In this document: piece by piece, positions 1 to 64,000 of the stretch | How positions within the stretch are numbered: the first letter of the stretch is position 1 | Layout of the letters: the number at the start of each line of letters is the position of its first letter | Translations under genes and position numbers: made by a program | Assembly: GCA_905479985.1 (NCBI GenBank) | Contig: CAJQOM010000013.1 | Location: forward strand, 62,001-126,000 | Source of the DNA: an uncultured Gammaproteobacteria bacterium | Lineage (GTDB): Bacteria; Pseudomonadota; Gammaproteobacteria; Nitrosococcales; Methylophagaceae | DNA: 64,000 bases | Reading direction: 5' to 3' | Notes under the pieces: generated by a model | Told to the model about the DNA's origin: nothing | Seen by the model: the letters and a program-made list of their open reading frames with translations, nothing else | Database searches by the model: none

Positions 1-663
1 GATCACGCGCCCAATTTTCAAGCAGAAACAACGCAAGGTAAGATTGATTTTCATGAGTGGATTGGCCATAGCTGGACTGTATTATTTTCACACCCGAAAG
101 ATTTTACACCGGTTTGTACGACAGAATTATGCTACCTCGCCGATATTCAATCAGAATTCGAAAAACGACATACTAAGGTGATTGGGCTCAGTGTTGATTC
201 CGTTGGGAACCATGAGGAATGGTTAGAAGATGTTGAAGAGATTGGCGGTGCGGATATTCGATACCCGGTTATTGCTGATACCGATCTGAGGGTGTCGGTT
301 CTTTACAATATGTTACCGGCTTATCAAATGAGCCCTGCAGGCGGTCGCAATGGTGGGATTAATGTGACGATGCGTTCCGTCTTTATTATTGGTCCGGATA
401 AGCGGATAAGATTGATGATGACTTATCCTATGGAAATCGGGCGTAATTTTGATGAAATTCTTCGCGTGATTGATGCGATGCAGCTGGCTCAGGAATCGCA
501 ATACCTTGTGGAGACGCCTGTGAATTGGCATGAAGGGGAGGATGTTGTTATTGCCCCTACCATTAGTAATGTTACCGCTAAAAGCGTTTTCCCTGAAGGT
601 TGGAAAACGGTTAAGCCTTATTATCGGAAAGTGAAGCAACCGAAGATAAATCATTATGTCTAG
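1..663 (+). CDS. 1-Cys peroxiredoxin (AhpC/Prx6 type), 5' end outside window
   Basis: The open frame runs from the first base to the stop at 661-663, giving 220 visible residues; the true start lies upstream of the window. A PVCTTE motif at bases 109-126 holds the peroxidatic cysteine (bases 115-117), preceded by a SHPKDFTP stretch. No second CxxC-like resolving motif is seen, and the long C-terminal part ending in YYRKVKQP fits the Prx6 subgroup rather than classical 2-Cys AhpC. Such enzymes reduce peroxides in the cytosol using thiol donors. The visible length is near the family's usual 210-220 residues, so only a few N-terminal residues are probably missing. Confidence 0.9.
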   Translation, partial: DHAPNFQAETTQGKIDFHEWIGHSWTVLFSHPKDFTPVCTTELCYLADIQSEFEKRHTKVIGLSVDSVGNHEEWLEDVEEIGGADIRYPVIADTDLRVSVLYNMLPAYQMSPAGGRNGGINVTMRSVFIIGPDKRIRLMMTYPMEIGRNFDEILRVIDAMQLAQESQYLVETPVNWHEGEDVVIAPTISNVTAKSVFPEGWKTVKPYYRKVKQPKINHYV

Positions 664-740
664 GATTTAAGATATAAACGCTATGGGCAATTTCTTTACT
701 GATACTCGATGTTCGTGGTGCTGCTATCAACTTAAATGAT

Positions 741-1181
741 TTAAGGATTATTCTGTTGTTTTGTCCATGTTTCTGTCCGACCAAATAACGGGATGCCGAT
801 ATAGCCTCTTATCTTTAATGTCGCGTTGTCGATCAATGTCATATTGCAACGATAGGTTTTGCCATTATTGGGATCATAGACCCAGCCATTCTGCCACTGA
901 TTGTGTGCTTGATAGCTAAACTCGCCGAGTACAACAACATCTTGTAGGGAGCGTGTTTGTAGTGCAGGGTCTGGATTATTAGCATCTAAGCGGTCATTAC
1001 CATCTGTGCTGCCAATGATGGTGCCAGTATAAAGACCTTGTTTTTGACTGATTTCTATCAGTCCATCTCCAGCTTGATTAACCCAAATACCTAAGATATC
1101 AGCTTCGACAATGGTGTTGGCAAAGCTGATATTTAGCGGACATAACAGTAAGAAGAGTGTGGCGTGGATGATATGTTTCAT
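741..1181 (-). CDS. DUF2147 family secreted protein
   Basis: A 146-residue protein with an N-terminal signal peptide (MKHIIHATLFLLLCPLNISF then A-N). The mature part has the pattern of DUF2147: a GIWVNQAGDGLIEI opening, YTGTIIGS, a GWVYDPNNGKTY segment around residues 99-110, and a C-terminal GIPLFGRTETW. These are small beta-rich periplasmic proteins of unknown role. The gene stands alone on the minus strand, with 97 nt to the next upstream gene, also minus. Function cannot be inferred beyond export and probable lipocalin-like beta structure. Confidence 0.75.
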   Translation of the reverse strand: MKHIIHATLFLLLCPLNISFANTIVEADILGIWVNQAGDGLIEISQKQGLYTGTIIGSTDGNDRLDANNPDPALQTRSLQDVVVLGEFSYQAHNQWQNGWVYDPNNGKTYRCNMTLIDNATLKIRGYIGIPLFGRTETWTKQQNNP

Positions 1182-1278
1182 AGTGCTAACCGATGATGAT
1201 TTAGAAGACTATCTTAAAGTTATCAAAGCGGTTGAGGCAGTGCGCAGGCCCCAACCTTTTGACACTACTTAATCGTGT

Positions 1279-1761
1279 TTAATGTCCTTCATGGGCATCA
1301 ATAGGACCTTCAAAGGCGATAAACAACTCACACGGCTCGGCACTGACACAACGGCCGGTGTGAGATACTTTTGGTGGGCCATAAATATACATGCCAGGTG
1401 TCATTTGAATGGTTTCTTGGCCTTTGTAGGTTAGATCCATTTCACCTGAGATGAGTACCATGCGTTCAGCAGATGTATGCCAATGTTCAGGTAAATCATA
1501 ATTTCCTGGTGTTTTGAAAACGACATCTGAGTTAGGTTTTGCAGGATCGCCCTGTAAGACACCTAATTTGCAACCTTTGGCAAAAAAAGCGGGGCAATCA
1601 TGCCATGTAATTCGTTCGTCATTCATTGCGTAAGTAAAAGCAGTCGCAGTTACAGTCTCAGTCGCCGCGGCGCCATGATGTTCAGCTTGTCCTGCAACTG
1701 GGAGAAGGGCTGAGACAGTGAGTAAACTGCTTAAGGCGATATTTTTAAGCGTCGTGTTCAT
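1279..1761 (-). CDS. Secreted cupin-domain protein
   Basis: A 160-residue protein with a signal peptide cleaved near GQAEHHG (about residue 26). The cupin core is visible: a histidine pair with a following glutamate (HWHTSAERMVLISGE, about residues 93-107), a GMYIYGPPKVSH segment, and a second histidine in SHTGRC. These residues normally bind a metal. Histidine-rich ends (EHHGAA near the N-terminus, DAHEGH at the C-terminus) may add metal affinity. Cysteines at about residues 56, 68, 138 and 144 could form periplasmic disulfides. The substrate is unknown. The start is an ATG at 1759-1761. Confidence 0.75.
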   Translation of the reverse strand: MNTTLKNIALSSLLTVSALLPVAGQAEHHGAAATETVTATAFTYAMNDERITWHDCPAFFAKGCKLGVLQGDPAKPNSDVVFKTPGNYDLPEHWHTSAERMVLISGEMDLTYKGQETIQMTPGMYIYGPPKVSHTGRCVSAEPCELFIAFEGPIDAHEGH

Positions 1762-1926
1762 TATTCATTCCTTATATTTCTAAATAGTAATAGTTATTAT
1801 TAGCATTATTGAAGTGCATAGCCATCCTACGCTATTTTAGCTTGGATAATCTACACTTTATTTAGAGTGGTGATGGTGGATTAAAGTTGCAGGGTCGTTG
1901 ATATGTATGAAATATACTGTGTACTC

Positions 1927-1956
1927 TTGTTATTGTGAAAAAATAACCGTTACACT
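1927..1956 (+). promoter_or_regulatory. Possible promoter for the YbjQ cluster
   Basis: TTGTTA (1927-1932) and TACACT (1951-1956) are separated by 18 nt, with the GTG start at 1994 about 30 nt beyond the predicted start site. Each hexamer matches the sigma-70 consensus at four of six positions. This is the best candidate in the 232-nt gap before the YbjQ cluster, but it is a weak match. Confidence 0.3.
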
Positions 1957-1993
1957 AATCGCTGTGTTGTTTTCATTGGAATAAGGAAGCAAG

Positions 1994-2308
1994 GTGTTTT
2001 TAACAAATATAGAAGAAGTGCCGGGTAAGCGCATTATCGCCTGCTATGGCGTGGTATCGGGTAGTACGGTACGGGCAAAACATGTCGGCCGAGATATTAT
2101 GGCGGGGTTGAAAAATATTTTTGGTGGTGAGCTTGAGGCTTATACGGAGCTGTTGTCCGAGGCGAGAGAACAGGCAATGTTACGCATGCAGCAGCAAGCT
2201 GAATCTTTAGGTGCGAATGCGATTGTGAATGTGCGCTTTTCGACTTCTTCGGTCACAGCAGGGGCTTCTGAGATTTATATCTATGGTACTGCGGTGACGG
2301 TCGAGTAA
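1994..2308 (+). CDS. YbjQ family (UPF0145) heavy-metal-binding-like protein, soluble
   Basis: A 104-residue protein with the YbjQ/UPF0145 pattern: an N-terminal PGKRIIACYGVVSGSTVRAKH, the central GLKNIFGGELEAYTELL (about residues 37-53), and C-terminal LGANAIVNVRF. No signal peptide or membrane segment is visible, and it matches the usual length of about 105 residues. YbjQ proteins form pentamers; their function is unknown. The start is GTG at 1994, supported by an AAGGAAGCAAGG stretch just upstream. The next gene follows after 5 nt and is a membrane-anchored paralogue, so the two are probably co-transcribed and may associate. Confidence 0.85.
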   Translation: MFLTNIEEVPGKRIIACYGVVSGSTVRAKHVGRDIMAGLKNIFGGELEAYTELLSEAREQAMLRMQQQAESLGANAIVNVRFSTSSVTAGASEIYIYGTAVTVE

Positions 2309-2313
2309 GCTTT

Positions 2314-2754
2314 ATGTGGGATTTATATTTTCTTATTTCTTTGATTGTAACAGGCTATATATTCGGCCAGATACATGAGCGCCGGCATTATGCATCACTC
2401 AAGAAGCGTGAGCTGGAGATGATGAAAATGGTGATGACAAGTAGTAAGCGACCATTAGGCGAGTTGGGCCCGATTATGGAAGCTAAGCTTGTTCAAGGTG
2501 GCGTGGTGATTTCTGTTGATTACTTTAAACGGATTGTGACCAGTTTACGTAATTTCTTCGGTGGCAATATTCGGGGTTATGAGACGTTAGTTGATCGGGC
2601 TCGGCGAGAAGCGATTTTGCGATTAAAAGAATCTTGTCCTGATGCCACACAAATTATTAATTTGAGATTAGAAACGTCGTCGATATACAAGGGTAGAGGT
2701 AACCAGATTGGTTCGGTTGAAGTGTTAGCTTATGCGACAGCGCTTTATACTTAA
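2314..2754 (+). CDS. YbjQ family protein with N-terminal membrane anchor
   Basis: A 146-residue protein. Residues 4-18 (LYFLISLIVTGYIFG) form a single membrane segment, followed by a charged linker (ERRHYASLKKRELEMMK) and then a divergent YbjQ domain with VISVDYFKRIVTSLRNFFGG, YETLVDRARREA and ATQIINLRLETS. The NFFGG and RAR..A positions align with NIFGG and EAR.QA in the preceding gene, so this looks like a duplicated and diverged YbjQ fold tethered to the inner membrane. It lies 5 nt from both neighbours, in an operon with the soluble YbjQ protein and an M48 peptidase. Confidence 0.8.
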   Translation: MWDLYFLISLIVTGYIFGQIHERRHYASLKKRELEMMKMVMTSSKRPLGELGPIMEAKLVQGGVVISVDYFKRIVTSLRNFFGGNIRGYETLVDRARREAILRLKESCPDATQIINLRLETSSIYKGRGNQIGSVEVLAYATALYT

Positions 2755-2759
2755 GTTTT

Positions 2760-3593
2760 ATGCAATATCACGCTAAGTTGCCAGATGACACGCCGAATGT
2801 GTCTCACCAGAACCCGGTAAAGGAGTTTTTGTCCTTATTGGCGGGTTTGTTGGCGATAGTGTTGTTTGTTTATTGGATTCTAGGCTTTTTTATCGATGAG
2901 GCTGTTGAGTTTATCTCGCCTGAGATGGAAATCGCTATTTTTGAATCCTTAGGTGAAGAAATTATTGCGAGCCAGGGTGGTGAACGTTCTGACAAAATTA
3001 ATAAAACAGAACAACATATGCGTGTTTTGCTTGATGATTTGACTGCTTGTATGGACGTGGGGTATCCGATAGAGCTGATTTTTCAGCAATCGGATAAAGC
3101 CAATGCTTTTGCTGCGCCGGGTGGGAAAATGGTGGTGTTGTCGGGTTTACTTAAGCATGTTAAATCTGAAAATGGGTTGGCTTTTGTGGTTGCACATGAA
3201 TTAGGCCACTTTAAAAACCGCGATCATTTACGTGGTTTGGGTCGTGGGGTAGTGTTGATGGCATTATCTTTTTTAGCGACGGGTAATATGCACCTTTCGA
3301 AAGTATTAGTGCCTGTTAATGCCTTTCAAAATGCGCAGTTTTCACAAGGCCGAGAAAGTGATGCGGATGAGAGGGCTTTGGATATTATTCAATGTCATTA
3401 TGGTCATGTCGGTGGTGCAACGGAGTTTTTTAGCAAGATCAGCGATCCTGAAGATGATTTGCCTTTTACGCATTATTTTAAGACGCACCCAGAGGCTGAG
3501 GCGAGGGTTAAGGCCATTCAATTATTGAGTCAAGAAAAGCATTATGTTGAAGGGGAAGTGAAACCTGCCTTTTGGTCTGGAACGATAAATTAA
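2760..3593 (+). CDS. M48 family membrane-anchored metallopeptidase
   Basis: A 277-residue protein with one membrane segment at about residues 25-45 (LSLLAGLLAIVLFVYWILGF). The zinc motif HELGH is at residues 146-150, and the third ligand is probably E199 in GRESDADERA; this is the standard M48 arrangement. A substrate-cleft motif AFAAPGGKMVVLSGLL precedes it. The size and single anchor resemble small M48 proteases of the HtpX/Oma1/LoiP group rather than HtpX itself, which has more membrane segments. It follows the two YbjQ genes after 5 nt; a link between the peptidase and YbjQ proteins is inferred from this arrangement only. Confidence 0.85.
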   Translation: MQYHAKLPDDTPNVSHQNPVKEFLSLLAGLLAIVLFVYWILGFFIDEAVEFISPEMEIAIFESLGEEIIASQGGERSDKINKTEQHMRVLLDDLTACMDVGYPIELIFQQSDKANAFAAPGGKMVVLSGLLKHVKSENGLAFVVAHELGHFKNRDHLRGLGRGVVLMALSFLATGNMHLSKVLVPVNAFQNAQFSQGRESDADERALDIIQCHYGHVGGATEFFSKISDPEDDLPFTHYFKTHPEAEARVKAIQLLSQEKHYVEGEVKPAFWSGTIN

Positions 3594-3614
3594 GATGATG
3601 CAGAGGAGTATATT

Positions 3615-4139
3615 GTGAAAATTGTTGCTTTTGCCGCCAGTAGTAGCGGCCAGTCAATTAATAAAAAGCTGGTAGGTTATGCCGCAGGGCTAGTTGACGA
3701 TGCAGATGTCGATCTCTTGGACTTAAATGATTATGAATTGCCATTATTTAGCGAAGATAAGGAAAAGGAATTAGGGCAACCTCAATTGGCACATGACTTT
3801 TTAGCCAAAATAGCCGGAGCCGATGCGTTGATTATTTCTTTTGCTGAACATAATGGCACTTATTCCGCCGCCTATAAAAATTTATTCGATTGGTGTTCAC
3901 GTATTAAAAAGCTTTATCAAAATAAGCCGATGGTGTTGTTATCAACGTCACCGGGTGCACGTGGTGGTGCCAGTGTTTTAGAGCAGGCTGTTAAGTCAGC
4001 GTCATTTTTTGATGGTGAAGTGAGGGGAAGCTTGGCCGTACCTAATTTCTATGATCACTTTGATATGGCGCAAGATCGTATTACGGATGATAATTTGAAT
4101 GTAAAATTGGCTGAAGAATTGACTAAATTAAAATCGTAA
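3615..4139 (+). CDS. NAD(P)H-dependent FMN reductase
   Basis: A 174-residue flavodoxin-like protein. It shows the phosphate-binding opening of the NADPH-dependent FMN reductase family (KIVAFAASSSGQSINKKL), a central ADALIISFAEHNGTYSAAYKNLFDW (given here in part: EHNGTYSAAYKN around residues 77-88), and LLSTSPGARGGASVL. These proteins reduce flavins or quinone-like substrates in the cytosol. The start is GTG at 3615 with CAGAGGAGTA as ribosome-binding site. It sits 21 nt after the M48 gene and is the last gene of the cluster, ending 20 nt from the convergent hemW gene. Confidence 0.85.
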   Translation: MKIVAFAASSSGQSINKKLVGYAAGLVDDADVDLLDLNDYELPLFSEDKEKELGQPQLAHDFLAKIAGADALIISFAEHNGTYSAAYKNLFDWCSRIKKLYQNKPMVLLSTSPGARGGASVLEQAVKSASFFDGEVRGSLAVPNFYDHFDMAQDRITDDNLNVKLAEELTKLKS

Positions 4140-4159
4140 TAGACCTATTCTGTGCTCAA

Positions 4160-5320
4160 TTATTCAGGTAAAAAAAGCTCAACCAAACTGTTCAGGTAAC
4201 GCTGTCCTTTGTCTGTCGGACAAATACGGTGAATATCCCATGTGATAAGGCCTTGTTGCTCTGCAAGTTGTAAGGTCTTGTCGATGTGTGAAATGGGTAA
4301 CCCAGCATGTTGATAAAACAAGGGTGTCGGAAACCCATCCGTGAGTCTCAAGGCATTTAGCATAAACTCGAAACCGATGTCTTTGGTGGTAATGATTTCA
4401 TTCGTTAAAACGACTTTGTCTGTGCCTGCTGATTCAATATAAGCTTGTGGTTGTTTTTGCTTTGAACGTCGCGTGATGGATTGTTGGGCTGCATCACTAA
4501 TCTTGCCGTGGGCGCCGGCACCAATACCTAGATAGTCACCGAACTGCCAATAATTAATATTATGGCGACATTGTTGTTTGTTTTTGGCATAAGCCGAGAC
4601 TTCATATTGTTGGTAGCCCGCTTTTGCCATTCGTTGTTGACTATCGAGTTGCCAGTCGATGATGGGATCGTCACCTGGCAGTGTCGGTGGTTGCTGATGA
4701 AAAAGGGTATTGGGTTCGATGGTGAGTTGATAATAAGATAAGTGGCTGGGCGCTAAGGCTATGGCAGTTTCAATATCTTCTCTGGCTGTTTTTGCTGTTT
4801 GATGAGGTAAGCCATACATTAAATCTAAGTTGAAGTTTTCAAAACCAACTTTGTGGGCGGTTTCGACGGCCTTGATGGCTTGTTGTCCGTCGTGGATTCT
4901 GCCGAGTGCGGTCAGAGATTGATTATTAAAACTTTGGATACCGATAGATAAACGGTTAATGCCCAAAGATAAATAATCTGCAAAACGGTGTTGTTCGAAT
5001 GTGCCAGGGTTAGCTTCTAATGTGATTTCAGCATTGTGGCTAATGGGGAGTAGTGCACGTAATGATGAGAATAATCTTTCGTAAGCTTCAGCTGAGAATA
5101 AGCTGGGTGTGCCGCCGCCGATAAAAATGGTTTGGATTGTTCTACCCCAAATAGTGGGTAATTCTTGTTCGAGATCACGGATTAAAGCATCAATGTAATC
5201 TTGTTCTGGTAATTCATCAGGGGATTTATGGGAATTAAAGTCGCAATAAGGACATTTCTTAATGCACCAAGGCACATGGATATAAAGGCTTAAAGGCGGT
5301 AAAGCCGTGAAGTTAAACAT
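4160..5320 (-). CDS. hemW: Heme chaperone HemW (radical SAM)
   Basis: A 386-residue radical SAM protein. The cluster cysteines C19, C23 and C26 lie in WCIKKCPYCDF; the residue after CxxC is D-F rather than the extra cysteine of HemN, which marks the HemW type. GGGTPSLF and ITLEANPGTF follow, then LSIGIQSFN and a C-terminal HemN_C-like domain with YWQFGDYLGIGAGAHG. HemW binds heme and helps insert it into respiratory proteins; it is not a true coproporphyrinogen oxidase. The gene is downstream of rdgB with a 5-nt gap, in the common rph-rdgB-hemW operon. Confidence 0.93.
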   Translation of the reverse strand: MFNFTALPPLSLYIHVPWCIKKCPYCDFNSHKSPDELPEQDYIDALIRDLEQELPTIWGRTIQTIFIGGGTPSLFSAEAYERLFSSLRALLPISHNAEITLEANPGTFEQHRFADYLSLGINRLSIGIQSFNNQSLTALGRIHDGQQAIKAVETAHKVGFENFNLDLMYGLPHQTAKTAREDIETAIALAPSHLSYYQLTIEPNTLFHQQPPTLPGDDPIIDWQLDSQQRMAKAGYQQYEVSAYAKNKQQCRHNINYWQFGDYLGIGAGAHGKISDAAQQSITRRSKQKQPQAYIESAGTDKVVLTNEIITTKDIGFEFMLNALRLTDGFPTPLFYQHAGLPISHIDKTLQLAEQQGLITWDIHRICPTDKGQRYLNSLVELFLPE

Positions 5321-5325
5321 GTGTT

Positions 5326-5928
5326 TTAAGTTTGATTAAGTCGTTGAAATTGGCTGATGAATTGGCGAATCGCTTTGCCGCGATGGCTGATGGCATGCTT
5401 TTGCTCTGCTGTCAGTTCTGCGGCCGTGCATTGATATGCTGCTACCCAAAATATGGGATCGTAGCCAAAGCCACCGTCACCTTTTGGCGCTGTTAACAGG
5501 GTTCCTTCCCAACTGGCTTGGCAAATCAAGGGTGTGGGATCTTTGGCATGACGCATAAAAGCGATGACACACTGGTAGCGTGCCGTTCTTTTTGCTTCCG
5601 GGGTATTAATTAATGCATCGAGCAGTGCTTGTAAATTTTTTTGCGCTGTTGCATTCGGTCCAGAGTAGCGAGCGGAGTAGATACCGGGCTGACCATTTAA
5701 GGCATCGACTTCTATTCCTGAATCATCTGAAATGGCAGGTAAGCCCGTCAACTCACAGGCATGACGGGCTTTGATAATGGCATTTTCGACAAAAGTGAGT
5801 CCGGTTTCTTCCGCTTCAACAAGGTTGAATGTGGATTGAGGAATCACTTCGGTATCGAATTCAGCAAATAACTCGGAGAACTCTTTGAGTTTTCCTTTAT
5901 TACCGCTGGCTAAAACAATTTTGGACAT
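5326..5928 (-). CDS. rdgB: XTP/dITP diphosphatase RdgB (HAM1)
   Basis: A 200-residue member of the HAM1 family, near the usual length of 197. It has the N-terminal LASGNKGKLKEF nucleotide-binding motif, SDDSGIEVDALNGQPG with the metal-binding aspartates at about residues 67-80, and GFGYDPIFW near residue 152. The enzyme hydrolyses deaminated purine triphosphates such as dITP and XTP and so keeps them out of DNA. It lies 2 nt downstream of rph and 5 nt upstream of hemW, so the three are translated from one message. Confidence 0.95.
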   Translation of the reverse strand: MSKIVLASGNKGKLKEFSELFAEFDTEVIPQSTFNLVEAEETGLTFVENAIIKARHACELTGLPAISDDSGIEVDALNGQPGIYSARYSGPNATAQKNLQALLDALINTPEAKRTARYQCVIAFMRHAKDPTPLICQASWEGTLLTAPKGDGGFGYDPIFWVAAYQCTAAELTAEQKHAISHRGKAIRQFISQFQRLNQT

Positions 5929-5930
5929 GA

Positions 5931-6647
5931 TTATTTTGCTAATGCTTCGCGTTGTTTTTCCATTAATGTTTTGATACCTGAACTTGCAAGGTCAAGCATG
6001 GCTTGTAGCTCATCTGCTCGGAAGGCGTGGCCTTCTGCAGTGCCTTGCAGTTCAATATAAGCGCCGGCATCGTTCATGACGACATTCATATCTGTTTCAG
6101 CGCTAGAGTCTTCATCGTAGTCAAGATCAAGAACGGGCGTTCCTTTGTAGATACCCACGGACACTGAAGCAATTTGGCCATGAAGTGGACTTTTCTTGAT
6201 TTTCTTTTTTTCTAATAGGTAGGTAATGGCATCTTGTAAAGCGACATAAGCACCAGTGATAGAAGCTGTTCTGGTACCACCATCAGCTTGGATGACATCG
6301 CAATCAATGGTGATGCTACGTTCACCTAATGCTTTTAAGTCCACAGCGGCACGTAAAGAACGACCAATAAGGCGTTGGATTTCCATGGTACGGCCACCTT
6401 GTTTACCACGTGCGGCTTCACGGCCCATTCTACTGCCGGTTGAACGCGGTAACATACCGTATTCAGCTGTGATCCAGCCTTCGTTTTTACCTCTTAGGAA
6501 GCCGGGGATTTTTTCTTCTACTGAGGCTGTACATAACACTTTAGTATCACCAAATTCTACGAGGACAGATCCTTCTGCATGTTTGGTGTAATTACGTGTA
6601 ATAGTGACGTTTCTTAAATCATTTGGTTGACGACCGCTTGGGCGCAT
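5931..6647 (-). CDS. rph: Ribonuclease PH
   Basis: A 238-residue protein beginning [12 protein letters not shown], the hallmark of RNase PH. Further motifs are [33 protein letters not shown]-type [13 protein letters not shown] and [16 protein letters not shown]. The full family length (E. coli-type 238) is present with no frameshift. The enzyme is a phosphate-dependent 3'-5' exoribonuclease that trims tRNA 3' ends. It is first in the rph-rdgB-hemW operon, and its promoter region faces yicC; a TATAAT and a 14-bp palindrome lie just upstream. Confidence 0.95.
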
Positions 6648-6682
6648 GAGGGTGTTCCTTAGGGAAAGAGTAAAATGCAGGT

Positions 6683-6712
6683 ATTATACGTGGCTAGTAC
6701 CCTAGCTAGGGT
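6683..6712 (-). promoter_or_regulatory. rph promoter -10 with overlapping 14-bp palindrome
   Basis: On the minus strand TATAAT occupies 6688-6683, about 36 nt upstream of the rph start at 6647. No good -35 hexamer exists at 16-18 nt spacing. Instead the perfect palindrome ACCCTAGCTAGGGT occupies 6699-6712, covering that position. This suggests a regulator site over the -35 region of rph, within the divergent rph/yicC gap. The -10 and the palindrome are direct observations; operator function is inferred. Confidence 0.45.
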
Positions 6713-6756
6713 GGTTTTCGTTAAGATGTTTTATTTAAATTAATTTGGATGTGATT

Positions 6757-7623
6757 GTGACTCGAAGTATGACGGCATTTGCTCGCCAAGAGCAGCAAAC
6801 AGAACAAGGCGAATTGATATGGGAGATACGCTCTGTTAATCATCGTTATTTAGAGCTATCACTTCGCCTCGATGAACGTTTTCGTTCTTTGGAAATGCCT
6901 ATTCGGAAGTTGTTTTCAGAGAAGTTGGCGCGGGGTAAAGTGGATGCTGTCTTACGCTATAAAGTGCCGGAAGCACAGTCATCTAATCTCGATATAGATC
7001 AAAAATTAGCGCAATCTGTCGTCTTGCAAAGCGAGCTGATAGCTGGTTTGGCAGCTGAAGCGGCACCTATCGACCCTATTAGGGTGTTGCAGTGGCCTGG
7101 TGTGTTGAAAGCAGAAAGTTTAGATCAAGTGGCGTTGAACGCGTCGGTGATTAGTTCATTACTGCTATCCATTAATGACTTAATTACCACCAGAGAAACC
7201 GAAGGTACAGCCTTGCAAAAAATGATTGAACAGCGCTGTACTGATATCGATGCTATTGCGAAGGCGACGCGTCAGCGCATGCCTGACATATTGGCGCATC
7301 ATCAACAGCGGATGGCAGACCGTGTTGCTGAGTTGCAGGTGAACCTTGATCCGGAACGTTTAGAACAAGAAATGGTGTTATTGGCACAAAAGAGTGATGT
7401 GGCGGAAGAGCTAGACCGATTAGAAAGCCATGTTGTCGAAGTACAAAGTGTGTTGCAACGTGATGAGCCCGTTGGGCGGCGTTTAGATTTTTTGATGCAA
7501 GAGTTGAATCGTGAAGCGAATACATTAGGATCAAAATCAATTAACAGCGAGACGACAAATCACTCGATTGAACTGAAAGTGTTGATTGAACAGATGCGTG
7601 AGCAGATTCAGAATATTGAGTAG
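6757..7623 (+). CDS. yicC: YicC family endoribonuclease-like protein
   Basis: A 288-residue protein with the YicC pattern: RSMTAFARQE at the N-terminus, WEIRSVNHRYLELSLRL, a long central helical part, and the conserved C-terminal RRLDFLMQELNREANTLGSKS. E. coli YicC starts at an equivalent RSMTAYAR, so GTG at 6757 (or ATG at 6769) is preferred to the TTG at 6745. YicC proteins are linked to RNA decay (an RNase that can act on small RNAs). The gene precedes gmk by 107 nt, a neighbourhood seen across many bacteria. Confidence 0.9.
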   Translation: MTRSMTAFARQEQQTEQGELIWEIRSVNHRYLELSLRLDERFRSLEMPIRKLFSEKLARGKVDAVLRYKVPEAQSSNLDIDQKLAQSVVLQSELIAGLAAEAAPIDPIRVLQWPGVLKAESLDQVALNASVISSLLLSINDLITTRETEGTALQKMIEQRCTDIDAIAKATRQRMPDILAHHQQRMADRVAELQVNLDPERLEQEMVLLAQKSDVAEELDRLESHVVEVQSVLQRDEPVGRRLDFLMQELNREANTLGSKSINSETTNHSIELKVLIEQMREQIQNIE

Positions 7624-7647
7624 TTGTCATCTTCAATAAAATAGTTG

Positions 7648-7679
7648 AGTTAAAATTGGATTTTATTAAATCTTTAACT
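7648..7679 (+). other. AT-rich hairpin after yicC
   Basis: AGTTAAA (7648-7654) pairs with TTTAACT (7673-7679), and inside it GATTT (7659-7663) pairs with AAATC (7668-7672) around a TATT loop, with a four-base bulge. It lies 25 nt after the yicC stop. No strong T-run follows, so it may be a weak terminator, a processing site or chance in AT-rich DNA. Confidence 0.3.
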
Positions 7680-7730
7680 GCTTTAAGATAGTCATCAGAT
7701 TAGTTTGAAAGTGAGTGGGATAATACATTT

Positions 7731-8342
7731 ATGAGTGGCAGCCTTTTCATTGTTGCAGCGCCATCAGGTGCGGGAAAAACGAGCCTTGTTAATGCTTTAG
7801 TAGCACAACAAGCGGATATTGTTTTATCAACGTCACATACGACACGGGCTGCGCGGGCCGGTGAGGTCGGTGGTAAAGACTATTTTTTTGTCACACAGCA
7901 ACAGTTTACTGCCATGCAGGGCGAGGGTGATTTCTTAGAATCTGCAACGGTGTTTGATCATTCATACGGTACGTCTTCGGAAGCGGTTTTTGAGCAGTTA
8001 AAAGCCGGTACGGATGTCATTCTTGAGATTGATTGGCAAGGTGCTGAGCAAGTACGTCGGAATTATCCTGAGAGTACCAGTGTCTTTATATTACCACCTT
8101 CAAAATCAGCATTAGAGCAGCGGCTTCGTGGTCGCGGTCAAGATGATGATTCGGTGATTGCTCGGCGGATGCAAGATGCTGAAAATGAGATTTCACACTA
8201 TATTGAGTTTGATTATTTGATAGTGAATGATGATTTTGATGTGGCGTTATCTGAATTAGTCAGCATTATTTCCGCAAGACGGCATTCAATGGCGATCCAA
8301 AAAGCGCTACAAGCGCCATTATTAAAGACATTGCTGGCTTAA
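7731..8342 (+). CDS. gmk: Guanylate kinase
   Basis: A 203-residue P-loop kinase. The Walker A motif is APSGAGKTSL at residues 10-19, followed by STSHTTRAARAGEVGGKDYFF, the GMP-binding region (residues about 34-54), and DVILEIDWQGAEQVR. It converts GMP to GDP using ATP. The length matches the usual 205-207 residues. It leads into rpoZ (49-nt gap) and spoT, the standard gammaproteobacterial gmk-rpoZ-spoT order, which joins guanine nucleotide supply with ppGpp metabolism. Confidence 0.96.
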   Translation: MSGSLFIVAAPSGAGKTSLVNALVAQQADIVLSTSHTTRAARAGEVGGKDYFFVTQQQFTAMQGEGDFLESATVFDHSYGTSSEAVFEQLKAGTDVILEIDWQGAEQVRRNYPESTSVFILPPSKSALEQRLRGRGQDDDSVIARRMQDAENEISHYIEFDYLIVNDDFDVALSELVSIISARRHSMAIQKALQAPLLKTLLA

Positions 8343-8390
8343 GTAGCTGATATTTCGTACACTAGATGGTTTTGATTTCGGGGAAGCATA

Positions 8391-8651
8391 ATGGCTCGTA
8401 CTACGGTAGAAGATTGTTTAGAAAATGTTGATAACCGCTTTCAACTGGTTTTGATCGCCTCGCGTCGCGCGCGTGAATTATCGAATGGTGCTGATCCATT
8501 GGTTGAGCGTGATAATGATAAGGATACCGTGATTGCTCTAAGAGAAATTGCTGAAAGTTTAATCGATGCCAGTATTTTAGACAAGAAAATCAAGCCTGAA
8601 CCTGTTGAGGCAGCGCTGACAGGCGAACAGCTTATCCCTATTGTAGAGTAA
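8391..8651 (+). CDS. rpoZ: RNA polymerase omega subunit
   Basis: An 86-residue protein starting [20 protein letters not shown], the conserved omega N-terminus, with [11 protein letters not shown] and [12 protein letters not shown] following. Omega assists assembly of RNA polymerase by chaperoning the beta-prime subunit, and takes part in ppGpp binding. An AGCATA-ATG start with upstream GGGGAAG gives a good ribosome-binding site. The stop at 8649-8651 is 4 nt from the spoT start. Confidence 0.95.
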
Positions 8652-8655
8652 TGTT

Positions 8656-10821
8656 GTGAATGCAAAACCGACGGTTGATTCTGAATTAGAGCTCATCCAT
8701 GATGCTGAGCCTAAACTCACAATTGATGATTTGTGTTTTGCTGCAACCAATTATTTAGAAAGTCGTCAGGTTGATGACATCCGCAGAGCTTATTACTTTG
8801 CGGAAGTAGCACATCAGGAACAAAAACGCCGCTCTGGCGAACCTTACATCATGCATCCTCTGGCCGTTGCTCATGTGTTGACGATGATGCATATGGATCA
8901 TGAATGCATTATGGCAGGGCTACTTCATGATGTGATTGAAGATACTGAGGTGAGTCGCGAAGGTTTGGCGGCAGAATTTAGTGAAGAAGTGGCGCTGCTT
9001 GTCGATGGCGTCAGTAAGCTGGCAAAAGCGACGTTTGAAACCAAGCAACATGCGCAAGCTGAAAGCTTAAGAAAGATGTTGCTGGCGATGTCGGAAGATA
9101 TTCGCGTTATTATCGTGAAGCTGGCAGACAGACTGCATAATATGCGTACGTTAGGCCATTTGGGGCCTGAAAAACGTCGGCGAATTGCTGAAGAAACCCT
9201 TGAGATTTATGCGCCTATTGCACAACGCTTAGGCATGAATGTGATGCGGTGTGAGCTGGAAGACTTGGGTTTTCATGTGCTCTACCCATTACGTTATCGG
9301 GTCTTAGCAGATGTGGTGCGTAAAGCCCGTGGTAATCGTAAAGAGATTGTCAGCAAGATTACTGAATCGATACAGCACAGGATGGAACAGGAAGGCTTAA
9401 CAGCAGATATTGAAGGCCGGGAAAAGAATCTTTACAGTTTGTATCAGAAGATGGTGAGGAAGAAATTGTCATTTTCTGAAGTGTTAGATGTCTTTGCTTT
9501 TCGGGTCATCGTTGATGATGTTGATTCATGTTATCGGATGTTAGGGGTTGTCCATAATCTGTACAAGCCAGTACAAAATACATTTAAAGACTATATTGCG
9601 ATTCCGAAAGCCAATGGCTATCAATCACTTCATACCGTCCTTTTTGGTCCTCATGCTGTTCCAGTAGAGATACAAATTCGCTCGCGCGATATGGATCAAA
9701 TGGCGGAAGCGGGTGTGGCAGCACATTGGTTGTATAAATCAGGTGAAAATCAAAGTGGTAATTTAGCGCATCGCTTGGCGCGACAATGGCTGCAAGGGCT
9801 ATTGGAAATGCAGAAAGGATCTGGGGACTCTATTGAGTTTTTGGAAAACTTGCGTATCGATTTATTTCCTGAAGAAATTTATGTGTTTACGCCAACAGGC
9901 AAAATTATGACGTTGCCAAGAGGCGCAACAGCTGTCGATTTTGCTTATGCGGTACATACTGATGTCGGTAATCATTGTGTGGCAGCAAAAGTAGGCCGCC
10001 ATTTAGTCCCGTTGAGTACGCAATTAGAAACGGGGCAGTCAGTTGAAATTATCACTACGGGCTCTTCTCACCCAAACGCGTCATGGCTTAATTTTGTTTC
10101 GACGGCAAAAGCACGGACCAATATTCGTCATTATTTAAAACAGCTACGTAATGATGAAGCGGCTTTACTCGGTCGTCATATGCTAACGAAGAATTTACAG
10201 GCTTTTTCAAGCAGTATTGATGCGTTACCTGAAGAGCGTGTTGATGAGGTGATGGCAGAGTTTGAAGTGGAGACACTCAATCAATTGTTCGAAGAGATTG
10301 GTTTAGGGGACCGCTCAGCATTGCTGGTGGCTCAAAAATTGATTCATGGTGATGATGAAGTGAATAATACGGCCCAACAGCCGTTAATGATTGCTGGCAC
10401 GGAAGGGATGGTTGTGAGTTTTGCACGTTGTTGTCATCCGATTCCTGGCGACCCAATTCATGGTTTCATTAGTGCTGGCCGCGGTATTGTGGTGCATCAA
10501 GATTACTGTAAAACGACGATGAGTTTACGTGGTCAGAGCGAAAAGTGGCTGGATGTTGCTTGGGCACCGGATATTAAACGTGAATTCTCGGTTGAGGTGC
10601 TAGTGCATGTTAAGAACCAGCGTGGTGTGTTGGCGACGATTGCAGCGGCGGTGTCTGAAAATAATTCGAATATTGAAAATGTGATCGTGGATGAGCGGGA
10701 TAGTGAGTATACCGATTTACGATTGACTATTGGTGTGTTGGATCGGAAGCATTTAGCCAATATCATCCGCCGTTTAAGACGTATCGAAATGGTTGAACGT
10801 ATTACACGATTAAAACAGTAA
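8656..10821 (+). CDS. spoT: Bifunctional ppGpp synthetase/hydrolase SpoT
   Basis: A 721-residue RelA/SpoT homologue. The HD hydrolase domain is intact: EPYIMHPLAVAHVL and LLHDVIEDTEV with H91-D92 and E95-D96. The synthetase domain has YIAIPKANGYQSLHT. Next come a TGS domain (EEIYVFTPTGKIMTLPRG) and a C-terminal ACT domain (VKNQRGVLATIAAAV). The position of the RxKD motif typical of bifunctional enzymes reads T309-F-K-D312, so the arginine is a threonine. The GTG start at 8656 is 4 nt after rpoZ. It adjusts (p)ppGpp during starvation. Confidence 0.95.
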   Translation: MNAKPTVDSELELIHDAEPKLTIDDLCFAATNYLESRQVDDIRRAYYFAEVAHQEQKRRSGEPYIMHPLAVAHVLTMMHMDHECIMAGLLHDVIEDTEVSREGLAAEFSEEVALLVDGVSKLAKATFETKQHAQAESLRKMLLAMSEDIRVIIVKLADRLHNMRTLGHLGPEKRRRIAEETLEIYAPIAQRLGMNVMRCELEDLGFHVLYPLRYRVLADVVRKARGNRKEIVSKITESIQHRMEQEGLTADIEGREKNLYSLYQKMVRKKLSFSEVLDVFAFRVIVDDVDSCYRMLGVVHNLYKPVQNTFKDYIAIPKANGYQSLHTVLFGPHAVPVEIQIRSRDMDQMAEAGVAAHWLYKSGENQSGNLAHRLARQWLQGLLEMQKGSGDSIEFLENLRIDLFPEEIYVFTPTGKIMTLPRGATAVDFAYAVHTDVGNHCVAAKVGRHLVPLSTQLETGQSVEIITTGSSHPNASWLNFVSTAKARTNIRHYLKQLRNDEAALLGRHMLTKNLQAFSSSIDALPEERVDEVMAEFEVETLNQLFEEIGLGDRSALLVAQKLIHGDDEVNNTAQQPLMIAGTEGMVVSFARCCHPIPGDPIHGFISAGRGIVVHQDYCKTTMSLRGQSEKWLDVAWAPDIKREFSVEVLVHVKNQRGVLATIAAAVSENNSNIENVIVDERDSEYTDLRLTIGVLDRKHLANIIRRLRRIEMVERITRLKQ

Positions 10822-10845
10822 TTTATTTTTTGGAGAACAGACAAC

Positions 10846-11232
10846 ATGGCACGTGAGATTATTCACACAGACAAAGCGCCACAAGCAATTGGTACCTATT
10901 CGCAAGCAGTTAAGGTGGATAATGTGGTGTATTTATCCGGTCAGATTCCATTAGTACCCGAAACAATGGAAGTGGTCGAAGGTGATTTTAGCGTCCAAGT
11001 TCGTCGCGTATTTGATAATTTAACGGCTGTCGCTGAAGCAGCTGGCGGTCAATTACAAGACATTGTGAAATTGAATATCTTTCTAACAGATTTAAGCCAT
11101 TTTGCGACGGTCAATGAAATTATGGCTGAGTATTTTGTACAGCCTTATCCTGCCCGTGCAGCTATTGGTGTGGCCTCGTTGCCTAAAGGTGTGCCGGTTG
11201 AAATGGACGGTGTGATGCATATTGATGCTTAA
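10846..11232 (+). CDS. ridA: RidA family enamine/imine deaminase
   Basis: A 128-residue protein with [20 protein letters not shown] and a C-terminal [20 protein letters not shown] segment holding the conserved arginine (about residue 106) and glutamate. RidA hydrolyses reactive enamines and imines formed by PLP enzymes such as threonine deaminase; an ilvA gene lies at 57.7 kb in this window. A TGGAGA ribosome-binding site precedes the ATG. The spoT-ridA-recG order is common in gammaproteobacteria. Confidence 0.94.
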
Positions 11233-11252
11233 CCGTTTGTAAGACGACCTCA

Positions 11253-13349
11253 TTGATTGCCGGGGAAGGGAATGTTTTATCAGGGCCGGTTACCGATTTA
11301 AAAGGGGTCGGTGCCAAGGTAGCTGAACGCTTACAAAAGTTGGGTATTGAGCAGATACAGGATCTCCTGTTTCATTTGCCATTGCGTTACCAAGATCGGA
11401 CGCGGCTATTGCCTTTGGGTAGTCTTAAACCGCAACAAGAAGCGCTTATTGAAGGGACGGTTCGCCTAAGCCAAGTGAAATTTGGCCGACGTCGTTCACT
11501 ATTGTGTTATATCGATGATGGCACTGGCTCTCTGGTGTTACGGTTTTTTCATTTTTCTAAGACACAACAGCAGCAACTCACGGAGGGTGTTCGCGTACGG
11601 TGTTTTGGTGAGATTCGAAATGGCCCGTCATCATTGGAGATGGTCCATCCAGAATATCAAATTATTCCAGCTGATACCATTGTGCCAGTGGAGGCTGATT
11701 TAACGCCCATTTATCCCACCACGGAAGGGCTACACCAACTGAGCTTTAGAAAGTTAATTAAACAGGCATTAGCGTGTTTGAATGATGCTGCTTTGTTACC
11801 GGAGCTATTACCGCGACAAGCACGATGTCATGCTGTCGCCGAGACTTCTTTGGTGGAGGCGTTACGGTTTGTGCATGAGCCTGCTCCCGATGTGAATGTG
11901 CAATTATTGTTAGATCGCCGTCACCCTGCACAACGGCGTTTGGCTTATGAAGAGTTATTGGCACAGCATTTGACTTTGCGTAAAGTCCGGATGCAAATGC
12001 AACAACATCGGGCACCTAGCTTGGCATCAAATGGCGAGCAACGACGGGCATTATTATCTGCGTTACCTTTTTCATTGACGGGTGCTCAGGATCGGGTATT
12101 TCAGGCCATTTTAGGAGATATTAGCTCGGCTGTGCCCATGCAACGTTTGGTACAGGGTGATGTGGGTTCTGGTAAGACGATTGTGGCGGCATTGGCTGTT
12201 GTAGAGGCCGTTTCAGCTGGCTATCAGGCTGTGGTGATGGCGCCAACTGAATTATTGGCGGAACAACATTTTAAGACGTTCTCAACTTGGTTAAACCCAT
12301 TAGGGATTCAGGTAGGTTGGTGTGTCGGGAAGCAAAAAGCATCTGAGCGAAAAGCGGTGTTAGCAGATTTAGTGGATGGCACAATTCAGGTGGCGATTGG
12401 CACCCATGCCTTGTTTCAAGATGAAGTGATATTTGATCAGTTAGGGCTGGTGGTGATCGATGAGCAGCATCGTTTTGGTGTTCATCAGCGTTTAGCATTA
12501 CGAGATAAAGGCAGAAAAAAAGATATGTTCCCGCATCAGTTGGTGATGACGGCGACCCCGATTCCTCGGACATTGGCGATGACGGCTTATGCGGATTTGA
12601 ATGTCTCGGTGATTGATGAATTACCGCCAGGTAGAACACCGGTAACGACAGTTGTGATACCAGAAACACGGCGTAATGACATTATTGAGCGGGTACATTT
12701 GGCTTGTCAGGAAAAGCGACAAGTGTATTGGGTCTGTACATTGGTCGAAGAGTCAGAGCATTTACAATGTCAGGCGGCAGAAGATGCTGCCAATGAGCTT
12801 CAAGCAGCGTTACCTGATTTACGAGTAGCATTGATTCATGGTCGGATGAAATCAGCGGAAAAAGAGCAGGTCATGCACCAATTTAAGGTTGGTAATGTGG
12901 AGCTATTGGTCGCAACAACAGTGATTGAGGTGGGCGTTGATGTGCCCAATGCGAGTTTGATGGTCATTGAAAATGCGGAACGGTTGGGATTGGCGCAATT
13001 ACACCAGCTGCGAGGCCGTGTTGGTCGTGGAAAAATCGAAAGTCACTGTGTCTTAATGTATCATCCGCCCTTGTCGGAGAATGGCCAGTCTCGTTTAACC
13101 TGTTTGCGGGAGACGAGTGATGGTTTTGTCATTGCGCAACGTGATTTAGAATTACGTGGGCCAGGTGAGTTATTGGGTACAAGACAAACAGGTTTGCCAC
13201 AGTTTCGGGTTGCGAATTTAATGGATGATCAAGACTTGATTGAGGTGATGGCGGAAGCAGCGGATCAGTTATTGGCTGTTGCGCCTGAGAATAGTGAGGC
13301 TTTAGTGGCAAGATGGTTTGGACATAAAGTTGATTTTGGTCATGTATAA
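11253..13349 (+). CDS. recG: ATP-dependent DNA helicase RecG
   Basis: A 698-residue protein. The N-terminal wedge region begins VTDLKGVGAKVAERLQKLGI and continues DLLFHLPLRYQDRT. The helicase core has VQGDVGSGKTIVAA (Walker A), APTELLAEQHF, VIDEQHRFGVHQR (the DEQH box typical of RecG), and MTATPIPRTLAM. The C-terminal RecA-like domain has TTVIEVGVDVPNAS and QLRGRVGRG. The enzyme reverses stalled forks and moves Holliday junctions. The only suitable start in frame is TTG at 11253, 20 nt after ridA; the wedge aligns with E. coli RecG from there. Confidence 0.95.
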   Translation: MIAGEGNVLSGPVTDLKGVGAKVAERLQKLGIEQIQDLLFHLPLRYQDRTRLLPLGSLKPQQEALIEGTVRLSQVKFGRRRSLLCYIDDGTGSLVLRFFHFSKTQQQQLTEGVRVRCFGEIRNGPSSLEMVHPEYQIIPADTIVPVEADLTPIYPTTEGLHQLSFRKLIKQALACLNDAALLPELLPRQARCHAVAETSLVEALRFVHEPAPDVNVQLLLDRRHPAQRRLAYEELLAQHLTLRKVRMQMQQHRAPSLASNGEQRRALLSALPFSLTGAQDRVFQAILGDISSAVPMQRLVQGDVGSGKTIVAALAVVEAVSAGYQAVVMAPTELLAEQHFKTFSTWLNPLGIQVGWCVGKQKASERKAVLADLVDGTIQVAIGTHALFQDEVIFDQLGLVVIDEQHRFGVHQRLALRDKGRKKDMFPHQLVMTATPIPRTLAMTAYADLNVSVIDELPPGRTPVTTVVIPETRRNDIIERVHLACQEKRQVYWVCTLVEESEHLQCQAAEDAANELQAALPDLRVALIHGRMKSAEKEQVMHQFKVGNVELLVATTVIEVGVDVPNASLMVIENAERLGLAQLHQLRGRVGRGKIESHCVLMYHPPLSENGQSRLTCLRETSDGFVIAQRDLELRGPGELLGTRQTGLPQFRVANLMDDQDLIEVMAEAADQLLAVAPENSEALVARWFGHKVDFGHV

Positions 13350-13366
13350 AGTGGGAAGAATGTGTG

Positions 13367-13903
13367 ATGCTTGAGTTGACGCGTTGGCATACTGTGCAGC
13401 GTCGTATGATGCCGAGAGAACTGGCACCATGGCTGTCGGATACGGGCTCTTTAACACGTCGTTTAAAGCGCCATAACCAAGTTGATTTTTCAGTCCAACT
13501 CTTGGGTAATAGCTGGATTAAACCACTGACAGATGAGAGTTTGGCCTTACAGGTGCCGTTGTCTGAATTAAGTTATCAGCGAGAAGTACTGTTAATGGAT
13601 GGCAATAATGCCAATGTTTATGCGCGAACTGTGGTGCCTAGAACAACTTATATGGCGTTGCAACACCGTTTTAATCAGTTGGGTAATAAGCCTTTAGGTG
13701 AATTGTTATTTACTGATCCAACCGTGGTGCGAGGCCCGATTGAAATTGCATGTTTAAAACCGGGGCAATGGTTATACGAAATGGCATTGCTAGAAGAACC
13801 AAGCCGACCAGCCGTGCTTTGGGGCCGGCGCTCGCAATTTTATTTAAGTGGTAAACCGTTATTGGTTAATGAAATTTTTTTACCCGCGTTACAAAGGCGT
13901 TAA
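13367..13903 (+). CDS. ubiC: Chorismate lyase UbiC
   Basis: A 178-residue protein with features of chorismate pyruvate-lyase: an N-terminal [12 protein letters not shown]-like segment ([17 protein letters not shown]), a [19 protein letters not shown] core, and C-terminal ARRSLF-type [22 protein letters not shown]. It makes 4-hydroxybenzoate, the first step of ubiquinone synthesis. A GTG at 13364 directly precedes the ATG at 13367; the ATG has better spacing from GGGAAGAA. The stop overlaps the ubiA start by one base (TAATG), so the two are translationally coupled. Confidence 0.92.
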
Positions 13904-14763
13904 TGATGGATGAGAAGTGGGGGCATTATATTCAGCTGATGCGGTTAGATCGGCCAATTGGTATTTTGTTGCTGCTGTGGCCGACTTTAGCCGCATTGTG
14001 GATTGCCGCCGAAGGCTGGCCAGATACTTTGGTGCTTATCATTTTTACGCTAGGCGTGATTGTTATGCGCAGTGCGGGTTGTGTGATCAATGATTATGCT
14101 GATCGCCATATTGATGGCCAAATTGTTCGCACGATGAACCGACCGTTAGCAACCGGTGCGTTGGATGAAAATGATGCCTTACGATTATTTGCAGTCTTAG
14201 GTGTTATTGCTTTTTTGCTCGTCATATTTTTGAATGATTTGACCATTTTAATGTCGGTAGTGGGCTTGTTTTTAGCCGCGACCTATCCGTTTATGAAACG
14301 TTTTACCTATTTGCCTCAGGTTTATTTAGGTGCCGCTTTTGGTTGGGCGATTCCGATGGCTTTTGCGGCGCAAACTGGCTCAGTTCCTATGATTGCTTGG
14401 CTTTTATTTATCGCCAATGTTATCTGGTCAACAATCTATGATACGTTCTATGCGATGGCTGATCGTGAAGATGATTTGTTGGCAGGCGTAAAGTCGACGG
14501 CGATCCTTTTCGGCAATGATGATAAAGTTATTATTGCCGTTTTGCAGGTGACTTTTCTGGTGGCGATGTTGATGGTGGGTAGTCAACTTGAGATGAGTTT
14601 TGCCTATTATATTGGGGTGTTAGTCAGCTTAATTTTGTTTGTTTATCAGCAACATTTGATACGAGATCGAGGCCCGGCAGAGTGTTTGCGCGCGTTCCTC
14701 AACAATAACTGGGTGGGTGCAGCTTTGTTCGCGGGCATCGTGGCACATTACGCTGTCATTTAA
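13903..14763 (+). CDS. ubiA: 4-hydroxybenzoate octaprenyltransferase UbiA
   Basis: A 286-residue polytopic membrane enzyme with about eight or nine helices. The two prenyl-diphosphate binding motifs are present: [10 protein letters not shown] (about residues 64-73) and DREDD (about residues 187-191). [17 protein letters not shown] near the N-terminus is typical of the proteobacterial enzyme. It attaches the polyprenyl tail to 4-hydroxybenzoate in the inner membrane. Coupling to ubiC through the shared base supports coordinated synthesis. Confidence 0.95.
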
Positions 14764-14790
14764 GGTGATTACATTGGGGGTTGGGGCAGC

Positions 14791-15426
14791 GTGAAGGAAC
14801 GGTTAACAGTATTTGCTGACATGTGTGATTATGATGCGGTTTTGACTGCTTATAACCATTTGGATGCTGCGATACAGCCCTTGCTGCCACTGGTGAGAAA
14901 AATGTATTTATTGTCTTCAAATGCATTTTCTTGTGCTGCTCGAGCGGGCCGGGATGGCGATATTTTTGGTGTATTAGCACAAGATATTCAGTCTTTAGGT
15001 GACGCTATTTCAGCTTGTATTTGTGACATTCAGTCGCTGCTGGATAAAAGTCTGGTAATACTTGCTAACTTGGTACGGGATTCAAGCTTAGAAATAGAAT
15101 ATACATCGGTTGATGAACAAGCGGCGTCTGCTAACTTGATCAATGAGCATCATCAATTAGTAGACTTATTACGCCAATTGGCGCTGGCCTTATCACCCGT
15201 TGGACGATTGATTCAGCAGGGTGAACATTTAGCGGTATTTTCATCGGTAGAAGCGGCCAATTCAAATGCACAGAGCGTGAGCTTTGAAGCGGTGGCATCG
15301 CGTTTGAAGATGTTAGTTGTCGATCTCAAGATAACCTCAAAACAACAAAACAGTTTATTACATGATTTGACTGAGTTGGTGGAACAACAGCAGTTGGTTT
15401 TAAGCGCGGCTGTCCAAGCTGCTTGA
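14791..15426 (+). CDS. Soluble helical protein with two chemoreceptor-hairpin-like motifs
   Basis: A 211-residue, almost wholly helical protein with no signal peptide, membrane segment, HAMP or sensor domain. Residues 49-69 (AARAGRDGDIFGVLAQDIQS and beyond) closely resemble the signalling tip of methyl-accepting chemotaxis proteins (EAARAGE.GRGFAVVA.EVR.L). A second, weaker copy lies at residues 153-176 (EAANSNAQSVSFEAVASRLK). The start is GTG at 14791, after a G-rich stretch that may serve as ribosome-binding site. It follows ubiA by 27 nt and converges with a GGDEF gene. No che genes are nearby. The family resemblance is mine by eye; the role is unknown. Confidence 0.65.
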   Translation: MKERLTVFADMCDYDAVLTAYNHLDAAIQPLLPLVRKMYLLSSNAFSCAARAGRDGDIFGVLAQDIQSLGDAISACICDIQSLLDKSLVILANLVRDSSLEIEYTSVDEQAASANLINEHHQLVDLLRQLALALSPVGRLIQQGEHLAVFSSVEAANSNAQSVSFEAVASRLKMLVVDLKITSKQQNSLLHDLTELVEQQQLVLSAAVQAA

Positions 15427-15442
15427 GATCATGAGTCTATTT

Positions 15443-16543
15443 TTAATCGGCGTGATGAACGCGATTCCGACCTGACATTTTGGCAGCGTAGACAGCTTGG
15501 TCTGCGGCATTAACCAGTTGTTTCGTCGTTTTGATATCCGATTGTTCATCCATCACCGATAGCCCGATAGACATGGTGACAGACAGGGTGTCTTTATTAG
15601 TGACTTTGAAAGGTGTGTCTTCAACGCGATTTCTGATACGTTCAGCAATTTCATAGGATGCATTTTGATCGGTATTAGCGAGTAAGATGACAAACTCTTC
15701 ACCGCCGTAACGGGCTAAGACATCACTGGTTCGCATAATATCTGCTAAGACGTTTGCAACTTCTTTTAGTACGATATCACCTGCTTGATGCCCATGGGTG
15801 TCATTAATGCTTTTAAAATGGTCGAGATCGATGAACAGGCAAGATAAAGGTGTTTTGTTACGGTGAGATAATGTGATTTCTTCTTCGATACGCTGATCAA
15901 AGAAGCGGCGATTATTAATGCCCGTCAATGGATCGAGTAGGCCGACTTGTTTGATGTTTTCTTGTAGACGGGCATTTTCAATGCAAGCGGAAATAACGGC
16001 AGCGAGATGTTGTAAAAATTGGGTACCCATGTCGGATTGGAAACGATTGGGGCTGCGACTGCCAAGGTTCAATGCGCCAATGAATTTGTCTTGCCGTATT
16101 AGCGGTAAGATGGCGACAGATTGGAGTGATTGAGTGTCTAGGAATAAGCTTTGATGGATGTGCGGGGAATAGCTTGATAAGCGTGGTTTGCGCAGCACTG
16201 AGAAATATTGGCTGATGGTACTTTTATCCTCGGTGAATAAAAGGTGTTTACGCCAAACGGGCACTTCAGCACTGTTGTCTAGCAGCCGTCGGAATTCGTA
16301 TTCAGGGTCGAGTAATAATAAGGTGACATCAGATAATTTAAACCGGGTACGGTGTTGTTCTAAAATAATGGCGAGGAGTTGATGTAAGCCGTTGGTGTTG
16401 AACAGGCTTAGTTCATATTCTTGGAAGTTACTTTGTTTTTGCTCATTCAACTTTGCCATTCGAATGAGTGCATCCAGCTTTGACTGTAATACCTCACCAT
16501 CTCTGGGCATGGGCGCGTTTTTAGATGACGAGATTCTATCCAT
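15443..16543 (-). CDS. Diguanylate cyclase with N-terminal DUF484/GAF-like domain
   Basis: A 366-residue protein. Residues about 40-195 form a GAF-like domain of the DUF484 type (VAILPLIRQDKFIGALNLGS, then NRFQSDMGTQFLQHLAAVIS). The GGDEF domain begins at DPLTGINNRRFF (residue 204). The active site is GGEEF at residues 280-284, and the inhibitory I-site RTSD is at 271-274, so it should be an active, feedback-inhibited cyclase. No membrane segment is seen, so it is cytosolic and probably senses an internal ligand. It lies 2 nt downstream of comF on the minus strand. Confidence 0.92.
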   Translation of the reverse strand: MDRISSSKNAPMPRDGEVLQSKLDALIRMAKLNEQKQSNFQEYELSLFNTNGLHQLLAIILEQHRTRFKLSDVTLLLLDPEYEFRRLLDNSAEVPVWRKHLLFTEDKSTISQYFSVLRKPRLSSYSPHIHQSLFLDTQSLQSVAILPLIRQDKFIGALNLGSRSPNRFQSDMGTQFLQHLAAVISACIENARLQENIKQVGLLDPLTGINNRRFFDQRIEEEITLSHRNKTPLSCLFIDLDHFKSINDTHGHQAGDIVLKEVANVLADIMRTSDVLARYGGEEFVILLANTDQNASYEIAERIRNRVEDTPFKVTNKDTLSVTMSIGLSVMDEQSDIKTTKQLVNAADQAVYAAKMSGRNRVHHAD

Positions 16544-16545
16544 AA

Positions 16546-17289
16546 TTAAGCATAATCTCTTATTGATCGTGCAATTGTCCAGAGTTCAACTTTCTTCGCC
16601 CCCTGTTTTAGACATACTTTTGCGGCCATATCAGCGGTGTGGCCTGTGGTGAGGACATCGTCGATTAAAACGATATGTTCAGGTAAAGTCGCATGACGGC
16701 ATTGAAATGCGCTTTTTATATTTTGTTTGCGCTTGGCATAAGGTAATTGAGTTTGCGGTAAGGTGTTTTTAATGCGAATCAGGGCATTGTTATCTAAAGG
16801 AATATTTAAGTGCTTAGAGAGTGTTTTTGCTAATTCTACCGACTGATTGTAGCCACGCTGTCTGAGCCTTTTGGGATGAAGCGGAATAGGAATAAGCAAT
16901 TGGGGTTTGCTTTCACTTTCACACTGTTGTTGAACCGCGAGTGCTAATTGATGAGCGAGATAATCAGCGAGTTGTAATTGGCTATGATATTTCATGTCAG
17001 CGATGAGTCGGTTAACAGGGGAGGTGTAGCGGAAGAGGCTACGTGTTCGGTGTCGTATCGGGGGATTGGTGAGGCATCGACCGCAATATTGGCCAAGTGT
17101 GATGGGTAAAGCGCAGCGTTGGCAGGACTGGCCTAACCGTGGCAAAGCGGCAGAACAGTTAGGACATAAGCAAGCCTGTTCGGTATTGATGCCGCAGAGC
17201 AGGCAAGGCGTTACGATGTGTTTGCTGTATAATCTTCCAATTCGATGCGTTATGCGATGTCTAGCTGCGGTTAGCGACTTCATGACCAT
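16546..17289 (-). CDS. comF: ComF family phosphoribosyltransferase-like protein
   Basis: A 247-residue protein with a cysteine-rich N-terminus, probably a double zinc ribbon (C29, C32, C42, C45, C56, C59, C69, C72), followed by a type I phosphoribosyltransferase domain with IPIPLHPKRLRQRGYNQS and the PRPP loop VLIDDVLTTGHT. ComF/GntX proteins are needed for DNA uptake in competent bacteria. Divergent from bioB, as in many gammaproteobacteria, with only 35 nt between starts. A comEC gene is also present in the window, so a DNA uptake apparatus is plausible. Confidence 0.92.
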   Translation of the reverse strand: MVMKSLTAARHRITHRIGRLYSKHIVTPCLLCGINTEQACLCPNCSAALPRLGQSCQRCALPITLGQYCGRCLTNPPIRHRTRSLFRYTSPVNRLIADMKYHSQLQLADYLAHQLALAVQQQCESESKPQLLIPIPLHPKRLRQRGYNQSVELAKTLSKHLNIPLDNNALIRIKNTLPQTQLPYAKRKQNIKSAFQCRHATLPEHIVLIDDVLTTGHTADMAAKVCLKQGAKKVELWTIARSIRDYA

Positions 17290-17324
17290 TAAGATTAATC
17301 CGTTTATCTGAATGAAGACTTATC

Positions 17325-18329
17325 ATGCCTGAAAATAGCGTTAAAGCCGAACAATCATTACGTCATGACTGGACAGTAGAAGAAGTAGTGAAACTGTATA
17401 CCATGCCCTTTGCCGATTTGATGTTTGATGCGCAAACAATGCATCGTAATTACTTTGATCCTAACTCGGTACAAGTAAGCACATTATTGAGTATTAAAAC
17501 AGGTGGCTGTGCGGAAGATTGTGGTTATTGTCCACAGAGTGCACACCATGAATCTGCTGTAAAAGCAGAACCGTTGATGCCGTTAGATCGCGTGTTAGAA
17601 AATGCGACTAAGGCGAAAGACTCTGGCGCGAGTCGTTTTTGTATGGGTGCTGCTTGGCGTAATTTGAAAGACCGTGATCTCGAACGTGTTGCCGCGATGG
17701 TGACGGGCGTTAAAGATTTAGGCATGGAAACCTGTGTCACTTTGGGCATGTTAGAAGGCCATCAGGCAAAACGTTTAAAAGAAGCCGGTTTAGATTATTA
17801 CAATCACAATCTGGATACCTCACCTGAGTTTTATGGCGATATCATTACTACGCGGACTTACCAAGATCGTTTAGATACCTTAGACCATGTCCGTGATGCA
17901 GATATCAATGTGTGTAGTGGCGGTATTGTGGGTATGGGCGAAAACCTAACGGATCGTGCTGGCTTATTAGTTGCTTTGGCTAACTTACCTGATCATCCGC
18001 AAAGTGTGCCGATTAATTTGTTGGTGCAAGTGGAAGGCACGCCAATGGCAGAAACCGATAACTTAGATCCCTTGATGTTTGTCAGAACGATTGCCGTTGC
18101 CCGATTGATGATGCCTGAATCTTATGTTCGTTTGTCGGCTGGCCGTGAGCATATGAGTGATGAGTTACAAGCGATGTGTTTCTTAGCTGGTGCGAATTCA
18201 ATTTTCTATGGTGAAAAACTATTGACCACAGATAATCCTGATACGGCGCATGATCAGCAATTATTCGAACGCTTGGGCATTAATACGCTCTCTGAGTCTA
18301 ATGCGAGCGAGCAAGCTTCAGCGGCATAA
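17325..18329 (+). CDS. bioB: Biotin synthase BioB
   Basis: A 334-residue radical SAM enzyme. The cluster motif is C62-x3-C66-x2-C69 in [36 protein letters not shown] and the C-terminal [15 protein letters not shown] are signature blocks. It inserts sulfur into dethiobiotin, the last step of biotin synthesis. It is first in bioB-bioF-bioH-bioC-bioD. The 35-nt gap to comF is too short for a long leader, so promoters for both directions probably overlap or lie inside comF. I see no convincing BirA operator. Confidence 0.97.
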
Positions 18330-19514
18330 GTGGCCAGTCTACCTTGGTCAAGTTCATTAGCCAGTGCGTTAGCGGATAGGCAAGCTGCTGGGCGGTACCG
18401 GCGTGTCCGGACGCGTTTGGGTGCACAAGGTGTTAATGTTGTCCTTGATGGCAAGCCGATGCTGTCTTTTTGCAGTAATGATTATCTTGGCTTAGCGACT
18501 CACCCCAATATTAAAAAAGCGTTCATTGGTACTGCTAATGCGGAAGGCGTAGGGAGTGGCGCCGCGCATTTATTGAGTGGTCATAGCCGAACTCATCAGC
18601 AATTAGAAAACGCGTTGGTCGAGTTTACGGGCCAGCAGCGGGTTTTATTATTTTCTTCCGGTTACCAAGCTAACCTTGGTGTGATTGATGGTTTGATGTC
18701 TCGCGGGGATAAGGTCATTCAAGACAAGCTGAATCATGCCTCGTTATTAGATGGTGGTCGGCTTTCTGAAGCAACGCAAGTACGTTATCCCCATGCAGAC
18801 ATGTCAAGGCTTGAAAGGCGGTTAGTGCAAGCTGATACAGCTGATGGCCGTTGTCTTGTTGTGTCAGATGGTGTGTTTAGTATGGATGGCGACATTGTGC
18901 CCTTACCTGAATTACTTGCGCTATCTAAAAAACATCATGCGGGTGTTTTAATTGATGATGCGCATGGTTTGGGCGTATTGGGTGCCAAAGGCAAAGGCTG
19001 TCTTGAACATTGGCAGATTGAATCGGATTCGTTACCGATTGTGATGGGTACCTTTGGTAAAGCATTTGGCACTGCAGGTGCCTTTGTGGCGGCTGATGAA
19101 GTAGTCATTGAAACTTTGATTCAACAATCACGTACTTTCGTTTATACCACGGCCCAACCTGCCGCGATTGCTGCTGCCACGTTGGCCAGTTTGAAATTGG
19201 TTGAAACAGAACATTGGCGGCGGGAAAAGTTACAGGCATTGATTCAACAGTTCCGACTTGGTGCCAAGGAATTGGGTTTGACTTTAATGGATTCGATGAC
19301 CGCCATTCAACCATTGGTTTTGGGTGATGTTGAACAGGCTGTACGAGTGGGCAAAGCACTAGAAGATAAGGGCTTTTTAGTTGGTGTTATTCGGCCGCCG
19401 ACGGTGCCAGAAGGCGCAGCTAGATTACGTGTCACACTGTCGGCAACCCATACTGAACAGGATGTGAACCAGTTATTAGATGCACTTGAGGCGGTATTAT
19501 GCATCGCTCAGTGA
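18330..19514 (+). CDS. bioF: 8-amino-7-oxononanoate synthase BioF
   Basis: A 394-residue PLP enzyme. It shows FCSNDYLGLATHP, GSGAAHLLSGHSRTHQQLE, LIDDAHGLGVLG and the lysine-containing MGTFGKAFGTAG. It condenses pimeloyl-ACP with alanine. The start is GTG at 18330, directly after the bioB stop with no intervening base. The 3' end overlaps bioH by 16 nt. Length and motifs are complete. Confidence 0.96.
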   Translation: MASLPWSSSLASALADRQAAGRYRRVRTRLGAQGVNVVLDGKPMLSFCSNDYLGLATHPNIKKAFIGTANAEGVGSGAAHLLSGHSRTHQQLENALVEFTGQQRVLLFSSGYQANLGVIDGLMSRGDKVIQDKLNHASLLDGGRLSEATQVRYPHADMSRLERRLVQADTADGRCLVVSDGVFSMDGDIVPLPELLALSKKHHAGVLIDDAHGLGVLGAKGKGCLEHWQIESDSLPIVMGTFGKAFGTAGAFVAADEVVIETLIQQSRTFVYTTAQPAAIAAATLASLKLVETEHWRREKLQALIQQFRLGAKELGLTLMDSMTAIQPLVLGDVEQAVRVGKALEDKGFLVGVIRPPTVPEGAARLRVTLSATHTEQDVNQLLDALEAVLCIAQ

Positions 19515-20275
19515 TGGGGCAAGGGCCTGATTTAGTGTTAATACATGGCTGGAGTATGCACAGCGGTGTTTGGCATGATTTAGCCGAGATATTGGCGCAA
19601 CATTTCACGCTTCATTTGGTGGACTTACCTGGGCATGGCTTAAGTGATTGGCATTCAGGTGACTTTGAATTAGAGGCTATTTTAAATTGGATGGCTGCTG
19701 AGTTGCCAGCACAGCCTTATTATTTGGGTTGGTCATTGGGTGGTTTAATCAGTTTGGCGTTTGCACAGCATTTTCCAAACCGTGTTGAGAAGCTAGCACT
19801 CCTGGCTGCTACGCCCTGTTTCGTTAAACAAGCTGATTGGCCGCATGCGATGTCATCATCGGTATTTAGCGACTTTCATGGACAATTAGGGCAAGATCAA
19901 GCAGCGACATTGCAGCAGTTTTTGTTATTACAAGCGCGTGGGTCAACCCAGAGCAGGCAGACGATTAAGGCCTTGGCTGTCAAAATGGCCGAGGTCGGGA
20001 CAGCCAATCCTGAGGCTTTATCCGAAGGCTTATTGTTATTGATGCATTTAGATATGCGTGAGGCTTTGTCAAAGTTGGACTGTCCTAGTTTATTATTACT
20101 GGGTGAGCGCGATACATTGGTACCACAAGCGATGGCAGATGATGCGTTGGCGTTGAATTCTAAGTTGGCAGTACAAGTGATTGACGGTGCAGGTCATGCC
20201 CCTTTTATTTCCCATGTGATGGCGTGTGAGCAGCATTTGATGCGCTTTTTTGGATCGGGACAAGACAATGTCTGA
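19499..20275 (+). CDS. bioH: Pimeloyl-ACP methyl ester esterase BioH
   Basis: A 258-residue alpha/beta hydrolase. It has LIHGWSMHSGVW at the N-terminus, the nucleophile in GWSLGGL (about residue 80), the aspartate in LGERDTLVP, and the histidine in GAGHAPFI. BioH removes the methyl ester once BioC-primed chain extension has reached pimeloyl-ACP. It overlaps bioF by 16 nt and bioC by 8 nt, so the operon is tightly coupled. Confidence 0.94.
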   Translation: MHRSVMGQGPDLVLIHGWSMHSGVWHDLAEILAQHFTLHLVDLPGHGLSDWHSGDFELEAILNWMAAELPAQPYYLGWSLGGLISLAFAQHFPNRVEKLALLAATPCFVKQADWPHAMSSSVFSDFHGQLGQDQAATLQQFLLLQARGSTQSRQTIKALAVKMAEVGTANPEALSEGLLLLMHLDMREALSKLDCPSLLLLGERDTLVPQAMADDALALNSKLAVQVIDGAGHAPFISHVMACEQHLMRFFGSGQDNV

Positions 20276-21170
20276 TGACTTTAAACCAGAGAAATGGTCA
20301 GTGGCACGGTCATTTGGCCAATCTGCACAGTATTATGACGATGTGGCTGTTTTGCAGCGACAAACAGGGGATGAGTTGCTGGATAGATTGTCTTTAGTGA
20401 CTTTAACCCCCAAACGTATTTTGGACTTAGGGGCTGGGACAGGCCGCAATGTGGTGCAATTGGCGACGCGTTATCCTGATGCCGAGGTGATTGGACTTGA
20501 TATTGCGCCGACGATGTTAAAGCAAGCACAACAGACATACCGGGCCTCACAAGGTTTGAAACGTTGGTTACCGAAACAAAAGAAACCCATTTTTATTGCC
20601 GGTGATGCTGAGTCTTTGCCCTTAGCTGACGATAGTGTTGATTTGGTGTTTGCAAATTTGGCTTTGCAATGGTGTGATTTGGCCGCTAGCTTTACCGAGA
20701 TTGAGCGGGTATTACGGCCTGATGGTCTATTAATGTTTACTACGTTAGGGCCCGATACGTTGACGGAGTTACGTCAAGCGTGGGCGACAGTAGATGATTA
20801 TCCGCATGTGAATGTATTTTTCGATATGCATGATGTTGCCGAGGCAATGATGAATGCCCGTTTGGCTGAACCGGTGTTGGATATGGATCGTTATGTTTTG
20901 ACTTATCAAGATGCGATGGCGATGATGCGAGATTTGAAGGTGTTAGGGGCGAGTAATGTGGCACAAGGCCGTCGTCGTGGTTTAACGGGTAAGAAAGCAT
21001 TGGTGCAAGTCGCAAAAGCCTATGAGACATTTCGTGAGAATGGGGTTTTGCCTGCCAGTTATGAAGTTGTTTTTGGCCATGCATGGGCCGGTGTGCCGGC
21101 ATCACAAATGCAGCACAGTGATGGTAGTGTGCATATTCCATTGAGTGAGTTAACAGGCTTAAAACGGTGA
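20268..21170 (+). CDS. bioC: Malonyl-ACP O-methyltransferase BioC
   Basis: A 300-residue SAM-dependent methyltransferase when started at ATG 20268, which overlaps the bioH stop by 8 nt. An earlier in-frame start at 20250 would add six residues that are not typical. Motif I is ILDLGAGTGRNV, and LADDSVDLVFANLALQWC matches BioC motif IV. BioC methylates malonyl-ACP so that fatty acid synthesis can build the pimeloyl chain. The region after about residue 150 (FTTLGPDTLTELRQAW) is typical of BioC. Confidence 0.94.
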   Translation: MSDDFKPEKWSVARSFGQSAQYYDDVAVLQRQTGDELLDRLSLVTLTPKRILDLGAGTGRNVVQLATRYPDAEVIGLDIAPTMLKQAQQTYRASQGLKRWLPKQKKPIFIAGDAESLPLADDSVDLVFANLALQWCDLAASFTEIERVLRPDGLLMFTTLGPDTLTELRQAWATVDDYPHVNVFFDMHDVAEAMMNARLAEPVLDMDRYVLTYQDAMAMMRDLKVLGASNVAQGRRRGLTGKKALVQVAKAYETFRENGVLPASYEVVFGHAWAGVPASQMQHSDGSVHIPLSELTGLKR

Positions 21171-21823
21171 CGAGTTTATTTGTTACGGGAACCGATACCG
21201 ATGTGGGTAAAACGCGAATAAGTGTCGCATTGATGCGGCTGCTAGCCGAGTCTGGCTACCGCGTTGCTGGGATGAAGCCTATCGCGAGTGGCTGTGACGT
21301 AACGCCAGAAGGCTTGCGTAATGATGATGCTGTTCAGTTAAGTCAGCAAGCAACCGTTAATTTACCTTATGATTTGATCAATCCTTATGCGTTTGAACCG
21401 GCAATTGCACCCCATATTGCGGCTGAACAAGCGGGTATTCGGATTAAGATCGATGTCATTCAACAGCATTTTGAACAGATTAAACAGCAAGCGGATAGTG
21501 TGGTGGTTGAAGGCGCTGGCGGTTGGTTGGTGCCGATTAACCGGACATCGACATTGGCGGGAGTGGCGGTGAGATTAGACTTACCGGTGGTGTTGGTGGT
21601 TGGGATTCGATTAGGCTGTATTAATCATGCTTTATTAACGGTTGAAGCCATTAAGCAATGTGGTTTACCGTTGTATGGTTGGGTGGCGAATCATGTTGAG
21701 GAATGTGATGAGTCCGCTGCCATTATTGCTACTTTAAAAGTGGCGATTTCATCGCCTTGTTTAGGTGTTGTACCTGTTTTGGCTGACACAGAGACCGTGA
21801 CAACAATAAGCTTGTTAGATTAA
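21167..21823 (+). CDS. bioD: Dethiobiotin synthetase BioD
   Basis: A 218-residue P-loop enzyme. It begins TSLFVTGTDTDVGKTRIS with the ATP-binding loop, then GMKPIASGC, and has VVVEGAGGWLVPI at about residue 111. It closes the ureido ring of biotin. The start GTG at 21167 overlaps the bioC stop (GTGA). It is the last gene of the bio operon and its stop overlaps that of the convergent GST gene by 4 nt. No bioA is present in this operon. Confidence 0.95.
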   Translation: MTSLFVTGTDTDVGKTRISVALMRLLAESGYRVAGMKPIASGCDVTPEGLRNDDAVQLSQQATVNLPYDLINPYAFEPAIAPHIAAEQAGIRIKIDVIQQHFEQIKQQADSVVVEGAGGWLVPINRTSTLAGVAVRLDLPVVLVVGIRLGCINHALLTVEAIKQCGLPLYGWVANHVEECDESAAIIATLKVAISSPCLGVVPVLADTETVTTISLLD

Positions 21824-22476
21824 GCGTTTAAGTTAGGGAAGTAACGCGGTATATCTGCTTCCTGCCAAGGGGCGATTTTTGGCATGATGTCGTTGAATAG
21901 TGCTGACCCGATAAAGTTGTTGAGCCAGCGTTGGATATGCGGATAAGGCGCGGTATCAAACCACGCTTTATCGACAGCGGCGAATTGCCGGATAAAAGGC
22001 AAGATGGCGATATCCGCTAAGCTGAGTTTTTCACTGATAAGGCAACCATTATCAGCGAGCTTTTGTTCCAGTGTCATGAGTGTTAATTCTGCCTGTTGGC
22101 GATAATACAGCTCTGTTTGTTCTGGGAACCGATCGGCGTATTTGTATTTGTCTAGCCATTGTTTAAATGGCCCATCATTGTGTTGTATTAGATTCGTGCT
22201 GATTTTTTGTTGGCTAGGATCTAAGCTAAGCCAATGATGTGGATCGACTTGTTGCAATGCCCACACCATAATATCGAGGCTTTCTTCGATGATATTACCG
22301 TCAGTGGTAATGAGTACGGGTACTGTCCCTTTTGGTGAGACTGTCAGTAGGTGATCTGGTTTGTTTTTTAGGACAATTTCTCGAAGTTCAACTTGAATCC
22401 CACTGATGGCAATGGCTAAGCGCGCGCGCATGGCGTAGGGGCAGCGCCTAAAACTGTATAGGATGGGTTGCGTCAT
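21820..22476 (-). CDS. Glutathione S-transferase family protein
   Basis: A 218-residue protein with a thioredoxin-like N-terminal domain: LYSFRRCPYAMRARLAI, with a CPYA motif near residues 12-15, and the KGTVPVLIT and EESLDIM motifs that bind glutathione in this fold. The C-terminal half is helical (LSLADIAILPFIRQF). Close in pattern to the cysteine-type GSTs that may act as glutaredoxin-like or dehalogenating enzymes; the substrate is not evident. It follows the PilZ gene on the minus strand after 12 nt and overlaps the end of bioD. Confidence 0.85.
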   Translation of the reverse strand: MTQPILYSFRRCPYAMRARLAIAISGIQVELREIVLKNKPDHLLTVSPKGTVPVLITTDGNIIEESLDIMVWALQQVDPHHWLSLDPSQQKISTNLIQHNDGPFKQWLDKYKYADRFPEQTELYYRQQAELTLMTLEQKLADNGCLISEKLSLADIAILPFIRQFAAVDKAWFDTAPYPHIQRWLNNFIGSALFNDIMPKIAPWQEADIPRYFPNLNA

Positions 22477-22488
22477 GGAGTTTTGAAT

Positions 22489-23097
22489 TTAAGCTTGATT
22501 GTGCTTGCTATTGGTTCTGAGTTCTTCTGCTTGTCTGAACAGGATATGCTTAATCAGCAAATCACGATCTTGTTCGTTCATTTTTGTGAAGGCAAGTCTT
22601 AAAAAATAGGGTGTTTGGCTATTTTGAGATTGTGCTTTGTTGCAAGCAATGACGTAAGCGATGGCTTGAATAGTGACGTCTGACGACCGTAATTCAATTT
22701 GCACACTTAATGGACTTTTGGTTTCAAATTGTTGTTTTGACATTAAGCCTAGTCCGCCACCGCTGAGGTTGACGTCACATTTTTGGCTGAGTGATTCTTC
22801 TGGATCGGGCTGATAGATTGCCTGTTCAATCAGGTTGATTTTTTCATTGAGTAAGCGAAGCGCTCTGGCGACTTCACGATCATAATGATTGATTTGATCA
22901 TTGACTAAGGTAAACGCTGTTTGTAATGAGCGGAACTGTACTTGGTGATGGCTTTCCTCGTCGTGATCAACCTTCACCAGTTGTTGGCCAAGCTGCTCAG
23001 CTGTATCGTGGTCGATGGCTTTATATTGAATGTATAAGGTGTCATTAATGCGAAAATGTTCGCGTCTTTCACTATGCTGATTTTGTATTAAAACCAT
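22489..23097 (-). CDS. PilZ-domain protein with a helical insertion
   Basis: A 202-residue protein. The c-di-GMP motif R12-x3-R16 lies in SERREHFR near the N-terminus, and the second motif N110-x-S112-x2-G115 lies in CDVNLSGGGLG. Between them, about residues 35-100 form a mostly helical segment with heptad-like leucines (SLQTAFTLVNDQINHYD, ARALRLLNEKINLIEQ). Such an insertion is known from tetrameric PilZ proteins. Both ligand motifs being present makes c-di-GMP binding likely. With the GGDEF gene and mshE, it is the third c-di-GMP component here. Confidence 0.8.
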   Translation of the reverse strand: MVLIQNQHSERREHFRINDTLYIQYKAIDHDTAEQLGQQLVKVDHDEESHHQVQFRSLQTAFTLVNDQINHYDREVARALRLLNEKINLIEQAIYQPDPEESLSQKCDVNLSGGGLGLMSKQQFETKSPLSVQIELRSSDVTIQAIAYVIACNKAQSQNSQTPYFLRLAFTKMNEQDRDLLIKHILFRQAEELRTNSKHNQA

Positions 23098-23169
23098 GGG
23101 AATATCTCCTGACTCTATTAGGTGTCATCATACTGCTAAAACCGATGTTATTTCACCATTATGACAGAT

Positions 23170-24582
23170 TTAGAGGGATTCGGAGGCATAGTCCGCTAAA
23201 CGTGACCGTTCTCCTCTTAGCAAAGTGATATGACCACTATGCGGCCATTCTTTAAACCGATCTACGACGTAAGTTAGCCCGGATGTTGTTTCGCTAAGAT
23301 AAGGCGTGTCGATCTGGGCGATATTGCCGAGACAAACAATCTTAGTGCCGGGGCCGGCTCGCGTGATAAGGGTTTTCATTTGTTTTGATGTTAGGTTTTG
23401 TGCCTCGTCGATAATGATAAACCGATTGAGGAATGTTCGTCCGCGCATGAAATTCAAAGAACGTATTTTTATCCAGCGGTGGAGTAAGTCGTTAGTGGCT
23501 TGGCGCCCCCAGTCTCCTTCGTCTGTTTGGTTTAGTACTTCTAAATTATCCATTAATGCGCCCATCCAAGGGGTCATTTTTTCTTCTTCTGTGCCGGGTA
23601 GAAAGCCAATGTCTTCGCCAACGGGGACGGTGACACGGGTCATGATGATTTCGAGATATTGCTTTTGTTCAGTTGTTTGCGCTAATGCGGCAGCAAGCGT
23701 TAGTAGTGTTTTACCGGTGCCTGCTTGGCCGAGTAAGGTGACAAAATCGATATTGGGATCCATGAGTAAATTGAGTGCGAAGTTTTGTTCGCGGTTTCTG
23801 GCATTAATGCCCCAAACTGCGTGGCTTTCTTTGCGAAAATCGTTGAGGATTTCGATATCGGCAGTGGTGTCATTGTGATTGCGTACGACGGCTTCGATGG
23901 TGCTTTCTTCGCCGGGGGAATAAATCAATTGGTTGGGATACCAATTTTTGACAATGTCGCCAGTGACTTCATAAAAGGTTTGACCTTCATGGCTCCATGA
24001 TTCCAAATGTTTGAGGTTTTCCCAAAAGTCAGCGGGGAGCTCTCCAGAGCCTAGATAGAGCAGGTCGACATCATCAAGGACTTTGTCATTGTAATAATCT
24101 TCAGCGTGAACACCGAGGATAGAGGCCTTAATACGAAGGTTGATATCTTTTGAAACGAGGGTGACCGTTGTGTCAGGTTTGGTTTCTTGTAAGCCGATGG
24201 CAATGGCAAGAATGGCATTGTCGGCTTGAAACCCAGGGAGATCTTTGGGCAGGGCGCGTTCTATTTCACTGGTTTGGAAAAACAATTTCCCAGTGGCTTT
24301 GTGTTGATCATCCTGATTATTGATGCTGGGTAGCGCGAGTCCCGATGACATCATGTCGGAATGTGTGGCTTGTAACATCAGATCATCAAGAAATCGACTG
24401 ACTTGTCTGACATTGCGTGAGACTTCTGATAGGCCTTTTTTGCCCCGATCTAGTTCTTCTAAGACGACCATAGGTAGGAAGATGTCATGCTCGTCGAAGC
24501 GGAATAAAGCGGTTGGATCATGCATTAACACATTGGTATCTAGGACAAAGAGCCTTTTCCCTGAGATAGTTTTTTTGATCAT
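23170..24582 (-). CDS. PIN-PhoH fusion ATPase
   Basis: A 470-residue two-domain protein. The N-terminal PIN domain starts FVLDTNVLMHDPTALFRF, with acidic nuclease residues including D in LDTNVLMHD and the later FQADNAILA. The C-terminal PhoH ATPase domain has GQAGTGKTLLTLAAAL (Walker A, about residue 283) and FIIIDEAQNLT (Walker B). PhoH2/YlaK-like proteins are RNA-helicase/ribonuclease candidates. It faces metH across a 186-nt gap. A pair of 7-nt inverted repeats (24589-24595 and 24621-24627) flanks its ribosome-binding site. Confidence 0.92.
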   Translation of the reverse strand: MIKKTISGKRLFVLDTNVLMHDPTALFRFDEHDIFLPMVVLEELDRGKKGLSEVSRNVRQVSRFLDDLMLQATHSDMMSSGLALPSINNQDDQHKATGKLFFQTSEIERALPKDLPGFQADNAILAIAIGLQETKPDTTVTLVSKDINLRIKASILGVHAEDYYNDKVLDDVDLLYLGSGELPADFWENLKHLESWSHEGQTFYEVTGDIVKNWYPNQLIYSPGEESTIEAVVRNHNDTTADIEILNDFRKESHAVWGINARNREQNFALNLLMDPNIDFVTLLGQAGTGKTLLTLAAALAQTTEQKQYLEIIMTRVTVPVGEDIGFLPGTEEEKMTPWMGALMDNLEVLNQTDEGDWGRQATNDLLHRWIKIRSLNFMRGRTFLNRFIIIDEAQNLTSKQMKTLITRAGPGTKIVCLGNIAQIDTPYLSETTSGLTYVVDRFKEWPHSGHITLLRGERSRLADYASESL

Positions 24583-24683
24583 AAGCAGTCAAGTCCTTGG
24601 GTTGGGTTATGAACTGTGTTGACTTGATTATGATCTATGTTCTGAGTGGATGGAAGCGCTTATTTTGGTTTTTGTTGTTGTCA

Positions 24684-24712
24684 TTATGATGGGGTATTCC
24701 TTCTGATATAAT
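24684..24712 (+). promoter_or_regulatory. metH promoter with extended -10
   Basis: TGATATAAT occupies 24704-24712: a perfect TATAAT with the TG of an extended -10. TTATGA at 24684-24689 is a partial -35 with 17-nt spacing. The predicted start near 24719 leaves a leader of about 50 nt to the TTG at 24769, too short for a cobalamin or SAM riboswitch. Confidence 0.6.
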
Positions 24713-24768
24713 GCGTGATTACCTCGCTTTATACATGACTTGTCGTTCAATTTTTAGGATCGTACCTT

Positions 24769-27700
24769 TTGCCACTTTCACCTCAGCACTTTAAGCAGTT
24801 ATTACAACAGCGTATTTTTGTTTTAGATGGTGCGATGGGCACGATGATTCAGACCTATCAACTGGATGAAAAAGACTTTCGTGGCGAGCGCTTTATTGAC
24901 CACCCTTGTGATTTAAAAGGCAATAATGATTTATTGTCGATTACCCAACCGAAAATTATTAGCGACATTCATCGTGCTAATTATGCGGCCGGGGCTGATA
25001 TTGTTGAAACCAACACTTTCAATGGCACTGCGATTGCGATGGCAGATTATCAGCTGGAAACGTTGGCGTATGAGCTAAATCATGCTTCTGCCAAATTAGC
25101 ACGTGCGGTTGCTGATGAATTCACTGTTGCAATGCCAGATAAACCACGTTTTGTTGCGGGTGTTTTAGGTCCAACAAATAGAACAGCGAGTATTTCGCCT
25201 GATGTCAATAATCCGGGTTTTCGGAATGTGAGTTTTGATGAATTGGTTGAGGCTTATTTAGAATCGATTGCGGGTTTGGTCGATGGCGGGGCTGATTTTC
25301 TACTCGTTGAAACGATTTTCGATACTTTGAATGCGAAGGCCGCTTTGTTTGCGATTCAGCAGTATTTTGATGAACAGCAAGTTGCGTTACCGGTGATGAT
25401 TTCTGGCACGATCACTGATGCCAGTGGCCGCACATTGTCAGGACAAACGACGGAAGCTTTTTGGGCGGCTTTGTCTCACATTAACCCCGTGAGTATTGGG
25501 CTGAACTGTGCCTTGGGTGCCGAGCAATTACGCCAATATGTCGAGGCGTTATCAAAAGTAGCTACCTGTCATGTCAGTGCCCACCCGAATGCGGGTTTGC
25601 CGAATGAGTTCGGTGAATATGACGAAAGTCCTGAGACGATGGCGGCACAAATTAAAGAATGGGCTGAGCAAGGATTTTTAAATATTGTGGGCGGCTGTTG
25701 CGGCACCACACCGACGCATATTAAAGCGATTGCAGAAGCGGTTTCTGGGATAGCGCCAAGAGCTTTGCCTGTTGATCAGCACCATTTGTTATTGAGTGGC
25801 TTGGAACCGTTTTCGGTTAAGCCCGAGGATTTATTTGTTAATGTCGGTGAACGGACCAATGTTACTGGTTCAGCACGGTTTTCGCGCTTAATTAAGGATG
25901 GTGACTTTGATACTGCGTTAGATGTTGCGCGTCAGCAGGTCAACAGTGGTGCACAAGTCATCGATATTAATATGGATGAGGGGATGTTGGATTCAAAAGA
26001 GGCGATGGAAACCTTTTTGAATCTGATTGCTGCAGAACCTGATATTAGCCGTGTACCGATTATGATTGACTCGTCGAAATGGGATGTCATCGAGGCCGGC
26101 TTAAAGTGTATTCAAGGCAAGGGCATTGTTAATTCGATTAGCATGAAAGAGGGCGAGGCGGCTTTTATTGCCCACGCCAAATTAGTCCGTCGCTATGGCG
26201 CAGCTGTGATTGTGATGGCTTTTGATGAACAAGGCCAAGCTGACACCCGTGAACGTAAGTTGGCAATTTGTACGCGTTCTTATCAAATATTGACCGAACA
26301 AGTTGGCTTTCCGCCGGAAGATATTATCTTCGATCCTAATATCTTTGCGATTGCGACAGGGATTGAAGAACACAATAATTATGCCGTCGATTTTATTGAG
26401 GCGACGCGTGATATTAAGCGTACTTTGCCACATGCTTTAATCAGCGGCGGTGTCAGTAATGTCTCGTTTTCATTTCGCGGTAATAACCCGATCCGTGAAG
26501 CGATTCATGCGGTATTTTTGTATCACGCGATTCAAGCGGGCATGGATATGGGAATTGTGAATGCTGGCCAACTGGCAATTTACGATGACTTATCAGCTGA
26601 GTTACGGGACCATGTTGAGGATGTGGTATTAAATCGTCGAGACGATGCGACGGAACGGTTATTGACGATTGCAGAACGTTATCGTGGCGATGGTAAAGCA
26701 GTTGAACAACAAGTTGATTTAGCTTGGCGTGACTGGCCGGTTGAAAAACGTTTAGAACATGCTCTAGTGAAGGGCATTACTGATTTTATTGAAGAAGATA
26801 CTGAGCTGGCCCGAGTGGGTGCTGCCTTGCCGTTGCATGTCATTGAAGGCCCTTTGATGGACGGCATGAATGTGGTCGGTGATTTATTTGGCGCTGGCAA
26901 AATGTTCTTGCCTCAGGTAGTCAAATCAGCTCGAGTGATGAAAAAAGCGGTGGCGTATTTGATGCCTTATATTGATGCGGGTAAAGCGCCGGGTGATGTG
27001 GTTCAGCATAATGGCAAAATCATCATGGCGACGGTGAAAGGTGATGTTCATGATATTGGTAAGAATATTGTGGGTGTGGTGTTGCAATGTAATAATTTTG
27101 AGATCATCGATTTAGGTGTGATGGTGTCGGCTGCAACGATTTTAGAGACGGCACGAGCAGAAAATGCCGATATTATTGGTTTATCAGGGTTGATTACGCC
27201 ATCCTTGGATGAGATGGTGCATGTCGCGAAAGAGATGGAACGGTTAGGGTTTGACATTCCGCTAATGATTGGTGGTGCCACCACATCGATGATTCATACT
27301 GCGGTGAAAATTGAGCAAAATTATCATGGTTGCTCGGTTTATGTGAAGGATGCTTCGAGGGCTGTTGGTGTGGCACAAAAGCTGGTGAGCGTTGAACACC
27401 GAGATGACTTTGTGGCCAAGATTAAACAGGATTATGCTGAAAAACGGGCACGTCATAAAGGGCGGCAAAGTCAGCGTCGCCAACACCGTTTAGCCGATGC
27501 GCGTGCTAATAAAACACAAATAGATTGGCTTGATTATCAGCCGACAGTACCCAAACAATTGGGTGTGCAAACTTTAAATGACTATCCCTTGGCTGATTTA
27601 GTGGAACGGATTGATTGGACGCCTTTTTTCCAATCATGGGAGCTGGCGGGAAAATACCCACGAATTTTGTCGGATAAGGTGGTGGGAGAGCAAGCGACAG

Positions 27701-28470
27701 CGTTGTTTGCCGATGCGAAAGCGATGTTGCAACAGATTGTGGATGAAAAATGGTTGTCAGCACGCGCTGTCTTTGGTTTCTTTCCTGCTAATCGCGTTGG
27801 CGATGATGATATGGTGCTTTATCAAAATGATGAACGCATTAACGAACTGATGACATTACATAGTTTACGTCAACAAACTGAGCGGCCGCCGGGTCGTCCG
27901 AATGCAGCCTTAGCTGATTTTATTGCACCGGTTGACAGTGGCATTGCCGATTATATTGGGGCTTTTGCTGTCACGGCTGGGATAGGTATTGATGAACATG
28001 TTGCCCGTTTTGAGGCCGATCATGATGATTATCAGAGTATTATGATCAAAGCCTTGGCAGATCGTTTGGCTGAAGCGTTTGCCGAACGTTTACATGAATT
28101 AGTACGGCGTGATTATTGGGGATATGTGCCAGATGAGGCGTTAGATAATACCGCGTTGATTGATGAAGCCTATCAAGGTATCCGTCCTGCGCCGGGTTAT
28201 CCTGCTTGTCCAGATCATACTGAGAAGGCTTTGTTATGGCAGTTGCTAGACCCAGAACAGAATGCCGGTATGACGATTACCGAAAACTTTGCGATGTTGC
28301 CGACTGCGGCAGTGAGTGGATTTTACTTTTCGCACCCGGAATCGCGTTATTTTGGTTTGGGTAAAATTGATCGGGATCAGGTCGAAGATTATGCTGAACG
28401 TAAAGATTGGACGATGGCGGAAGCCGAACGTTGGTTAGCACCAGCGCTGTCTTATGAGGATGATGAATGA
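24769..28470 (+). CDS. metH: Cobalamin-dependent methionine synthase
   Basis: A 1233-residue protein with all four modules: homocysteine-binding ([12 protein letters not shown]; zinc cysteines in GLNCALG and GGCCGTTP), methyltetrahydrofolate-binding ([16 protein letters not shown], residues about 355 on), cobalamin-binding with H761 in [11 protein letters not shown], and SAM-dependent reactivation ([15 protein letters not shown] near 1145). It transfers the methyl group of methyl-THF to homocysteine. The start is TTG at 24769 with AGGA nine bases upstream; no ATG fits the family N-terminus. slyX follows with an overlapping start. Confidence 0.96.
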
Positions 28471-28679
28471 GTGAGTTAGACAATGCGATTATTGATTTGC
28501 AAACAAAGTTGTCTTTTCAAGATGGTTTGTTGGATGAGTTGAATAAAGTCGTGACCGATCAACAGCAACAAATTATGCGATTAGAGTCGGCATTGGATGC
28601 GGTGCGGGTTCAAGTTAAAACGCTGCAAACTGACAATACGCCTGGCGATGAGACAGAACCGCCTCCGCCGCATTATTAA
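28467..28679 (+). CDS. slyX: SlyX family protein
   Basis: A 70-residue coiled-coil protein. The pattern [20 protein letters not shown], then [15 protein letters not shown] and a proline-rich tail ending PPPPHY, is typical of SlyX. Its function is unknown. The ATG at 28467 overlaps the metH stop (ATGA), so it is probably translated by coupling. Confidence 0.9.
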
Positions 28680-28690
28680 GCTGTTTCTTT

Positions 28691-30748
28691 ATGCAGCAGC
28701 GGCAATGTGTGGTTTTATTTGGCGATCGGGTTTGGTGTGAGGGTTCGACAGCTCAGTTATTATCCAACTTTAATCGCGACCGAATGTTGTGCTTGTCAGA
28801 TGAGCCGATCGCTGACATCCCAACGATTAAAATCAAACAGGCTAAAACCCGATTAGGGCAAGAGTTTGATGCGGTGGTCTTTGATGGCATTTCAGGTTTA
28901 TTCCCCGACAATTTTGGTCAAAGTGTCGGTACATTAAGTGCCGGAGGCGCTTTTATTCTTTGGTTATCCATTGATGGTGAACGCTTTTATTCACAGCGGT
29001 TTCGGGGCATTTTAAAGCAATTTGAAACACAGCATTCTTCCTTTCACTGTATCCACGAGGGTGAAAACTTACCTGAATTGAGTGTGCCAGTTCGGGCAAA
29101 GTACGATATTGATTATCGGACAGCAGATCAAGCACAAGCCATTACGGCAATATTGAAAGTGGCACAGGGTCATCGCCGTCGACCATTAGTATTATCAGCT
29201 GATCGTGGTCGAGGTAAGTCCGCTGCGTTAGGTATGGCTGCAGCAGAATTATTATTGGCAGGGCAACAGCGGATTATTGTGACAGCGCCGAGCTTGGCTG
29301 CGGCAGAGCCTGTGTTTAGGCATGCGGCTTTATTATTAAAAGGGGCTAAACAGTCTACTGGTTTAATCGAGCTTGGGGAGGCCGAGTTGTGCTTTATGGC
29401 GCCTGATGTTTTGCTTGAAAAAGGAGAACAATCAGGTTTCTTACTGGTTGATGAGGCGGCGGTTATTCCCAGTCCAATGTTGGCTGAGATGTTAAGCCGG
29501 TTTAGTCGCATTGTATTTGCAACGACATTACATGGTTATGAAGGGACAGGGCGTGGGTTTGCCGTCCGCTTTCACACTTTGCTTAATGAACAAGCAGCGG
29601 GATGGCGGCACTATGAGATGGTTGAGCCTGTCCGTTGGCGTCGTGATGACGTGCTTGAAGCCTTTAGCTTTAAAGCCTTACTGTTAGATGCTGAGCCGGT
29701 TGCCGATAGTCTGATTGCCAATGCTGGGTTTGAACAATGCGTGATTGAACGGCTCGAAAAGCAAACCTTATTAGAGAATGAAACGCAGTTACGGCAATTA
29801 TTTGGGTTGATGGTGCAAGCGCATTATCGGACTCGCCCTTCAGATTTGCAATTGTTGTTAGATAGTGACGATATTAGTTTTTATGTTGTTCGGTATCAGG
29901 GCCAAATTGTGGCGAGTGTTTGGCTTGTCGATGAAGGGTCATTGACGTCTGAATTATCTGAAGCCGTTTATCATGGTAAGCGGCGTTTAAAAGGCCATTT
30001 ATTGCCTCAATCGTTATTGGCGCATACCGGTTTATTATCCGCTGGTCCGCTAAGTTATCAAAGGGTATTACGTATCGCTGTTCACCCTGTCATGCAGCGG
30101 CAAGGGCTTGCAACAGCATTATTAGGGAAAGTGCTTGCGTTAGCAGAGTCAAGACAGGTTGATGTGGTTGGCGCCAGTTTTTCTGCCGATATTGATGTGA
30201 TGTCATTTTGGCAGAGTAATGGTTTTAATGTTGTCAGATTAGGTGTACAACGTGATGAGGTGAGTGGCCAGCATTCGGTGATCTTTTTAAAGGCCTGTTC
30301 GACAGCAGGGATTCAGCTAATGGCATCAGCCAAAAAACGGTTTGAACAGCAATGGCCTGATTTATTAGCCATGCAGTTTGATCAGCTTAATTTTAAAACT
30401 GTTTTAGCCATTTCAGGGCAAATGACACGGCAATGCAGTGTGTTATCAGAACTAGATAGGCAAGATGTGGTGCGATTTTCTCAAGGGTATGCGACCTATG
30501 AATCTTGCCAAGTCGCGATTCGGACTTTTGTTGGGTTGGTATTACAGCATCCCTGTTTTTTGCAATTGCCAGAGCCGCATCAACAATTATTGGTGATGCG
30601 GGTATTACAGTTAAAGCCGGTTGCTGAGATCGTTATGATTTTGGATCTTAAAGGTAAGTCGGATGTGATTACTGTTTTAAGAGGGATACTTAGTGAGTTG
30701 TTAATACAGCTCGCGTCTGAAGATAATATTGTCACTGCCTCGGAATAA
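28691..30748 (+). CDS. tmcA: tRNA(Met) cytidine acetyltransferase TmcA
   Basis: A 685-residue protein, close to the E. coli length of 671. It has an N-terminal DUF1726-like part, an ATPase core with SADRGRGKSAALGMAAAELL (Walker A, about residue 170) and LLVDEAAVIPSPML, and a GNAT acetyltransferase domain with LRIAVHPVMQRQGLATALLG (about residue 460). It makes N4-acetylcytidine at the wobble base of elongator tRNA-Met, using acetyl-CoA and ATP. Its last 48 nt overlap the convergent mshQ-like gene. Confidence 0.94.
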   Translation: MQQRQCVVLFGDRVWCEGSTAQLLSNFNRDRMLCLSDEPIADIPTIKIKQAKTRLGQEFDAVVFDGISGLFPDNFGQSVGTLSAGGAFILWLSIDGERFYSQRFRGILKQFETQHSSFHCIHEGENLPELSVPVRAKYDIDYRTADQAQAITAILKVAQGHRRRPLVLSADRGRGKSAALGMAAAELLLAGQQRIIVTAPSLAAAEPVFRHAALLLKGAKQSTGLIELGEAELCFMAPDVLLEKGEQSGFLLVDEAAVIPSPMLAEMLSRFSRIVFATTLHGYEGTGRGFAVRFHTLLNEQAAGWRHYEMVEPVRWRRDDVLEAFSFKALLLDAEPVADSLIANAGFEQCVIERLEKQTLLENETQLRQLFGLMVQAHYRTRPSDLQLLLDSDDISFYVVRYQGQIVASVWLVDEGSLTSELSEAVYHGKRRLKGHLLPQSLLAHTGLLSAGPLSYQRVLRIAVHPVMQRQGLATALLGKVLALAESRQVDVVGASFSADIDVMSFWQSNGFNVVRLGVQRDEVSGQHSVIFLKACSTAGIQLMASAKKRFEQQWPDLLAMQFDQLNFKTVLAISGQMTRQCSVLSELDRQDVVRFSQGYATYESCQVAIRTFVGLVLQHPCFLQLPEPHQQLLVMRVLQLKPVAEIVMILDLKGKSDVITVLRGILSELLIQLASEDNIVTASE

Positions 30749-32446
30749 GCCGAAGCTCGCGCGGCTTTGGGCCTCCCCATTATTAAGATCTAAGAGCCAA
30801 GGGTGAGTTGTGCCGATATTGCTTCGGATATCAACATAACCCTGATTATCTTCACCGGGAGGAGAAAGTGTCAGTGCTCCGTTGCCACTTATAAGCGGGT
30901 TGACTAAGGCTGCCGTTGTACTTCCACTCTGAATGATCATAGTGCTAGTTCCAGCTTGGAAGCTTCCGCCATCCGTTCTTAATCTCAGTTGGTTTGTTAG
31001 GGATAGTGACGTACATTGATCTTGTGTATTAGGTAACCAATCTGAACCATTGAAGAACTCTGTTCTGAGCCCGATTGTTAAAGCGGCTAATTCAGAGCCA
31101 TGAGCGCTGTCGAGCGCAATACGACCAAAGCGAATAGCTTCGCCTGCAGGTTGTAGTGTATGTGGCGTTGTGTTGGCTGAAATATTATCGCTATCTCTTA
31201 CTCTTGTGAAAGTCAGATCGACGGCATTATTGAAAGGGGCGATTTGGCTGTTAGCTTCATGGCGGTAAGTATAGTTATCGTTGCCAAATGTGAAGGTTAA
31301 TGTCCCGTTATTATTATCGATTAAAGTCGCTGCTGCTGCCTGCCAATCTAATCCAACTAGAGTCGTATTATCAGCACCTAGCTGATTGGTATCTGTTAAA
31401 GGTGTCGCGATGATAAAATCAGTATCATTGAGTTTAGCAAAATCCCCTCTGTAGTTTTGTGTGGTCTCATCTTCAGTATTGTTCGCTGTGATGGTTAATT
31501 GCGGATTAGTTTGATAGCTAAATCTTTGTCCGCTATAGCTAAAACCGGAACCGGTACAGGCGCTGCTAAAATTACCATTGTTGGCGGTAGTCGTGCTGAA
31601 GTGATCAGGTGTAAAGCGACCAATGGCAGGGCTCTCGGTGCTAGTTAATGTTTCACCTAAATAGGTTGGTAATGTTAAATCAAACTCGAATACGCCAACT
31701 TCAGAGATGGTTTGTTGTAGGGTATGGATGCCTTGATCAGCCGCGTTGATGTTAAGGCTGGTTTCTTTTAATTGGCCATTGACACCGGTTACTGGTGCTA
31801 GCACAGTATTATTTATACCAATACTGGCCAATATGAAATTGGGCGTTTCAGGGTTATCGGTATAGTCGGTATCGCCATCATGAGTCCAGCAAGCAGCTTT
31901 GACTTTAAGTTCAAACGATTCACCTGCTTTTTTGAAAGTGCTGCAGTTGGCATTTTGACTAGCGCAGTTTGCATTATTATCGTCGCTATAGCTGATAATC
32001 GTCACAGGTGTACTGACAAAAGTATCCGTACCAGTCATGGACAGGCCATTACCATCGTCATAAGTTGCTGTCAGATTCAATCGGCCAGCATCATCGTATT
32101 GGGTGGTGAACTGGGCTTCGCCGTTGATATCAAAAGTTAAGTCGATATTGGTACCTGCGCTGTCGGTGGCAATGTCTGCTCCATTGATGTTGACTTTGTT
32201 TTGTCCGCTAGCAGGAATATCGTATTCAGAGTAAAAGGATAATGTTTTATTACCCGTCAAAGCACTGACACATTGTGTCGTATTGTCGCCTTGTTTTACC
32301 GCTCTAATAGTGACATCTGCCGATGCTTTGCAAGCGGTTAATGTCGGCACATCAAAGACAAACCCAGCTTCCTCATTGGTGCAGCTTGCAAACGCTAGCT
32401 CACTCAAAAAGAAGCTTAGGAAAAATACGAGCAGGTATCTATTCAT
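30701..32446 (-). CDS. mshQ: MshQ-like DUF6701 pilus-associated protein
   Basis: A 581-residue exported protein with a signal peptide (LLVFFLSFFLSELAFA). The body is rich in N, T, S and D and in beta structure. It has the DUF6701 pattern of MSHA MshQ, for example IGRFTPDHF near residue 275, then IRFGRIALDSAHGSELAALT and the C-terminal FGLFRGSDNIIFRRELY. It is shorter than many MshQ proteins and I see no LamG-like N-terminal domain. It is last in the msh cluster, probably a large tip or surface component. Its stop overlaps the 3' end of tmcA by 48 nt. Confidence 0.78.
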   Translation of the reverse strand: MNRYLLVFFLSFFLSELAFASCTNEEAGFVFDVPTLTACKASADVTIRAVKQGDNTTQCVSALTGNKTLSFYSEYDIPASGQNKVNINGADIATDSAGTNIDLTFDINGEAQFTTQYDDAGRLNLTATYDDGNGLSMTGTDTFVSTPVTIISYSDDNNANCASQNANCSTFKKAGESFELKVKAACWTHDGDTDYTDNPETPNFILASIGINNTVLAPVTGVNGQLKETSLNINAADQGIHTLQQTISEVGVFEFDLTLPTYLGETLTSTESPAIGRFTPDHFSTTTANNGNFSSACTGSGFSYSGQRFSYQTNPQLTITANNTEDETTQNYRGDFAKLNDTDFIIATPLTDTNQLGADNTTLVGLDWQAAAATLIDNNNGTLTFTFGNDNYTYRHEANSQIAPFNNAVDLTFTRVRDSDNISANTTPHTLQPAGEAIRFGRIALDSAHGSELAALTIGLRTEFFNGSDWLPNTQDQCTSLSLTNQLRLRTDGGSFQAGTSTMIIQSGSTTAALVNPLISGNGALTLSPPGEDNQGYVDIRSNIGTTHPWLLDLNNGEAQSRASFGLFRGSDNIIFRRELY

Positions 32447-32624
32447 AGTTGGCTTTTATTGTAGAGTAAGCGTCATCATAATGCGATTTGATAATTGAGA
32501 GTGATAATTAGTCCACTAAATTGTGAATAATTGTTTCAATGCGCCGAGGGCTCTATCATTTTTTTGAATAATCAGACATTAATGAGGTAACTGGGTTACA
32601 AAATAGTTAATTTTGTTTGGGCTT

Positions 32625-33020
32625 TTAAGGGACTTCGCGTAGTACTTTGGCTTCAAGGCGTCTTGATACAAAGTCTGGATTGCCTAGGACGCCATACTGA
32701 CTTTGAGATTGAATAAGGTAGACATCAACCGCCGTGGCGTTTTCAGTGAAAGTACCTGAGTTGGTGCAATTGACTGTGGTGGTGAACCTGTTGGGAGGAA
32801 TGTTGAGTACTGTTTCGGTAGCACAATTGTCATTAAGGGCCTGTGCCATACCCCATTCAATGCCAGCGCTGGCAGTTTGGTAGGCACGGGCGGCTTGTAT
32901 GGTGAGTAAGCTAGATTGGCGTTGCATGCCCGAGATGTTGACTAAGGCTTGTCCTAATAAGGCCACGACAACCAGAATGAAAATGGCACCAATCAGTGTC
33001 ATGCCTTGTTGTTTTTTCAC
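32625..33020 (-). CDS. mshP: MshP-like minor pilus assembly protein
   Basis: A 131-residue protein with a short basic leader and a prepilin-like start: KKQQG then MTLIGAIFILVVVALLGQAL. The usual glutamate at position 5 of the mature protein is absent, as in PilX/MshP-type minor pilins. RAYQTASAGIEWGMAQAL (about residues 44-61) matches the family. A pair of cysteines in the C-terminal part may form a disulfide. It overlaps the mshO-like gene by 4 nt and leaves a 178-nt gap before mshQ. Confidence 0.8.
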   Translation of the reverse strand: MKKQQGMTLIGAIFILVVVALLGQALVNISGMQRQSSLLTIQAARAYQTASAGIEWGMAQALNDNCATETVLNIPPNRFTTTVNCTNSGTFTENATAVDVYLIQSQSQYGVLGNPDFVSRRLEAKVLREVP

Positions 33021-33898
33021 GGCTGATTATCCAAATGCACTTGATGAATTAGGCTGATGGATTCGTTGGCTTCATCGGTTAACGTTAATTCAATTGTGAC
33101 GACGGCGGAACGGGTACTTGAACCAGAGTTATAAGTAAAACTGCAGTTAGCAATTTGGTTTGATTGAATGGCGGGAGCGACTGCTGGGGGGAGGGGTTGT
33201 GCCGCTTGTATTGGATAATTGGCATAGCGTAACAGTGTTCTATCATTGGTTGCAGCTGCTGTGGTATCACAACGGTAAGTAATCGGTGTATCAATAATAA
33301 AAAAACGTTGGTTGGGTGATTTCAGTGGAAACTGGAAGGCGTCAAATGTTAAGGAATCAGTACTGGCCGCTGTAATCACACTGGTGTTATCACCGGCATA
33401 AGGGTTATTGCCGGTAGAATTGAGTGGATATATAGCTACGCGATCATTTTGTACGGGGGGAGCAGCCTTTACTGAGAGTGCAGTGACATTATTTAATCCA
33501 CCCAATACATCGAATGAGGTATCTGCAATGTCAAAATTAAGGATGTCGCCTCTTGGGGGGGATGGCGGTGTTGTCGGACTATTATCTGTCATCGCACGAT
33601 AACGGCCACCATCGATAAGGTGAAGAAGTTCTATGGTATCGCCCGTGGCAGAGATGCGAATGCTGTTGGGTAGTGCACGTCTGATATCTCTTTGCATACG
33701 TCGTAAAGCGGATTCAGCGTTATCGGTTAAGGCTGCTCGACGCGTACTGTCGACATAGGCTTGGATGGGCAGTTGGAGCACGGAGGCAGTCATCGAAGCC
33801 AAGATGCCAGTGATCACAATCACAATCACGAGCTCGATCAATGAGAAGCCAAATTGCCCTTTTGAGATTGTGAAGAGTTCAGTTGGTTTGGTTCTCAT
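33017..33898 (-). CDS. mshO: MshO-like prepilin
   Basis: A 293-residue protein with a type IV prepilin leader: GQFG then FSLIELVIVIVITGILASM, with glutamate at position 5 of the mature protein. The following ESALRRMQRDIRRALPNSIR segment is typical of MshO. It is larger than the other pilins here and is presumably a minor pilin in the assembly tip. The gene sits between the mshD- and mshP-like genes with a 2-nt gap and a 4-nt overlap. Confidence 0.85.
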   Translation of the reverse strand: MRTKPTELFTISKGQFGFSLIELVIVIVITGILASMTASVLQLPIQAYVDSTRRAALTDNAESALRRMQRDIRRALPNSIRISATGDTIELLHLIDGGRYRAMTDNSPTTPPSPPRGDILNFDIADTSFDVLGGLNNVTALSVKAAPPVQNDRVAIYPLNSTGNNPYAGDNTSVITAASTDSLTFDAFQFPLKSPNQRFFIIDTPITYRCDTTAAATNDRTLLRYANYPIQAAQPLPPAVAPAIQSNQIANCSFTYNSGSSTRSAVVTIELTLTDEANESISLIHQVHLDNQP

Positions 33899-33900
33899 GA

Positions 33901-34356
33901 TTAGGGTGCTTTATAAGAGACTAGGCTAATGTTAACTACCCCAAGGCGCTGTACTGTCACAGTGATTTGTCTCATACCTACGAGACCATTAATTGTTTGA
34001 TCAGCTATGAGGATACTGACATTGTAATTGGCTAAGGCAGAGACTGCGTTGCCATCTTGATCGACGACACCCATATCATTGTGATTATTGTAATCATTGA
34101 CATTATCGAATAAGTTTCGATCTATTTCGCCATCTATACCGTCAGGATCCTCGGTAGGCAAAGCGGTAATTTCTTCAATATAAGACTCGGCAATGGCAAT
34201 GGCTTGCTGCTGAACAATGGGATCAGAAGAATGTAAGACGGTGAGGTTAATAATCCCTAAGACACCCGCGAGAGCAGTGCTAATGATGACGATGCTGATG
34301 ATCAGTTCGATCAGTGTGGCACCAGCCTGTTGAGATTTTGTTGGTTTATTGGGCAT
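33901..34356 (-). CDS. mshD: MshD-like prepilin
   Basis: A 151-residue prepilin when started at ATG 34354-34356, which gives a short basic leader MPNKPTKSQQAG before ATLIELIISIVIISTALAG. A longer frame reaching 34428 would add an unlikely 24 residues. QAIAIAESYIEEI is typical of MshD. The glutamate at position 5 is present. The start overlaps the mshC-like gene by 11 nt. Confidence 0.82.
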   Translation of the reverse strand: MPNKPTKSQQAGATLIELIISIVIISTALAGVLGIINLTVLHSSDPIVQQQAIAIAESYIEEITALPTEDPDGIDGEIDRNLFDNVNDYNNHNDMGVVDQDGNAVSALANYNVSILIADQTINGLVGMRQITVTVQRLGVVNISLVSYKAP

Positions 34357-34828
34357 TAACAAAACCCGTTTCAGCGATAACATTAATGGTTTTACCTGCA
34401 ACCGTGATCGTAGCGGATGTTGAGGCATTGCCTAAAGGAAAAAAGGTGATGATATTGGCGTCGGTATTGAATGTGGCGCCATTGAGTGTATTTTCAAGGT
34501 TGGCATTGCTGTCACTTGGGTTGGCGACTATCTGGTTGAAGGTGTCGTTGTCACAGACTTGTTCTCGCATGACCTGATAGCTTTCGGGATCATCAGTATC
34601 TGGCAAGAATTGAAATTGGGTTGGACAGCCCGTTGCCACGGCCATTTTTTGAGCAAAGCGGAGTGTACTGACAATATCGTCGTAAACGGCACGATCTTGG
34701 AAAGCGCTGCGCTCAAAAAAGCGAGGTAAAGCAACAGCAGATAGAATCGACAGTAGTACAATCACCATGACCAACTCCACAAGCGTAAAGCCTTTCTGTT
34801 GTTGACTGTCTCGTTCCAATATTTTCAT
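34346..34828 (-). CDS. mshC: MshC-like prepilin
   Basis: A 160-residue prepilin when started at 34828 (MKILERDSQQQKG leader, then FTLVELVMVIVLLSILSAVA). A longer frame to 34867 is open but would give an atypical leader. LPRFFERSAFQDRAVYDDI follows, and FAQKMAVATGCP matches MshC. Two cysteines (in ATGCPTQF and EQVCDND) may be paired. It is the first gene after the hairpin downstream of the major pilin gene. Confidence 0.82.
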   Translation of the reverse strand: MKILERDSQQQKGFTLVELVMVIVLLSILSAVALPRFFERSAFQDRAVYDDIVSTLRFAQKMAVATGCPTQFQFLPDTDDPESYQVMREQVCDNDTFNQIVANPSDSNANLENTLNGATFNTDANIITFFPLGNASTSATITVAGKTINVIAETGFVNAQ

Positions 34829-34898
34829 GATTTTGATATCTAGACAGTCTGTCGTTGGCGTTGTCAAGGTTGCAGATAGACAAAGGATGTTAGGTGAA

Positions 34899-34924
34899 TT
34901 CTGAACCCATGCTAGGGTTCAGAA
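34899..34924 (-). terminator. Hairpin between major pilin and mshC-like gene
   Basis: TTCTGAACCC (34899-34908) and GGGTTCAGAA (34915-34924) form a perfect 10-bp stem with a 6-base loop, 20 nt beyond the mshA-like stop in the direction of transcription. No T-run follows it. It may attenuate read-through or protect the pilin mRNA 3' end, as expected where a major pilin must be made in excess of the genes downstream. Confidence 0.5.
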
Positions 34925-34944
34925 CCTTATATTTTATCAAGTTA

Positions 34945-35358
34945 TTAGCAGCCAGCATCATTTATAGCACTGATTGCTGGCACACCATCTGCTGCAGCTT
35001 CCTGATATGTGAACGAACAAGTAGCACTATCTATCTGGATTGTGGCAGTGCCTGCAGTAGGAGTTACAGTGTATGAACTATCTAAGCCTGCAAGATCTCC
35101 GATGTCGTCATCAGCTGGGTATAAGTTAACGAGTGTAACCTCTGTGCCTTCAACGGATATGGTATTACCGTTTATTAAGCCGGAGGCATGGGCCATAGCT
35201 GAGGCTGATTTGACAGCACCTAAGGCCGCGCTCAACGATGCAATTTTGGCATCTTTTTGAAGATTAACAAGTTTAGGTGCAGCGACAGCCGCTAAGATAC
35301 CTAAAATCACGATGACCATGACTAGTTCAATTAATGTGAAACCACGTGTGTTTTTCAT
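34945..35358 (-). CDS. mshA: MshA-like major pilin
   Basis: A 137-residue type IV prepilin: leader MKNTRG, then FTLIELVMVIVILGILAAVA with glutamate at position 5. NLQKDAKIASLSAALGAVKS follows, as in MshA. Two cysteines near the C-terminus (CSFTYQEA, NDAGC) probably form the C-terminal disulfide loop. A strong AAGAAGGAATG ribosome-binding site precedes it, in keeping with high expression. It lies 68 nt after mshG, and the hairpin 20 nt after its stop supports an mRNA segment expressed above its neighbours. Confidence 0.88.
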   Translation of the reverse strand: MKNTRGFTLIELVMVIVILGILAAVAAPKLVNLQKDAKIASLSAALGAVKSASAMAHASGLINGNTISVEGTEVTLVNLYPADDDIGDLAGLDSSYTVTPTAGTATIQIDSATCSFTYQEAAADGVPAISAINDAGC

Positions 35359-35426
35359 TTTTTCATTCCTTCTTATTAAAAGTGTTTTTTTGGGGAATAC
35401 CCAAATATTTATTTGTTATTTATGAT

Positions 35427-36659
35427 TTAGCGTCCCATGGCAGCACCGCCTAAATCCCACATTGGCAAGAATACACCAAGTGCGAGAATAAGGACTATGA
35501 CACCTATCACAGTTATCATAATGGGTTCGATGGCGCTGCTGAGCTTTTTGGTATCAAATTCGACTTCGCGTTCGTAAAAGTTAGCCACTTCTTCTAACAT
35601 ATCATCCACTGCACCGGTATCTTCACCGACTGAAATCATTTGTAGAACAAGCGGTGTGAATAAATTACTAGCAATGGCTGTTTGGGTGAGAGATTCACCA
35701 TGTTCTAAGCCATCACGCATTGATAGAATACGGCGTTCTAGAAAGCTATTATCGACAGCACGGCTGACAATAGCGAGTGTTTGTGTAATGGGAACACCTG
35801 CACGGAAGGCCATGGCAAAAGCACGTGAGAAACGGGCTAATGTGGCGCGCTCGACAATGGTGCCGACAAGCGGTATTTTGAGTTTGAGGCGGTCCCATTT
35901 ATAGCGCCCCTCTTCTGTTTTTAGATAGGCTTTTAGCCCTACTACCGAGATGCCAGTAAGGACTAAAAGAAGTTGCCAGTAATTGACCATAAATTCTGAC
36001 GTGCCAATCAGGATTTGCGTTGCCCAAGGCAACTCAGTGCCGAAACCTGCAAAAACACCACTGAATGATGGGATAACAAAAATATTGATAATGACAATGG
36101 CGATCACCAGCGCGATCATGACAAACATGGGGTAGCGGATAGCGGATTTGATTTGATCTTGGGTCTCTTTATCGATTTCTAGGTATTGGTGGATTTGTAG
36201 AAAAGCTTGATCAAGCCGACCGGTGTTTTCACCGACATTGACCATGCTGATAAAAAGTGGTGGAAAAATGTTAGGAAAACGTTGCATGCTACCGGCCAAG
36301 CCTCTACCATTTTCAAGATCGGCAGCGAGTTCACTCAGTGCTGATGAGAGTCCTGGATGTTCCATATGCGTTTTTAAGCCATTTAGGGCCTCTAATATTG
36401 GAATCCCTGCCTTTAATAGCGTCGACATTTGGCGGCTGAACATGATGAGGTCATTAAGATCGGGCTTTTTCTCGATACGCAGATTGCTGAGAAATACCAT
36501 TGCATCATCGCTTTGATTTTCTACTACGGCTTCGATGTTAATGGGTGTTATACCGATATTAATTAGGTGGCTCGCGGTATCACTGCTTGTGCTGGCTTCG
36601 AATTCGCCAGTGACAATTTCGCCTTCTTGATTACGCCCTTTGTAATGAAATAATCCCAT
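35427..36659 (-). CDS. mshG: MshG-like pilus platform protein (GspF/PilC family)
   Basis: A 410-residue inner membrane protein with two GspF repeats: MIMFSRQMSTLLKAGIPILE (about residues 71-90) and LARFSRAFAMAFRAGVPITQ (about residues 275-294), each followed by hydrophobic helices. The C-terminal membrane segment (EPIMITVIGVIVLILALGVF) is typical. It is the platform on which pilins are assembled. The gene follows mshE after 2 nt. Confidence 0.9.
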   Translation of the reverse strand: MGLFHYKGRNQEGEIVTGEFEASTSSDTASHLINIGITPINIEAVVENQSDDAMVFLSNLRIEKKPDLNDLIMFSRQMSTLLKAGIPILEALNGLKTHMEHPGLSSALSELAADLENGRGLAGSMQRFPNIFPPLFISMVNVGENTGRLDQAFLQIHQYLEIDKETQDQIKSAIRYPMFVMIALVIAIVIINIFVIPSFSGVFAGFGTELPWATQILIGTSEFMVNYWQLLLVLTGISVVGLKAYLKTEEGRYKWDRLKLKIPLVGTIVERATLARFSRAFAMAFRAGVPITQTLAIVSRAVDNSFLERRILSMRDGLEHGESLTQTAIASNLFTPLVLQMISVGEDTGAVDDMLEEVANFYEREVEFDTKKLSSAIEPIMITVIGVIVLILALGVFLPMWDLGGAAMGR

Positions 36660-36661
36660 GG

Positions 36662-38398
36662 CTAGTCGCTTGCTATATCAAGGTTGGTTTCGTCAATGAC
36701 TTCGAGATCACTGGCAATACGCATGACTTCATCGAGTGTCGTCACACCTTGCATCGCGAGTTCGAGGGCATTTTGGCTCAGGGGTTTAAACCCGGCCTGG
36801 TTTTTAGCATGTTGGGCAAAGCTTGTGTTGTCATCTTTTTGTAGGCAAGACAATAAGATAGGTGTCATGACGAGTAGTTCGTAAACACCAATTCGACCTT
36901 TATATCCAGTGTCATTACATTGGCTACAGCCACTTTGCTGGTAGAACGTTTCTGTGAGAGGGGTATTCCCTAATATTTTGTTGGCTAAGATTTTATCTTG
37001 TTCATTGAGCTCATGCGGTACGCGGCAGTCGGTGCAAAGCCGGCGAATTAATCGCTGGGCTAATACAGCTTGTAAGGAAGATGCGACGACGAAGCCTTCG
37101 GCATCCATGTCTAGTAATCGGCTGACGGTACTGATGGCATCGTTGGTATGTAATGTCGAAAATACTAAATGGCCTGTCATGGCGGCGCGTAGACCGATAT
37201 TAACGGTTTCTTTATCGCGCATTTCACCAATGAGAATGACGTCTGGATCCTGTCTCAATGCGGTGCGAAGTACTGATGGGAATGTCAGGCCTATTTTTTC
37301 ATGGACTTGAACTTGATTGATACGCGGCAATTGGTACTCAACAGGATCTTCTGCCGTGATAATTTTGGTTGCTGGATTGTTGATTTCATTTAATGCGGTA
37401 TACAGCGTTGTTGTCTTACCACTACCGGTTGGGCCTGTGACGAGGACTAAGCCATGTGGTTTTTTAATTAGCTTTCTAAAGGGGATTAAAATGTCATCTG
37501 GAATACCGAGTTTGTCGAAATTGAGTAGGCCTTGAGAGTGATCTAACAGTCGCATAACGACAGATTCGCCATGTAACATTGGCATGGTTGATAAACGGAC
37601 ATCAATGTTTTTGTTTTTGACTTTGATATTAAAGCGACCGTCTTGCGGTAGCCGTTTTTCGGAGATGTTCAGGCCGCCCATTAATTTGAGGCGTGATGTC
37701 AGTGCTGAAGCGATACGGGTTTCATCGACAATTTGTTCTTGTAGTATGCCATCGATACGTTGACGGATTCTGAGTACATTGCTATCAGGTTCAATATGGA
37801 TATCCGATGCTTTCATATTGACAGCATCTTCGAAAATAGCTTGAAGTAATTTTACGACGGGTGCATCAGTGGTATTAGTGGTTTGTGTTAGGGCTTGTAA
37901 ATCGAAGTCTGTGTCGGATAACTCGTCGTCTAAGACTTCGGCTAAATTATCAATTTGTTCTGTTTTGCGATAGCCAGTGTCTAAGTGATGGAATAAGTCA
38001 CTTTCGCTGATGGAAGCAACTTCGATAGGCTGCTTGAGGACCTTTTTGATCTCATCATAGGCAAAAATATCACTGGGGTCGGCCATGCCAACGAGAATTT
38101 TGCCATTTTCTTCGGCTAATGCAATGGCACGGAAGCGACGGGCTTGAATTTCGGGCAGTTTACGAAGAATATCTTGGTTGATTGGATATTTTTTCAGGCT
38201 GATATAGGCAATGCCTAATTGTTCTGAAATAAGTTCGAGTAGTGCGGTTTCTTCAATATAACCTAAGTCGACTAAGGTTTTACCGAGTTTGCGGCGTGTT
38301 TTTTTCTGTTCAGCGAGAGCGACTTCGAGTTGTTGCTCAGAGATCAACTTATTCTCGATAAGGAGATCACCAATTCGAATTCGCTTTTTTATATCCAT
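36662..38398 (-). CDS. mshE: MshE-like pilus assembly ATPase with MshEN domain
   Basis: A 578-residue GspE/PilB-type ATPase. Residues 1-140 hold an MshEN domain with repeated motifs (RIGDLLIENKLISEQQLEVA and KLGKTLVDLGYI), known in this family to bind c-di-GMP. The ATPase core has the Walker A GPTGSGKTTT at residues 322-331 and EDPVEYQLPRINQVQV. A four-cysteine zinc site follows (CTDC and CSQC). It powers pilus extension. The gene starts the msh cluster; the 79-nt gap upstream holds a palindrome. Confidence 0.92.
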   Translation of the reverse strand: MDIKKRIRIGDLLIENKLISEQQLEVALAEQKKTRRKLGKTLVDLGYIEETALLELISEQLGIAYISLKKYPINQDILRKLPEIQARRFRAIALAEENGKILVGMADPSDIFAYDEIKKVLKQPIEVASISESDLFHHLDTGYRKTEQIDNLAEVLDDELSDTDFDLQALTQTTNTTDAPVVKLLQAIFEDAVNMKASDIHIEPDSNVLRIRQRIDGILQEQIVDETRIASALTSRLKLMGGLNISEKRLPQDGRFNIKVKNKNIDVRLSTMPMLHGESVVMRLLDHSQGLLNFDKLGIPDDILIPFRKLIKKPHGLVLVTGPTGSGKTTTLYTALNEINNPATKIITAEDPVEYQLPRINQVQVHEKIGLTFPSVLRTALRQDPDVILIGEMRDKETVNIGLRAAMTGHLVFSTLHTNDAISTVSRLLDMDAEGFVVASSLQAVLAQRLIRRLCTDCRVPHELNEQDKILANKILGNTPLTETFYQQSGCSQCNDTGYKGRIGVYELLVMTPILLSCLQKDDNTSFAQHAKNQAGFKPLSQNALELAMQGVTTLDEVMRIASDLEVIDETNLDIASD

Positions 38399-38413
38399 CC
38401 CGCTTTTCTCGAT

Positions 38414-38428
38414 CTATAAAATTTATAG
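38414..38428 (-). promoter_or_regulatory. Palindrome upstream of the msh operon
   Basis: CTATAAA-A-TTTATAG is a perfect 7+1+7 palindrome ending 15 nt before the mshE start. It lies within the 79-nt gap that must contain the mshE promoter. A larger inverted pair, CTTTTCTCG (38403-38411) and CGAGAAAAG (38460-38468), encloses it. It may be a regulator site or mRNA structure; AT-richness makes chance possible. Confidence 0.3.
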
Positions 38429-38477
38429 GATGGATTGTGTCATAACAAAATGAGATATGCGAGAAAAGTGTTTGTTT

Positions 38478-38828
38478 TTAACTTACTTTTAACCAAATTT
38501 TGTCGTCTTCATCACACTCTATTGTTAAAGGTGTGAGCTGGTCGCCATTACAGGGCCCCATGATGCACTGACCATCATTAGGGTTAAATAATGCACCATG
38601 CGTCGAACATTGGATGTGGGTGTGTTCTAAAGATAGGAAATCATTTGGCTGCCAGTTGAGTGGAATACCGAGGTGAGGACAGCGATTTTGGTAACAATAG
38701 AGTTGGTTGTCATAGCGGATCAATAATACTGCCAGTGGTTCTTGGCTGGGATCGGTCTCAATGTCGAAGCCACGGGGTTGGGTTTCGGCGATATCGTGTT
38801 GATGGCAGAGGAAGTAGCGTTGCGTCAT
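38478..38828 (-). CDS. Rieske [2Fe-2S] domain protein
   Basis: A 116-residue protein consisting of a single Rieske domain. The cluster ligands are C50-x-H52 (CPHLG) and C74-x2-H77 (CSTHG), spaced as usual. No signal peptide or membrane anchor is present, so it is a soluble ferredoxin-like electron carrier or an oxygenase-type ferredoxin. It is 5 nt after the sugar-kinase gene and last in an adk operon. Its partner is unknown. Confidence 0.88.
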   Translation of the reverse strand: MTQRYFLCHQHDIAETQPRGFDIETDPSQEPLAVLLIRYDNQLYCYQNRCPHLGIPLNWQPNDFLSLEHTHIQCSTHGALFNPNDGQCIMGPCNGDQLTPLTIECDEDDKIWLKVS

Positions 38829-38833
38829 TATAT

Positions 38834-39718
38834 TTATAGTTGAATCGTTAGGTTGTGGTTAATGGCATCTAGACCCGCTTGGGTGCATTTATGGCTGGCT
38901 AATCGGGTGGCGTAACGGAGACTGTCTTGTGCGTTGGCTGCTTGAAGTTGGCTGTGAATGAAGCCGGCATTAAAGGTATCGCCGGCACCGAGTGTGTCGA
39001 TGATGGCTGAGTCGTTATTGGCCGCTTGGTGATGTAATGCTTGGTTTTTGTCGATTAGCCAAGCACCTTGTTCTCCCCATGTGCAAGTTGCTTGCGTATT
39101 GGCGGTGAGCGTTAACTGTTTGAGACATGTTGCGGCGTCGTTTTGATCTTGACTAATGGCATAGTCTTTTGAGAAGAAGAGCCAGTCTGGCAATGAAAAT
39201 AGAGATTCGATGTCAGGTCGATATTTTTCTACTTCGAGTGAGCAGCTTATGTTTGGGTAAGTTTGTTTGAGATATCGGAGCATTTTGTTTGTTTGAGCAA
39301 TATTCCGGCCTTCAAAGTGGATCCAATCATATCGGCTTAGGTCGATTTGTTTGAAGCTGGCGAAATCATATTCTGGACAATCACGGTAGTGGACGATGGT
39401 TCTGCTGGCAGTGCGTTGATTATGGGTGATGTAAGAGGTGGGCATTTTGCCTGATGCTAAAGTTTTACAAGCTGAAGTGTCGATATTGTGCTGGGCTAGA
39501 TTCTGTACGATGGTTTGGCTATCAGTTTCATCAATTAAGGTGCCGGCCCAGTGACTGTTGTGTCCAAGTTGGCTTAGCACAGTGAGGGTATTAGTGGCAT
39601 TACCGCCGCGTGTTTTACGCTGGCTGATGGCACGGATCTCGCTATCCTCGGAAGGATAGCGTTCGACCGTGTTGATAATATCCAGTGTGGCAATACCGAC
39701 AGCAAGAATGGTTGCCAT
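38834..39718 (-). CDS. PfkB family sugar kinase, ketohexokinase-like
   Basis: A 294-residue PfkB kinase. The catalytic block VDTLGAGDTFNAGF-like (IDTLGAGDTFNAGF, about residues 249-262) is intact. The overall sequence recalls animal ketohexokinase more than bacterial fructokinases: SEDSEIRAISQRKTRGGNAT, DWIHFEGRNI, SLEVEKYRPDIESLF and the C-terminal KCTQAGLDAI all have close counterparts there. This suggests phosphorylation of fructose or a related ketose. It lies 17 nt after adk and 5 nt before a Rieske gene. Confidence 0.85.
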   Translation of the reverse strand: MATILAVGIATLDIINTVERYPSEDSEIRAISQRKTRGGNATNTLTVLSQLGHNSHWAGTLIDETDSQTIVQNLAQHNIDTSACKTLASGKMPTSYITHNQRTASRTIVHYRDCPEYDFASFKQIDLSRYDWIHFEGRNIAQTNKMLRYLKQTYPNISCSLEVEKYRPDIESLFSLPDWLFFSKDYAISQDQNDAATCLKQLTLTANTQATCTWGEQGAWLIDKNQALHHQAANNDSAIIDTLGAGDTFNAGFIHSQLQAANAQDSLRYATRLASHKCTQAGLDAINHNLTIQL

Positions 39719-39735
39719 GGTTGTTACCGGATAGC

Positions 39736-40383
39736 TTAGATAGTGTCGAAAATGGCACCGACTGCTTGGGTAATGCCGTCGACATCACCTGTGCCAGTAA
39801 TCGTGTGCAAGATTTGTTGTTGCTGGTAGAAATCAACAAGAGGTGCTGTTTGTTCTTGATAAACGTTTAAGCGATTGCCAATGGTGGCTTCGTTATCATC
39901 GGCGCGTTGGAACAGTTCGCCGTTACAGCTGTCACAATGTCCTTCAACTTTAGCAGGAGAGAGATGAATATTGTAGATGGCGCCACAGTCTTTACAAGTA
40001 CGACGACCTGTCAGGCGTTGCATTAATTCTTCGAAAGGGACATCGAGTAATACAACACCTTGCAGTGGCTGATTAAGCTCCGTTAGCATGTCACCCAAAG
40101 CTTGCGCTTGTGGAATATTGCGTGGAAAGCCATCCAAAATATAGCCATTGGTTGCATCAGCTTGTGAAATACGTTCTTTGATTAAACCGATAACAATATC
40201 ATCTGAGACAAGTGCACCGGCATCCATGGCAGATTTTGCTTTTTTGCCTAACTCGCTGCCGGCGGCAACGGCAGCACGTAATAAGTCACCCGTTGAGATT
40301 TGGGGAATATTGTATTTTTTTGAAAGCACAACGCCCTGCGTTCCTTTGCCAGAACCGGGTGCGCCGAGTAGAACTGTTCTCAT
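39736..40383 (-). CDS. adk: Adenylate kinase
   Basis: A 215-residue long-form enzyme. The P-loop is GAPGSGKGTQ (residues 7-16), followed by ISTGDLLRAAV and DGFPRNIPQAQAL. The LID carries four cysteines (CKDC and CDSC), so it is of the zinc-binding type, unlike E. coli Adk. TGRRTCKDCGAIYN is typical. It interconverts AMP, ADP and ATP. It leads the adk-sugar kinase-Rieske operon. Confidence 0.96.
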   Translation of the reverse strand: MRTVLLGAPGSGKGTQGVVLSKKYNIPQISTGDLLRAAVAAGSELGKKAKSAMDAGALVSDDIVIGLIKERISQADATNGYILDGFPRNIPQAQALGDMLTELNQPLQGVVLLDVPFEELMQRLTGRRTCKDCGAIYNIHLSPAKVEGHCDSCNGELFQRADDNEATIGNRLNVYQEQTAPLVDFYQQQQILHTITGTGDVDGITQAVGAIFDTI

Positions 40384-40435
40384 GGATTGCCTCTTTGTAT
40401 AAAAATAGTTTATTTATTAGTCGGTTATGCTGAGT

Positions 40436-41287
40436 TTAAGCGGTTGTTAATACCGATGTTAAGTCGTCAATCTTATTGGTTACCTGTTGCATGATATCAG
40501 GCAATTGCTGTTCGTCTAATTTGAGTTCGGCCCAAGCTTGTGGATTGAGTCTGGGCACGTGACGGTCGCCAGCATGGCCAAAGGTGCCTGCGGCCGTGAC
40601 CATGACGTCTGAGAGATGAACGATGGCTGTCTCTATCGGAAATATTTCTGCTTGTGCTGGGGAGTGATGATGGCGAATTATTTCAGTGAGTGCGGCTGGT
40701 AGGCGCCACTCTTTGGCCAGCGCTTCACCGACTTGAGTGTGGTCAAAACCAAGTAATCTATGTTCGGCTTCATAGAGTGTTTCGTTGCCAAAGAGTGAGC
40801 TGGTAATGGCTTCTTTAGAAAGTTCTGGCACGGTTTGATACAGGACAAGGCTGCCAATATTTTGTAGTAGTCCGGCAATAAAAAATTGTTCTGCTGCCGG
40901 CATTTTGCATTTCTTTGCGATGATGCTGGCGGTCATGGCGCAGGCTATACTGTGGCGCCAAAAGTCTTCCATTTTGATTAAGTCTTCAGGTATACCTTTA
41001 AAGGCATTAATGACGGAGGTGGCTAAGACGAGTTGGGTTAATTCGCTTGTCCCGATAATGGTAATGGCACGCGAAATGGTGCTTATTTGTGATGGAAAAC
41101 CATAGTAAGGGCTGTTGACGATTTTAAGGATCCGAGTGGTGACAGCCGGGTCAGTATTAATGACGTGGCTGATATCATCGGATGAAGCATTGTCATCATG
41201 GATCAAGTCATTGAGCTGGCTATAAGTCGTTGGTGGAGAAACGAGCTCTAAAGATTTGTTGATCAGTGCGTCTGCAGTAAAAGCCAT
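40436..41287 (-). CDS. HDOD domain protein
   Basis: A 283-residue protein. The HDOD domain spans about residues 14-210: LELVSPPTTYSQLNDLIHDD, then TDPAVTTRILKIVNSPYYGF, RAITIIGTSELTQLVLATSV and LLQNIGSLVLYQTVPEL. HDOD proteins are catalytically inactive HD relatives that link signals (often c-di-GMP or chemotaxis) to output. It starts 5 nt after a 44-residue gene and probably shares a message with it and sppA. The partner is unknown. Confidence 0.88.
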   Translation of the reverse strand: MAFTADALINKSLELVSPPTTYSQLNDLIHDDNASSDDISHVINTDPAVTTRILKIVNSPYYGFPSQISTISRAITIIGTSELTQLVLATSVINAFKGIPEDLIKMEDFWRHSIACAMTASIIAKKCKMPAAEQFFIAGLLQNIGSLVLYQTVPELSKEAITSSLFGNETLYEAEHRLLGFDHTQVGEALAKEWRLPAALTEIIRHHHSPAQAEIFPIETAIVHLSDVMVTAAGTFGHAGDRHVPRLNPQAWAELKLDEQQLPDIMQQVTNKIDDLTSVLTTA

Positions 41288-41292
41288 AGTGG

Positions 41293-41427
41293 TTATTCGT
41301 CTTCTTCTGGTTGTTCAAGGTTTAAATTCATTAGCACTTGAATGACGGGATGCGCTAGATCGTTATGTCGAAATAAGGCTTCTCGGACAAGTTGCTGTTG
41401 GGTTGATTCTGGTGTTTGTTCAGCCAT
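41293..41427 (-). CDS. Small 44-residue acidic protein
   Basis: The frame from ATG 41427 to the stop at 41293-41295 encodes 44 residues beginning MAEQTPESTQQQLVREALFR and ending in LEQPEEDE. It starts 3 nt after the sppA stop and ends 5 nt before the HDOD start, and AAAGGTG stands nine or so bases before the ATG. Close packing on both sides and the ribosome-binding site support it as a real gene. I do not recognise the family. The middle (HNDLAHPVIQVLMNL) could be an amphipathic helix. Confidence 0.65.
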   Translation of the reverse strand: MAEQTPESTQQQLVREALFRHNDLAHPVIQVLMNLNLEQPEEDE

Positions 41428-41430
41428 ATT

Positions 41431-42420
41431 TTATTGCACCTTTGCTGTTGAGAGGTTGACTAAGGCTTGGCTGAGACTGGCACCAAACCGACCGGCGAAA
41501 CGGTCAAAGTAGTCAGGACGTGGCGTATAGTCGACAATTTTCTCTGCACCGACTTTGTCTCTTGCGACGGTGCTGCTATTGGCTAAGCCATCAATTAAAC
41601 CCAGTGGCAGGGCTTGTTCGCCAGACCAAAATAAGCCTGAGAATAGATCTGGGTTATTCGCTAAACGATCACCGCGGCCTGCTTTAACAACATCAATAAA
41701 TTGCTGATGAATGTTATTGAGCATGGTGTGTGCGTGTTTAATGTCTTGCTCTTTCATCGGCAAGAAGGGATCAAGGAAGGCTTTGTTTGCACCGGCGGTG
41801 ATTGAACGGCGCTCAACGCCTAATTTGGCGATGGTATCGGTGAAGCCAAAGCTGTCCATTCTGACGCCGATTGAGCCGACAATACTGGCTTTGTCGGCAT
41901 AAATTTCTTTAGCGCTGACGGCAATGTAATAGCCGCCTGACGCACAGACATCTTGGATGACAGCATAAACAGGGAATTCAGGACGGGTGGCTTGGAGCCG
42001 TTTGATTTCGTCATTGATAATGCCTGATTGGACTGGACTGCCGCCCGGTGTATTCATTCTAAGAATGAGCCCTTTGGCTTGTTGGTTATCAAAGGCATCA
42101 CGAATGCCGGTGACAATGGTATCGGCATTGGCTTCGGCATCAGCCGCAATGACGCCATTAATTTCAACTAAAGCGGTATGTTCTTCGGCGTAAGCTTGGA
42201 CTTCTTTGTTTGACATCGCCATGATTAATATGGCGACTAGATAAAGTAAGATGAACCCTTTGAAAACATAACCCCAGCGACGGCTGGCGCGTTGTTCCTT
42301 GATAGCTGCAAAGGCAAGGTCTTGTAATACTTTACGTTCCCAAGGATCGGCTTCTGGTGTCGCTCGATTGGTGTTGTTGTCTGAAGGTGGAAAGTCACCA
42401 AATGTAGCCATTATGTTCAT
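41431..42420 (-). CDS. sppA: S49 family signal peptide peptidase SppA
   Basis: A 329-residue short-form SppA. A membrane anchor spans about residues 50-68, after a cytosolic N-terminus. The active-site serine is S161 in ASGGYY, and the likely base is K213 in TAGANK, 52 residues later as in characterised SppA enzymes. GSIGVRMDS and SGLFWSGEQALPLGLID are typical. It degrades cleaved signal peptides at the membrane. The start could also be the ATG at 42411. It lies in the rluC-HAD-sppA series common in gammaproteobacteria. Confidence 0.92.
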   Translation of the reverse strand: MNIMATFGDFPPSDNNTNRATPEADPWERKVLQDLAFAAIKEQRASRRWGYVFKGFILLYLVAILIMAMSNKEVQAYAEEHTALVEINGVIAADAEANADTIVTGIRDAFDNQQAKGLILRMNTPGGSPVQSGIINDEIKRLQATRPEFPVYAVIQDVCASGGYYIAVSAKEIYADKASIVGSIGVRMDSFGFTDTIAKLGVERRSITAGANKAFLDPFLPMKEQDIKHAHTMLNNIHQQFIDVVKAGRGDRLANNPDLFSGLFWSGEQALPLGLIDGLANSSTVARDKVGAEKIVDYTPRPDYFDRFAGRFGASLSQALVNLSTAKVQ

Positions 42421-42475
42421 CCATTAAAGGTTGGGATATTGGATGAATCATATCAAAAGATGACGGTGTTGTTAT

Positions 42476-43123
42476 TTATTGTGTCAGCCATTGTTGGACT
42501 TGGTGCAAGTTTTTGGCAATAAACTTGGGGTCACAATCTTGTAATGTGTCGATATCGTGCGCGCCATGGGTGACAGCAACACAATCGGCTTTAGCATTAT
42601 TAGCCATATTGAGATCATGGCTGGTATCGCCAATCATGAGTGTTTTGTCGGGTGTGACGCCAAGATAATCCATTAATTGTTCGAGCATGTCTGGGTGAGG
42701 TTTGGAGTGGCATTCATCAACGCAGCGGGTGGCATGGAAGAAATCGGCTAATTGAGTCTGCTTTAATACATTGTCTAGACCTCGTCGGCCTTTGCCCGTT
42801 GCGACACCGAGGAAGTAATCTTCTTGATGAAGTTGTTTGATGAGGTTTTCGCCATTATCGAAGAGAGGGGCTTCGTCAGGATTACTAAGCCAATTTTGTT
42901 GGTAACGTATGCCGAGTTCTTGTCTTGTTTTGGCATCTAAGTCTGGGTAGAGTGCAAAAACGGCTTCGTTAAGGCCTAGTCCAATAATATGACTGACAGT
43001 TTTATCAGGTAACTCAGGTAACTCGAGTTGCTTGATGCCCATTTGCATGGCATCAATGATGTGTTGGGTGGAATCCATTAAGGTGCCATCCCAGTCAAAG
43101 ACGATGAGGTCGTATCGTTTCAT
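42476..43123 (-). CDS. HAD family hydrolase, phosphoglycolate-phosphatase-like
   Basis: A 215-residue HAD phosphatase. The nucleophile motif is FDWDGTLMDS with D10 and D12; later motifs are VATGKGRRGLDN and MIGDTSHDLNMANNAKADCV. The cap is of the helical Gph type. The substrate is unknown. It overlaps rluC by 4 nt and precedes sppA by 55 nt; the same order occurs in pseudomonads. Confidence 0.88.
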   Translation of the reverse strand: MKRYDLIVFDWDGTLMDSTQHIIDAMQMGIKQLELPELPDKTVSHIIGLGLNEAVFALYPDLDAKTRQELGIRYQQNWLSNPDEAPLFDNGENLIKQLHQEDYFLGVATGKGRRGLDNVLKQTQLADFFHATRCVDECHSKPHPDMLEQLMDYLGVTPDKTLMIGDTSHDLNMANNAKADCVAVTHGAHDIDTLQDCDPKFIAKNLHQVQQWLTQ

Positions 43124-44079
43124 TTTTCACTCGTCATTTTGTTGATAAAGGTTTGAAGCTGTTCCGGTATCGGTGCCTCAATCAGCATAGGCTCCGTTGT
43201 TGTTGGGTGCGTGATACCGAGTTTCCATGCGTGAAGAAAAAGTCGCTTAAGGCCGGCCTTTTTCATTTGCTTATTAAATTCACGATGGCCGTATTTGTCA
43301 TCACCCGCTAGTGGGTGGCCGATGTGTTTGGCATGGACGCGGATTTGATGGGTTCGGCCGGTAAATAGAACAACTTCGGTTAATTGGGCATTGGCGAATT
43401 TTTCTAATGGAATAAATAATGTTTCGGCATATTTCCCTTCGTCATCTACCCGTACCATTCGCTCGCCTGATGACACGGTGTTTTTTTGAAGCGGCGCAAT
43501 AATGCGTTTTTCTTCTTTCCCCCAGCCGCCTTTTAATAAGGTGAGGTAACGTTTGTTGATATCGTGTTCTATCATTTGCTGTTGTAAATTGAGTAGCGCA
43601 GGTCGACTTTTGGCGAGCAGCAGGCAGCCAGACGTATCGCGATCGAGGCGGTGTACTAATTCGAGGAAAGGTAATTCGGAACGGGTTATTCTCAAGGCTT
43701 CGATTATGCCTTGTTGTATACCACTGCCAGCATGAACGGCGATGCCAGACGGTTTGTTGAGGATGAGTAAGTCATCATCCTCAAGTAAGATGCATTCATT
43801 AAGTTGTCGACGTAAAAAGTCGCTGACTGTATTGAGTGTGGTCTTTTCGGTGACATGGAGCGGCGGGATGCGAACAGAGTCACCTAGTTGTAATTTGTAA
43901 GTTTGTTTTTTTCGGCCTTTATTCACTCTGACTTCGCCTTTTCGCAGCGCGCGGTAGATGCGGCTTTTTGGGACGCCTTTTTCTAAAGAAAGCAAAAAGT
44001 TATCAAGCCTTTGGCCTGCATTTGAAGCCGTTATTTCGATGAAGTGAACAGAAGGCGTTTTATTGTCGTTCGATGTCAT
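43120..44079 (-). CDS. rluC: 23S rRNA pseudouridine synthase RluC
   Basis: A 319-residue protein. The S4 domain begins GQRLDNFLLSLEKGVPKSRI (about residues 22-41). The catalytic domain has D146 in HRLDRDTSGCLL, then FTGRTHQIRVHAKHIGHPLAGD (GRTHQIRVH, HPLAGD). It modifies 23S rRNA uridines 955, 2504 and 2580 in E. coli numbering. It is divergent from rne with a 558-nt gap, as is usual for this pair. Confidence 0.95.
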   Translation of the reverse strand: MTSNDNKTPSVHFIEITASNAGQRLDNFLLSLEKGVPKSRIYRALRKGEVRVNKGRKKQTYKLQLGDSVRIPPLHVTEKTTLNTVSDFLRRQLNECILLEDDDLLILNKPSGIAVHAGSGIQQGIIEALRITRSELPFLELVHRLDRDTSGCLLLAKSRPALLNLQQQMIEHDINKRYLTLLKGGWGKEEKRIIAPLQKNTVSSGERMVRVDDEGKYAETLFIPLEKFANAQLTEVVLFTGRTHQIRVHAKHIGHPLAGDDKYGHREFNKQMKKAGLKRLFLHAWKLGITHPTTTEPMLIEAPIPEQLQTFINKMTSEK

Positions 44080-44099
44080 AGAAATCTTTAGGTTTGCTA

Positions 44100-44128
44100 T
44101 TGCTGATAGCGGGGTTGGCTGTTATAGT
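44100..44128 (+). promoter_or_regulatory. Candidate rne promoter with extended -10
   Basis: TGTTATAGT at 44120-44128 contains an extended -10 (TATAGT with TG upstream), and TTGCTG at 44100-44105 lies 17 nt before it. The predicted start near 44135 would give rne a leader of roughly 500 nt. Long leaders are known for rne in enterobacteria. Confidence 0.45.
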
Positions 44129-44637
44129 CAACAGCTGGTCAGGTTTGGAGGACGGTAGTATACCGGATTTTCATTCAGTAATGACCGTAGCATGGCAGCG
44201 TCGCTCCCAAACAATTGGTAGATGCGGTAGCAGCCTTACAAGTTTCGAAGTACACGGCTGACATTGGTCAGGCGTGATGGGTGCTCAATTCAGAGCAAAA
44301 AATGTAAGTGGTTCCCACAAGCTTAATAAAAATAAAAAGTTATTAAGAAGACTCAGGTCAGTAATTAGAATTAGTGTGTATATCCGGCCTGCTACGCCAA
44401 GGGGCGAAGCGCCGATATTGAGAATAGGTCGACAATAATGCGACTAGATCAGTTTTTTGTTTAAAAATTTTAAGCAAAAACTACAAGACAGAAAAGCAAT
44501 GCGCAGATGTAAGACGCGTTGTCACTAGACATAATTACAAATGAATCAGATTGCCGAGCATACGCCTACGTATAGCGGAGCAAGCCCTTCCAAATGAAGG
44601 GTAAGTCAATGTGTGGACCTCAATAAGAGGTTAAAGC
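44129..44637 (+). promoter_or_regulatory. Long structured leader of rne
   Basis: The 558-nt gap between rluC and rne has no plausible gene. It holds several potential hairpins: an imperfect AT-rich one at 44451-44482, GGCG-AAG-CGCC near 44403, CCCTTC/GAAGGG at 44585-44601, and ACCTC/GAGGT at 44617-44631, whose right arm is the ribosome-binding site GAGG. In E. coli the rne leader is cut or bound by RNase E for feedback control. The layout suggests the same here, by inference. Confidence 0.5.
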
Positions 44638-47019
44638 ATGAAGCGAATTTTAATTAACGCGACTCATGAAGAAGAGTTGCGTGTAGCGATGATCGATGGT
44701 CAGCGCTTGTTTGATTTAGATATTGCTGTTCCATCAAGAGAACAGAAAAAAGGCAATATTTATAAAGGTAAAATCACCCGAGTTGAACCGAGTTTGGAAG
44801 CGGTCTTTGTTGACTATGGCTCTGAACGACAAGGTTTCCTGCCGTTAAAAGATATTTCTAAGAGTTATTTCAAACCGCGTAAAGGCGGTGATGATGAGTC
44901 GAATGGCCGCGTTAATGTTCAAGATGTCTTGTCTGTCGGCCAAGAGCTTGTTGTTCAAGTAGAAAAAGAAGAGCGCGGTAATAAAGGCGCAGCGTTAACC
45001 ACAATGATTAGCCTAGCAGGCCGTTACTTGGTGTTAATGCCGAACAGCCCGCGTGCTGGCGGTATTTCTCGCCGTATCGAAGGTGATGAGCGTGCTGAGT
45101 TACAAGAAGCATTACGAACATTAGAAGTGCCAGAGGGCATGGGTATGATTGTCCGTACTGCTGGTGTTGGTAAGCAAGCTGAAGAGTTGCAGTGGGATTT
45201 AGAATATCTCGTGCAATTGTGGACAGCCATTGATAAAGCGACAACCGAACGTTCAGCGCCATTCTTAGTGTATCAAGAGAGTAATATTATCATCCGTGCT
45301 TTGCGTGATTATTTGCGTAAAGATATTGGTGAAATCTTGGTCGATTCGCCTGAAGTGTATCAAACAGGTTATGACTTTATGCGCATGGTAATGCCGCATG
45401 AGTTAAGTAAGTTCAAGTTGTATCAAGATAAAGTCCCACTGTTTACCCGTTATCAGATAGAAAGCCAGATAGAAACGGCTTTCCGTCATGAAGTGCGTTT
45501 GCCATCGGGTGGCGCTTTGGTGATCGATCCGACAGAAGCGTTGATTTCGATTGATGTGAACTCGGCCAGAGCGAATAAAGGGGGTGACATTGAAGAAACC
45601 GCCTTTAATACCAATCTTGAAGCAGCAGAAGAAATTGCAAGACAATTACGGTTACGTGATTTAGGTGGTTTGGTTGTTATTGATTTCATTGATATGGGCC
45701 CGAGCCGTCATCAACGTGATGTTGAAAACCGCTTACGTGATCATTTAAAAGTTGATCGGGCGAGAGTCCAGGTAGGCCGTATTTCGCGTTTTGGTTTACT
45801 TGAAATGTCGCGTCAACGCATACGTCCATCATTGGGTGATGCGCATGAAGAAGTCTGTCCGCGTTGTTCTGGTTTAGGTCATGTCCGTGGTGTCGAATCG
45901 CTTGGTTTAGCTGTTTTACGTTTAGTAGAAGAGGAAGCTAGCCGGGATCGTATTAGCCAGTTAGTTGTACAATTACCTGTCTCTGTTGCCACGTTTATGT
46001 TGAATGAAAAACGGGTGCAATTAGAAGCAATTGAACGCCGACATGGGGTGAAATTGTTGTTAATCCCTAACCCGCATATGGATACGCCGCATTACGATAT
46101 TGAGCGGGTTAAAGATGGCAGCGAAAAGACTGAAGTGAGCCATCATTTGATGGAATCACCTGAGCCTGAAGTGCCTGATGCGTTAAAAGAAAAACCGACA
46201 GTCGAACAACCTGCTGTGAAGGGTGTGTCACCTGCAGCGCCTGCACCTGTTATGGCCGCCGCATCGGCACCGGTTGTTGTGCCTGCAGCAGCTTCTGCTG
46301 TTGAAGTGAAGAAACCAAGCTTATTAAGTCGTTTGTTAAATGTCTTAACGGGTAAGTCACCAGAGCCTGAACCTGAGCCAGAAGTGGTTGTGGAGAAGGT
46401 AGCTGCACCCACAGTAGAAGACAAGCCACAGCGTGAGCAGAATAAGCGTCCACGCAACCGAAATAACCGTCGGCAATCTCGGAACCGTGACGAAAATAGC
46501 AATGGGGATGAGGCGAAGACTCAGTCTCAAGCTCAACCAAAAGCTGATTCAAGTTCAAAAGATGACGATGATCAGTCTCAAAACCGTAATAACAGCCGTC
46601 GTTCACGCCGTGGTGGCCGACGACGTCGTCCTCGTCAGGACAATGAGGTTGAAAAAACGATCCCTGATGATAAGGGTAATCAATTACCACCGGTTAAAAA
46701 AGAAGTGAATGGTAATGCGTTACCCGCTGATGATAAACCGATGCCAGATGGCAATGTGGTTGATGTATCTATAGTTAAAGAAGTCGATGGTAATAAGCCG
46801 TCTGCTAATCCAAAGCCAGCCAGAAAACAAAGCAGCACCCCTCGCCGTCGCCGTACACCGGCTAAAACAGGTGTTGCTAAGGCAATAGAGGCGCAAGCTG
46901 CCGGCAATGTGGTAAAAGTGGATACGTCGGGAGAGACTGGCGAAGCTAAACCTAAACCTGCGCCGAGAAAACGCGCTCCGAGGAAAGTTAAACCAAAAGC
47001 AGATGCCAGCGAAGAATAG
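44638..47019 (+). CDS. rne: Ribonuclease E
   Basis: A 793-residue protein. The S1 domain starts near residue 38 ([20 protein letters not shown]). Catalytic aspartates D306 and D349 and the zinc-link cysteines C407 and C410 (CPRCSG) correspond to E. coli D303, D346, C404 and C407. The C-terminal part after about residue 500 is disordered and rich in proline, lysine and arginine ([13 protein letters not shown]), serving RNA and degradosome binding. It is shorter than the 1061-residue E. coli enzyme. It initiates mRNA decay and rRNA/tRNA processing. Confidence 0.96.
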
Positions 47020-47281
47020 CATTATTACAACAGATGATCTGCTGGCCTTAATTGGTCGGCAGGTTGTTTATCAGCAGCAGTCTTGCGAGATTGTTGAGCT
47101 GTTAGACGGTTGTGAGTTTGTGCTACAGGTCTTAGATGATGAGTCTAATATTCAGGCAACGCAGTATGGTGAAGGCCACCGTACTGTCCCAGTGACCTAT
47201 GTGTTGCCTATTTTTGATGGTGAAGGTGAATTACACGCCGATTTATTAGCGGCGGGTTTACAGGCTTTATTGCCCCAATAA
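47003..47281 (+). CDS. 92-residue protein of unknown function overlapping rne
   Basis: The ATG at 47003 lies inside the last 17 nt of rne in another frame, which suggests translational coupling. The protein ([20 protein letters not shown], then [18 protein letters not shown], ending [12 protein letters not shown]) is acidic, with a beta-rich middle and a helical end and no signal peptide. It might be a small SH3-like barrel. Its 3' end overlaps that of the convergent kdsB by 15 nt. I do not recognise the family. The overlap with rne argues that the frame is real. Confidence 0.7.
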
Positions 47282-48022
47282 AGCTCTGGCCAGCGTTAAG
47301 TCTTCTGCAGTATCAACACCATGTCCGGGATTGATTTCAGCTTTTGTTAAGTGAATTTTCTTACCGTGGTACAAAGCCCTTAGTTGTTCTAATGATTCTG
47401 CTTGCTCGATATCGCAGGGCGTTAGCTGTGCATATTGTTTAAGGAAGTTGGCGCGATAGCCGTATAAACCGACATGGCGTTTATGCGGTAGTGTGCTAGG
47501 TAAGGCTTTATCTTGCTGGAAATAGTCTCTAAGCCAAGGCATAGGGGCACGGCTGAACGTTAAGGCATAGCCCTTATGGTCGGTGACGACTTTGACGACA
47601 TTGGGGTCGAAGAGCTGTTCTTCTTGCTCAATAGGGCTGTATAAGGTGGCGATATCGGCTTCGGGGTGCTGCGTTAAATCATCGGCAACTTGATTGATCA
47701 GTTGTGCGGGTAGACAAGGTTCATCACCTTGGACGTTGATGATGATGTCATCATCATCAAAGTGATACAGGCTGGCGACCTCAGCTAGACGGTCTGTCCC
47801 TGATGGATGCTCGGCTTTCGTCATACATACTTGGGCACCAAATGCTTTTGCAACTTGTTCTATTCTTTCATCATCTGTGGCAATAATGACTTCTGTTGCC
47901 TTGCTTTCTTTAGCACGTTCATAGACGTGCTGAATCATCGGTTTGCCAGCAATATCCAATAGTGGTTTACCGGGAAGCCTGCTGGAAGCATAGCGGGCAG
48001 GAATGATGATCTTGAACGCCAT
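47267..48022 (-). CDS. kdsB: CMP-KDO synthetase KdsB
   Basis: A 251-residue cytidylyltransferase starting FKIIIPARYASSRLPGKPLL. ATDDERIEQVAKAFGAQVCM, INVQGDEPCLPAQLI and KRHVGLYGYRANFL are signature blocks. It activates KDO for lipopolysaccharide core synthesis. It abuts the Trm112-like gene without a gap and belongs to the exbB-exbD-msbA-lpxK group. Confidence 0.96.
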   Translation of the reverse strand: MAFKIIIPARYASSRLPGKPLLDIAGKPMIQHVYERAKESKATEVIIATDDERIEQVAKAFGAQVCMTKAEHPSGTDRLAEVASLYHFDDDDIIINVQGDEPCLPAQLINQVADDLTQHPEADIATLYSPIEQEEQLFDPNVVKVVTDHKGYALTFSRAPMPWLRDYFQQDKALPSTLPHKRHVGLYGYRANFLKQYAQLTPCDIEQAESLEQLRALYHGKKIHLTKAEINPGHGVDTAEDLTLARALLGQ

Positions 48023-48202
48023 TTAGATGTCTTCGTCAGCAGCGAGTTCTCGCGCTTCGTCTATTAGCATGACTGGAATGTCATCGCGGATAGGGTAGGC
48101 GAGTCGACAGATAGGGCAAATAAGCTCTTGTTGGACTTTTTGGTAGCTGAGGCTGCCTTTACAATTAGGGCAAGCTAAGATGGCGAGTAGGGTTTTATCC
48201 AT
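48023..48202 (-). CDS. ycaR: Trm112/YcaR family protein (UPF0434)
   Basis: A 59-residue protein between kdsB and lpx[21 protein letters not shown] with CPNC, then [20 protein letters not shown] with CPIC. The four cysteines form a zinc ribbon, as in Trm112 and YcaR. It starts at ATG 48202, overlapping the lpxK stop by 8 nt, and its stop is directly next to the kdsB start. Gene order kdsB-ycaR-lpxK is conserved in many gammaproteobacteria. Its role in bacteria is not firmly known. Confidence 0.93.
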
Positions 48203-49181
48203 GGTTGGTTATTCCTGCTAATTTGGTCAGAATATGTTGCCCTAGGTCATTATTGACAGAGGCTTTGACGGGAATGTACCACATATTGTCAGTGGCGAAT
48301 GCCCGACATTTTATCGCATCTTTTTCGGTCATCAAAATAGGGTGGTCGTCACCAAAGTGTAAGTCGATAGCTTTAAAGCGATGATGGTCGGCAAAATGAT
48401 GCGGTTCGATAGTGAGTCCAGCGTCGCTTAAGTAGTTGAAAAAACGTTCTGGATGACCAATGCCGGCAATCGTATGGATGGTTTGGCCTTTGAATGCATC
48501 GAGCGGCTTTTGCACTGCACCATCGGCGACATTGATGACTTGTCCTGGGGTCAAGGTCATGATGTATTGTGATGCACTATTACCGCCATTTAAAATGACG
48601 AAGTCAACATCGCGTAGCCGAATTATTGGTTCTCTTAATGGCCCTGCTGGCAGGCAGTAGCGGTTACCAAATAGCCGGATACCATCAACGACCACGACTT
48701 CAATATCTCTCGCTAGGGCGTAATGTTGTAGTCCATCGTCACTGATAATGACATCGCAGTGATGGTTATCGATTAAATACTCTGCAGCTTCACTGCGTTT
48801 GGGTGAGACGGCCATCGGGCAGCCCGTTTGCTGGCTGATAATAACCGGTTCATCACCGACAATTTTAGGGTCACTATTGGGTTTGACTGCTTGTGGGTAC
48901 TGTTCTGCCTGCCCGCCATAACCACGGCTAATGATGCCGGGGTTGTAGCCGGCTTGTTTTAGCTGGGTTGCTAGCCAAATAACAGCAGGGGTTTTGCCGG
49001 TACCGCCGACAGTGATGTTACCTATGATGATAACGGGGACATTGGGACGGTATTGCTTGAAGATTTTAAGGCGATAAGCATGGCGACGTATGGCTATGAT
49101 GAGTTGGTAGAGCATGCTTATCGGTAACAGAATGAATCTGATCGCTCGATTTTCGTACCAAGAGTCTGTGAGCCATTTCAT
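48195..49181 (-). CDS. lpxK: Tetraacyldisaccharide 4'-kinase LpxK
   Basis: A 328-residue protein. The P-loop is [15 protein letters not shown] (about residues 54-68), with one N-terminal membrane-associated helix. [40 protein letters not shown] and ITEK-like MTEKDAIKC are signature motifs. It phosphorylates the 4' position of lipid A disaccharide on the inner face of the membrane. It lies 9 nt downstream of msbA. Confidence 0.95.
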
Positions 49182-49190
49182 AGGGTAGTG

Positions 49191-50945
49191 TTATTTTTCT
49201 TGAAATTGTAAGCGATAGAGCTGGGCATAATGTTCACCTTTGGCGATCAATTCGGCATGGGTGCCGGTTTCAATAATATCGCCTTGATGCATGACGATAA
49301 TTTGATCGGCTTTTTCAATGGTGGATAGACGATGGGCGATCACTAAGGTGGTGCGTTGTTGCATGAGCGTTTCTAAAGCGGCTTGGATATGGCGTTCTGC
49401 TTGCGTATCCAGTGAGGCGGTCGCTTCATCAAGTACTAATATCGGTGCATCACGTAATAAGGCGCGGGCGATGGCAATACGCTGGCGTTGTCCACCCGAT
49501 AATAGTACGCCATTTTGGCCAACTTGCGTGGCGAGCCCATGTGGTAATTGTTCAATAAAGTCCCAAGCATGGGCAGCTTTGGCTGCATCGATAATACGTT
49601 CATTGCTGACATGTTCTTGGAGGCCATAGGCAATATTATTGGCAACGGTATCGTTAAATAAGACAACTTGTTGATTGACTAATGAGAGGTGCTGGCGAAG
49701 GTTGCTGAGTTTGAGTTCATTGATATCAACCCCATCGATGCTAATGCTACCGCTATTGATTTGGTAAAAGCGAGCTAGCAAGCTGACAAGCGTGGTTTTA
49801 CCGCTTCCTGAATGACCGACAAAGGCAATGGTTTGTCCGGGTTTGACATGGAATGAAATATTATTGAGTACAGCGCCTTTGTCATCATCGTAGCTGAAAT
49901 TGACATTATGGTATTCAATCTCGCCATTAGCTTGCGCGATGGCTTTGGTGCCGCTATCTGGCTCAGGCCGCTGATCGAGCAAGGTGAAGACACTTTGTGA
50001 TGCGGCGATACCAGCCTGTAATTTCGAGTTGACTTTGGTTAAGCGTTTTAACGGTGTCAGAATCATAAACATGGCTGCGAAAAAGGAAGTGAAGCCACCG
50101 ACAGTAATTTCAGCTAACATCTCTGGTAAGGTAGCTAGGTAGATGACGCCTGCAAAGCCTAATACAGCGATCAATTGAATCGCCGGTTGACTGATGGCTT
50201 CGGTCGCTATTTTTTTCATCCGTTGGCGACGGTTTTTTTGGTTGACCTTATCAAAACGTAGACTTTCGTATGTTTGGCTACCAAAAGTTTTGACTTCGCG
50301 GTGACCTTCAATAATCTCGCTACTGATGTGGCCGACATCTCCCATAGAGTCTTGGATGTTTTTACTTATTGCGCGAAAGCGGTCGCTGATTTTATAGACG
50401 ACGTAGCCAATCACTGGCACGGTCGTTAAAATAATCAGTGATAAGAAGCCACTTAGATAGACCATCCAAATTAATAAACCGATGATGGTTAGGGTGTCAC
50501 GGATCAGTGTTAAAATGGCATCTGTGGCGGCATTAGCGACTTGTTCGACATCATATAGTAATTTGGACATTAGTTCGCCAGAGGTGCTGGCATCATAGAA
50601 ACTAGCAGGCAGGCTGATAAGTTTACTGAACATTTCTTCACGTAAGTTTTTAATCACATTACGGGCAATCCAGCCTAGGCCGTAGCCAGTGATAAAGCTG
50701 GCTACGCCACGGACTAAAAATATGCCAATTAACCCTAGTGGCAACCATTTGATTATATCGGGATCTTGTTCAACAAAACCACCATCTAATAATTCTTTTA
50801 GTAAGGCAGCTAAGGCAGTTTCTGTGGCAGCAAAAATCGCCATTGAAAGGATGGCTGCAGCAAAAACAAGCCAGTAAGGTTTGACGTAAGTTAGTAGGCG
50901 GCGGTATAGCTCACTCGCCGTCATATCGGGTTCAGCTGGATTCAT
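49191..50945 (-). CDS. msbA: Lipid A export ABC transporter MsbA
   Basis: A 584-residue half-transporter with six membrane helices (residues about 20-310) and a nucleotide-binding domain: Walker A GHSGSGKTTL, signature LLSGGQRQRIAIARALL, Walker B ILVLDEATASLD. The length is close to E. coli MsbA at 582. It flips core-lipid A across the inner membrane. It lies between exbD and lpxK with a 4-nt overlap to exbD. Confidence 0.94.
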   Translation of the reverse strand: MNPAEPDMTASELYRRLLTYVKPYWLVFAAAILSMAIFAATETALAALLKELLDGGFVEQDPDIIKWLPLGLIGIFLVRGVASFITGYGLGWIARNVIKNLREEMFSKLISLPASFYDASTSGELMSKLLYDVEQVANAATDAILTLIRDTLTIIGLLIWMVYLSGFLSLIILTTVPVIGYVVYKISDRFRAISKNIQDSMGDVGHISSEIIEGHREVKTFGSQTYESLRFDKVNQKNRRQRMKKIATEAISQPAIQLIAVLGFAGVIYLATLPEMLAEITVGGFTSFFAAMFMILTPLKRLTKVNSKLQAGIAASQSVFTLLDQRPEPDSGTKAIAQANGEIEYHNVNFSYDDDKGAVLNNISFHVKPGQTIAFVGHSGSGKTTLVSLLARFYQINSGSISIDGVDINELKLSNLRQHLSLVNQQVVLFNDTVANNIAYGLQEHVSNERIIDAAKAAHAWDFIEQLPHGLATQVGQNGVLLSGGQRQRIAIARALLRDAPILVLDEATASLDTQAERHIQAALETLMQQRTTLVIAHRLSTIEKADQIIVMHQGDIIETGTHAELIAKGEHYAQLYRLQFQEK

Positions 50946-51367
50946 TTTGGTTGGCTAGTCTTTTGGCGGGTGGCCAGTGTTAATCGTGTATAACCGAGCT
51001 GCTGGGCGACATCCATCGCACTCACAATATGTTGATAGTCGGTATTGGCATCGGCACTGATAATAATATGGGGGTTTTGCGTGTCACCGACGGCTTTTTT
51101 AAGTAAGGCTTCGAGCTCGTTATTGTCAGGTGTTAAGAGGGTAATTTCATTAATAATGAATTGACCTTCGGCATTGATAATAATATCGATCGGAGATTGC
51201 TTTTCAGTTAAAGTCTGTCCCGTCGCTTCAGGCAAATCAACTTTGAGTGAGCTCTCGCGGATAAAACTGGTTGAGACCATGAAAAATAAGAGTAGCAAGA
51301 AGACGACGTCAATCATCGGTGTCAGATTAACATCGGGTTCCTCTGGTTTATGGGGTGATAACTTCAC
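50942..51367 (-). CDS. exbD: ExbD/TolR family biopolymer transport protein
   Basis: A 141-residue protein with one N-terminal membrane segment (LTPMIDVVFLLLLFFMVSTS), including the essential aspartate of the family (MIDVVFLLL). A periplasmic domain follows. It forms a proton-driven motor with the ExbB/TolQ-type neighbour, whose gene overlaps by 4 nt. Placement before msbA-lpxK is common in gammaproteobacteria and differs from the tonB and tol-pal loci, so an envelope role other than TonB energising is possible. Confidence 0.9.
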   Translation of the reverse strand: MKLSPHKPEEPDVNLTPMIDVVFLLLLFFMVSTSFIRESSLKVDLPEATGQTLTEKQSPIDIIINAEGQFIINEITLLTPDNNELEALLKKAVGDTQNPHIIISADANTDYQHIVSAMDVAQQLGYTRLTLATRQKTSQPK

Positions 51368-51999
51368 TCTCTTAATTCCTTATCGGGATCAAAATCACGT
51401 TCACCATGCAAAATTTCGATGAGTTTCATCGCTTGTTGTTCCATATCGACAACGAGTAAATTGACCTTACCGCGGAAATAGCGGTAGAAAATAAGTGTCG
51501 GTATGGCGACCACCAAGCCTGTGGCAGTTGTGATGAGTGCTTCTGAAATCCCACCTGCTAACGTCTCAGGATTACCCACGCCTTCTGTGGTGATGACAGC
51601 GAAGACTTTGATCATGCCGATAACCGTGCCTAATAGGCCTAACAGTGGCGCAATGGCTGCAATGGTGCCGAGTGTGTTGAGATTTTTTTCTAATGAGAGG
51701 GTGACGTGGCGGCCGACATCTTCGATGCTTTCTTTGGTGATTTCTCTTGGTGCATCGCGGTTAATGAGTCCAGATGCCAGTATTTGCCCAAGTGGTGAAT
51801 TGTCTTGTAATGCGCGAATGCGGGCTTCATCAACTTGTTGATAGCGTAACCATTGCCAAATTTGGGTGACTAATTCTGGCGGCGAGATATGTTTTGTTTG
51901 CAGACTCCAAAAACGTTCGGTGATGATACCGATAGCAATAATGGAGCAGATAAATAACGGTAGCATTAACCAACCACCGGCTGTAAAAAGCTCTAACAT
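51364..51999 (-). CDS. exbB: MotA/TolQ/ExbB proton channel protein
   Basis: A 211-residue inner membrane protein with three membrane segments: residues about 10-26 (MLPLFICSIIAIGIITERFW), about 113-133 (LGTIAAIAPLLGLLGTVIGM), and about 157-178 (ITTATGLVVAIPTLIFYRYF). This is the pattern of ExbB and TolQ. It pairs with the ExbD-like protein. The gene begins the exbB-exbD-msbA-lpxK-ycaR-kdsB run, 56 nt after comEC. Confidence 0.9.
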   Translation of the reverse strand: MLELFTAGGWLMLPLFICSIIAIGIITERFWSLQTKHISPPELVTQIWQWLRYQQVDEARIRALQDNSPLGQILASGLINRDAPREITKESIEDVGRHVTLSLEKNLNTLGTIAAIAPLLGLLGTVIGMIKVFAVITTEGVGNPETLAGGISEALITTATGLVVAIPTLIFYRYFRGKVNLLVVDMEQQAMKLIEILHGERDFDPDKELRE

Positions 52000-52055
52000 C
52001 GTGTTGCGCTCTCATTTTAGGATTAAAACAAGAGACATAATACGTGAAAAATGGA

Positions 52056-54329
52056 TCAGTCTGTAGGGACAGCGGTCCAAATTCTTTTCCCTTGTTGTCG
52101 CCAGGTGTTTATTTTAGGTTCTGACGACGGCTGGAAATGTACAGAAATGGCACCTGATTTGGCGGTTGAATACCTTTTTGCCCCTATTTCAGCATAACGC
52201 TTTAAGACGGCTTGGTTTGGGAAATGATAACGATTGAGGTAACCCGCTGGGAATAATACAATGTCGGGCTTGACGGCGTTGATAAAAGTCCGTGTAGATG
52301 ATGTGTTGCTGCCGTGATGTGGTGCTATCAGCACGGTCGAGGCTATGTTTTTGGCATAGCGTTGAATGAGTTTTTGTTCTGATGGTTTTTCGATATCACC
52401 GGTTAATAACAGACTATGTTCTTCATTGCTTACACGCAATACACAAGATAAATTGTTGTCACTACCGGTTTGATTAGCCGACGGGTTTAATAGTTCAAAA
52501 TTGATGTTATCCCATTGCCAAGACTGACCGGCAAGGCAAGGCTTGGCCATCGCGAGGTGTTCAACTTGACTGGTTAATATTGTCGAGGCTGATATTTCAG
52601 AAAGCAGACTTTTTGCACCGCCGATATGGTCGTTGTCGCTGTGGCTGATAATCAGGGTATCAATGTGAGCGATGCCTTGTTGTTTAAGAAAGGGAATAAG
52701 GACGGTTTGACCAGCATTAAAACGATCACTGAATCTGGCGCCGGTATCGAAGACTAGGGTGTGATGTTGCGTTTGGACAACGGCTGCTAAGCCTTGCCCA
52801 ACATCTAATAAAGTGAGCTTAAATTCGTCTTGTTTAAATGGGTTAGTGGATGACAAAAATAAAGGGATAAACCCGAAGATGGCCAATTTTCTTGCGGGTA
52901 AGCCTTTTGGCAAGAGTATTAAACAGGTTGCGAGGGTAATTGCTATTAAAACGAAGGGGCTTGTTAGTGTGATGTCCCAATTTGAGTAAGGCACTGCCGA
53001 TAGCCTTGTTAGTGCTTCGATGAGGGCGTTGAATAGCCTATCAATGACGGTGTAGCCAAGATGGCTTGCTGCTGGCCAAAATAAGGATAAGACGGTGGTT
53101 AATAAGAGTAAAGGCACGATAACAAGACTGACAAGTGGGACAGCAAAGATATTGGCAACGGGTGCGATAAGTGATGTTTGTGAAAAGAAAAGTAAGAGTA
53201 ATGGTGTTAGGCCAAATGCAATGAAGATATGCACTTTTGCCCATAGCCATTTGGGTTTGGGAAAGCGGTGTTGGCTAATTAAGAGAATGATGCTGACGGC
53301 AAAAAACGACAACCAAAAACCGGGAGAGATCACCGCGATGGGATCAATCATTAGAATGATGAGTGCGGCAATGGCTAAGAGTTGGCTGTTTGGAATGGTT
53401 TTTCGTAGCAATAGTGCGGTCATGAACACGGTCACCATGATCAGGGCGCGTTGGGTTGGAATTGAAAATCCGGCCAGTGCCGCGTAAACCAGTGCGAAGA
53501 GGATGGCGCCAATGGCACCGACTTGTTTGGCAGGCAGCCAGATTAAATTCTTATGGCGGGTTGACCAGATTAGACTGAATAAATAAAACCCGATTGCAGC
53601 AGCCAAACCAATATGTAAACCGGAAATAGCCAGTAAATGGCTGGTGCCAGATTGTCTTAGGCTTTGCCACTGTTCCTGCGTTATATTATGTTTAATGCCA
53701 ACTAAGATGCCTTGAATTAAACCAATATTGTCACTGTCCGGAAGCTGATTTTTTATATTGTTGGCCACTGTTTGGCGGAAGGCGTTGAGGTGCCATTGGC
53801 TTGCATCGGCGAGTTTGATATTACTATCAGATTTTTTGATATAACCTGTTGCGCCAAAACCTTGCTGAAATAACCAACCTTCATAATCAAAGCCGCCCGG
53901 GTTCATCATGCCAAAAGGTGGTTTGAGTTTGACGCTAAGTTGCCATTGTTCACCGGCGCTAAGATTTTTGGGGTAAGGGCGATACCAAGATAGGCGTATT
54001 TTATGGGGTAAGGTCAGCGCGTTATTATGGTGGGGCTTGAAGTTGAAACGGAGCGTCTTGCTTTGTTTATCTGGGACGGATTCAATGGTGCCTGTGATGG
54101 TGATTGTTTGATTAACTAGCTCTGACTGTAGCTGATGATCGAGCAAGTTCTGGCACTGCCAAACTGTCCATAGTGCTGCTATGAGTGTGATGGCTACATA
54201 GCGGGTTGTCGGTAAAATAAATAAAAAAATGTTAAGCAGTGCCACCCAAAACCAGCCCAGGACTGGTAAGCTTGGCATGAGTAATATGAGAATGCATCCT
54301 GTTGCAAATGCGATAGCAGTTTTAATCAT
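52056..54329 (-). CDS. comEC: DNA internalization protein ComEC/Rec2
   Basis: A 757-residue polytopic protein. The N-terminal part has two early membrane segments and an OB-like DUF4131 region. The competence domain has SGTSHLLAISGLHIGLAAAI (residues about 230-250) and FSIPTQRALIMVT. The C-terminal metallo-beta-lactamase-like domain has LLDVGQGLAAVVQTQ, ISHSDNDHIGGAKSLL and LIAPHHGSNTSS. It forms the channel for single-stranded DNA across the inner membrane. With comF and a type IV pilus locus, uptake is plausible. Confidence 0.93.
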   Translation of the reverse strand: MIKTAIAFATGCILILLMPSLPVLGWFWVALLNIFLFILPTTRYVAITLIAALWTVWQCQNLLDHQLQSELVNQTITITGTIESVPDKQSKTLRFNFKPHHNNALTLPHKIRLSWYRPYPKNLSAGEQWQLSVKLKPPFGMMNPGGFDYEGWLFQQGFGATGYIKKSDSNIKLADASQWHLNAFRQTVANNIKNQLPDSDNIGLIQGILVGIKHNITQEQWQSLRQSGTSHLLAISGLHIGLAAAIGFYLFSLIWSTRHKNLIWLPAKQVGAIGAILFALVYAALAGFSIPTQRALIMVTVFMTALLLRKTIPNSQLLAIAALIILMIDPIAVISPGFWLSFFAVSIILLISQHRFPKPKWLWAKVHIFIAFGLTPLLLLFFSQTSLIAPVANIFAVPLVSLVIVPLLLLTTVLSLFWPAASHLGYTVIDRLFNALIEALTRLSAVPYSNWDITLTSPFVLIAITLATCLILLPKGLPARKLAIFGFIPLFLSSTNPFKQDEFKLTLLDVGQGLAAVVQTQHHTLVFDTGARFSDRFNAGQTVLIPFLKQQGIAHIDTLIISHSDNDHIGGAKSLLSEISASTILTSQVEHLAMAKPCLAGQSWQWDNINFELLNPSANQTGSDNNLSCVLRVSNEEHSLLLTGDIEKPSEQKLIQRYAKNIASTVLIAPHHGSNTSSTRTFINAVKPDIVLFPAGYLNRYHFPNQAVLKRYAEIGAKRYSTAKSGAISVHFQPSSEPKINTWRQQGKRIWTAVPTD

Positions 54330-54373
54330 ATATCCCTATAATGACGCCGACTTAATGATGAAAATGAGACTCC

Positions 54374-54901
54374 ATGCCTCGTAGGTTTTTAAAGCGTATC
54401 ATGCCTGATCATCGCACCATGCGCGAGCATCCGCATTTGCAGCGTTTTGGGCAACGATTGGCTGAGCCAAAGTTATGGCATCTTAATCGTCGCTCGATTG
54501 CTTTTGGTCTTGCCGTTGGTTTATTTGTGGCTTTTATGCCGATTTTGGGACAGATGTTTGTCGCTGCGGCATTGGCGATTATTGTTCGTGTTAATTTACC
54601 GATTGCCGTGATGGCTGTTTGGGTTACGAACCCTGTGACGATGGGACCACTTTATTTTCTATGCTATCAAATTGGTGCCGGTTTATTAGCAATGCCGATA
54701 GGTGATCATGTCTTTACGATGTCATGGGAATGGTTTAGTACCGTCTTTTTGGCTATTTGGCAGCCATTGATCTTAGGCTGCTTTGTTTTGGGTACAGCTG
54801 CCGCTGTTATTGGCATTCTATTTGTTCGATTATGCTGGCGTATTATGGTGTTGCGAAGTTGGGCTAAGCGGCGGCGTGAGAGTAAAGACCCATCGCCCTA
54901 A
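54374..54901 (+). CDS. DUF2062 membrane protein
   Basis: A 175-residue protein with an N-terminal basic region and about three membrane segments. The DUF2062 pattern WHLNRRSIAFGLAVGLFVAF-like (LWHLNRRSIAFGLAVGLFVA) is clear, followed by AVWVTNPVTMGPLYFLCYQI. Function is unknown. The gene is divergent from comEC with a 44-nt gap and its stop overlaps that of lolD by 4 nt. Confidence 0.85.
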   Translation: MPRRFLKRIMPDHRTMREHPHLQRFGQRLAEPKLWHLNRRSIAFGLAVGLFVAFMPILGQMFVAAALAIIVRVNLPIAVMAVWVTNPVTMGPLYFLCYQIGAGLLAMPIGDHVFTMSWEWFSTVFLAIWQPLILGCFVLGTAAAVIGILFVRLCWRIMVLRSWAKRRRESKDPSP

Positions 54902-55581
54902 ACTTGGTTTTCTAAGTGGCCATCCCTTAAGGTCAAGACTTGATTCATTTGTGCTGCTAAGCCAGTGTCATGGGTCACAATGACAAGCGCCGTACCTAAT
55001 ACTTCATTGAGCTCTAAAATGAGATCAAAAATACCCTGTGCGGTCCGTTGATCTAAATTTCCTGTCGGTTCATCTGCTAATAAGCAATCTGGTTCGGTAA
55101 TTAATGCGCGCGCCAAGGCAGCACGTTGACGTTCGCCGCCAGACAGCTCACTGGGTTTATGAATGAGTCTGTGGTTGAGGCCGACTTTATTGAGTAATTG
55201 TTCAGCCTGATGTTTAGCCTGTTTTGGATCCATGCCACCAATGACTAAAGGAATCGCGACATTTTCTAAAGCACTGAATTCAGGTAATAGATGGTGAAAT
55301 TGATAGACAAAACCGAGGCTTTGGTTTCGCAGCTTGCTCAAGGCTTTGACGGTGAGTTTATTAATATCTTGGCCGTGCAGTGTGATGTTGCCAGAACTGG
55401 GTTTATCTAAGCCACCCAGTAGGTGTAATAGGGTACTTTTACCTGAACCAGAGCTGCCGACGATGGCCAGTTTGTCCCCTTTCTTAATCGTTAAGTCGAT
55501 ATTACTGAGGACATGGGTTTTAAGCTGACCATCAACAAACTGTTTGCTTAAGCCTTGGCATTCAATGACAGGGTTAGTCAT
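54898..55581 (-). CDS. lolD: Lipoprotein-releasing ATPase LolD
   Basis: A 227-residue ABC ATPase when started at ATG 55579-55581 (MTNPVIECQGLSKQFVDG). Walker A is GSSGSGKSTLLHLLGGLD, the signature is LSGGERQRAALARAL, and Walker B is CLLADEPTGNLD. LolD drives release of outer membrane lipoproteins. The start overlaps the lolC stop by 8 nt. A longer frame is open to 55656, but its extra N-terminus is atypical and lies within lolC. Confidence 0.94.
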   Translation of the reverse strand: MTNPVIECQGLSKQFVDGQLKTHVLSNIDLTIKKGDKLAIVGSSGSGKSTLLHLLGGLDKPSSGNITLHGQDINKLTVKALSKLRNQSLGFVYQFHHLLPEFSALENVAIPLVIGGMDPKQAKHQAEQLLNKVGLNHRLIHKPSELSGGERQRAALARALITEPDCLLADEPTGNLDQRTAQGIFDLILELNEVLGTALVIVTHDTGLAAQMNQVLTLRDGHLENQV

Positions 55582-56821
55582 AGCGTAATGCCTCTGCTGG
55601 ACGTGTTTGAGCCGCACGCCATGATGGATAGAGTGTCGATAATAAAGACAGTACAAAAGCGGTGATGCCGATAACAGTCACATCATCCCAACGTAGGTCG
55701 GAGGGGATGTTACTGATGTAGTAAACGTCGGGCGATAGGATGTTGTAACCGAGTAAGCTTTCGACAAAGGCGATGATATTTTCGACATTCAAAGCCAGAG
55801 CGACTCCACCCACTATCCCTAATAAAGTGCCAAATAAGCCAATCAGTACGCCTTGCACCATGAAGATGGTCATGATGTCGCCCGGTGTCATACCGAGTGT
55901 TCTTAGAATTGCGATGTCGGCTTGTTTGTCGGTCACCATCATGATTAAGGTTGACACGATATTGAAGGCGGCGACGGCGACGATCAATAATAAAATAATG
56001 AACATGACCATTTTTTCAGTTTTGAGGGCGCGGAAAAAATTGGCATGCTGGAATGTCCAGTCAACGGCACGATAGTTCACTGGCAATGACTTAATGATGC
56101 TACGAGTAATGGTTGGGGCTTTGAAGACATCGTCTAGTTTGAGCCTTAAGCCAGTGACTTGATTTGGAATACGGAATAATTTCGCGGCATCTTCGATATT
56201 CATTAAGGCGAGGGCACTGTCGTATTCATACATGCCAATTTCAAAAACACCCACGACATTGAGTCGCTTTAGCCTTGGAATGACGCCAGCAGGGGTGGAG
56301 CTGACATGCGGTGTAATTAAGGTGATTTTATCGCCGACTCTGACACCCATGGCGCGCGCAAGATCGTACCCTAGAATAACGCCAAAACTACCTGGTTGTA
56401 GGCTGTCAAAGCGGCCTTTTATTATTTTTTCACCAATGGTGGAAACTTTGGATTCGAGTGTTGGGTTTACGCCACGTACTAAGGTGCCGCGGACACGATT
56501 ACCTTGGCTGAGCATGGCTTGGCCTTCGACGAAGGGGGCAGACTCAAGCACGTGGGGTTGGTTTTGTATTTGGTTTTGTAACGTTGGCCAATCAGATAAA
56601 GCGCCAGATCGTTCGGTGATAAACGCATGTGAGGTCATACCCAAAATGCGCTCACGCAATTCTTTTTCAAACCCATTCATCACTGATAAAACGGTGATCA
56701 AAGCTGCAACGCCTAATCCGACACCCAGCATGGAGGTGAGTGAGATAAAGGAGATGAAATGGTTCCGGCGTTTTGCACGGGTGTAGCGCAAGCCGATATA
56801 AACACTGAGTGGTTTAAACAT
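55574..56821 (-). CDS. lolC: Lipoprotein-releasing permease LolC/LolE
   Basis: A 415-residue inner membrane protein with the FtsX/MacB fold. The N-terminus (MFKPLSVYIGLRYTRAKRRN) and the first helix FISFISLTSMLGVGLGVAAL are typical of LolC/E. Three further C-terminal helices follow a large periplasmic domain (LILLLIVAVAAFNIVSTLIM and on). Only one permease gene lies next to lolD, so LolC and LolE cannot be told apart; a single-permease (LolF-type) arrangement is possible. The ATG at 56821 is preferred over 56839. Confidence 0.9.
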   Translation of the reverse strand: MFKPLSVYIGLRYTRAKRRNHFISFISLTSMLGVGLGVAALITVLSVMNGFEKELRERILGMTSHAFITERSGALSDWPTLQNQIQNQPHVLESAPFVEGQAMLSQGNRVRGTLVRGVNPTLESKVSTIGEKIIKGRFDSLQPGSFGVILGYDLARAMGVRVGDKITLITPHVSSTPAGVIPRLKRLNVVGVFEIGMYEYDSALALMNIEDAAKLFRIPNQVTGLRLKLDDVFKAPTITRSIIKSLPVNYRAVDWTFQHANFFRALKTEKMVMFIILLLIVAVAAFNIVSTLIMMVTDKQADIAILRTLGMTPGDIMTIFMVQGVLIGLFGTLLGIVGGVALALNVENIIAFVESLLGYNILSPDVYYISNIPSDLRWDDVTVIGITAFVLSLLSTLYPSWRAAQTRPAEALRYD

Positions 56822-56838
56822 GTGAGAGGTCAGGTTCA

Positions 56839-56867
56839 ATTCTCCCCTTCATAGTGAAGGGGAGAAT
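56839..56867 (-). terminator. Strong 13-bp hairpin between rpiA and lolC
   Basis: ATTCTCCCCTTCA (56839-56851) and TGAAGGGGAGAAT (56855-56867) form a perfect 13-bp stem with a 3-nt loop, 8 nt beyond the rpiA stop. No T-run follows on either side, but the stem is exceptionally stable for the region. It probably separates rpiA transcription from the lolCD operon. Confidence 0.55.
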
Positions 56868-56875
56868 GAGTTGAA

Positions 56876-57538
56876 TTATTTAGCGTTGACGATTTGTGTG
56901 CCGTCTTCGCTGCCGAGTAATAAGACATCAGCAGGACGCATTGCAAATAAGCCGTTAGTGACGACACCAACAATATTATTTAATGCTTTTTCGAGTGCGA
57001 TAGGTTCCATGATAGTGAGGCCGTGCACATCAAGAATGACATTACTATTATCAGTGATAAAGCCTTGACGATAGACCGGTTGGCCACCCATTTTGACAAT
57101 CTCGCGGGCGACATAGCTACGAGACATTGGGACAACTTCAACGGGTAATGGAAAAGCACCTAAGACATCAACAAGTTTACTGCTATCAGCAATACAGACG
57201 AATTTTTCGCTGGCTGCAGCAATGATTTTTTCACGTGTTAATGCGCCACCGCCACCTTTGATAAGTTGTAGAAACTGGTTTGATTCATCCGCGCCATCAA
57301 CATAAGTGGCGATAGTGCCGGTTTCATTCAGATCGAAGACTTCAATACCGTGTGCTTCTAGTCGTTTGGTTGATACGATTGAGCTTGAAACCGCGCCATC
57401 AATTTTATGTTTTATTGTGGCCAATGCATCGATAAAGTGGTTGACAGTTGAGCCGGTGCCCACACCAATAATGCCGCCGGTCGTAATGTGATCAAGTGCA
57501 GCGTAGGCGGCTTGTTTCTTAAGTTCATCAGCGGTCAT
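56876..57538 (-). CDS. rpiA: Ribose-5-phosphate isomerase A
   Basis: A 220-residue protein when started at ATG 57536-57538 with AGGAAA just upstream. [39 protein letters not shown] and the C-terminal [18 protein letters not shown] are signature blocks. The longer frame to 57640 has no matching N-terminus. It interconverts ribose-5-phosphate and ribulose-5-phosphate, which matters for the pentose phosphate and ribulose monophosphate routes. It is divergent from ilvA, as in many gammaproteobacteria. Confidence 0.95.
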
Positions 57539-57559
57539 TGCATTTTTCCTTTGTTTGAG

Positions 57560-57616
57560 ATGGCGGGTATTGATTTTATCTCGCCAATTATAGAGATAAA
57601 TGGCGGGTAATGGTAA
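57560..57616 (-). promoter_or_regulatory. rpiA promoter with two ATGGCGGGTA direct repeats
   Basis: On the minus strand TTACCA (57616-57611) and TATAAT (57592-57587) form a sigma-70-like promoter with 18-nt spacing for rpiA. The plus-strand sequence ATGGCGGGTA occurs at 57560-57569 and again at 57600-57609, exactly 40 bp apart. One copy lies in the promoter spacer and the other just past the predicted start. The arrangement resembles paired operators in phase. Confidence 0.45.
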
Positions 57617-57671
57617 CGTAAGCAACAACGAATTGAACATTTACTGGATTGGATTAGAAAATCACTTTGTC

Positions 57672-59186
57672 ATGCTGACTGAATATGTAGAAAAAATCTT
57701 AAAAGCGCGGGTTTACGATGTTGCCATCGAGTCGCCGTTGGAGGAGATGCCGCGGTTATCTCGCCGTTTGAATAATGATATTTGGTTGAAGCGTGAAGAT
57801 CTACAACCGGTGTTTTCATTCAAGTTGCGCGGTGCTTATAACCGAATGTGCTATCTGAGCGATGTTGAGCGACAACAGGGTGTGGTTGCGGCTTCTGCGG
57901 GTAATCATGCGCAAGGTGTGGCATTAGCGGCTGAGAAATTGGGTATTTCGGCTTTGATTGTCATGCCGACGACGACGCCACCGATTAAAGTCGAGGCCGT
58001 GCGTAGTTTTGGGGCTGAGATTGTGCTCCATGGTGACAGTTATGATGAAGCGTGTAGTCATGCTTTAGGGATTGCTGAGGATCAGCGCCGGGTTTTTATT
58101 CATCCTTATGATGATCCTGAAGTGATTGCAGGTCAGGGGACGATTGCGATGGAGATTATCCGTCAGCACCCTGATCCTTTTGATGCTGTGTTTATTCCTG
58201 TTGGTGGTGGGGGCTTAATTGCCGGTATGGCAGCCTATATCAAAACGTTTTGGCCTGAGGTCAAAGTGATTGGTGTTGAACCCATTGATGCGGCGAGTTT
58301 GCATGATGCCTTATTGGCCGATGAACGTATTACGTTAGATCAGGTCGGTTTATTTGCTGATGGCACGGCGGTACGCCAAGTGGGCAAAGAAAACTTTCGT
58401 ATTGCGCGTGAAACAGTTGATGAAGTGATTCTAGTTGATAGCGATGAAATTTGTGCTGCCATCATGGATATTTTTGATGATACCCGGTCGATTGCTGAGC
58501 CATCTGGGGCTTTGGCCGTGGCGGGTGTCAAAAAATATATTGAACGTGACGCTACAGAAAGTCAGCAGTTTGCAGTGATCAACAGTGGTGCCAATGTGAA
58601 CTTTGATCGTTTGCGTCATATTGCTGAGCGGGCTGATTTGGGCGAAAAGCGTGAGGTGTTGTTTGCAGCAACGATTGCTGAAACGCCGGGTAGTTTTCAG
58701 GCATTTTGTCAGGCGTTAGCTGGCCGGAGTGTGACTGAATTTAATTATCGTTATGCTGATAATGCGGATGCACAGGTGTTTGTTGGTTTAAAAACGGATG
58801 GTGGCCGCGCTGAGCGTGATGTTTTGTTTCATAGTTTGGAACAGAGCGGTTACGCGGTGGTTGATTTTACTGATAATGAAATGGCGAAATTGCATATACG
58901 TTATATGGTCGGTGGCCATGCCACACAAGTAGATGATGAGCGGTTATACCGTTTTGAGTTCCCAGAGCGGCCCGGCGCCCTATTACGATTTTTAACGCGG
59001 ATGGGACAACGTTGGAATATTAGTTTATTTCATTATCGAAACCATGGCGCGGCATACGGGCGTGTACTCGCAGGGGTTCAAGTGCCTGACTTGGAGCGTG
59101 ATGCATTTCAAAGTTTTATCAAAGAATTAGGCTATCAATGTTGGGAAGAGACTGATAACCCGGCGTATCAGCTATTTTTAGCCTAA
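57672..59186 (+). CDS. ilvA: Threonine deaminase IlvA (biosynthetic)
   Basis: A 504-residue PLP enzyme when started at ATG 57672, which matches the usual N-terminus. The PLP lysine is K51 in SFKLRGAY; SAGNHAQGVA and PVGGGGLIAG follow. Two ACT-like regulatory domains occupy about residues 330-500 (VLFAATIAETPGSFQAF and YRFEFPERPGALLRF), so it should be inhibited by isoleucine. It converts threonine to 2-oxobutanoate for isoleucine. The frame is open upstream to 57600, with no family-like residues there. Confidence 0.95.
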   Translation: MLTEYVEKILKARVYDVAIESPLEEMPRLSRRLNNDIWLKREDLQPVFSFKLRGAYNRMCYLSDVERQQGVVAASAGNHAQGVALAAEKLGISALIVMPTTTPPIKVEAVRSFGAEIVLHGDSYDEACSHALGIAEDQRRVFIHPYDDPEVIAGQGTIAMEIIRQHPDPFDAVFIPVGGGGLIAGMAAYIKTFWPEVKVIGVEPIDAASLHDALLADERITLDQVGLFADGTAVRQVGKENFRIARETVDEVILVDSDEICAAIMDIFDDTRSIAEPSGALAVAGVKKYIERDATESQQFAVINSGANVNFDRLRHIAERADLGEKREVLFAATIAETPGSFQAFCQALAGRSVTEFNYRYADNADAQVFVGLKTDGGRAERDVLFHSLEQSGYAVVDFTDNEMAKLHIRYMVGGHATQVDDERLYRFEFPERPGALLRFLTRMGQRWNISLFHYRNHGAAYGRVLAGVQVPDLERDAFQSFIKELGYQCWEETDNPAYQLFLA

Positions 59187-59213
59187 AAGTATGATGGCCG
59201 TGATACAACTGAG

Positions 59214-59238
59214 GGGCCTATTGGCAGACAATAAGCCC
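59214..59238 (+). terminator. Imperfect hairpin downstream of ilvA
   Basis: GGGCCTATTG (59214-59223) and CAATAAGCCC (59229-59238) pair at nine of ten positions around a GCAGA loop, 27 nt after the ilvA stop. No T-run follows. It may be a terminator for ilvA. The rest of the 200-nt gap shows no gene; a GATGAC/GTCATC pair near 59311-59328 is a second small stem. Confidence 0.35.
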
Positions 59239-59386
59239 ATCAGTCATGTGTTACGGCTTTTAAAAGAAAGTGTTAGGCCGGGTATTTAATGAATATTTTA
59301 ATGTAACAATTTGATGACCTATTTGTCATCACAATGACTGCAAACGTTTATGTGAACATTCTACCAGAATAAGGAACGGGCAGAAG

Positions 59387-60901
59387 ATGGGTGATTTGAC
59401 GATGCAAATGGGCGACTTTGTTGTCGCGGCGATGAAGGTTTTTGGCGGGGTATTCTTACTGCTTATGACTTTACTCGTGTTGTGGGTGGTGGTGACTTAT
59501 ATTATTGATGTCACTCAGACACAACAAACAATACGGCGTAATTATCCTGTTATAGGCCGTTTCCGTTACCTTTTTGAACATATTGGCGAGTTCTTTCGCC
59601 AATACTTTTTTGCGATGGATCGTGAAGAACTGCCTTTTAATCGGGCGCAACGGTCTTGGGTTTATCGTGCTGCGAAGAATGTCGATAGTACGGTTGCTTT
59701 CGGTTCAACAGATAATATTTATGGATCGGGCCGTGTACTCTTTGTTAACTGTACTTTTCCTACCTTGGGCGAGGATGCGGTGCCACCGATTGCTGTCACT
59801 GTGGGTGAAGGGTGTGAAAAGCCTTTTACTACTAAATCTTTCTTTAATATTTCAGGCATGAGTTTCGGTGCATTGTCTAAACCTGCGGTGTTGGCGCTGT
59901 CGGCAGGTGCTAAAGCGGCAGGCAGTTGGATGAATACCGGTGAGGGTGGCTTATCTCCTTATCATTTAGAAGGTGGCGCCGATATAGTTTTCCAAATAGG
60001 TACAGCAAAAAATGGTGTCCGCGATTTAGAAGGTAATTTGAGTGATGAGAAGCTGAGTGAGATCGCTTCACATGATCAAGTTAAGATGTTCGAGATTAAG
60101 ATGAGTCAGGGTGCTAAGCCGGGTAAAGGCGGCATTTTGCCAGGTGAGAAAGTATCTGAAGAGATTGCAGCGATTCGCGGTATCAAAGTAGGCGAAGATG
60201 CAATCAGTCCAAATCGTCATGTTGATATTAATAGTTTTGATGATTTGTTGGATATGGTTAACCGTGTTCGTACGGTTACGGGTAAGCCAACGGGTTTTAA
60301 AATGGTGGTGGGTAAACCGTCGCATATTGACGATTTACTCAAGGCGGTTAAGCAACGTGGTCCTGAATTTGCGCCTGACTTTATGACAATTGATGGGGCA
60401 GAAGGCGGCACAGGTGCGGCGCCGATGGCTTTGATTGATTCAGTGGGTATGTCGCTGCGTGAAAGTTTACCGTTAGTGGTTGATAAATTGAATCAATATG
60501 GTTTACGTGACCGAGTGAAGGTGGTTGCTTCTGGTAAGTTAGTGACGCCAGCGGCAGTTGCTTGGGCCTTATGTATCGGGGCTGATTTCACCGTGAGTGC
60601 CCGTGGTTTTATGTTCTCCTTGGGTTGTATTCAAGCACTGCAGTGTAATAAAAATACCTGTCCGACTGGTATTACGACGCATGATCCTAAGTTTCAGCAG
60701 GGTTTGCATCCGGAAACAAAAGCGGTGCGGGTGACGAGTTATGTGAATAATATGCTTAAAGAAGTCGGGACGATTGCCCACTCATGTGGTGTGAAGAACC
60801 CAAGAGCTTTGGACCGCACGCACGCACGAATTGTCGTCGGCGATGGTTTGACTAAAGGCATGGACGAAATTTTTCCAATTCAACAAGAAGCGACAGACTA
60901 A
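59387..60901 (+). CDS. Membrane-anchored FMN-binding glutamate synthase domain protein
   Basis: A 504-residue protein. Residues about 12-38 form a membrane segment (AMKVFGGVFLLLMTLLVLWV). The rest is the FMN-binding GltB2-type barrel: FFNISGMSFGALSKPAVLAL, NTGEGGLSPYH, MTIDGAEGGTGAAPMALID. The 3Fe-4S cysteines C414, C420 and C425 are kept (CIQALQCNKNTCPTG). It lacks the glutamine amidotransferase domain, so it is not a whole GOGAT; ammonia or another donor would be needed. An AAGGAACGGG site precedes the ATG. It is 3 nt from an antiporter gene. Confidence 0.9.
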   Translation: MGDLTMQMGDFVVAAMKVFGGVFLLLMTLLVLWVVVTYIIDVTQTQQTIRRNYPVIGRFRYLFEHIGEFFRQYFFAMDREELPFNRAQRSWVYRAAKNVDSTVAFGSTDNIYGSGRVLFVNCTFPTLGEDAVPPIAVTVGEGCEKPFTTKSFFNISGMSFGALSKPAVLALSAGAKAAGSWMNTGEGGLSPYHLEGGADIVFQIGTAKNGVRDLEGNLSDEKLSEIASHDQVKMFEIKMSQGAKPGKGGILPGEKVSEEIAAIRGIKVGEDAISPNRHVDINSFDDLLDMVNRVRTVTGKPTGFKMVVGKPSHIDDLLKAVKQRGPEFAPDFMTIDGAEGGTGAAPMALIDSVGMSLRESLPLVVDKLNQYGLRDRVKVVASGKLVTPAAVAWALCIGADFTVSARGFMFSLGCIQALQCNKNTCPTGITTHDPKFQQGLHPETKAVRVTSYVNNMLKEVGTIAHSCGVKNPRALDRTHARIVVGDGLTKGMDEIFPIQQEATD

Positions 60902-60904
60902 GTC

Positions 60905-62137
60905 ATGTCAATCAGCACAGTGTTGATGCTTTTGGCGTTGATGCTGTTGCTGGCTTTATTGCTCAAGCCGCTGGCAGAGAAGTATCACCTGCCTTTCGCG
61001 GCTTTGTTGGTTGTAACCGGTTTTATTGGTAGTGAAGTTTTAATCGCTTTTGGAGGTGATACGGGACTTCGCTACGACTCTTTTCATGATTTGATCTTAT
61101 TGGTTTTTTTGCCGTTATTGATTTTTGAAGCGGCGTTTAAAATCAATGTTGATAGCTTGATGAAAAATGGCGTGGTGATATTATTTTTCGCTATTCCGGT
61201 GATGCTGTTATCGACAGTGGTTGCGGCGGTTGCAGTCTATTATGGTATTGGCCACCCGACAGGCTTTCCTTGGATTGCCGCTTTGTTAACCGGCGCTTTA
61301 CTCGCTGCGACGGATCCGGTTTCTGTATTGGAAATAATGCGTAAGTTAGGCGTGCCAGAACGTCTATGCATATTGCTCGAAGGTGAAGCCTTATTCAATG
61401 ATGCCACGGCCATTGTGACATTCAGTATTTTTCTCTATATCGCTCAACACCCCGCGGAACCAGTTTTATTGTCTGATGCGATTATTCGCTTTTCGTTGGT
61501 GTTTTTTGGTGGCGCCATTTTGGGCTTATTGCTGGGGCTGGCCTTTCTTATTTTATCTCGATTGTTGTTGGATTATATTCAGCAGGCGATCGTGACGTTG
61601 ATAGCGGCTTATACCTCTTATATTGTGGCCGAGCAGTTTTTACATGTGTCTGGTGTGATGTCGGTATTAGTGACCGGGATTGTGATGGGTAAGGTGATTC
61701 ATCATGATTTTAATGCGGCTGAAGGCAGTAAATTCGTTGATGATTTTTGGACATTTAATGTTTATGTCGCCGAAGCCTTGATGTTTTTGTTAATGGGCGT
61801 GACGATTACGGTGGGGATGTTTATTGACAGTTGGTTGGCGATGTTAATTGGCATCGCTGCGGTGTTAATAGCGCGTGCAGTCGGGGTATTTGTTGGCGCG
61901 CCGTTAATTGGTGCTTTACCTAATGTTGAGCCTATTCCCATGTTTTATCGTCGGGTGATGTTTTTAGGCGGGTTAAGGGGGGCGATCACTTTAGCCTTGG
62001 CGCTATCATTACCAACGGACTTATCCTATTGGTGGACCATTCAATCGATTGCTTTTGGGGTGGTCTTATTCACCTTGTTTGTGCAAGCACCCTTAATTGG
62101 CCCTGTGATGAAAAAAGAAAACGCACAGCAAGATTAA
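60905..62137 (+). CDS. Cation:proton antiporter (CPA1/NhaP-like)
   Basis: A 410-residue polytopic protein with about 12 membrane helices. LAATDPVSVLEIMRKLG and LLEGEALFNDATAIVTFSIF (the ND motif of CPA1 exchangers, about residues 159-178) are visible, as is MFLGGLRGAITLALALSL. It probably exchanges Na+ or K+ for protons. It follows the glutamate-synthase-domain gene after 3 nt, so the two are probably co-transcribed; why these belong together is not known. A 7-bp stem lies at its 3' end. Confidence 0.9.
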   Translation: MSISTVLMLLALMLLLALLLKPLAEKYHLPFAALLVVTGFIGSEVLIAFGGDTGLRYDSFHDLILLVFLPLLIFEAAFKINVDSLMKNGVVILFFAIPVMLLSTVVAAVAVYYGIGHPTGFPWIAALLTGALLAATDPVSVLEIMRKLGVPERLCILLEGEALFNDATAIVTFSIFLYIAQHPAEPVLLSDAIIRFSLVFFGGAILGLLLGLAFLILSRLLLDYIQQAIVTLIAAYTSYIVAEQFLHVSGVMSVLVTGIVMGKVIHHDFNAAEGSKFVDDFWTFNVYVAEALMFLLMGVTITVGMFIDSWLAMLIGIAAVLIARAVGVFVGAPLIGALPNVEPIPMFYRRVMFLGGLRGAITLALALSLPTDLSYWWTIQSIAFGVVLFTLFVQAPLIGPVMKKENAQQD

Positions 62138-62159
62138 TATCCTACGGTGCGTTAATTTT
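62120..62159 (+). terminator. Possible terminator after antiporter gene
   Basis: AACGCAC (62120-62126) and GTGCGTT (62147-62153) form a 7-bp stem with a 20-nt loop, followed by AATTTT. The left arm is within the antiporter's last codons. The gene converges with the SIMPL gene 37 nt away, so a terminator is expected here, but the loop is large. Confidence 0.35.
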
Positions 62160-62174
62160 GAATGAGAATATTGT

Positions 62175-62864
62175 TTAAAATAGCTCGATGGTGCCGTTAA
62201 TATTGACACTGATTTTATTGGTGCCAGCCGATAAGGCGGGTGCAACATCAGCCTTACTTTCCATTGCCATTGATGAACGCGTCATATGACGTTGTGGCTG
62301 TACATGGTTATTACCGATGTTGATATGGACAAGATGGTAGTTTGATTTACCAAATTGTTTGGCGATGATGGCCGCTTTATGGCGAAATTTCTTAATGGCT
62401 TGTTCGGTGAGGCGATCTTGTGTTTTTTCGATTTGTTGATCGGATACGCCAAAATTCATCGACTGTACTCTTGAGAGTTTGTTGGCTTGGCTGACCAGCT
62501 TGCCTAATTGTTCAAAATCTTGGCTTTTCAATCGGATGTTCTGGCTTACTTGCCACGATTTGATGGCGCCATTCTTATAAATAGGTCGACTGTTATAGTT
62601 AATGGTTTGATGCTTGATGTCATTAAATCTATCCGCTTTTGCAATGATTTGGGCCATTTTGGTATTCACTTTATTGGCTAAGGTCGCAGGATCGTTACCG
62701 GTTTCTTGAACGACAAGTATGGCAATGAGTTGGTCATTGGCAATATTGTCAGATGCGGTGGCTTGCATATTGATTTGATTAAAGTGTTGTTCTTGGTCGG
62801 CAAAGGAAAATGGTGCAATGACAAGTAGTAAAGCAGCGAGCGTTACTTGAATGAGTTTTAGCAT
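62175..62864 (-). CDS. SIMPL (DUF541) domain periplasmic protein
   Basis: A 229-residue protein with a signal peptide (LKLIQVTLAALLLVIAPFSFA). The SIMPL/DUF541 pattern is seen: MQATASDNIANDQLIAILVV, then NTKMAQIIAKADRFNDIKHQ, IRLKSQDFEQLGKLVSQANK and AIKKFRHKAAIIAKQFG. Members form periplasmic oligomers of uncertain role, with one (BP26) in pathogens and YggE in E. coli under oxidative stress. The gene is alone, divergent from pgl with a 212-nt gap in which I see no gene. Confidence 0.88.
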   Translation of the reverse strand: MLKLIQVTLAALLLVIAPFSFADQEQHFNQINMQATASDNIANDQLIAILVVQETGNDPATLANKVNTKMAQIIAKADRFNDIKHQTINYNSRPIYKNGAIKSWQVSQNIRLKSQDFEQLGKLVSQANKLSRVQSMNFGVSDQQIEKTQDRLTEQAIKKFRHKAAIIAKQFGKSNYHLVHINIGNNHVQPQRHMTRSSMAMESKADVAPALSAGTNKISVNINGTIELF

Positions 62865-63076
62865 GGTAATGTCCTTTTTTCTGGTGAAAGGCTATGTGGT
62901 TTAATTGACATGATAATGTATGACTGGCGTGTTGTGGGGAAGTTCGACTTGAATTGGCTGGTTTAAACGTACAGACCATCACGGGGGTTGCCTTGGATGT
63001 TATGATTGTCGCCAAGATTTTGGTTTAATACATGATGCGTATTTGGTTGTTGTTGAATGAGATATAGAGGAAAGAG

Positions 63077-63784
63077 ATGAAAGCGGAACAAAGAGTGATG
63101 GCAGATGCAGCGAGCTTAATTAATGCTGCTGTAGAGCAATTTATTAGTGTTGCACGCATGGCAATTGCGAAACGTGGTGTGTTCTATGTGGCTTTGGCTG
63201 GTGGTTCAACGCCTAAAGGTTTATATCAAATGTTGGCGACATCACCCTATACCACCCAAATTGATTGGGCGCGGGTCCACTTGTTCTTTGGTGATGAGCG
63301 TTGTGTGTTACCAAGCCATGATGATAGTAATTTCAAGATGGCGTCAGCAGCGATGATTGATGCGATTTCAATTCCTGAAGAGAATGTCCACCGGATGCCT
63401 ACGGAGCTTGAGCCAGCTGATGTGGCGACTGCTTATGCTGCGACGATGGCGAAAGTGATGGGCGAACAACCCTTAGATTTGGTGTTATTAGGCTTAGGAC
63501 CTGATGGTCATATTGCTTCTTTGTTCCCGGGTACGCCTGCGTTGGATGTGACGGAGAGTATGACAACCGCATTGTATGTTGAGAAATTTGATTCTTGGCG
63601 AGTGACGATGACATATTCTGTGATTAATGCGGCGAGACAAGTGATTGTTTTTATTGCTGGTGAAGCGAAAGCAGCTATTGTGAAAGACATTACAACAGAA
63701 TTGGTAACAGGTTTACCAGTACAACGTTTAGCACCAACGGGTGACTATTTTTGGTATATGGATACGGCAGCGGCCGGTCAATAA
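63077..63784 (+). CDS. pgl: 6-phosphogluconolactonase
   Basis: A 235-residue protein of the DevB/Pgl family: YVALAGGSTPKGLYQMLAT (about residues 36-54), WARVHLFFGDERCVLPSHDD, LVLLGLGPDGHIASLFPGT. It hydrolyses 6-phosphogluconolactone in the oxidative pentose phosphate route, which in ribulose monophosphate methylotrophs also serves formaldehyde oxidation. AGAGGAAAGAG gives a strong ribosome-binding site. A glucokinase gene starts 12 nt later. Confidence 0.95.
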   Translation: MKAEQRVMADAASLINAAVEQFISVARMAIAKRGVFYVALAGGSTPKGLYQMLATSPYTTQIDWARVHLFFGDERCVLPSHDDSNFKMASAAMIDAISIPEENVHRMPTELEPADVATAYAATMAKVMGEQPLDLVLLGLGPDGHIASLFPGTPALDVTESMTTALYVEKFDSWRVTMTYSVINAARQVIVFIAGEAKAAIVKDITTELVTGLPVQRLAPTGDYFWYMDTAAAGQ

Positions 63785-63796
63785 GGTTTTGTTAGC

Positions 63797-64000
63797 ATGA
63801 GCGATGCCGTATTAGCTGTTGATTTAGGCGGGACTAAGATTTTAGTTCAGTTATCGACGGTGGCTGGCGATCTGGTGCTTGAACAACGCTATCAAAGTGA
63901 TCAGTTTGTTGATTTTGAGGCTGTTTTAGCGGTATTTTTCACTTTGCCTGAGATCGCAGGGTATCAGCTTAAAGCGGCTTGCTTAGCGGTTGCTGGACCG
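63797..64000 (+). CDS. glk: Glucokinase, 5' part only
   Basis: The frame from ATG 63797 to the end of the window gives 68 residues. The start AVLAVDLGGTKILVQLS contains the phosphate-1 motif DLGGTK, and the fragment ends AACLAVAGP, which matches the AGP motif of the E. coli-type Glk family rather than ROK kinases. It phosphorylates glucose to glucose-6-phosphate, feeding the neighbouring pgl step. The 3' part lies outside the window. Confidence 0.85.
   Translation, partial: MSDAVLAVDLGGTKILVQLSTVAGDLVLEQRYQSDQFVDFEAVLAVFFTLPEIAGYQLKAACLAVAGP

Follow-up and report, generated by a model that had tools for sequence, protein, structure and literature searches.

A soluble protein with two chemoreceptor-like tips

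What is a small protein that resembles the tip of a chemoreceptor doing between ubiA and a gene for a diguanylate cyclase? The gene lies in what we call the window, which is the whole 64-kb stretch of DNA that was analyzed (C13:62001-126000 of a 2.2 Mb genome whose relatives include Methylophaga and other Methylophagaceae). We confirmed the open reading frame at 14791..15426 (+), which has a GTG start and encodes 211 amino acids. It begins 28 bp after ubiA (13903..14763, +), which is its conserved upstream neighbor in the Methylophagaceae and which we used as a synteny marker and a rate control. It ends 17 bp before a convergent gene for a DUF484/GAF-GGDEF diguanylate cyclase (15443..16543, -). 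(The DUF484/GAF region of the cyclase is N-terminal of GGDEF (PF04340, E = 1e-12), and the cyclase gene is conserved near ubiA in relatives from the Methylophagaceae.) Our answer is that the protein belongs to a widespread double-tip family of single-chain proteins, and is an orphaned, drifting member of it; the usual partner of such proteins is ODP, an oxygen-binding di-iron protein known as a sensor of O2/Fe in chemotaxis.

The initial annotation, which was made from the sequence alone, described residues 49-69 as the hairpin of a methyl-accepting chemotaxis protein (MCP) and residues 153-176 as a weaker repeat of it, and proposed a search against the MCPsignal profile (PF00015). This profile does match the window protein in two stretches (E = 8.6e-6), but at 26.1 bits the match falls under the curated cut-off of 34.6 bits. 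Relatives of the protein clear the cut-off, again in two stretches (44.0 bits for L025, 43.3 bits for L044, and 35.7 bits for L041).

Both hairpins were borne out by comparing profiles for the family with hhalign. Tip 1 (residues 49-69 of the window protein, AARAGRDGDIFGVLAQDIQSL, 14935..14997, +) aligns to MCP with E = 7e-12, and tip 2 (residues 153-176, the VEAANSNAQSVSFEAVASRLKMLV region, 15247..15318, +) aligns to MCP with E = 1.3e-7. The two tips align to each other with E = 3e-8. All three alignments are without gaps and keep one register, so the second repeat, though weaker, is genuine. The family profile also matches MCPs in the PDB (E = 6e-10). On these sequence grounds, both tips are shown to be homologous to MCP tips and to form a tandem duplication.

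Could this instead be a helical hairpin protein with no kinship to MCPs, which resembles them through coiled-coil bias? The low score of the window copy against PF00015 would fit, and single members are also weakly matched by some coiled-coil families. But MCPsignal matches 22 of 36 family members, far above any other family, and the shared register with the MCP tip extends to both repeats. Also, the equivalent of Tsr N381 in tip 1 is invariant (44/44 members), and the family has che operon context (see below). We find this explanation hardly credible.

As was claimed initially, the protein seems to lack the other parts of a receptor: a Pfam search of the window protein found no sensor, HAMP, or membrane domain, and we saw no membrane helix in it (the best Kyte-Doolittle mean across 19 residues is 1.44).

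Predicted structure

AlphaFold2 predicts all-helical structures for the window protein (pLDDT 87.2) and for its relative L025 (pLDDT 86.8). In the window model, helices at residues 14-28 and 31-99 make up hairpin 1 (helix, tip, helix; residues about 14-99, 14830..15087, +), and helices at residues 106-157 and 162-210 make up hairpin 2 (residues about 106-210, 15106..15420, +). The predicted fold is a single-chain four-helix bundle. DSSP reads the turn of tip 1 as helical and reports a single long helix from 31 to 99. Since that helix is unbroken, the turn is not directly visible; it is suggested by how the chain as a whole matches four-helix bundles.

The closest structures are maquettes, which are four-helix bundles designed as a single chain, and they match over nearly the full length (Z = 19.6 with rmsd 2.5 over 193 residues for the window model, and Z = 19.9 with rmsd 2.0 over 194 residues). 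The structural matches listed by VIA were generic four-helix bundles, with no cytoplasmic chain of an MCP among them. (Solved MCP chains have one hairpin each.) With Foldseek, nothing in the PDB matched the model at E < 0.001. If the two MCP hairpins pair within the chain in the way that the two subunits of a receptor dimer pair, then a four-helix bundle is what one would expect. This fold is also common. Because the fold is common and the structure is a prediction, the model supports, and does not prove, the reading of the double-tip protein as a single-chain fusion that resembles a receptor dimer.

In many relatives, double-tip genes lie directly upstream of ODP

Of 59 sampled relatives, 29 have homologs, mostly at the same site after ubiA, with some of the weaker matches being ordinary MCPs. 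In scans of genome contigs, the divergent window protein alone had no matches, and the family alignment did find homologs. In at least 14 of the relatives with a double-tip gene, the next gene, usually overlapping, encodes ODP (PF19583). In the Methylophagaceae loci that we examined, an SNase-like gene then follows. In the window, the corresponding site is the junction at 15427..15442, where neither gene is present. So the survey of homologs and neighbors that the initial annotation called for did find a gene that is conserved after ubiA, and its usual neighbor is ODP, which that annotation had missed. (The SNase-like gene, at L025:6456-7298, L041:4135-4956, and elsewhere, encodes a DUF4124 N-terminus; it is missing from the window locus.)

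The pairing extends well beyond these relatives. In all 48 loci that we examined, the double-tip gene is directly upstream of ODP on the same strand, and the two mostly overlap or are separated by 32 nt or less. Most of these loci (34 of 48) are outside the Methylophagaceae, from about 25 families. We also ran two surveys that started from ODP proteins, one of 369 genomes in the class and one of 398 in the phylum. Of the 35 loci with the closest ODPs in the two surveys, 34 encode a double-tip protein immediately upstream. The more distant ODP-like loci do not, except for L126. (L126 is from another class, and its two tips, at 2131-2952 (-), are in one frame that is interrupted by a single TAG.)

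The ODPs of these relatives are similar to the oxygen-binding di-iron proteins 6QRQ/6QNM (E = 7e-69), and they keep the motifs HQDPD (47/48) and PQHG (46/48). We define the double-tip family by three features: a single soluble chain, about 165-260 amino acids long, with two tips like those of MCPs; an ODP gene directly downstream; and complementary residues in the two tips (R388 in tip 1, E385 in tip 2). The window protein has the two tips, the soluble chain, and the complementary tip residues that are described below; it does not have the downstream ODP. (Two members from Methylophaga, at L041 in G030 and L042 in G034, have 165-167 amino acids and a short linker between the hairpins, and there is no ODP in their genomes.)

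These surveys also bear on the diguanylate cyclase, which the initial annotation had proposed as a partner of the double-tip protein. In the window, only 17 bp separate the two genes, and they are also neighbors in a few relatives (G003 and G016). However, they are convergent, and in most relatives, those with ODP, the ODP and SNase-like genes lie between them. Furthermore, two genomes of another order have the pair at a different site with no cyclase. On orientation and synteny, we rejected the GGDEF protein as a functional partner, and a role for the double-tip protein as a partner or regulator of the cyclase is very improbable. (At L071 and L072, the pair adjoins a gene that, from our own reading of the sequence, is ubiD-like. 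Both this gene and ubiA, which is beside the pair in the Methylophagaceae, are ubiquinone genes, which could be a coincidence.)

Links to chemotaxis genes

If the double-tip protein acts in chemotaxis, is the machinery present? The initial annotation noted that no che gene is nearby. This is true within the 64-kb window, but the same contig has a cheW-motB-motA-cheB-cheA-cheZ operon, with fliK nearby, that begins 6.9 kb outside the window. The distance from the double-tip gene to this operon, which lies past the window's end, is about 55 kb. The genome also encodes 7 other MCPs above the PF00015 cut-off, two CheA, and CheW. So the machinery that the double-tip protein would need is present.

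In several other genomes, the pair is within or beside che operons. In G199, the order (by locus coordinates) is cheW, cheA, then cheB, cheD, cheR, ODP, double-tip, MCP. In G288, the pair comes after an operon with the order cheA-MCP-cheW-STAS-cheR-cheB-MCP. In G266 and G377, genes for cheR, cheB, and MCPs flank or adjoin the pair, and in G191 the pair is beside CheA and short MCPs. In the remaining 15 of the 20 wider loci, there are no che genes next to the pair, and its neighbors are mostly unrelated. (The operon in G288, at L144, G288:C1:1672000-1690000, includes a PAS-HAMP MCP and a STAS protein and is reminiscent of Aer2-type systems.)

The presence of the pair also goes with the presence of CheA. 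In the class survey, all 29 genomes with the pair have CheA, as compared to 194 of 369 overall (Fisher p = 3e-9; this test ignores relatedness, and the genomes with the pair span about 21 families). Within the Methylophagaceae, four genomes (G018, G022, G029, and G031) lack the double-tip gene, and no CheA was detected in them; in G012, the double-tip copy is broken and there is no CheA. One exception is G035, which has CheA and no double-tip gene. Another is G009, which is rated 99% complete and has an intact pair (L014, L141), and in which we did not find CheA with PF02895. G009 may have a gap in its assembly or may use the pair independently of CheA. Given the pairing in many relatives, the double-tip protein probably links ODP to the machinery that controls swimming.

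The two tips are asymmetric

We counted tip residues, in Tsr numbering, in 44 non-redundant family members. Besides the invariant N381, tip 1 has R388 (or K) in 40 of 44 members and E385 (or D) in none of them. In tip 2, E385 is present in 39 of 44 members, R388 in 9, and N381 in 10. The position of F396 is hydrophobic in both tips. Hence the full set of tip contacts (N381, E385, and R388) is not found in each hairpin; instead, 38 of 44 members combine R388 in tip 1 with E385 in tip 2. The window copy does so as well. Its tip 1, taken with residues 40-48, has the equivalents of N381, R388, and F396 and lacks E385, and its tip 2 has the equivalents of E385 and F396 and lacks both R388 and the family's G390/E391 turn. 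(The asymmetry, with R388 in tip 1 and E385 in tip 2, appears to hold in L126.)

In ordinary receptors, partnering dimers are joined by E385-R388' ionic locks and by stacking of F396 (PMC8144572). In a trimer of receptor dimers, one subunit of each dimer is oriented towards the axis, and the other is oriented towards CheA and CheW (PMC4692393). From the residue counts, we infer that the two tips may be specialized for the axis-facing and CheA/CheW-facing positions. A stronger version is that the family is a widespread single-chain "dimer" in which N381 and the E385-R388' lock, which both subunits of ordinary receptors have, are split between the tips; this would fix which half meets the axis and which meets CheA/CheW, and would let ODP plug the oxygen or iron state into the arrays. 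We advance this version tentatively, and we put its chances slightly below even.

Loss of ODP in the window's lineage

We did not find ODP in the window genome. It is also missing from the genomes of G003, G006, G010, G012, G015, G016, G030, and G034. (In G010 and G030, there are matches to ODP that are below the threshold and are elsewhere in the genome.) The double-tip protein evolves differently in such genomes. The ratio of its dN to that of ubiA is 0.97 if both genomes have ODP (91 pairs) and 2.77 if neither does (28 pairs; in both cases the pairs are not independent). In other words, it evolves about three times faster than ubiA in relatives that lack ODP, and the two evolve at equal rates if ODP is present.

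For the window copy in particular, omega relative to G003 is 0.38, as compared to 0.05-0.08 for ubiA, ubiC, and the GGDEF gene, and to 0.04-0.10 for double-tip genes from pairs of genomes with ODP at similar dS. So constraint on this gene is relaxed about five-fold in omega. Nevertheless, dN/dS relative to G003 is below 1 (Fisher p = 9e-8), although part of this signal may predate the loss of ODP.

The drift is uneven along the protein. The window copy matches the consensus of the lineages with ODP at 0.68 and 0.57 in the tip cores and at 0.27 and 0.33 in the arms, and the tip cores match better than the arms in other copies that lack ODP as well. In MCPs generally, it is the arms that are less conserved, but members with ODP at similar divergence match the consensus at 0.74-0.88 in their arms. 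Judging from these alignments, the tips are kept better than the arms, as though contact with the array outlasts contact with ODP. In G006 and G015, which lack ODP, the tips are well conserved, so ODP is not needed for a double-tip gene to persist.

The loci suggest that the loss may have been stepwise: first ODP, then the SNase-like gene, and then a broken double-tip gene. G010 has lost ODP and retains the SNase-like gene; the window genome, G003, and G016 have lost both; and in G012, which lacks ODP, the double-tip copy is broken by stops. The copies in G007 and G001 are also broken. (The locus in G012, L035 at G012:C18:119800-130300, is decaying: besides the broken double-tip gene, it has a truncated comF and has no GGDEF gene.)

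Is the window copy a relic, then, as the initial annotation suggested it might be? If it were purely a relic, then without ODP it would have no function and would be decaying to a pseudogene. The absence of ODP, the elevated omega relative to both the neighboring genes and the pairs with ODP, the broken copies in other genomes (including G012, which has neither CheA nor ODP), and the missing turn residues in tip 2 all agree with this. On the other hand, the reading frame is intact, dN/dS is below 1 (with the proviso above), and the tip cores are retained better than the arms. The suggestion holds in part, because ODP is gone and constraint is relaxed, yet the frame is open and dN/dS is below 1. 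A pure relic is a serious possibility that we consider somewhat less probable than its negation.

A putative adaptor between ODP and CheA/CheW arrays

The explanation that we favor, and consider probable, is that the protein is an adaptor that couples ODP to CheA/CheW arrays and that has been orphaned in the window's lineage. The double-tip gene would encode a soluble, single-chain version of the tip of a chemoreceptor dimer, in which two tandem MCP hairpins would double back on each other to form a four-helix bundle, so that the two tips share one end. ODP, a di-iron protein with a metallo-beta-lactamase fold, would sense the signal. The double-tip protein would be the array-docking half of a two-gene sensor of oxygen or iron and would pass the signal from ODP into the CheA/CheW arrays, with its tips contacting neighboring receptors, CheW, or CheA. 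We infer direct contact with ODP (probably through the arms), docking to the array, and control of CheA. The lineage of the window has lost ODP, and the protein there is an orphan with partly kept tips and diverging arms that is either heading for loss or retained as a passive component of arrays.

The initial annotation proposed that the protein might be a decoy or a scaffold that binds CheW/CheA. The second half of this fares better: from genome context, a scaffold or adaptor of CheA/CheW arrays is likely the ancestral role. As a decoy or inhibitor, the soluble tip would take up CheW/CheA in competition with receptors, and so would damp the arrays independently of ODP. This would account for a double-tip protein without any sensor, for the partial retention of residues in the CheW/CheA region, and for the persistence of the gene without ODP in G000, G003, G006, G015, G030, and G034. 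But it leaves unexplained both the near-perfect pairing with ODP across about 25 families and the change in rate that is linked to ODP, and we think it is unlikely.

If the adaptor explanation is correct, then what does it imply? In the literature that we covered, chemotaxis towards oxygen or iron by ODP-type sensing is described from Treponema denticola and Thermotoga. The pairing suggests that ODP-type sensing is common in Gammaproteobacteria and has a dedicated adaptor. Natural single-chain MCP tips, which were reported with no known function (PMC4692393), gain a candidate partner. The asymmetry of the tips is a natural experiment on the roles of the inner and outer subunits of the dimers within a trimer, a question for which single-chain receptors were engineered in the first place. 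And the window copy shows the fate of an adaptor after its sensor is lost. Because the pairing and the asymmetry can be tested, the family is more interesting than the lone window copy, which is of modest interest.

Comparison with known systems

As in MCPs (PF00015), both tips of the window protein align in register with the hyperconserved tip of the signaling hairpin. Unlike MCPs, the double-tip protein has no HAMP, membrane, or sensor part, and it has lost E385 from tip 1 and usually R388 from tip 2. Its arms, at about 35-50 residues in the model, are too short to reach what we take, from general knowledge, to be the position of the methylation region. The known ODPs of PF19583 (6QRQ/6QNM) correspond to the partner in relatives, and this partner is missing from the window genome.

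The most similar two-gene system is from T. denticola, in which ODP (TDE2498) is an oxygen sensor for chemotaxis and is genetically coupled to TDE2496 (PMC7666581). TDE2496 is a homolog of MCPs without membrane and sensing modules and can modulate CheA, and deletion of ODP alters the ordering of CheA (PMC7666581). In both cases, then, an ODP gene is coupled to an MCP homolog that lacks membrane and sensing parts. Our proteins have about 165-260 amino acids, two divergent tips, and short arms. Also, the double-tip genes lie upstream of ODP and are from Pseudomonadota.

Single-chain MCPs, whether natural or engineered, resemble the double-tip proteins in having two MCP signaling hairpins per chain. 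Natural soluble ones have been noted in Rhodospirillum centenum and a handful of others, with no known role (PMC4692393). Engineered Tsr~Tsr chains signal, and their function is near normal if the linker has at least 22 residues (PMC4692393). Tsr~Tsr joins two identical, full-length subunits, while the double-tip proteins have far shorter arms and asymmetric tips. In the literature searched, which the main 2019 study of ODP lies outside of, we found no description of double-tip proteins paired with ODP. Unlike the natural single-chain MCPs, the double-tip family has a sensor partner that was identified from genome context. Soluble MCPs have been described in single-chain form and, separately, in linkage with ODP; the combination of the two, with contacts split between the tips, appears to be new.
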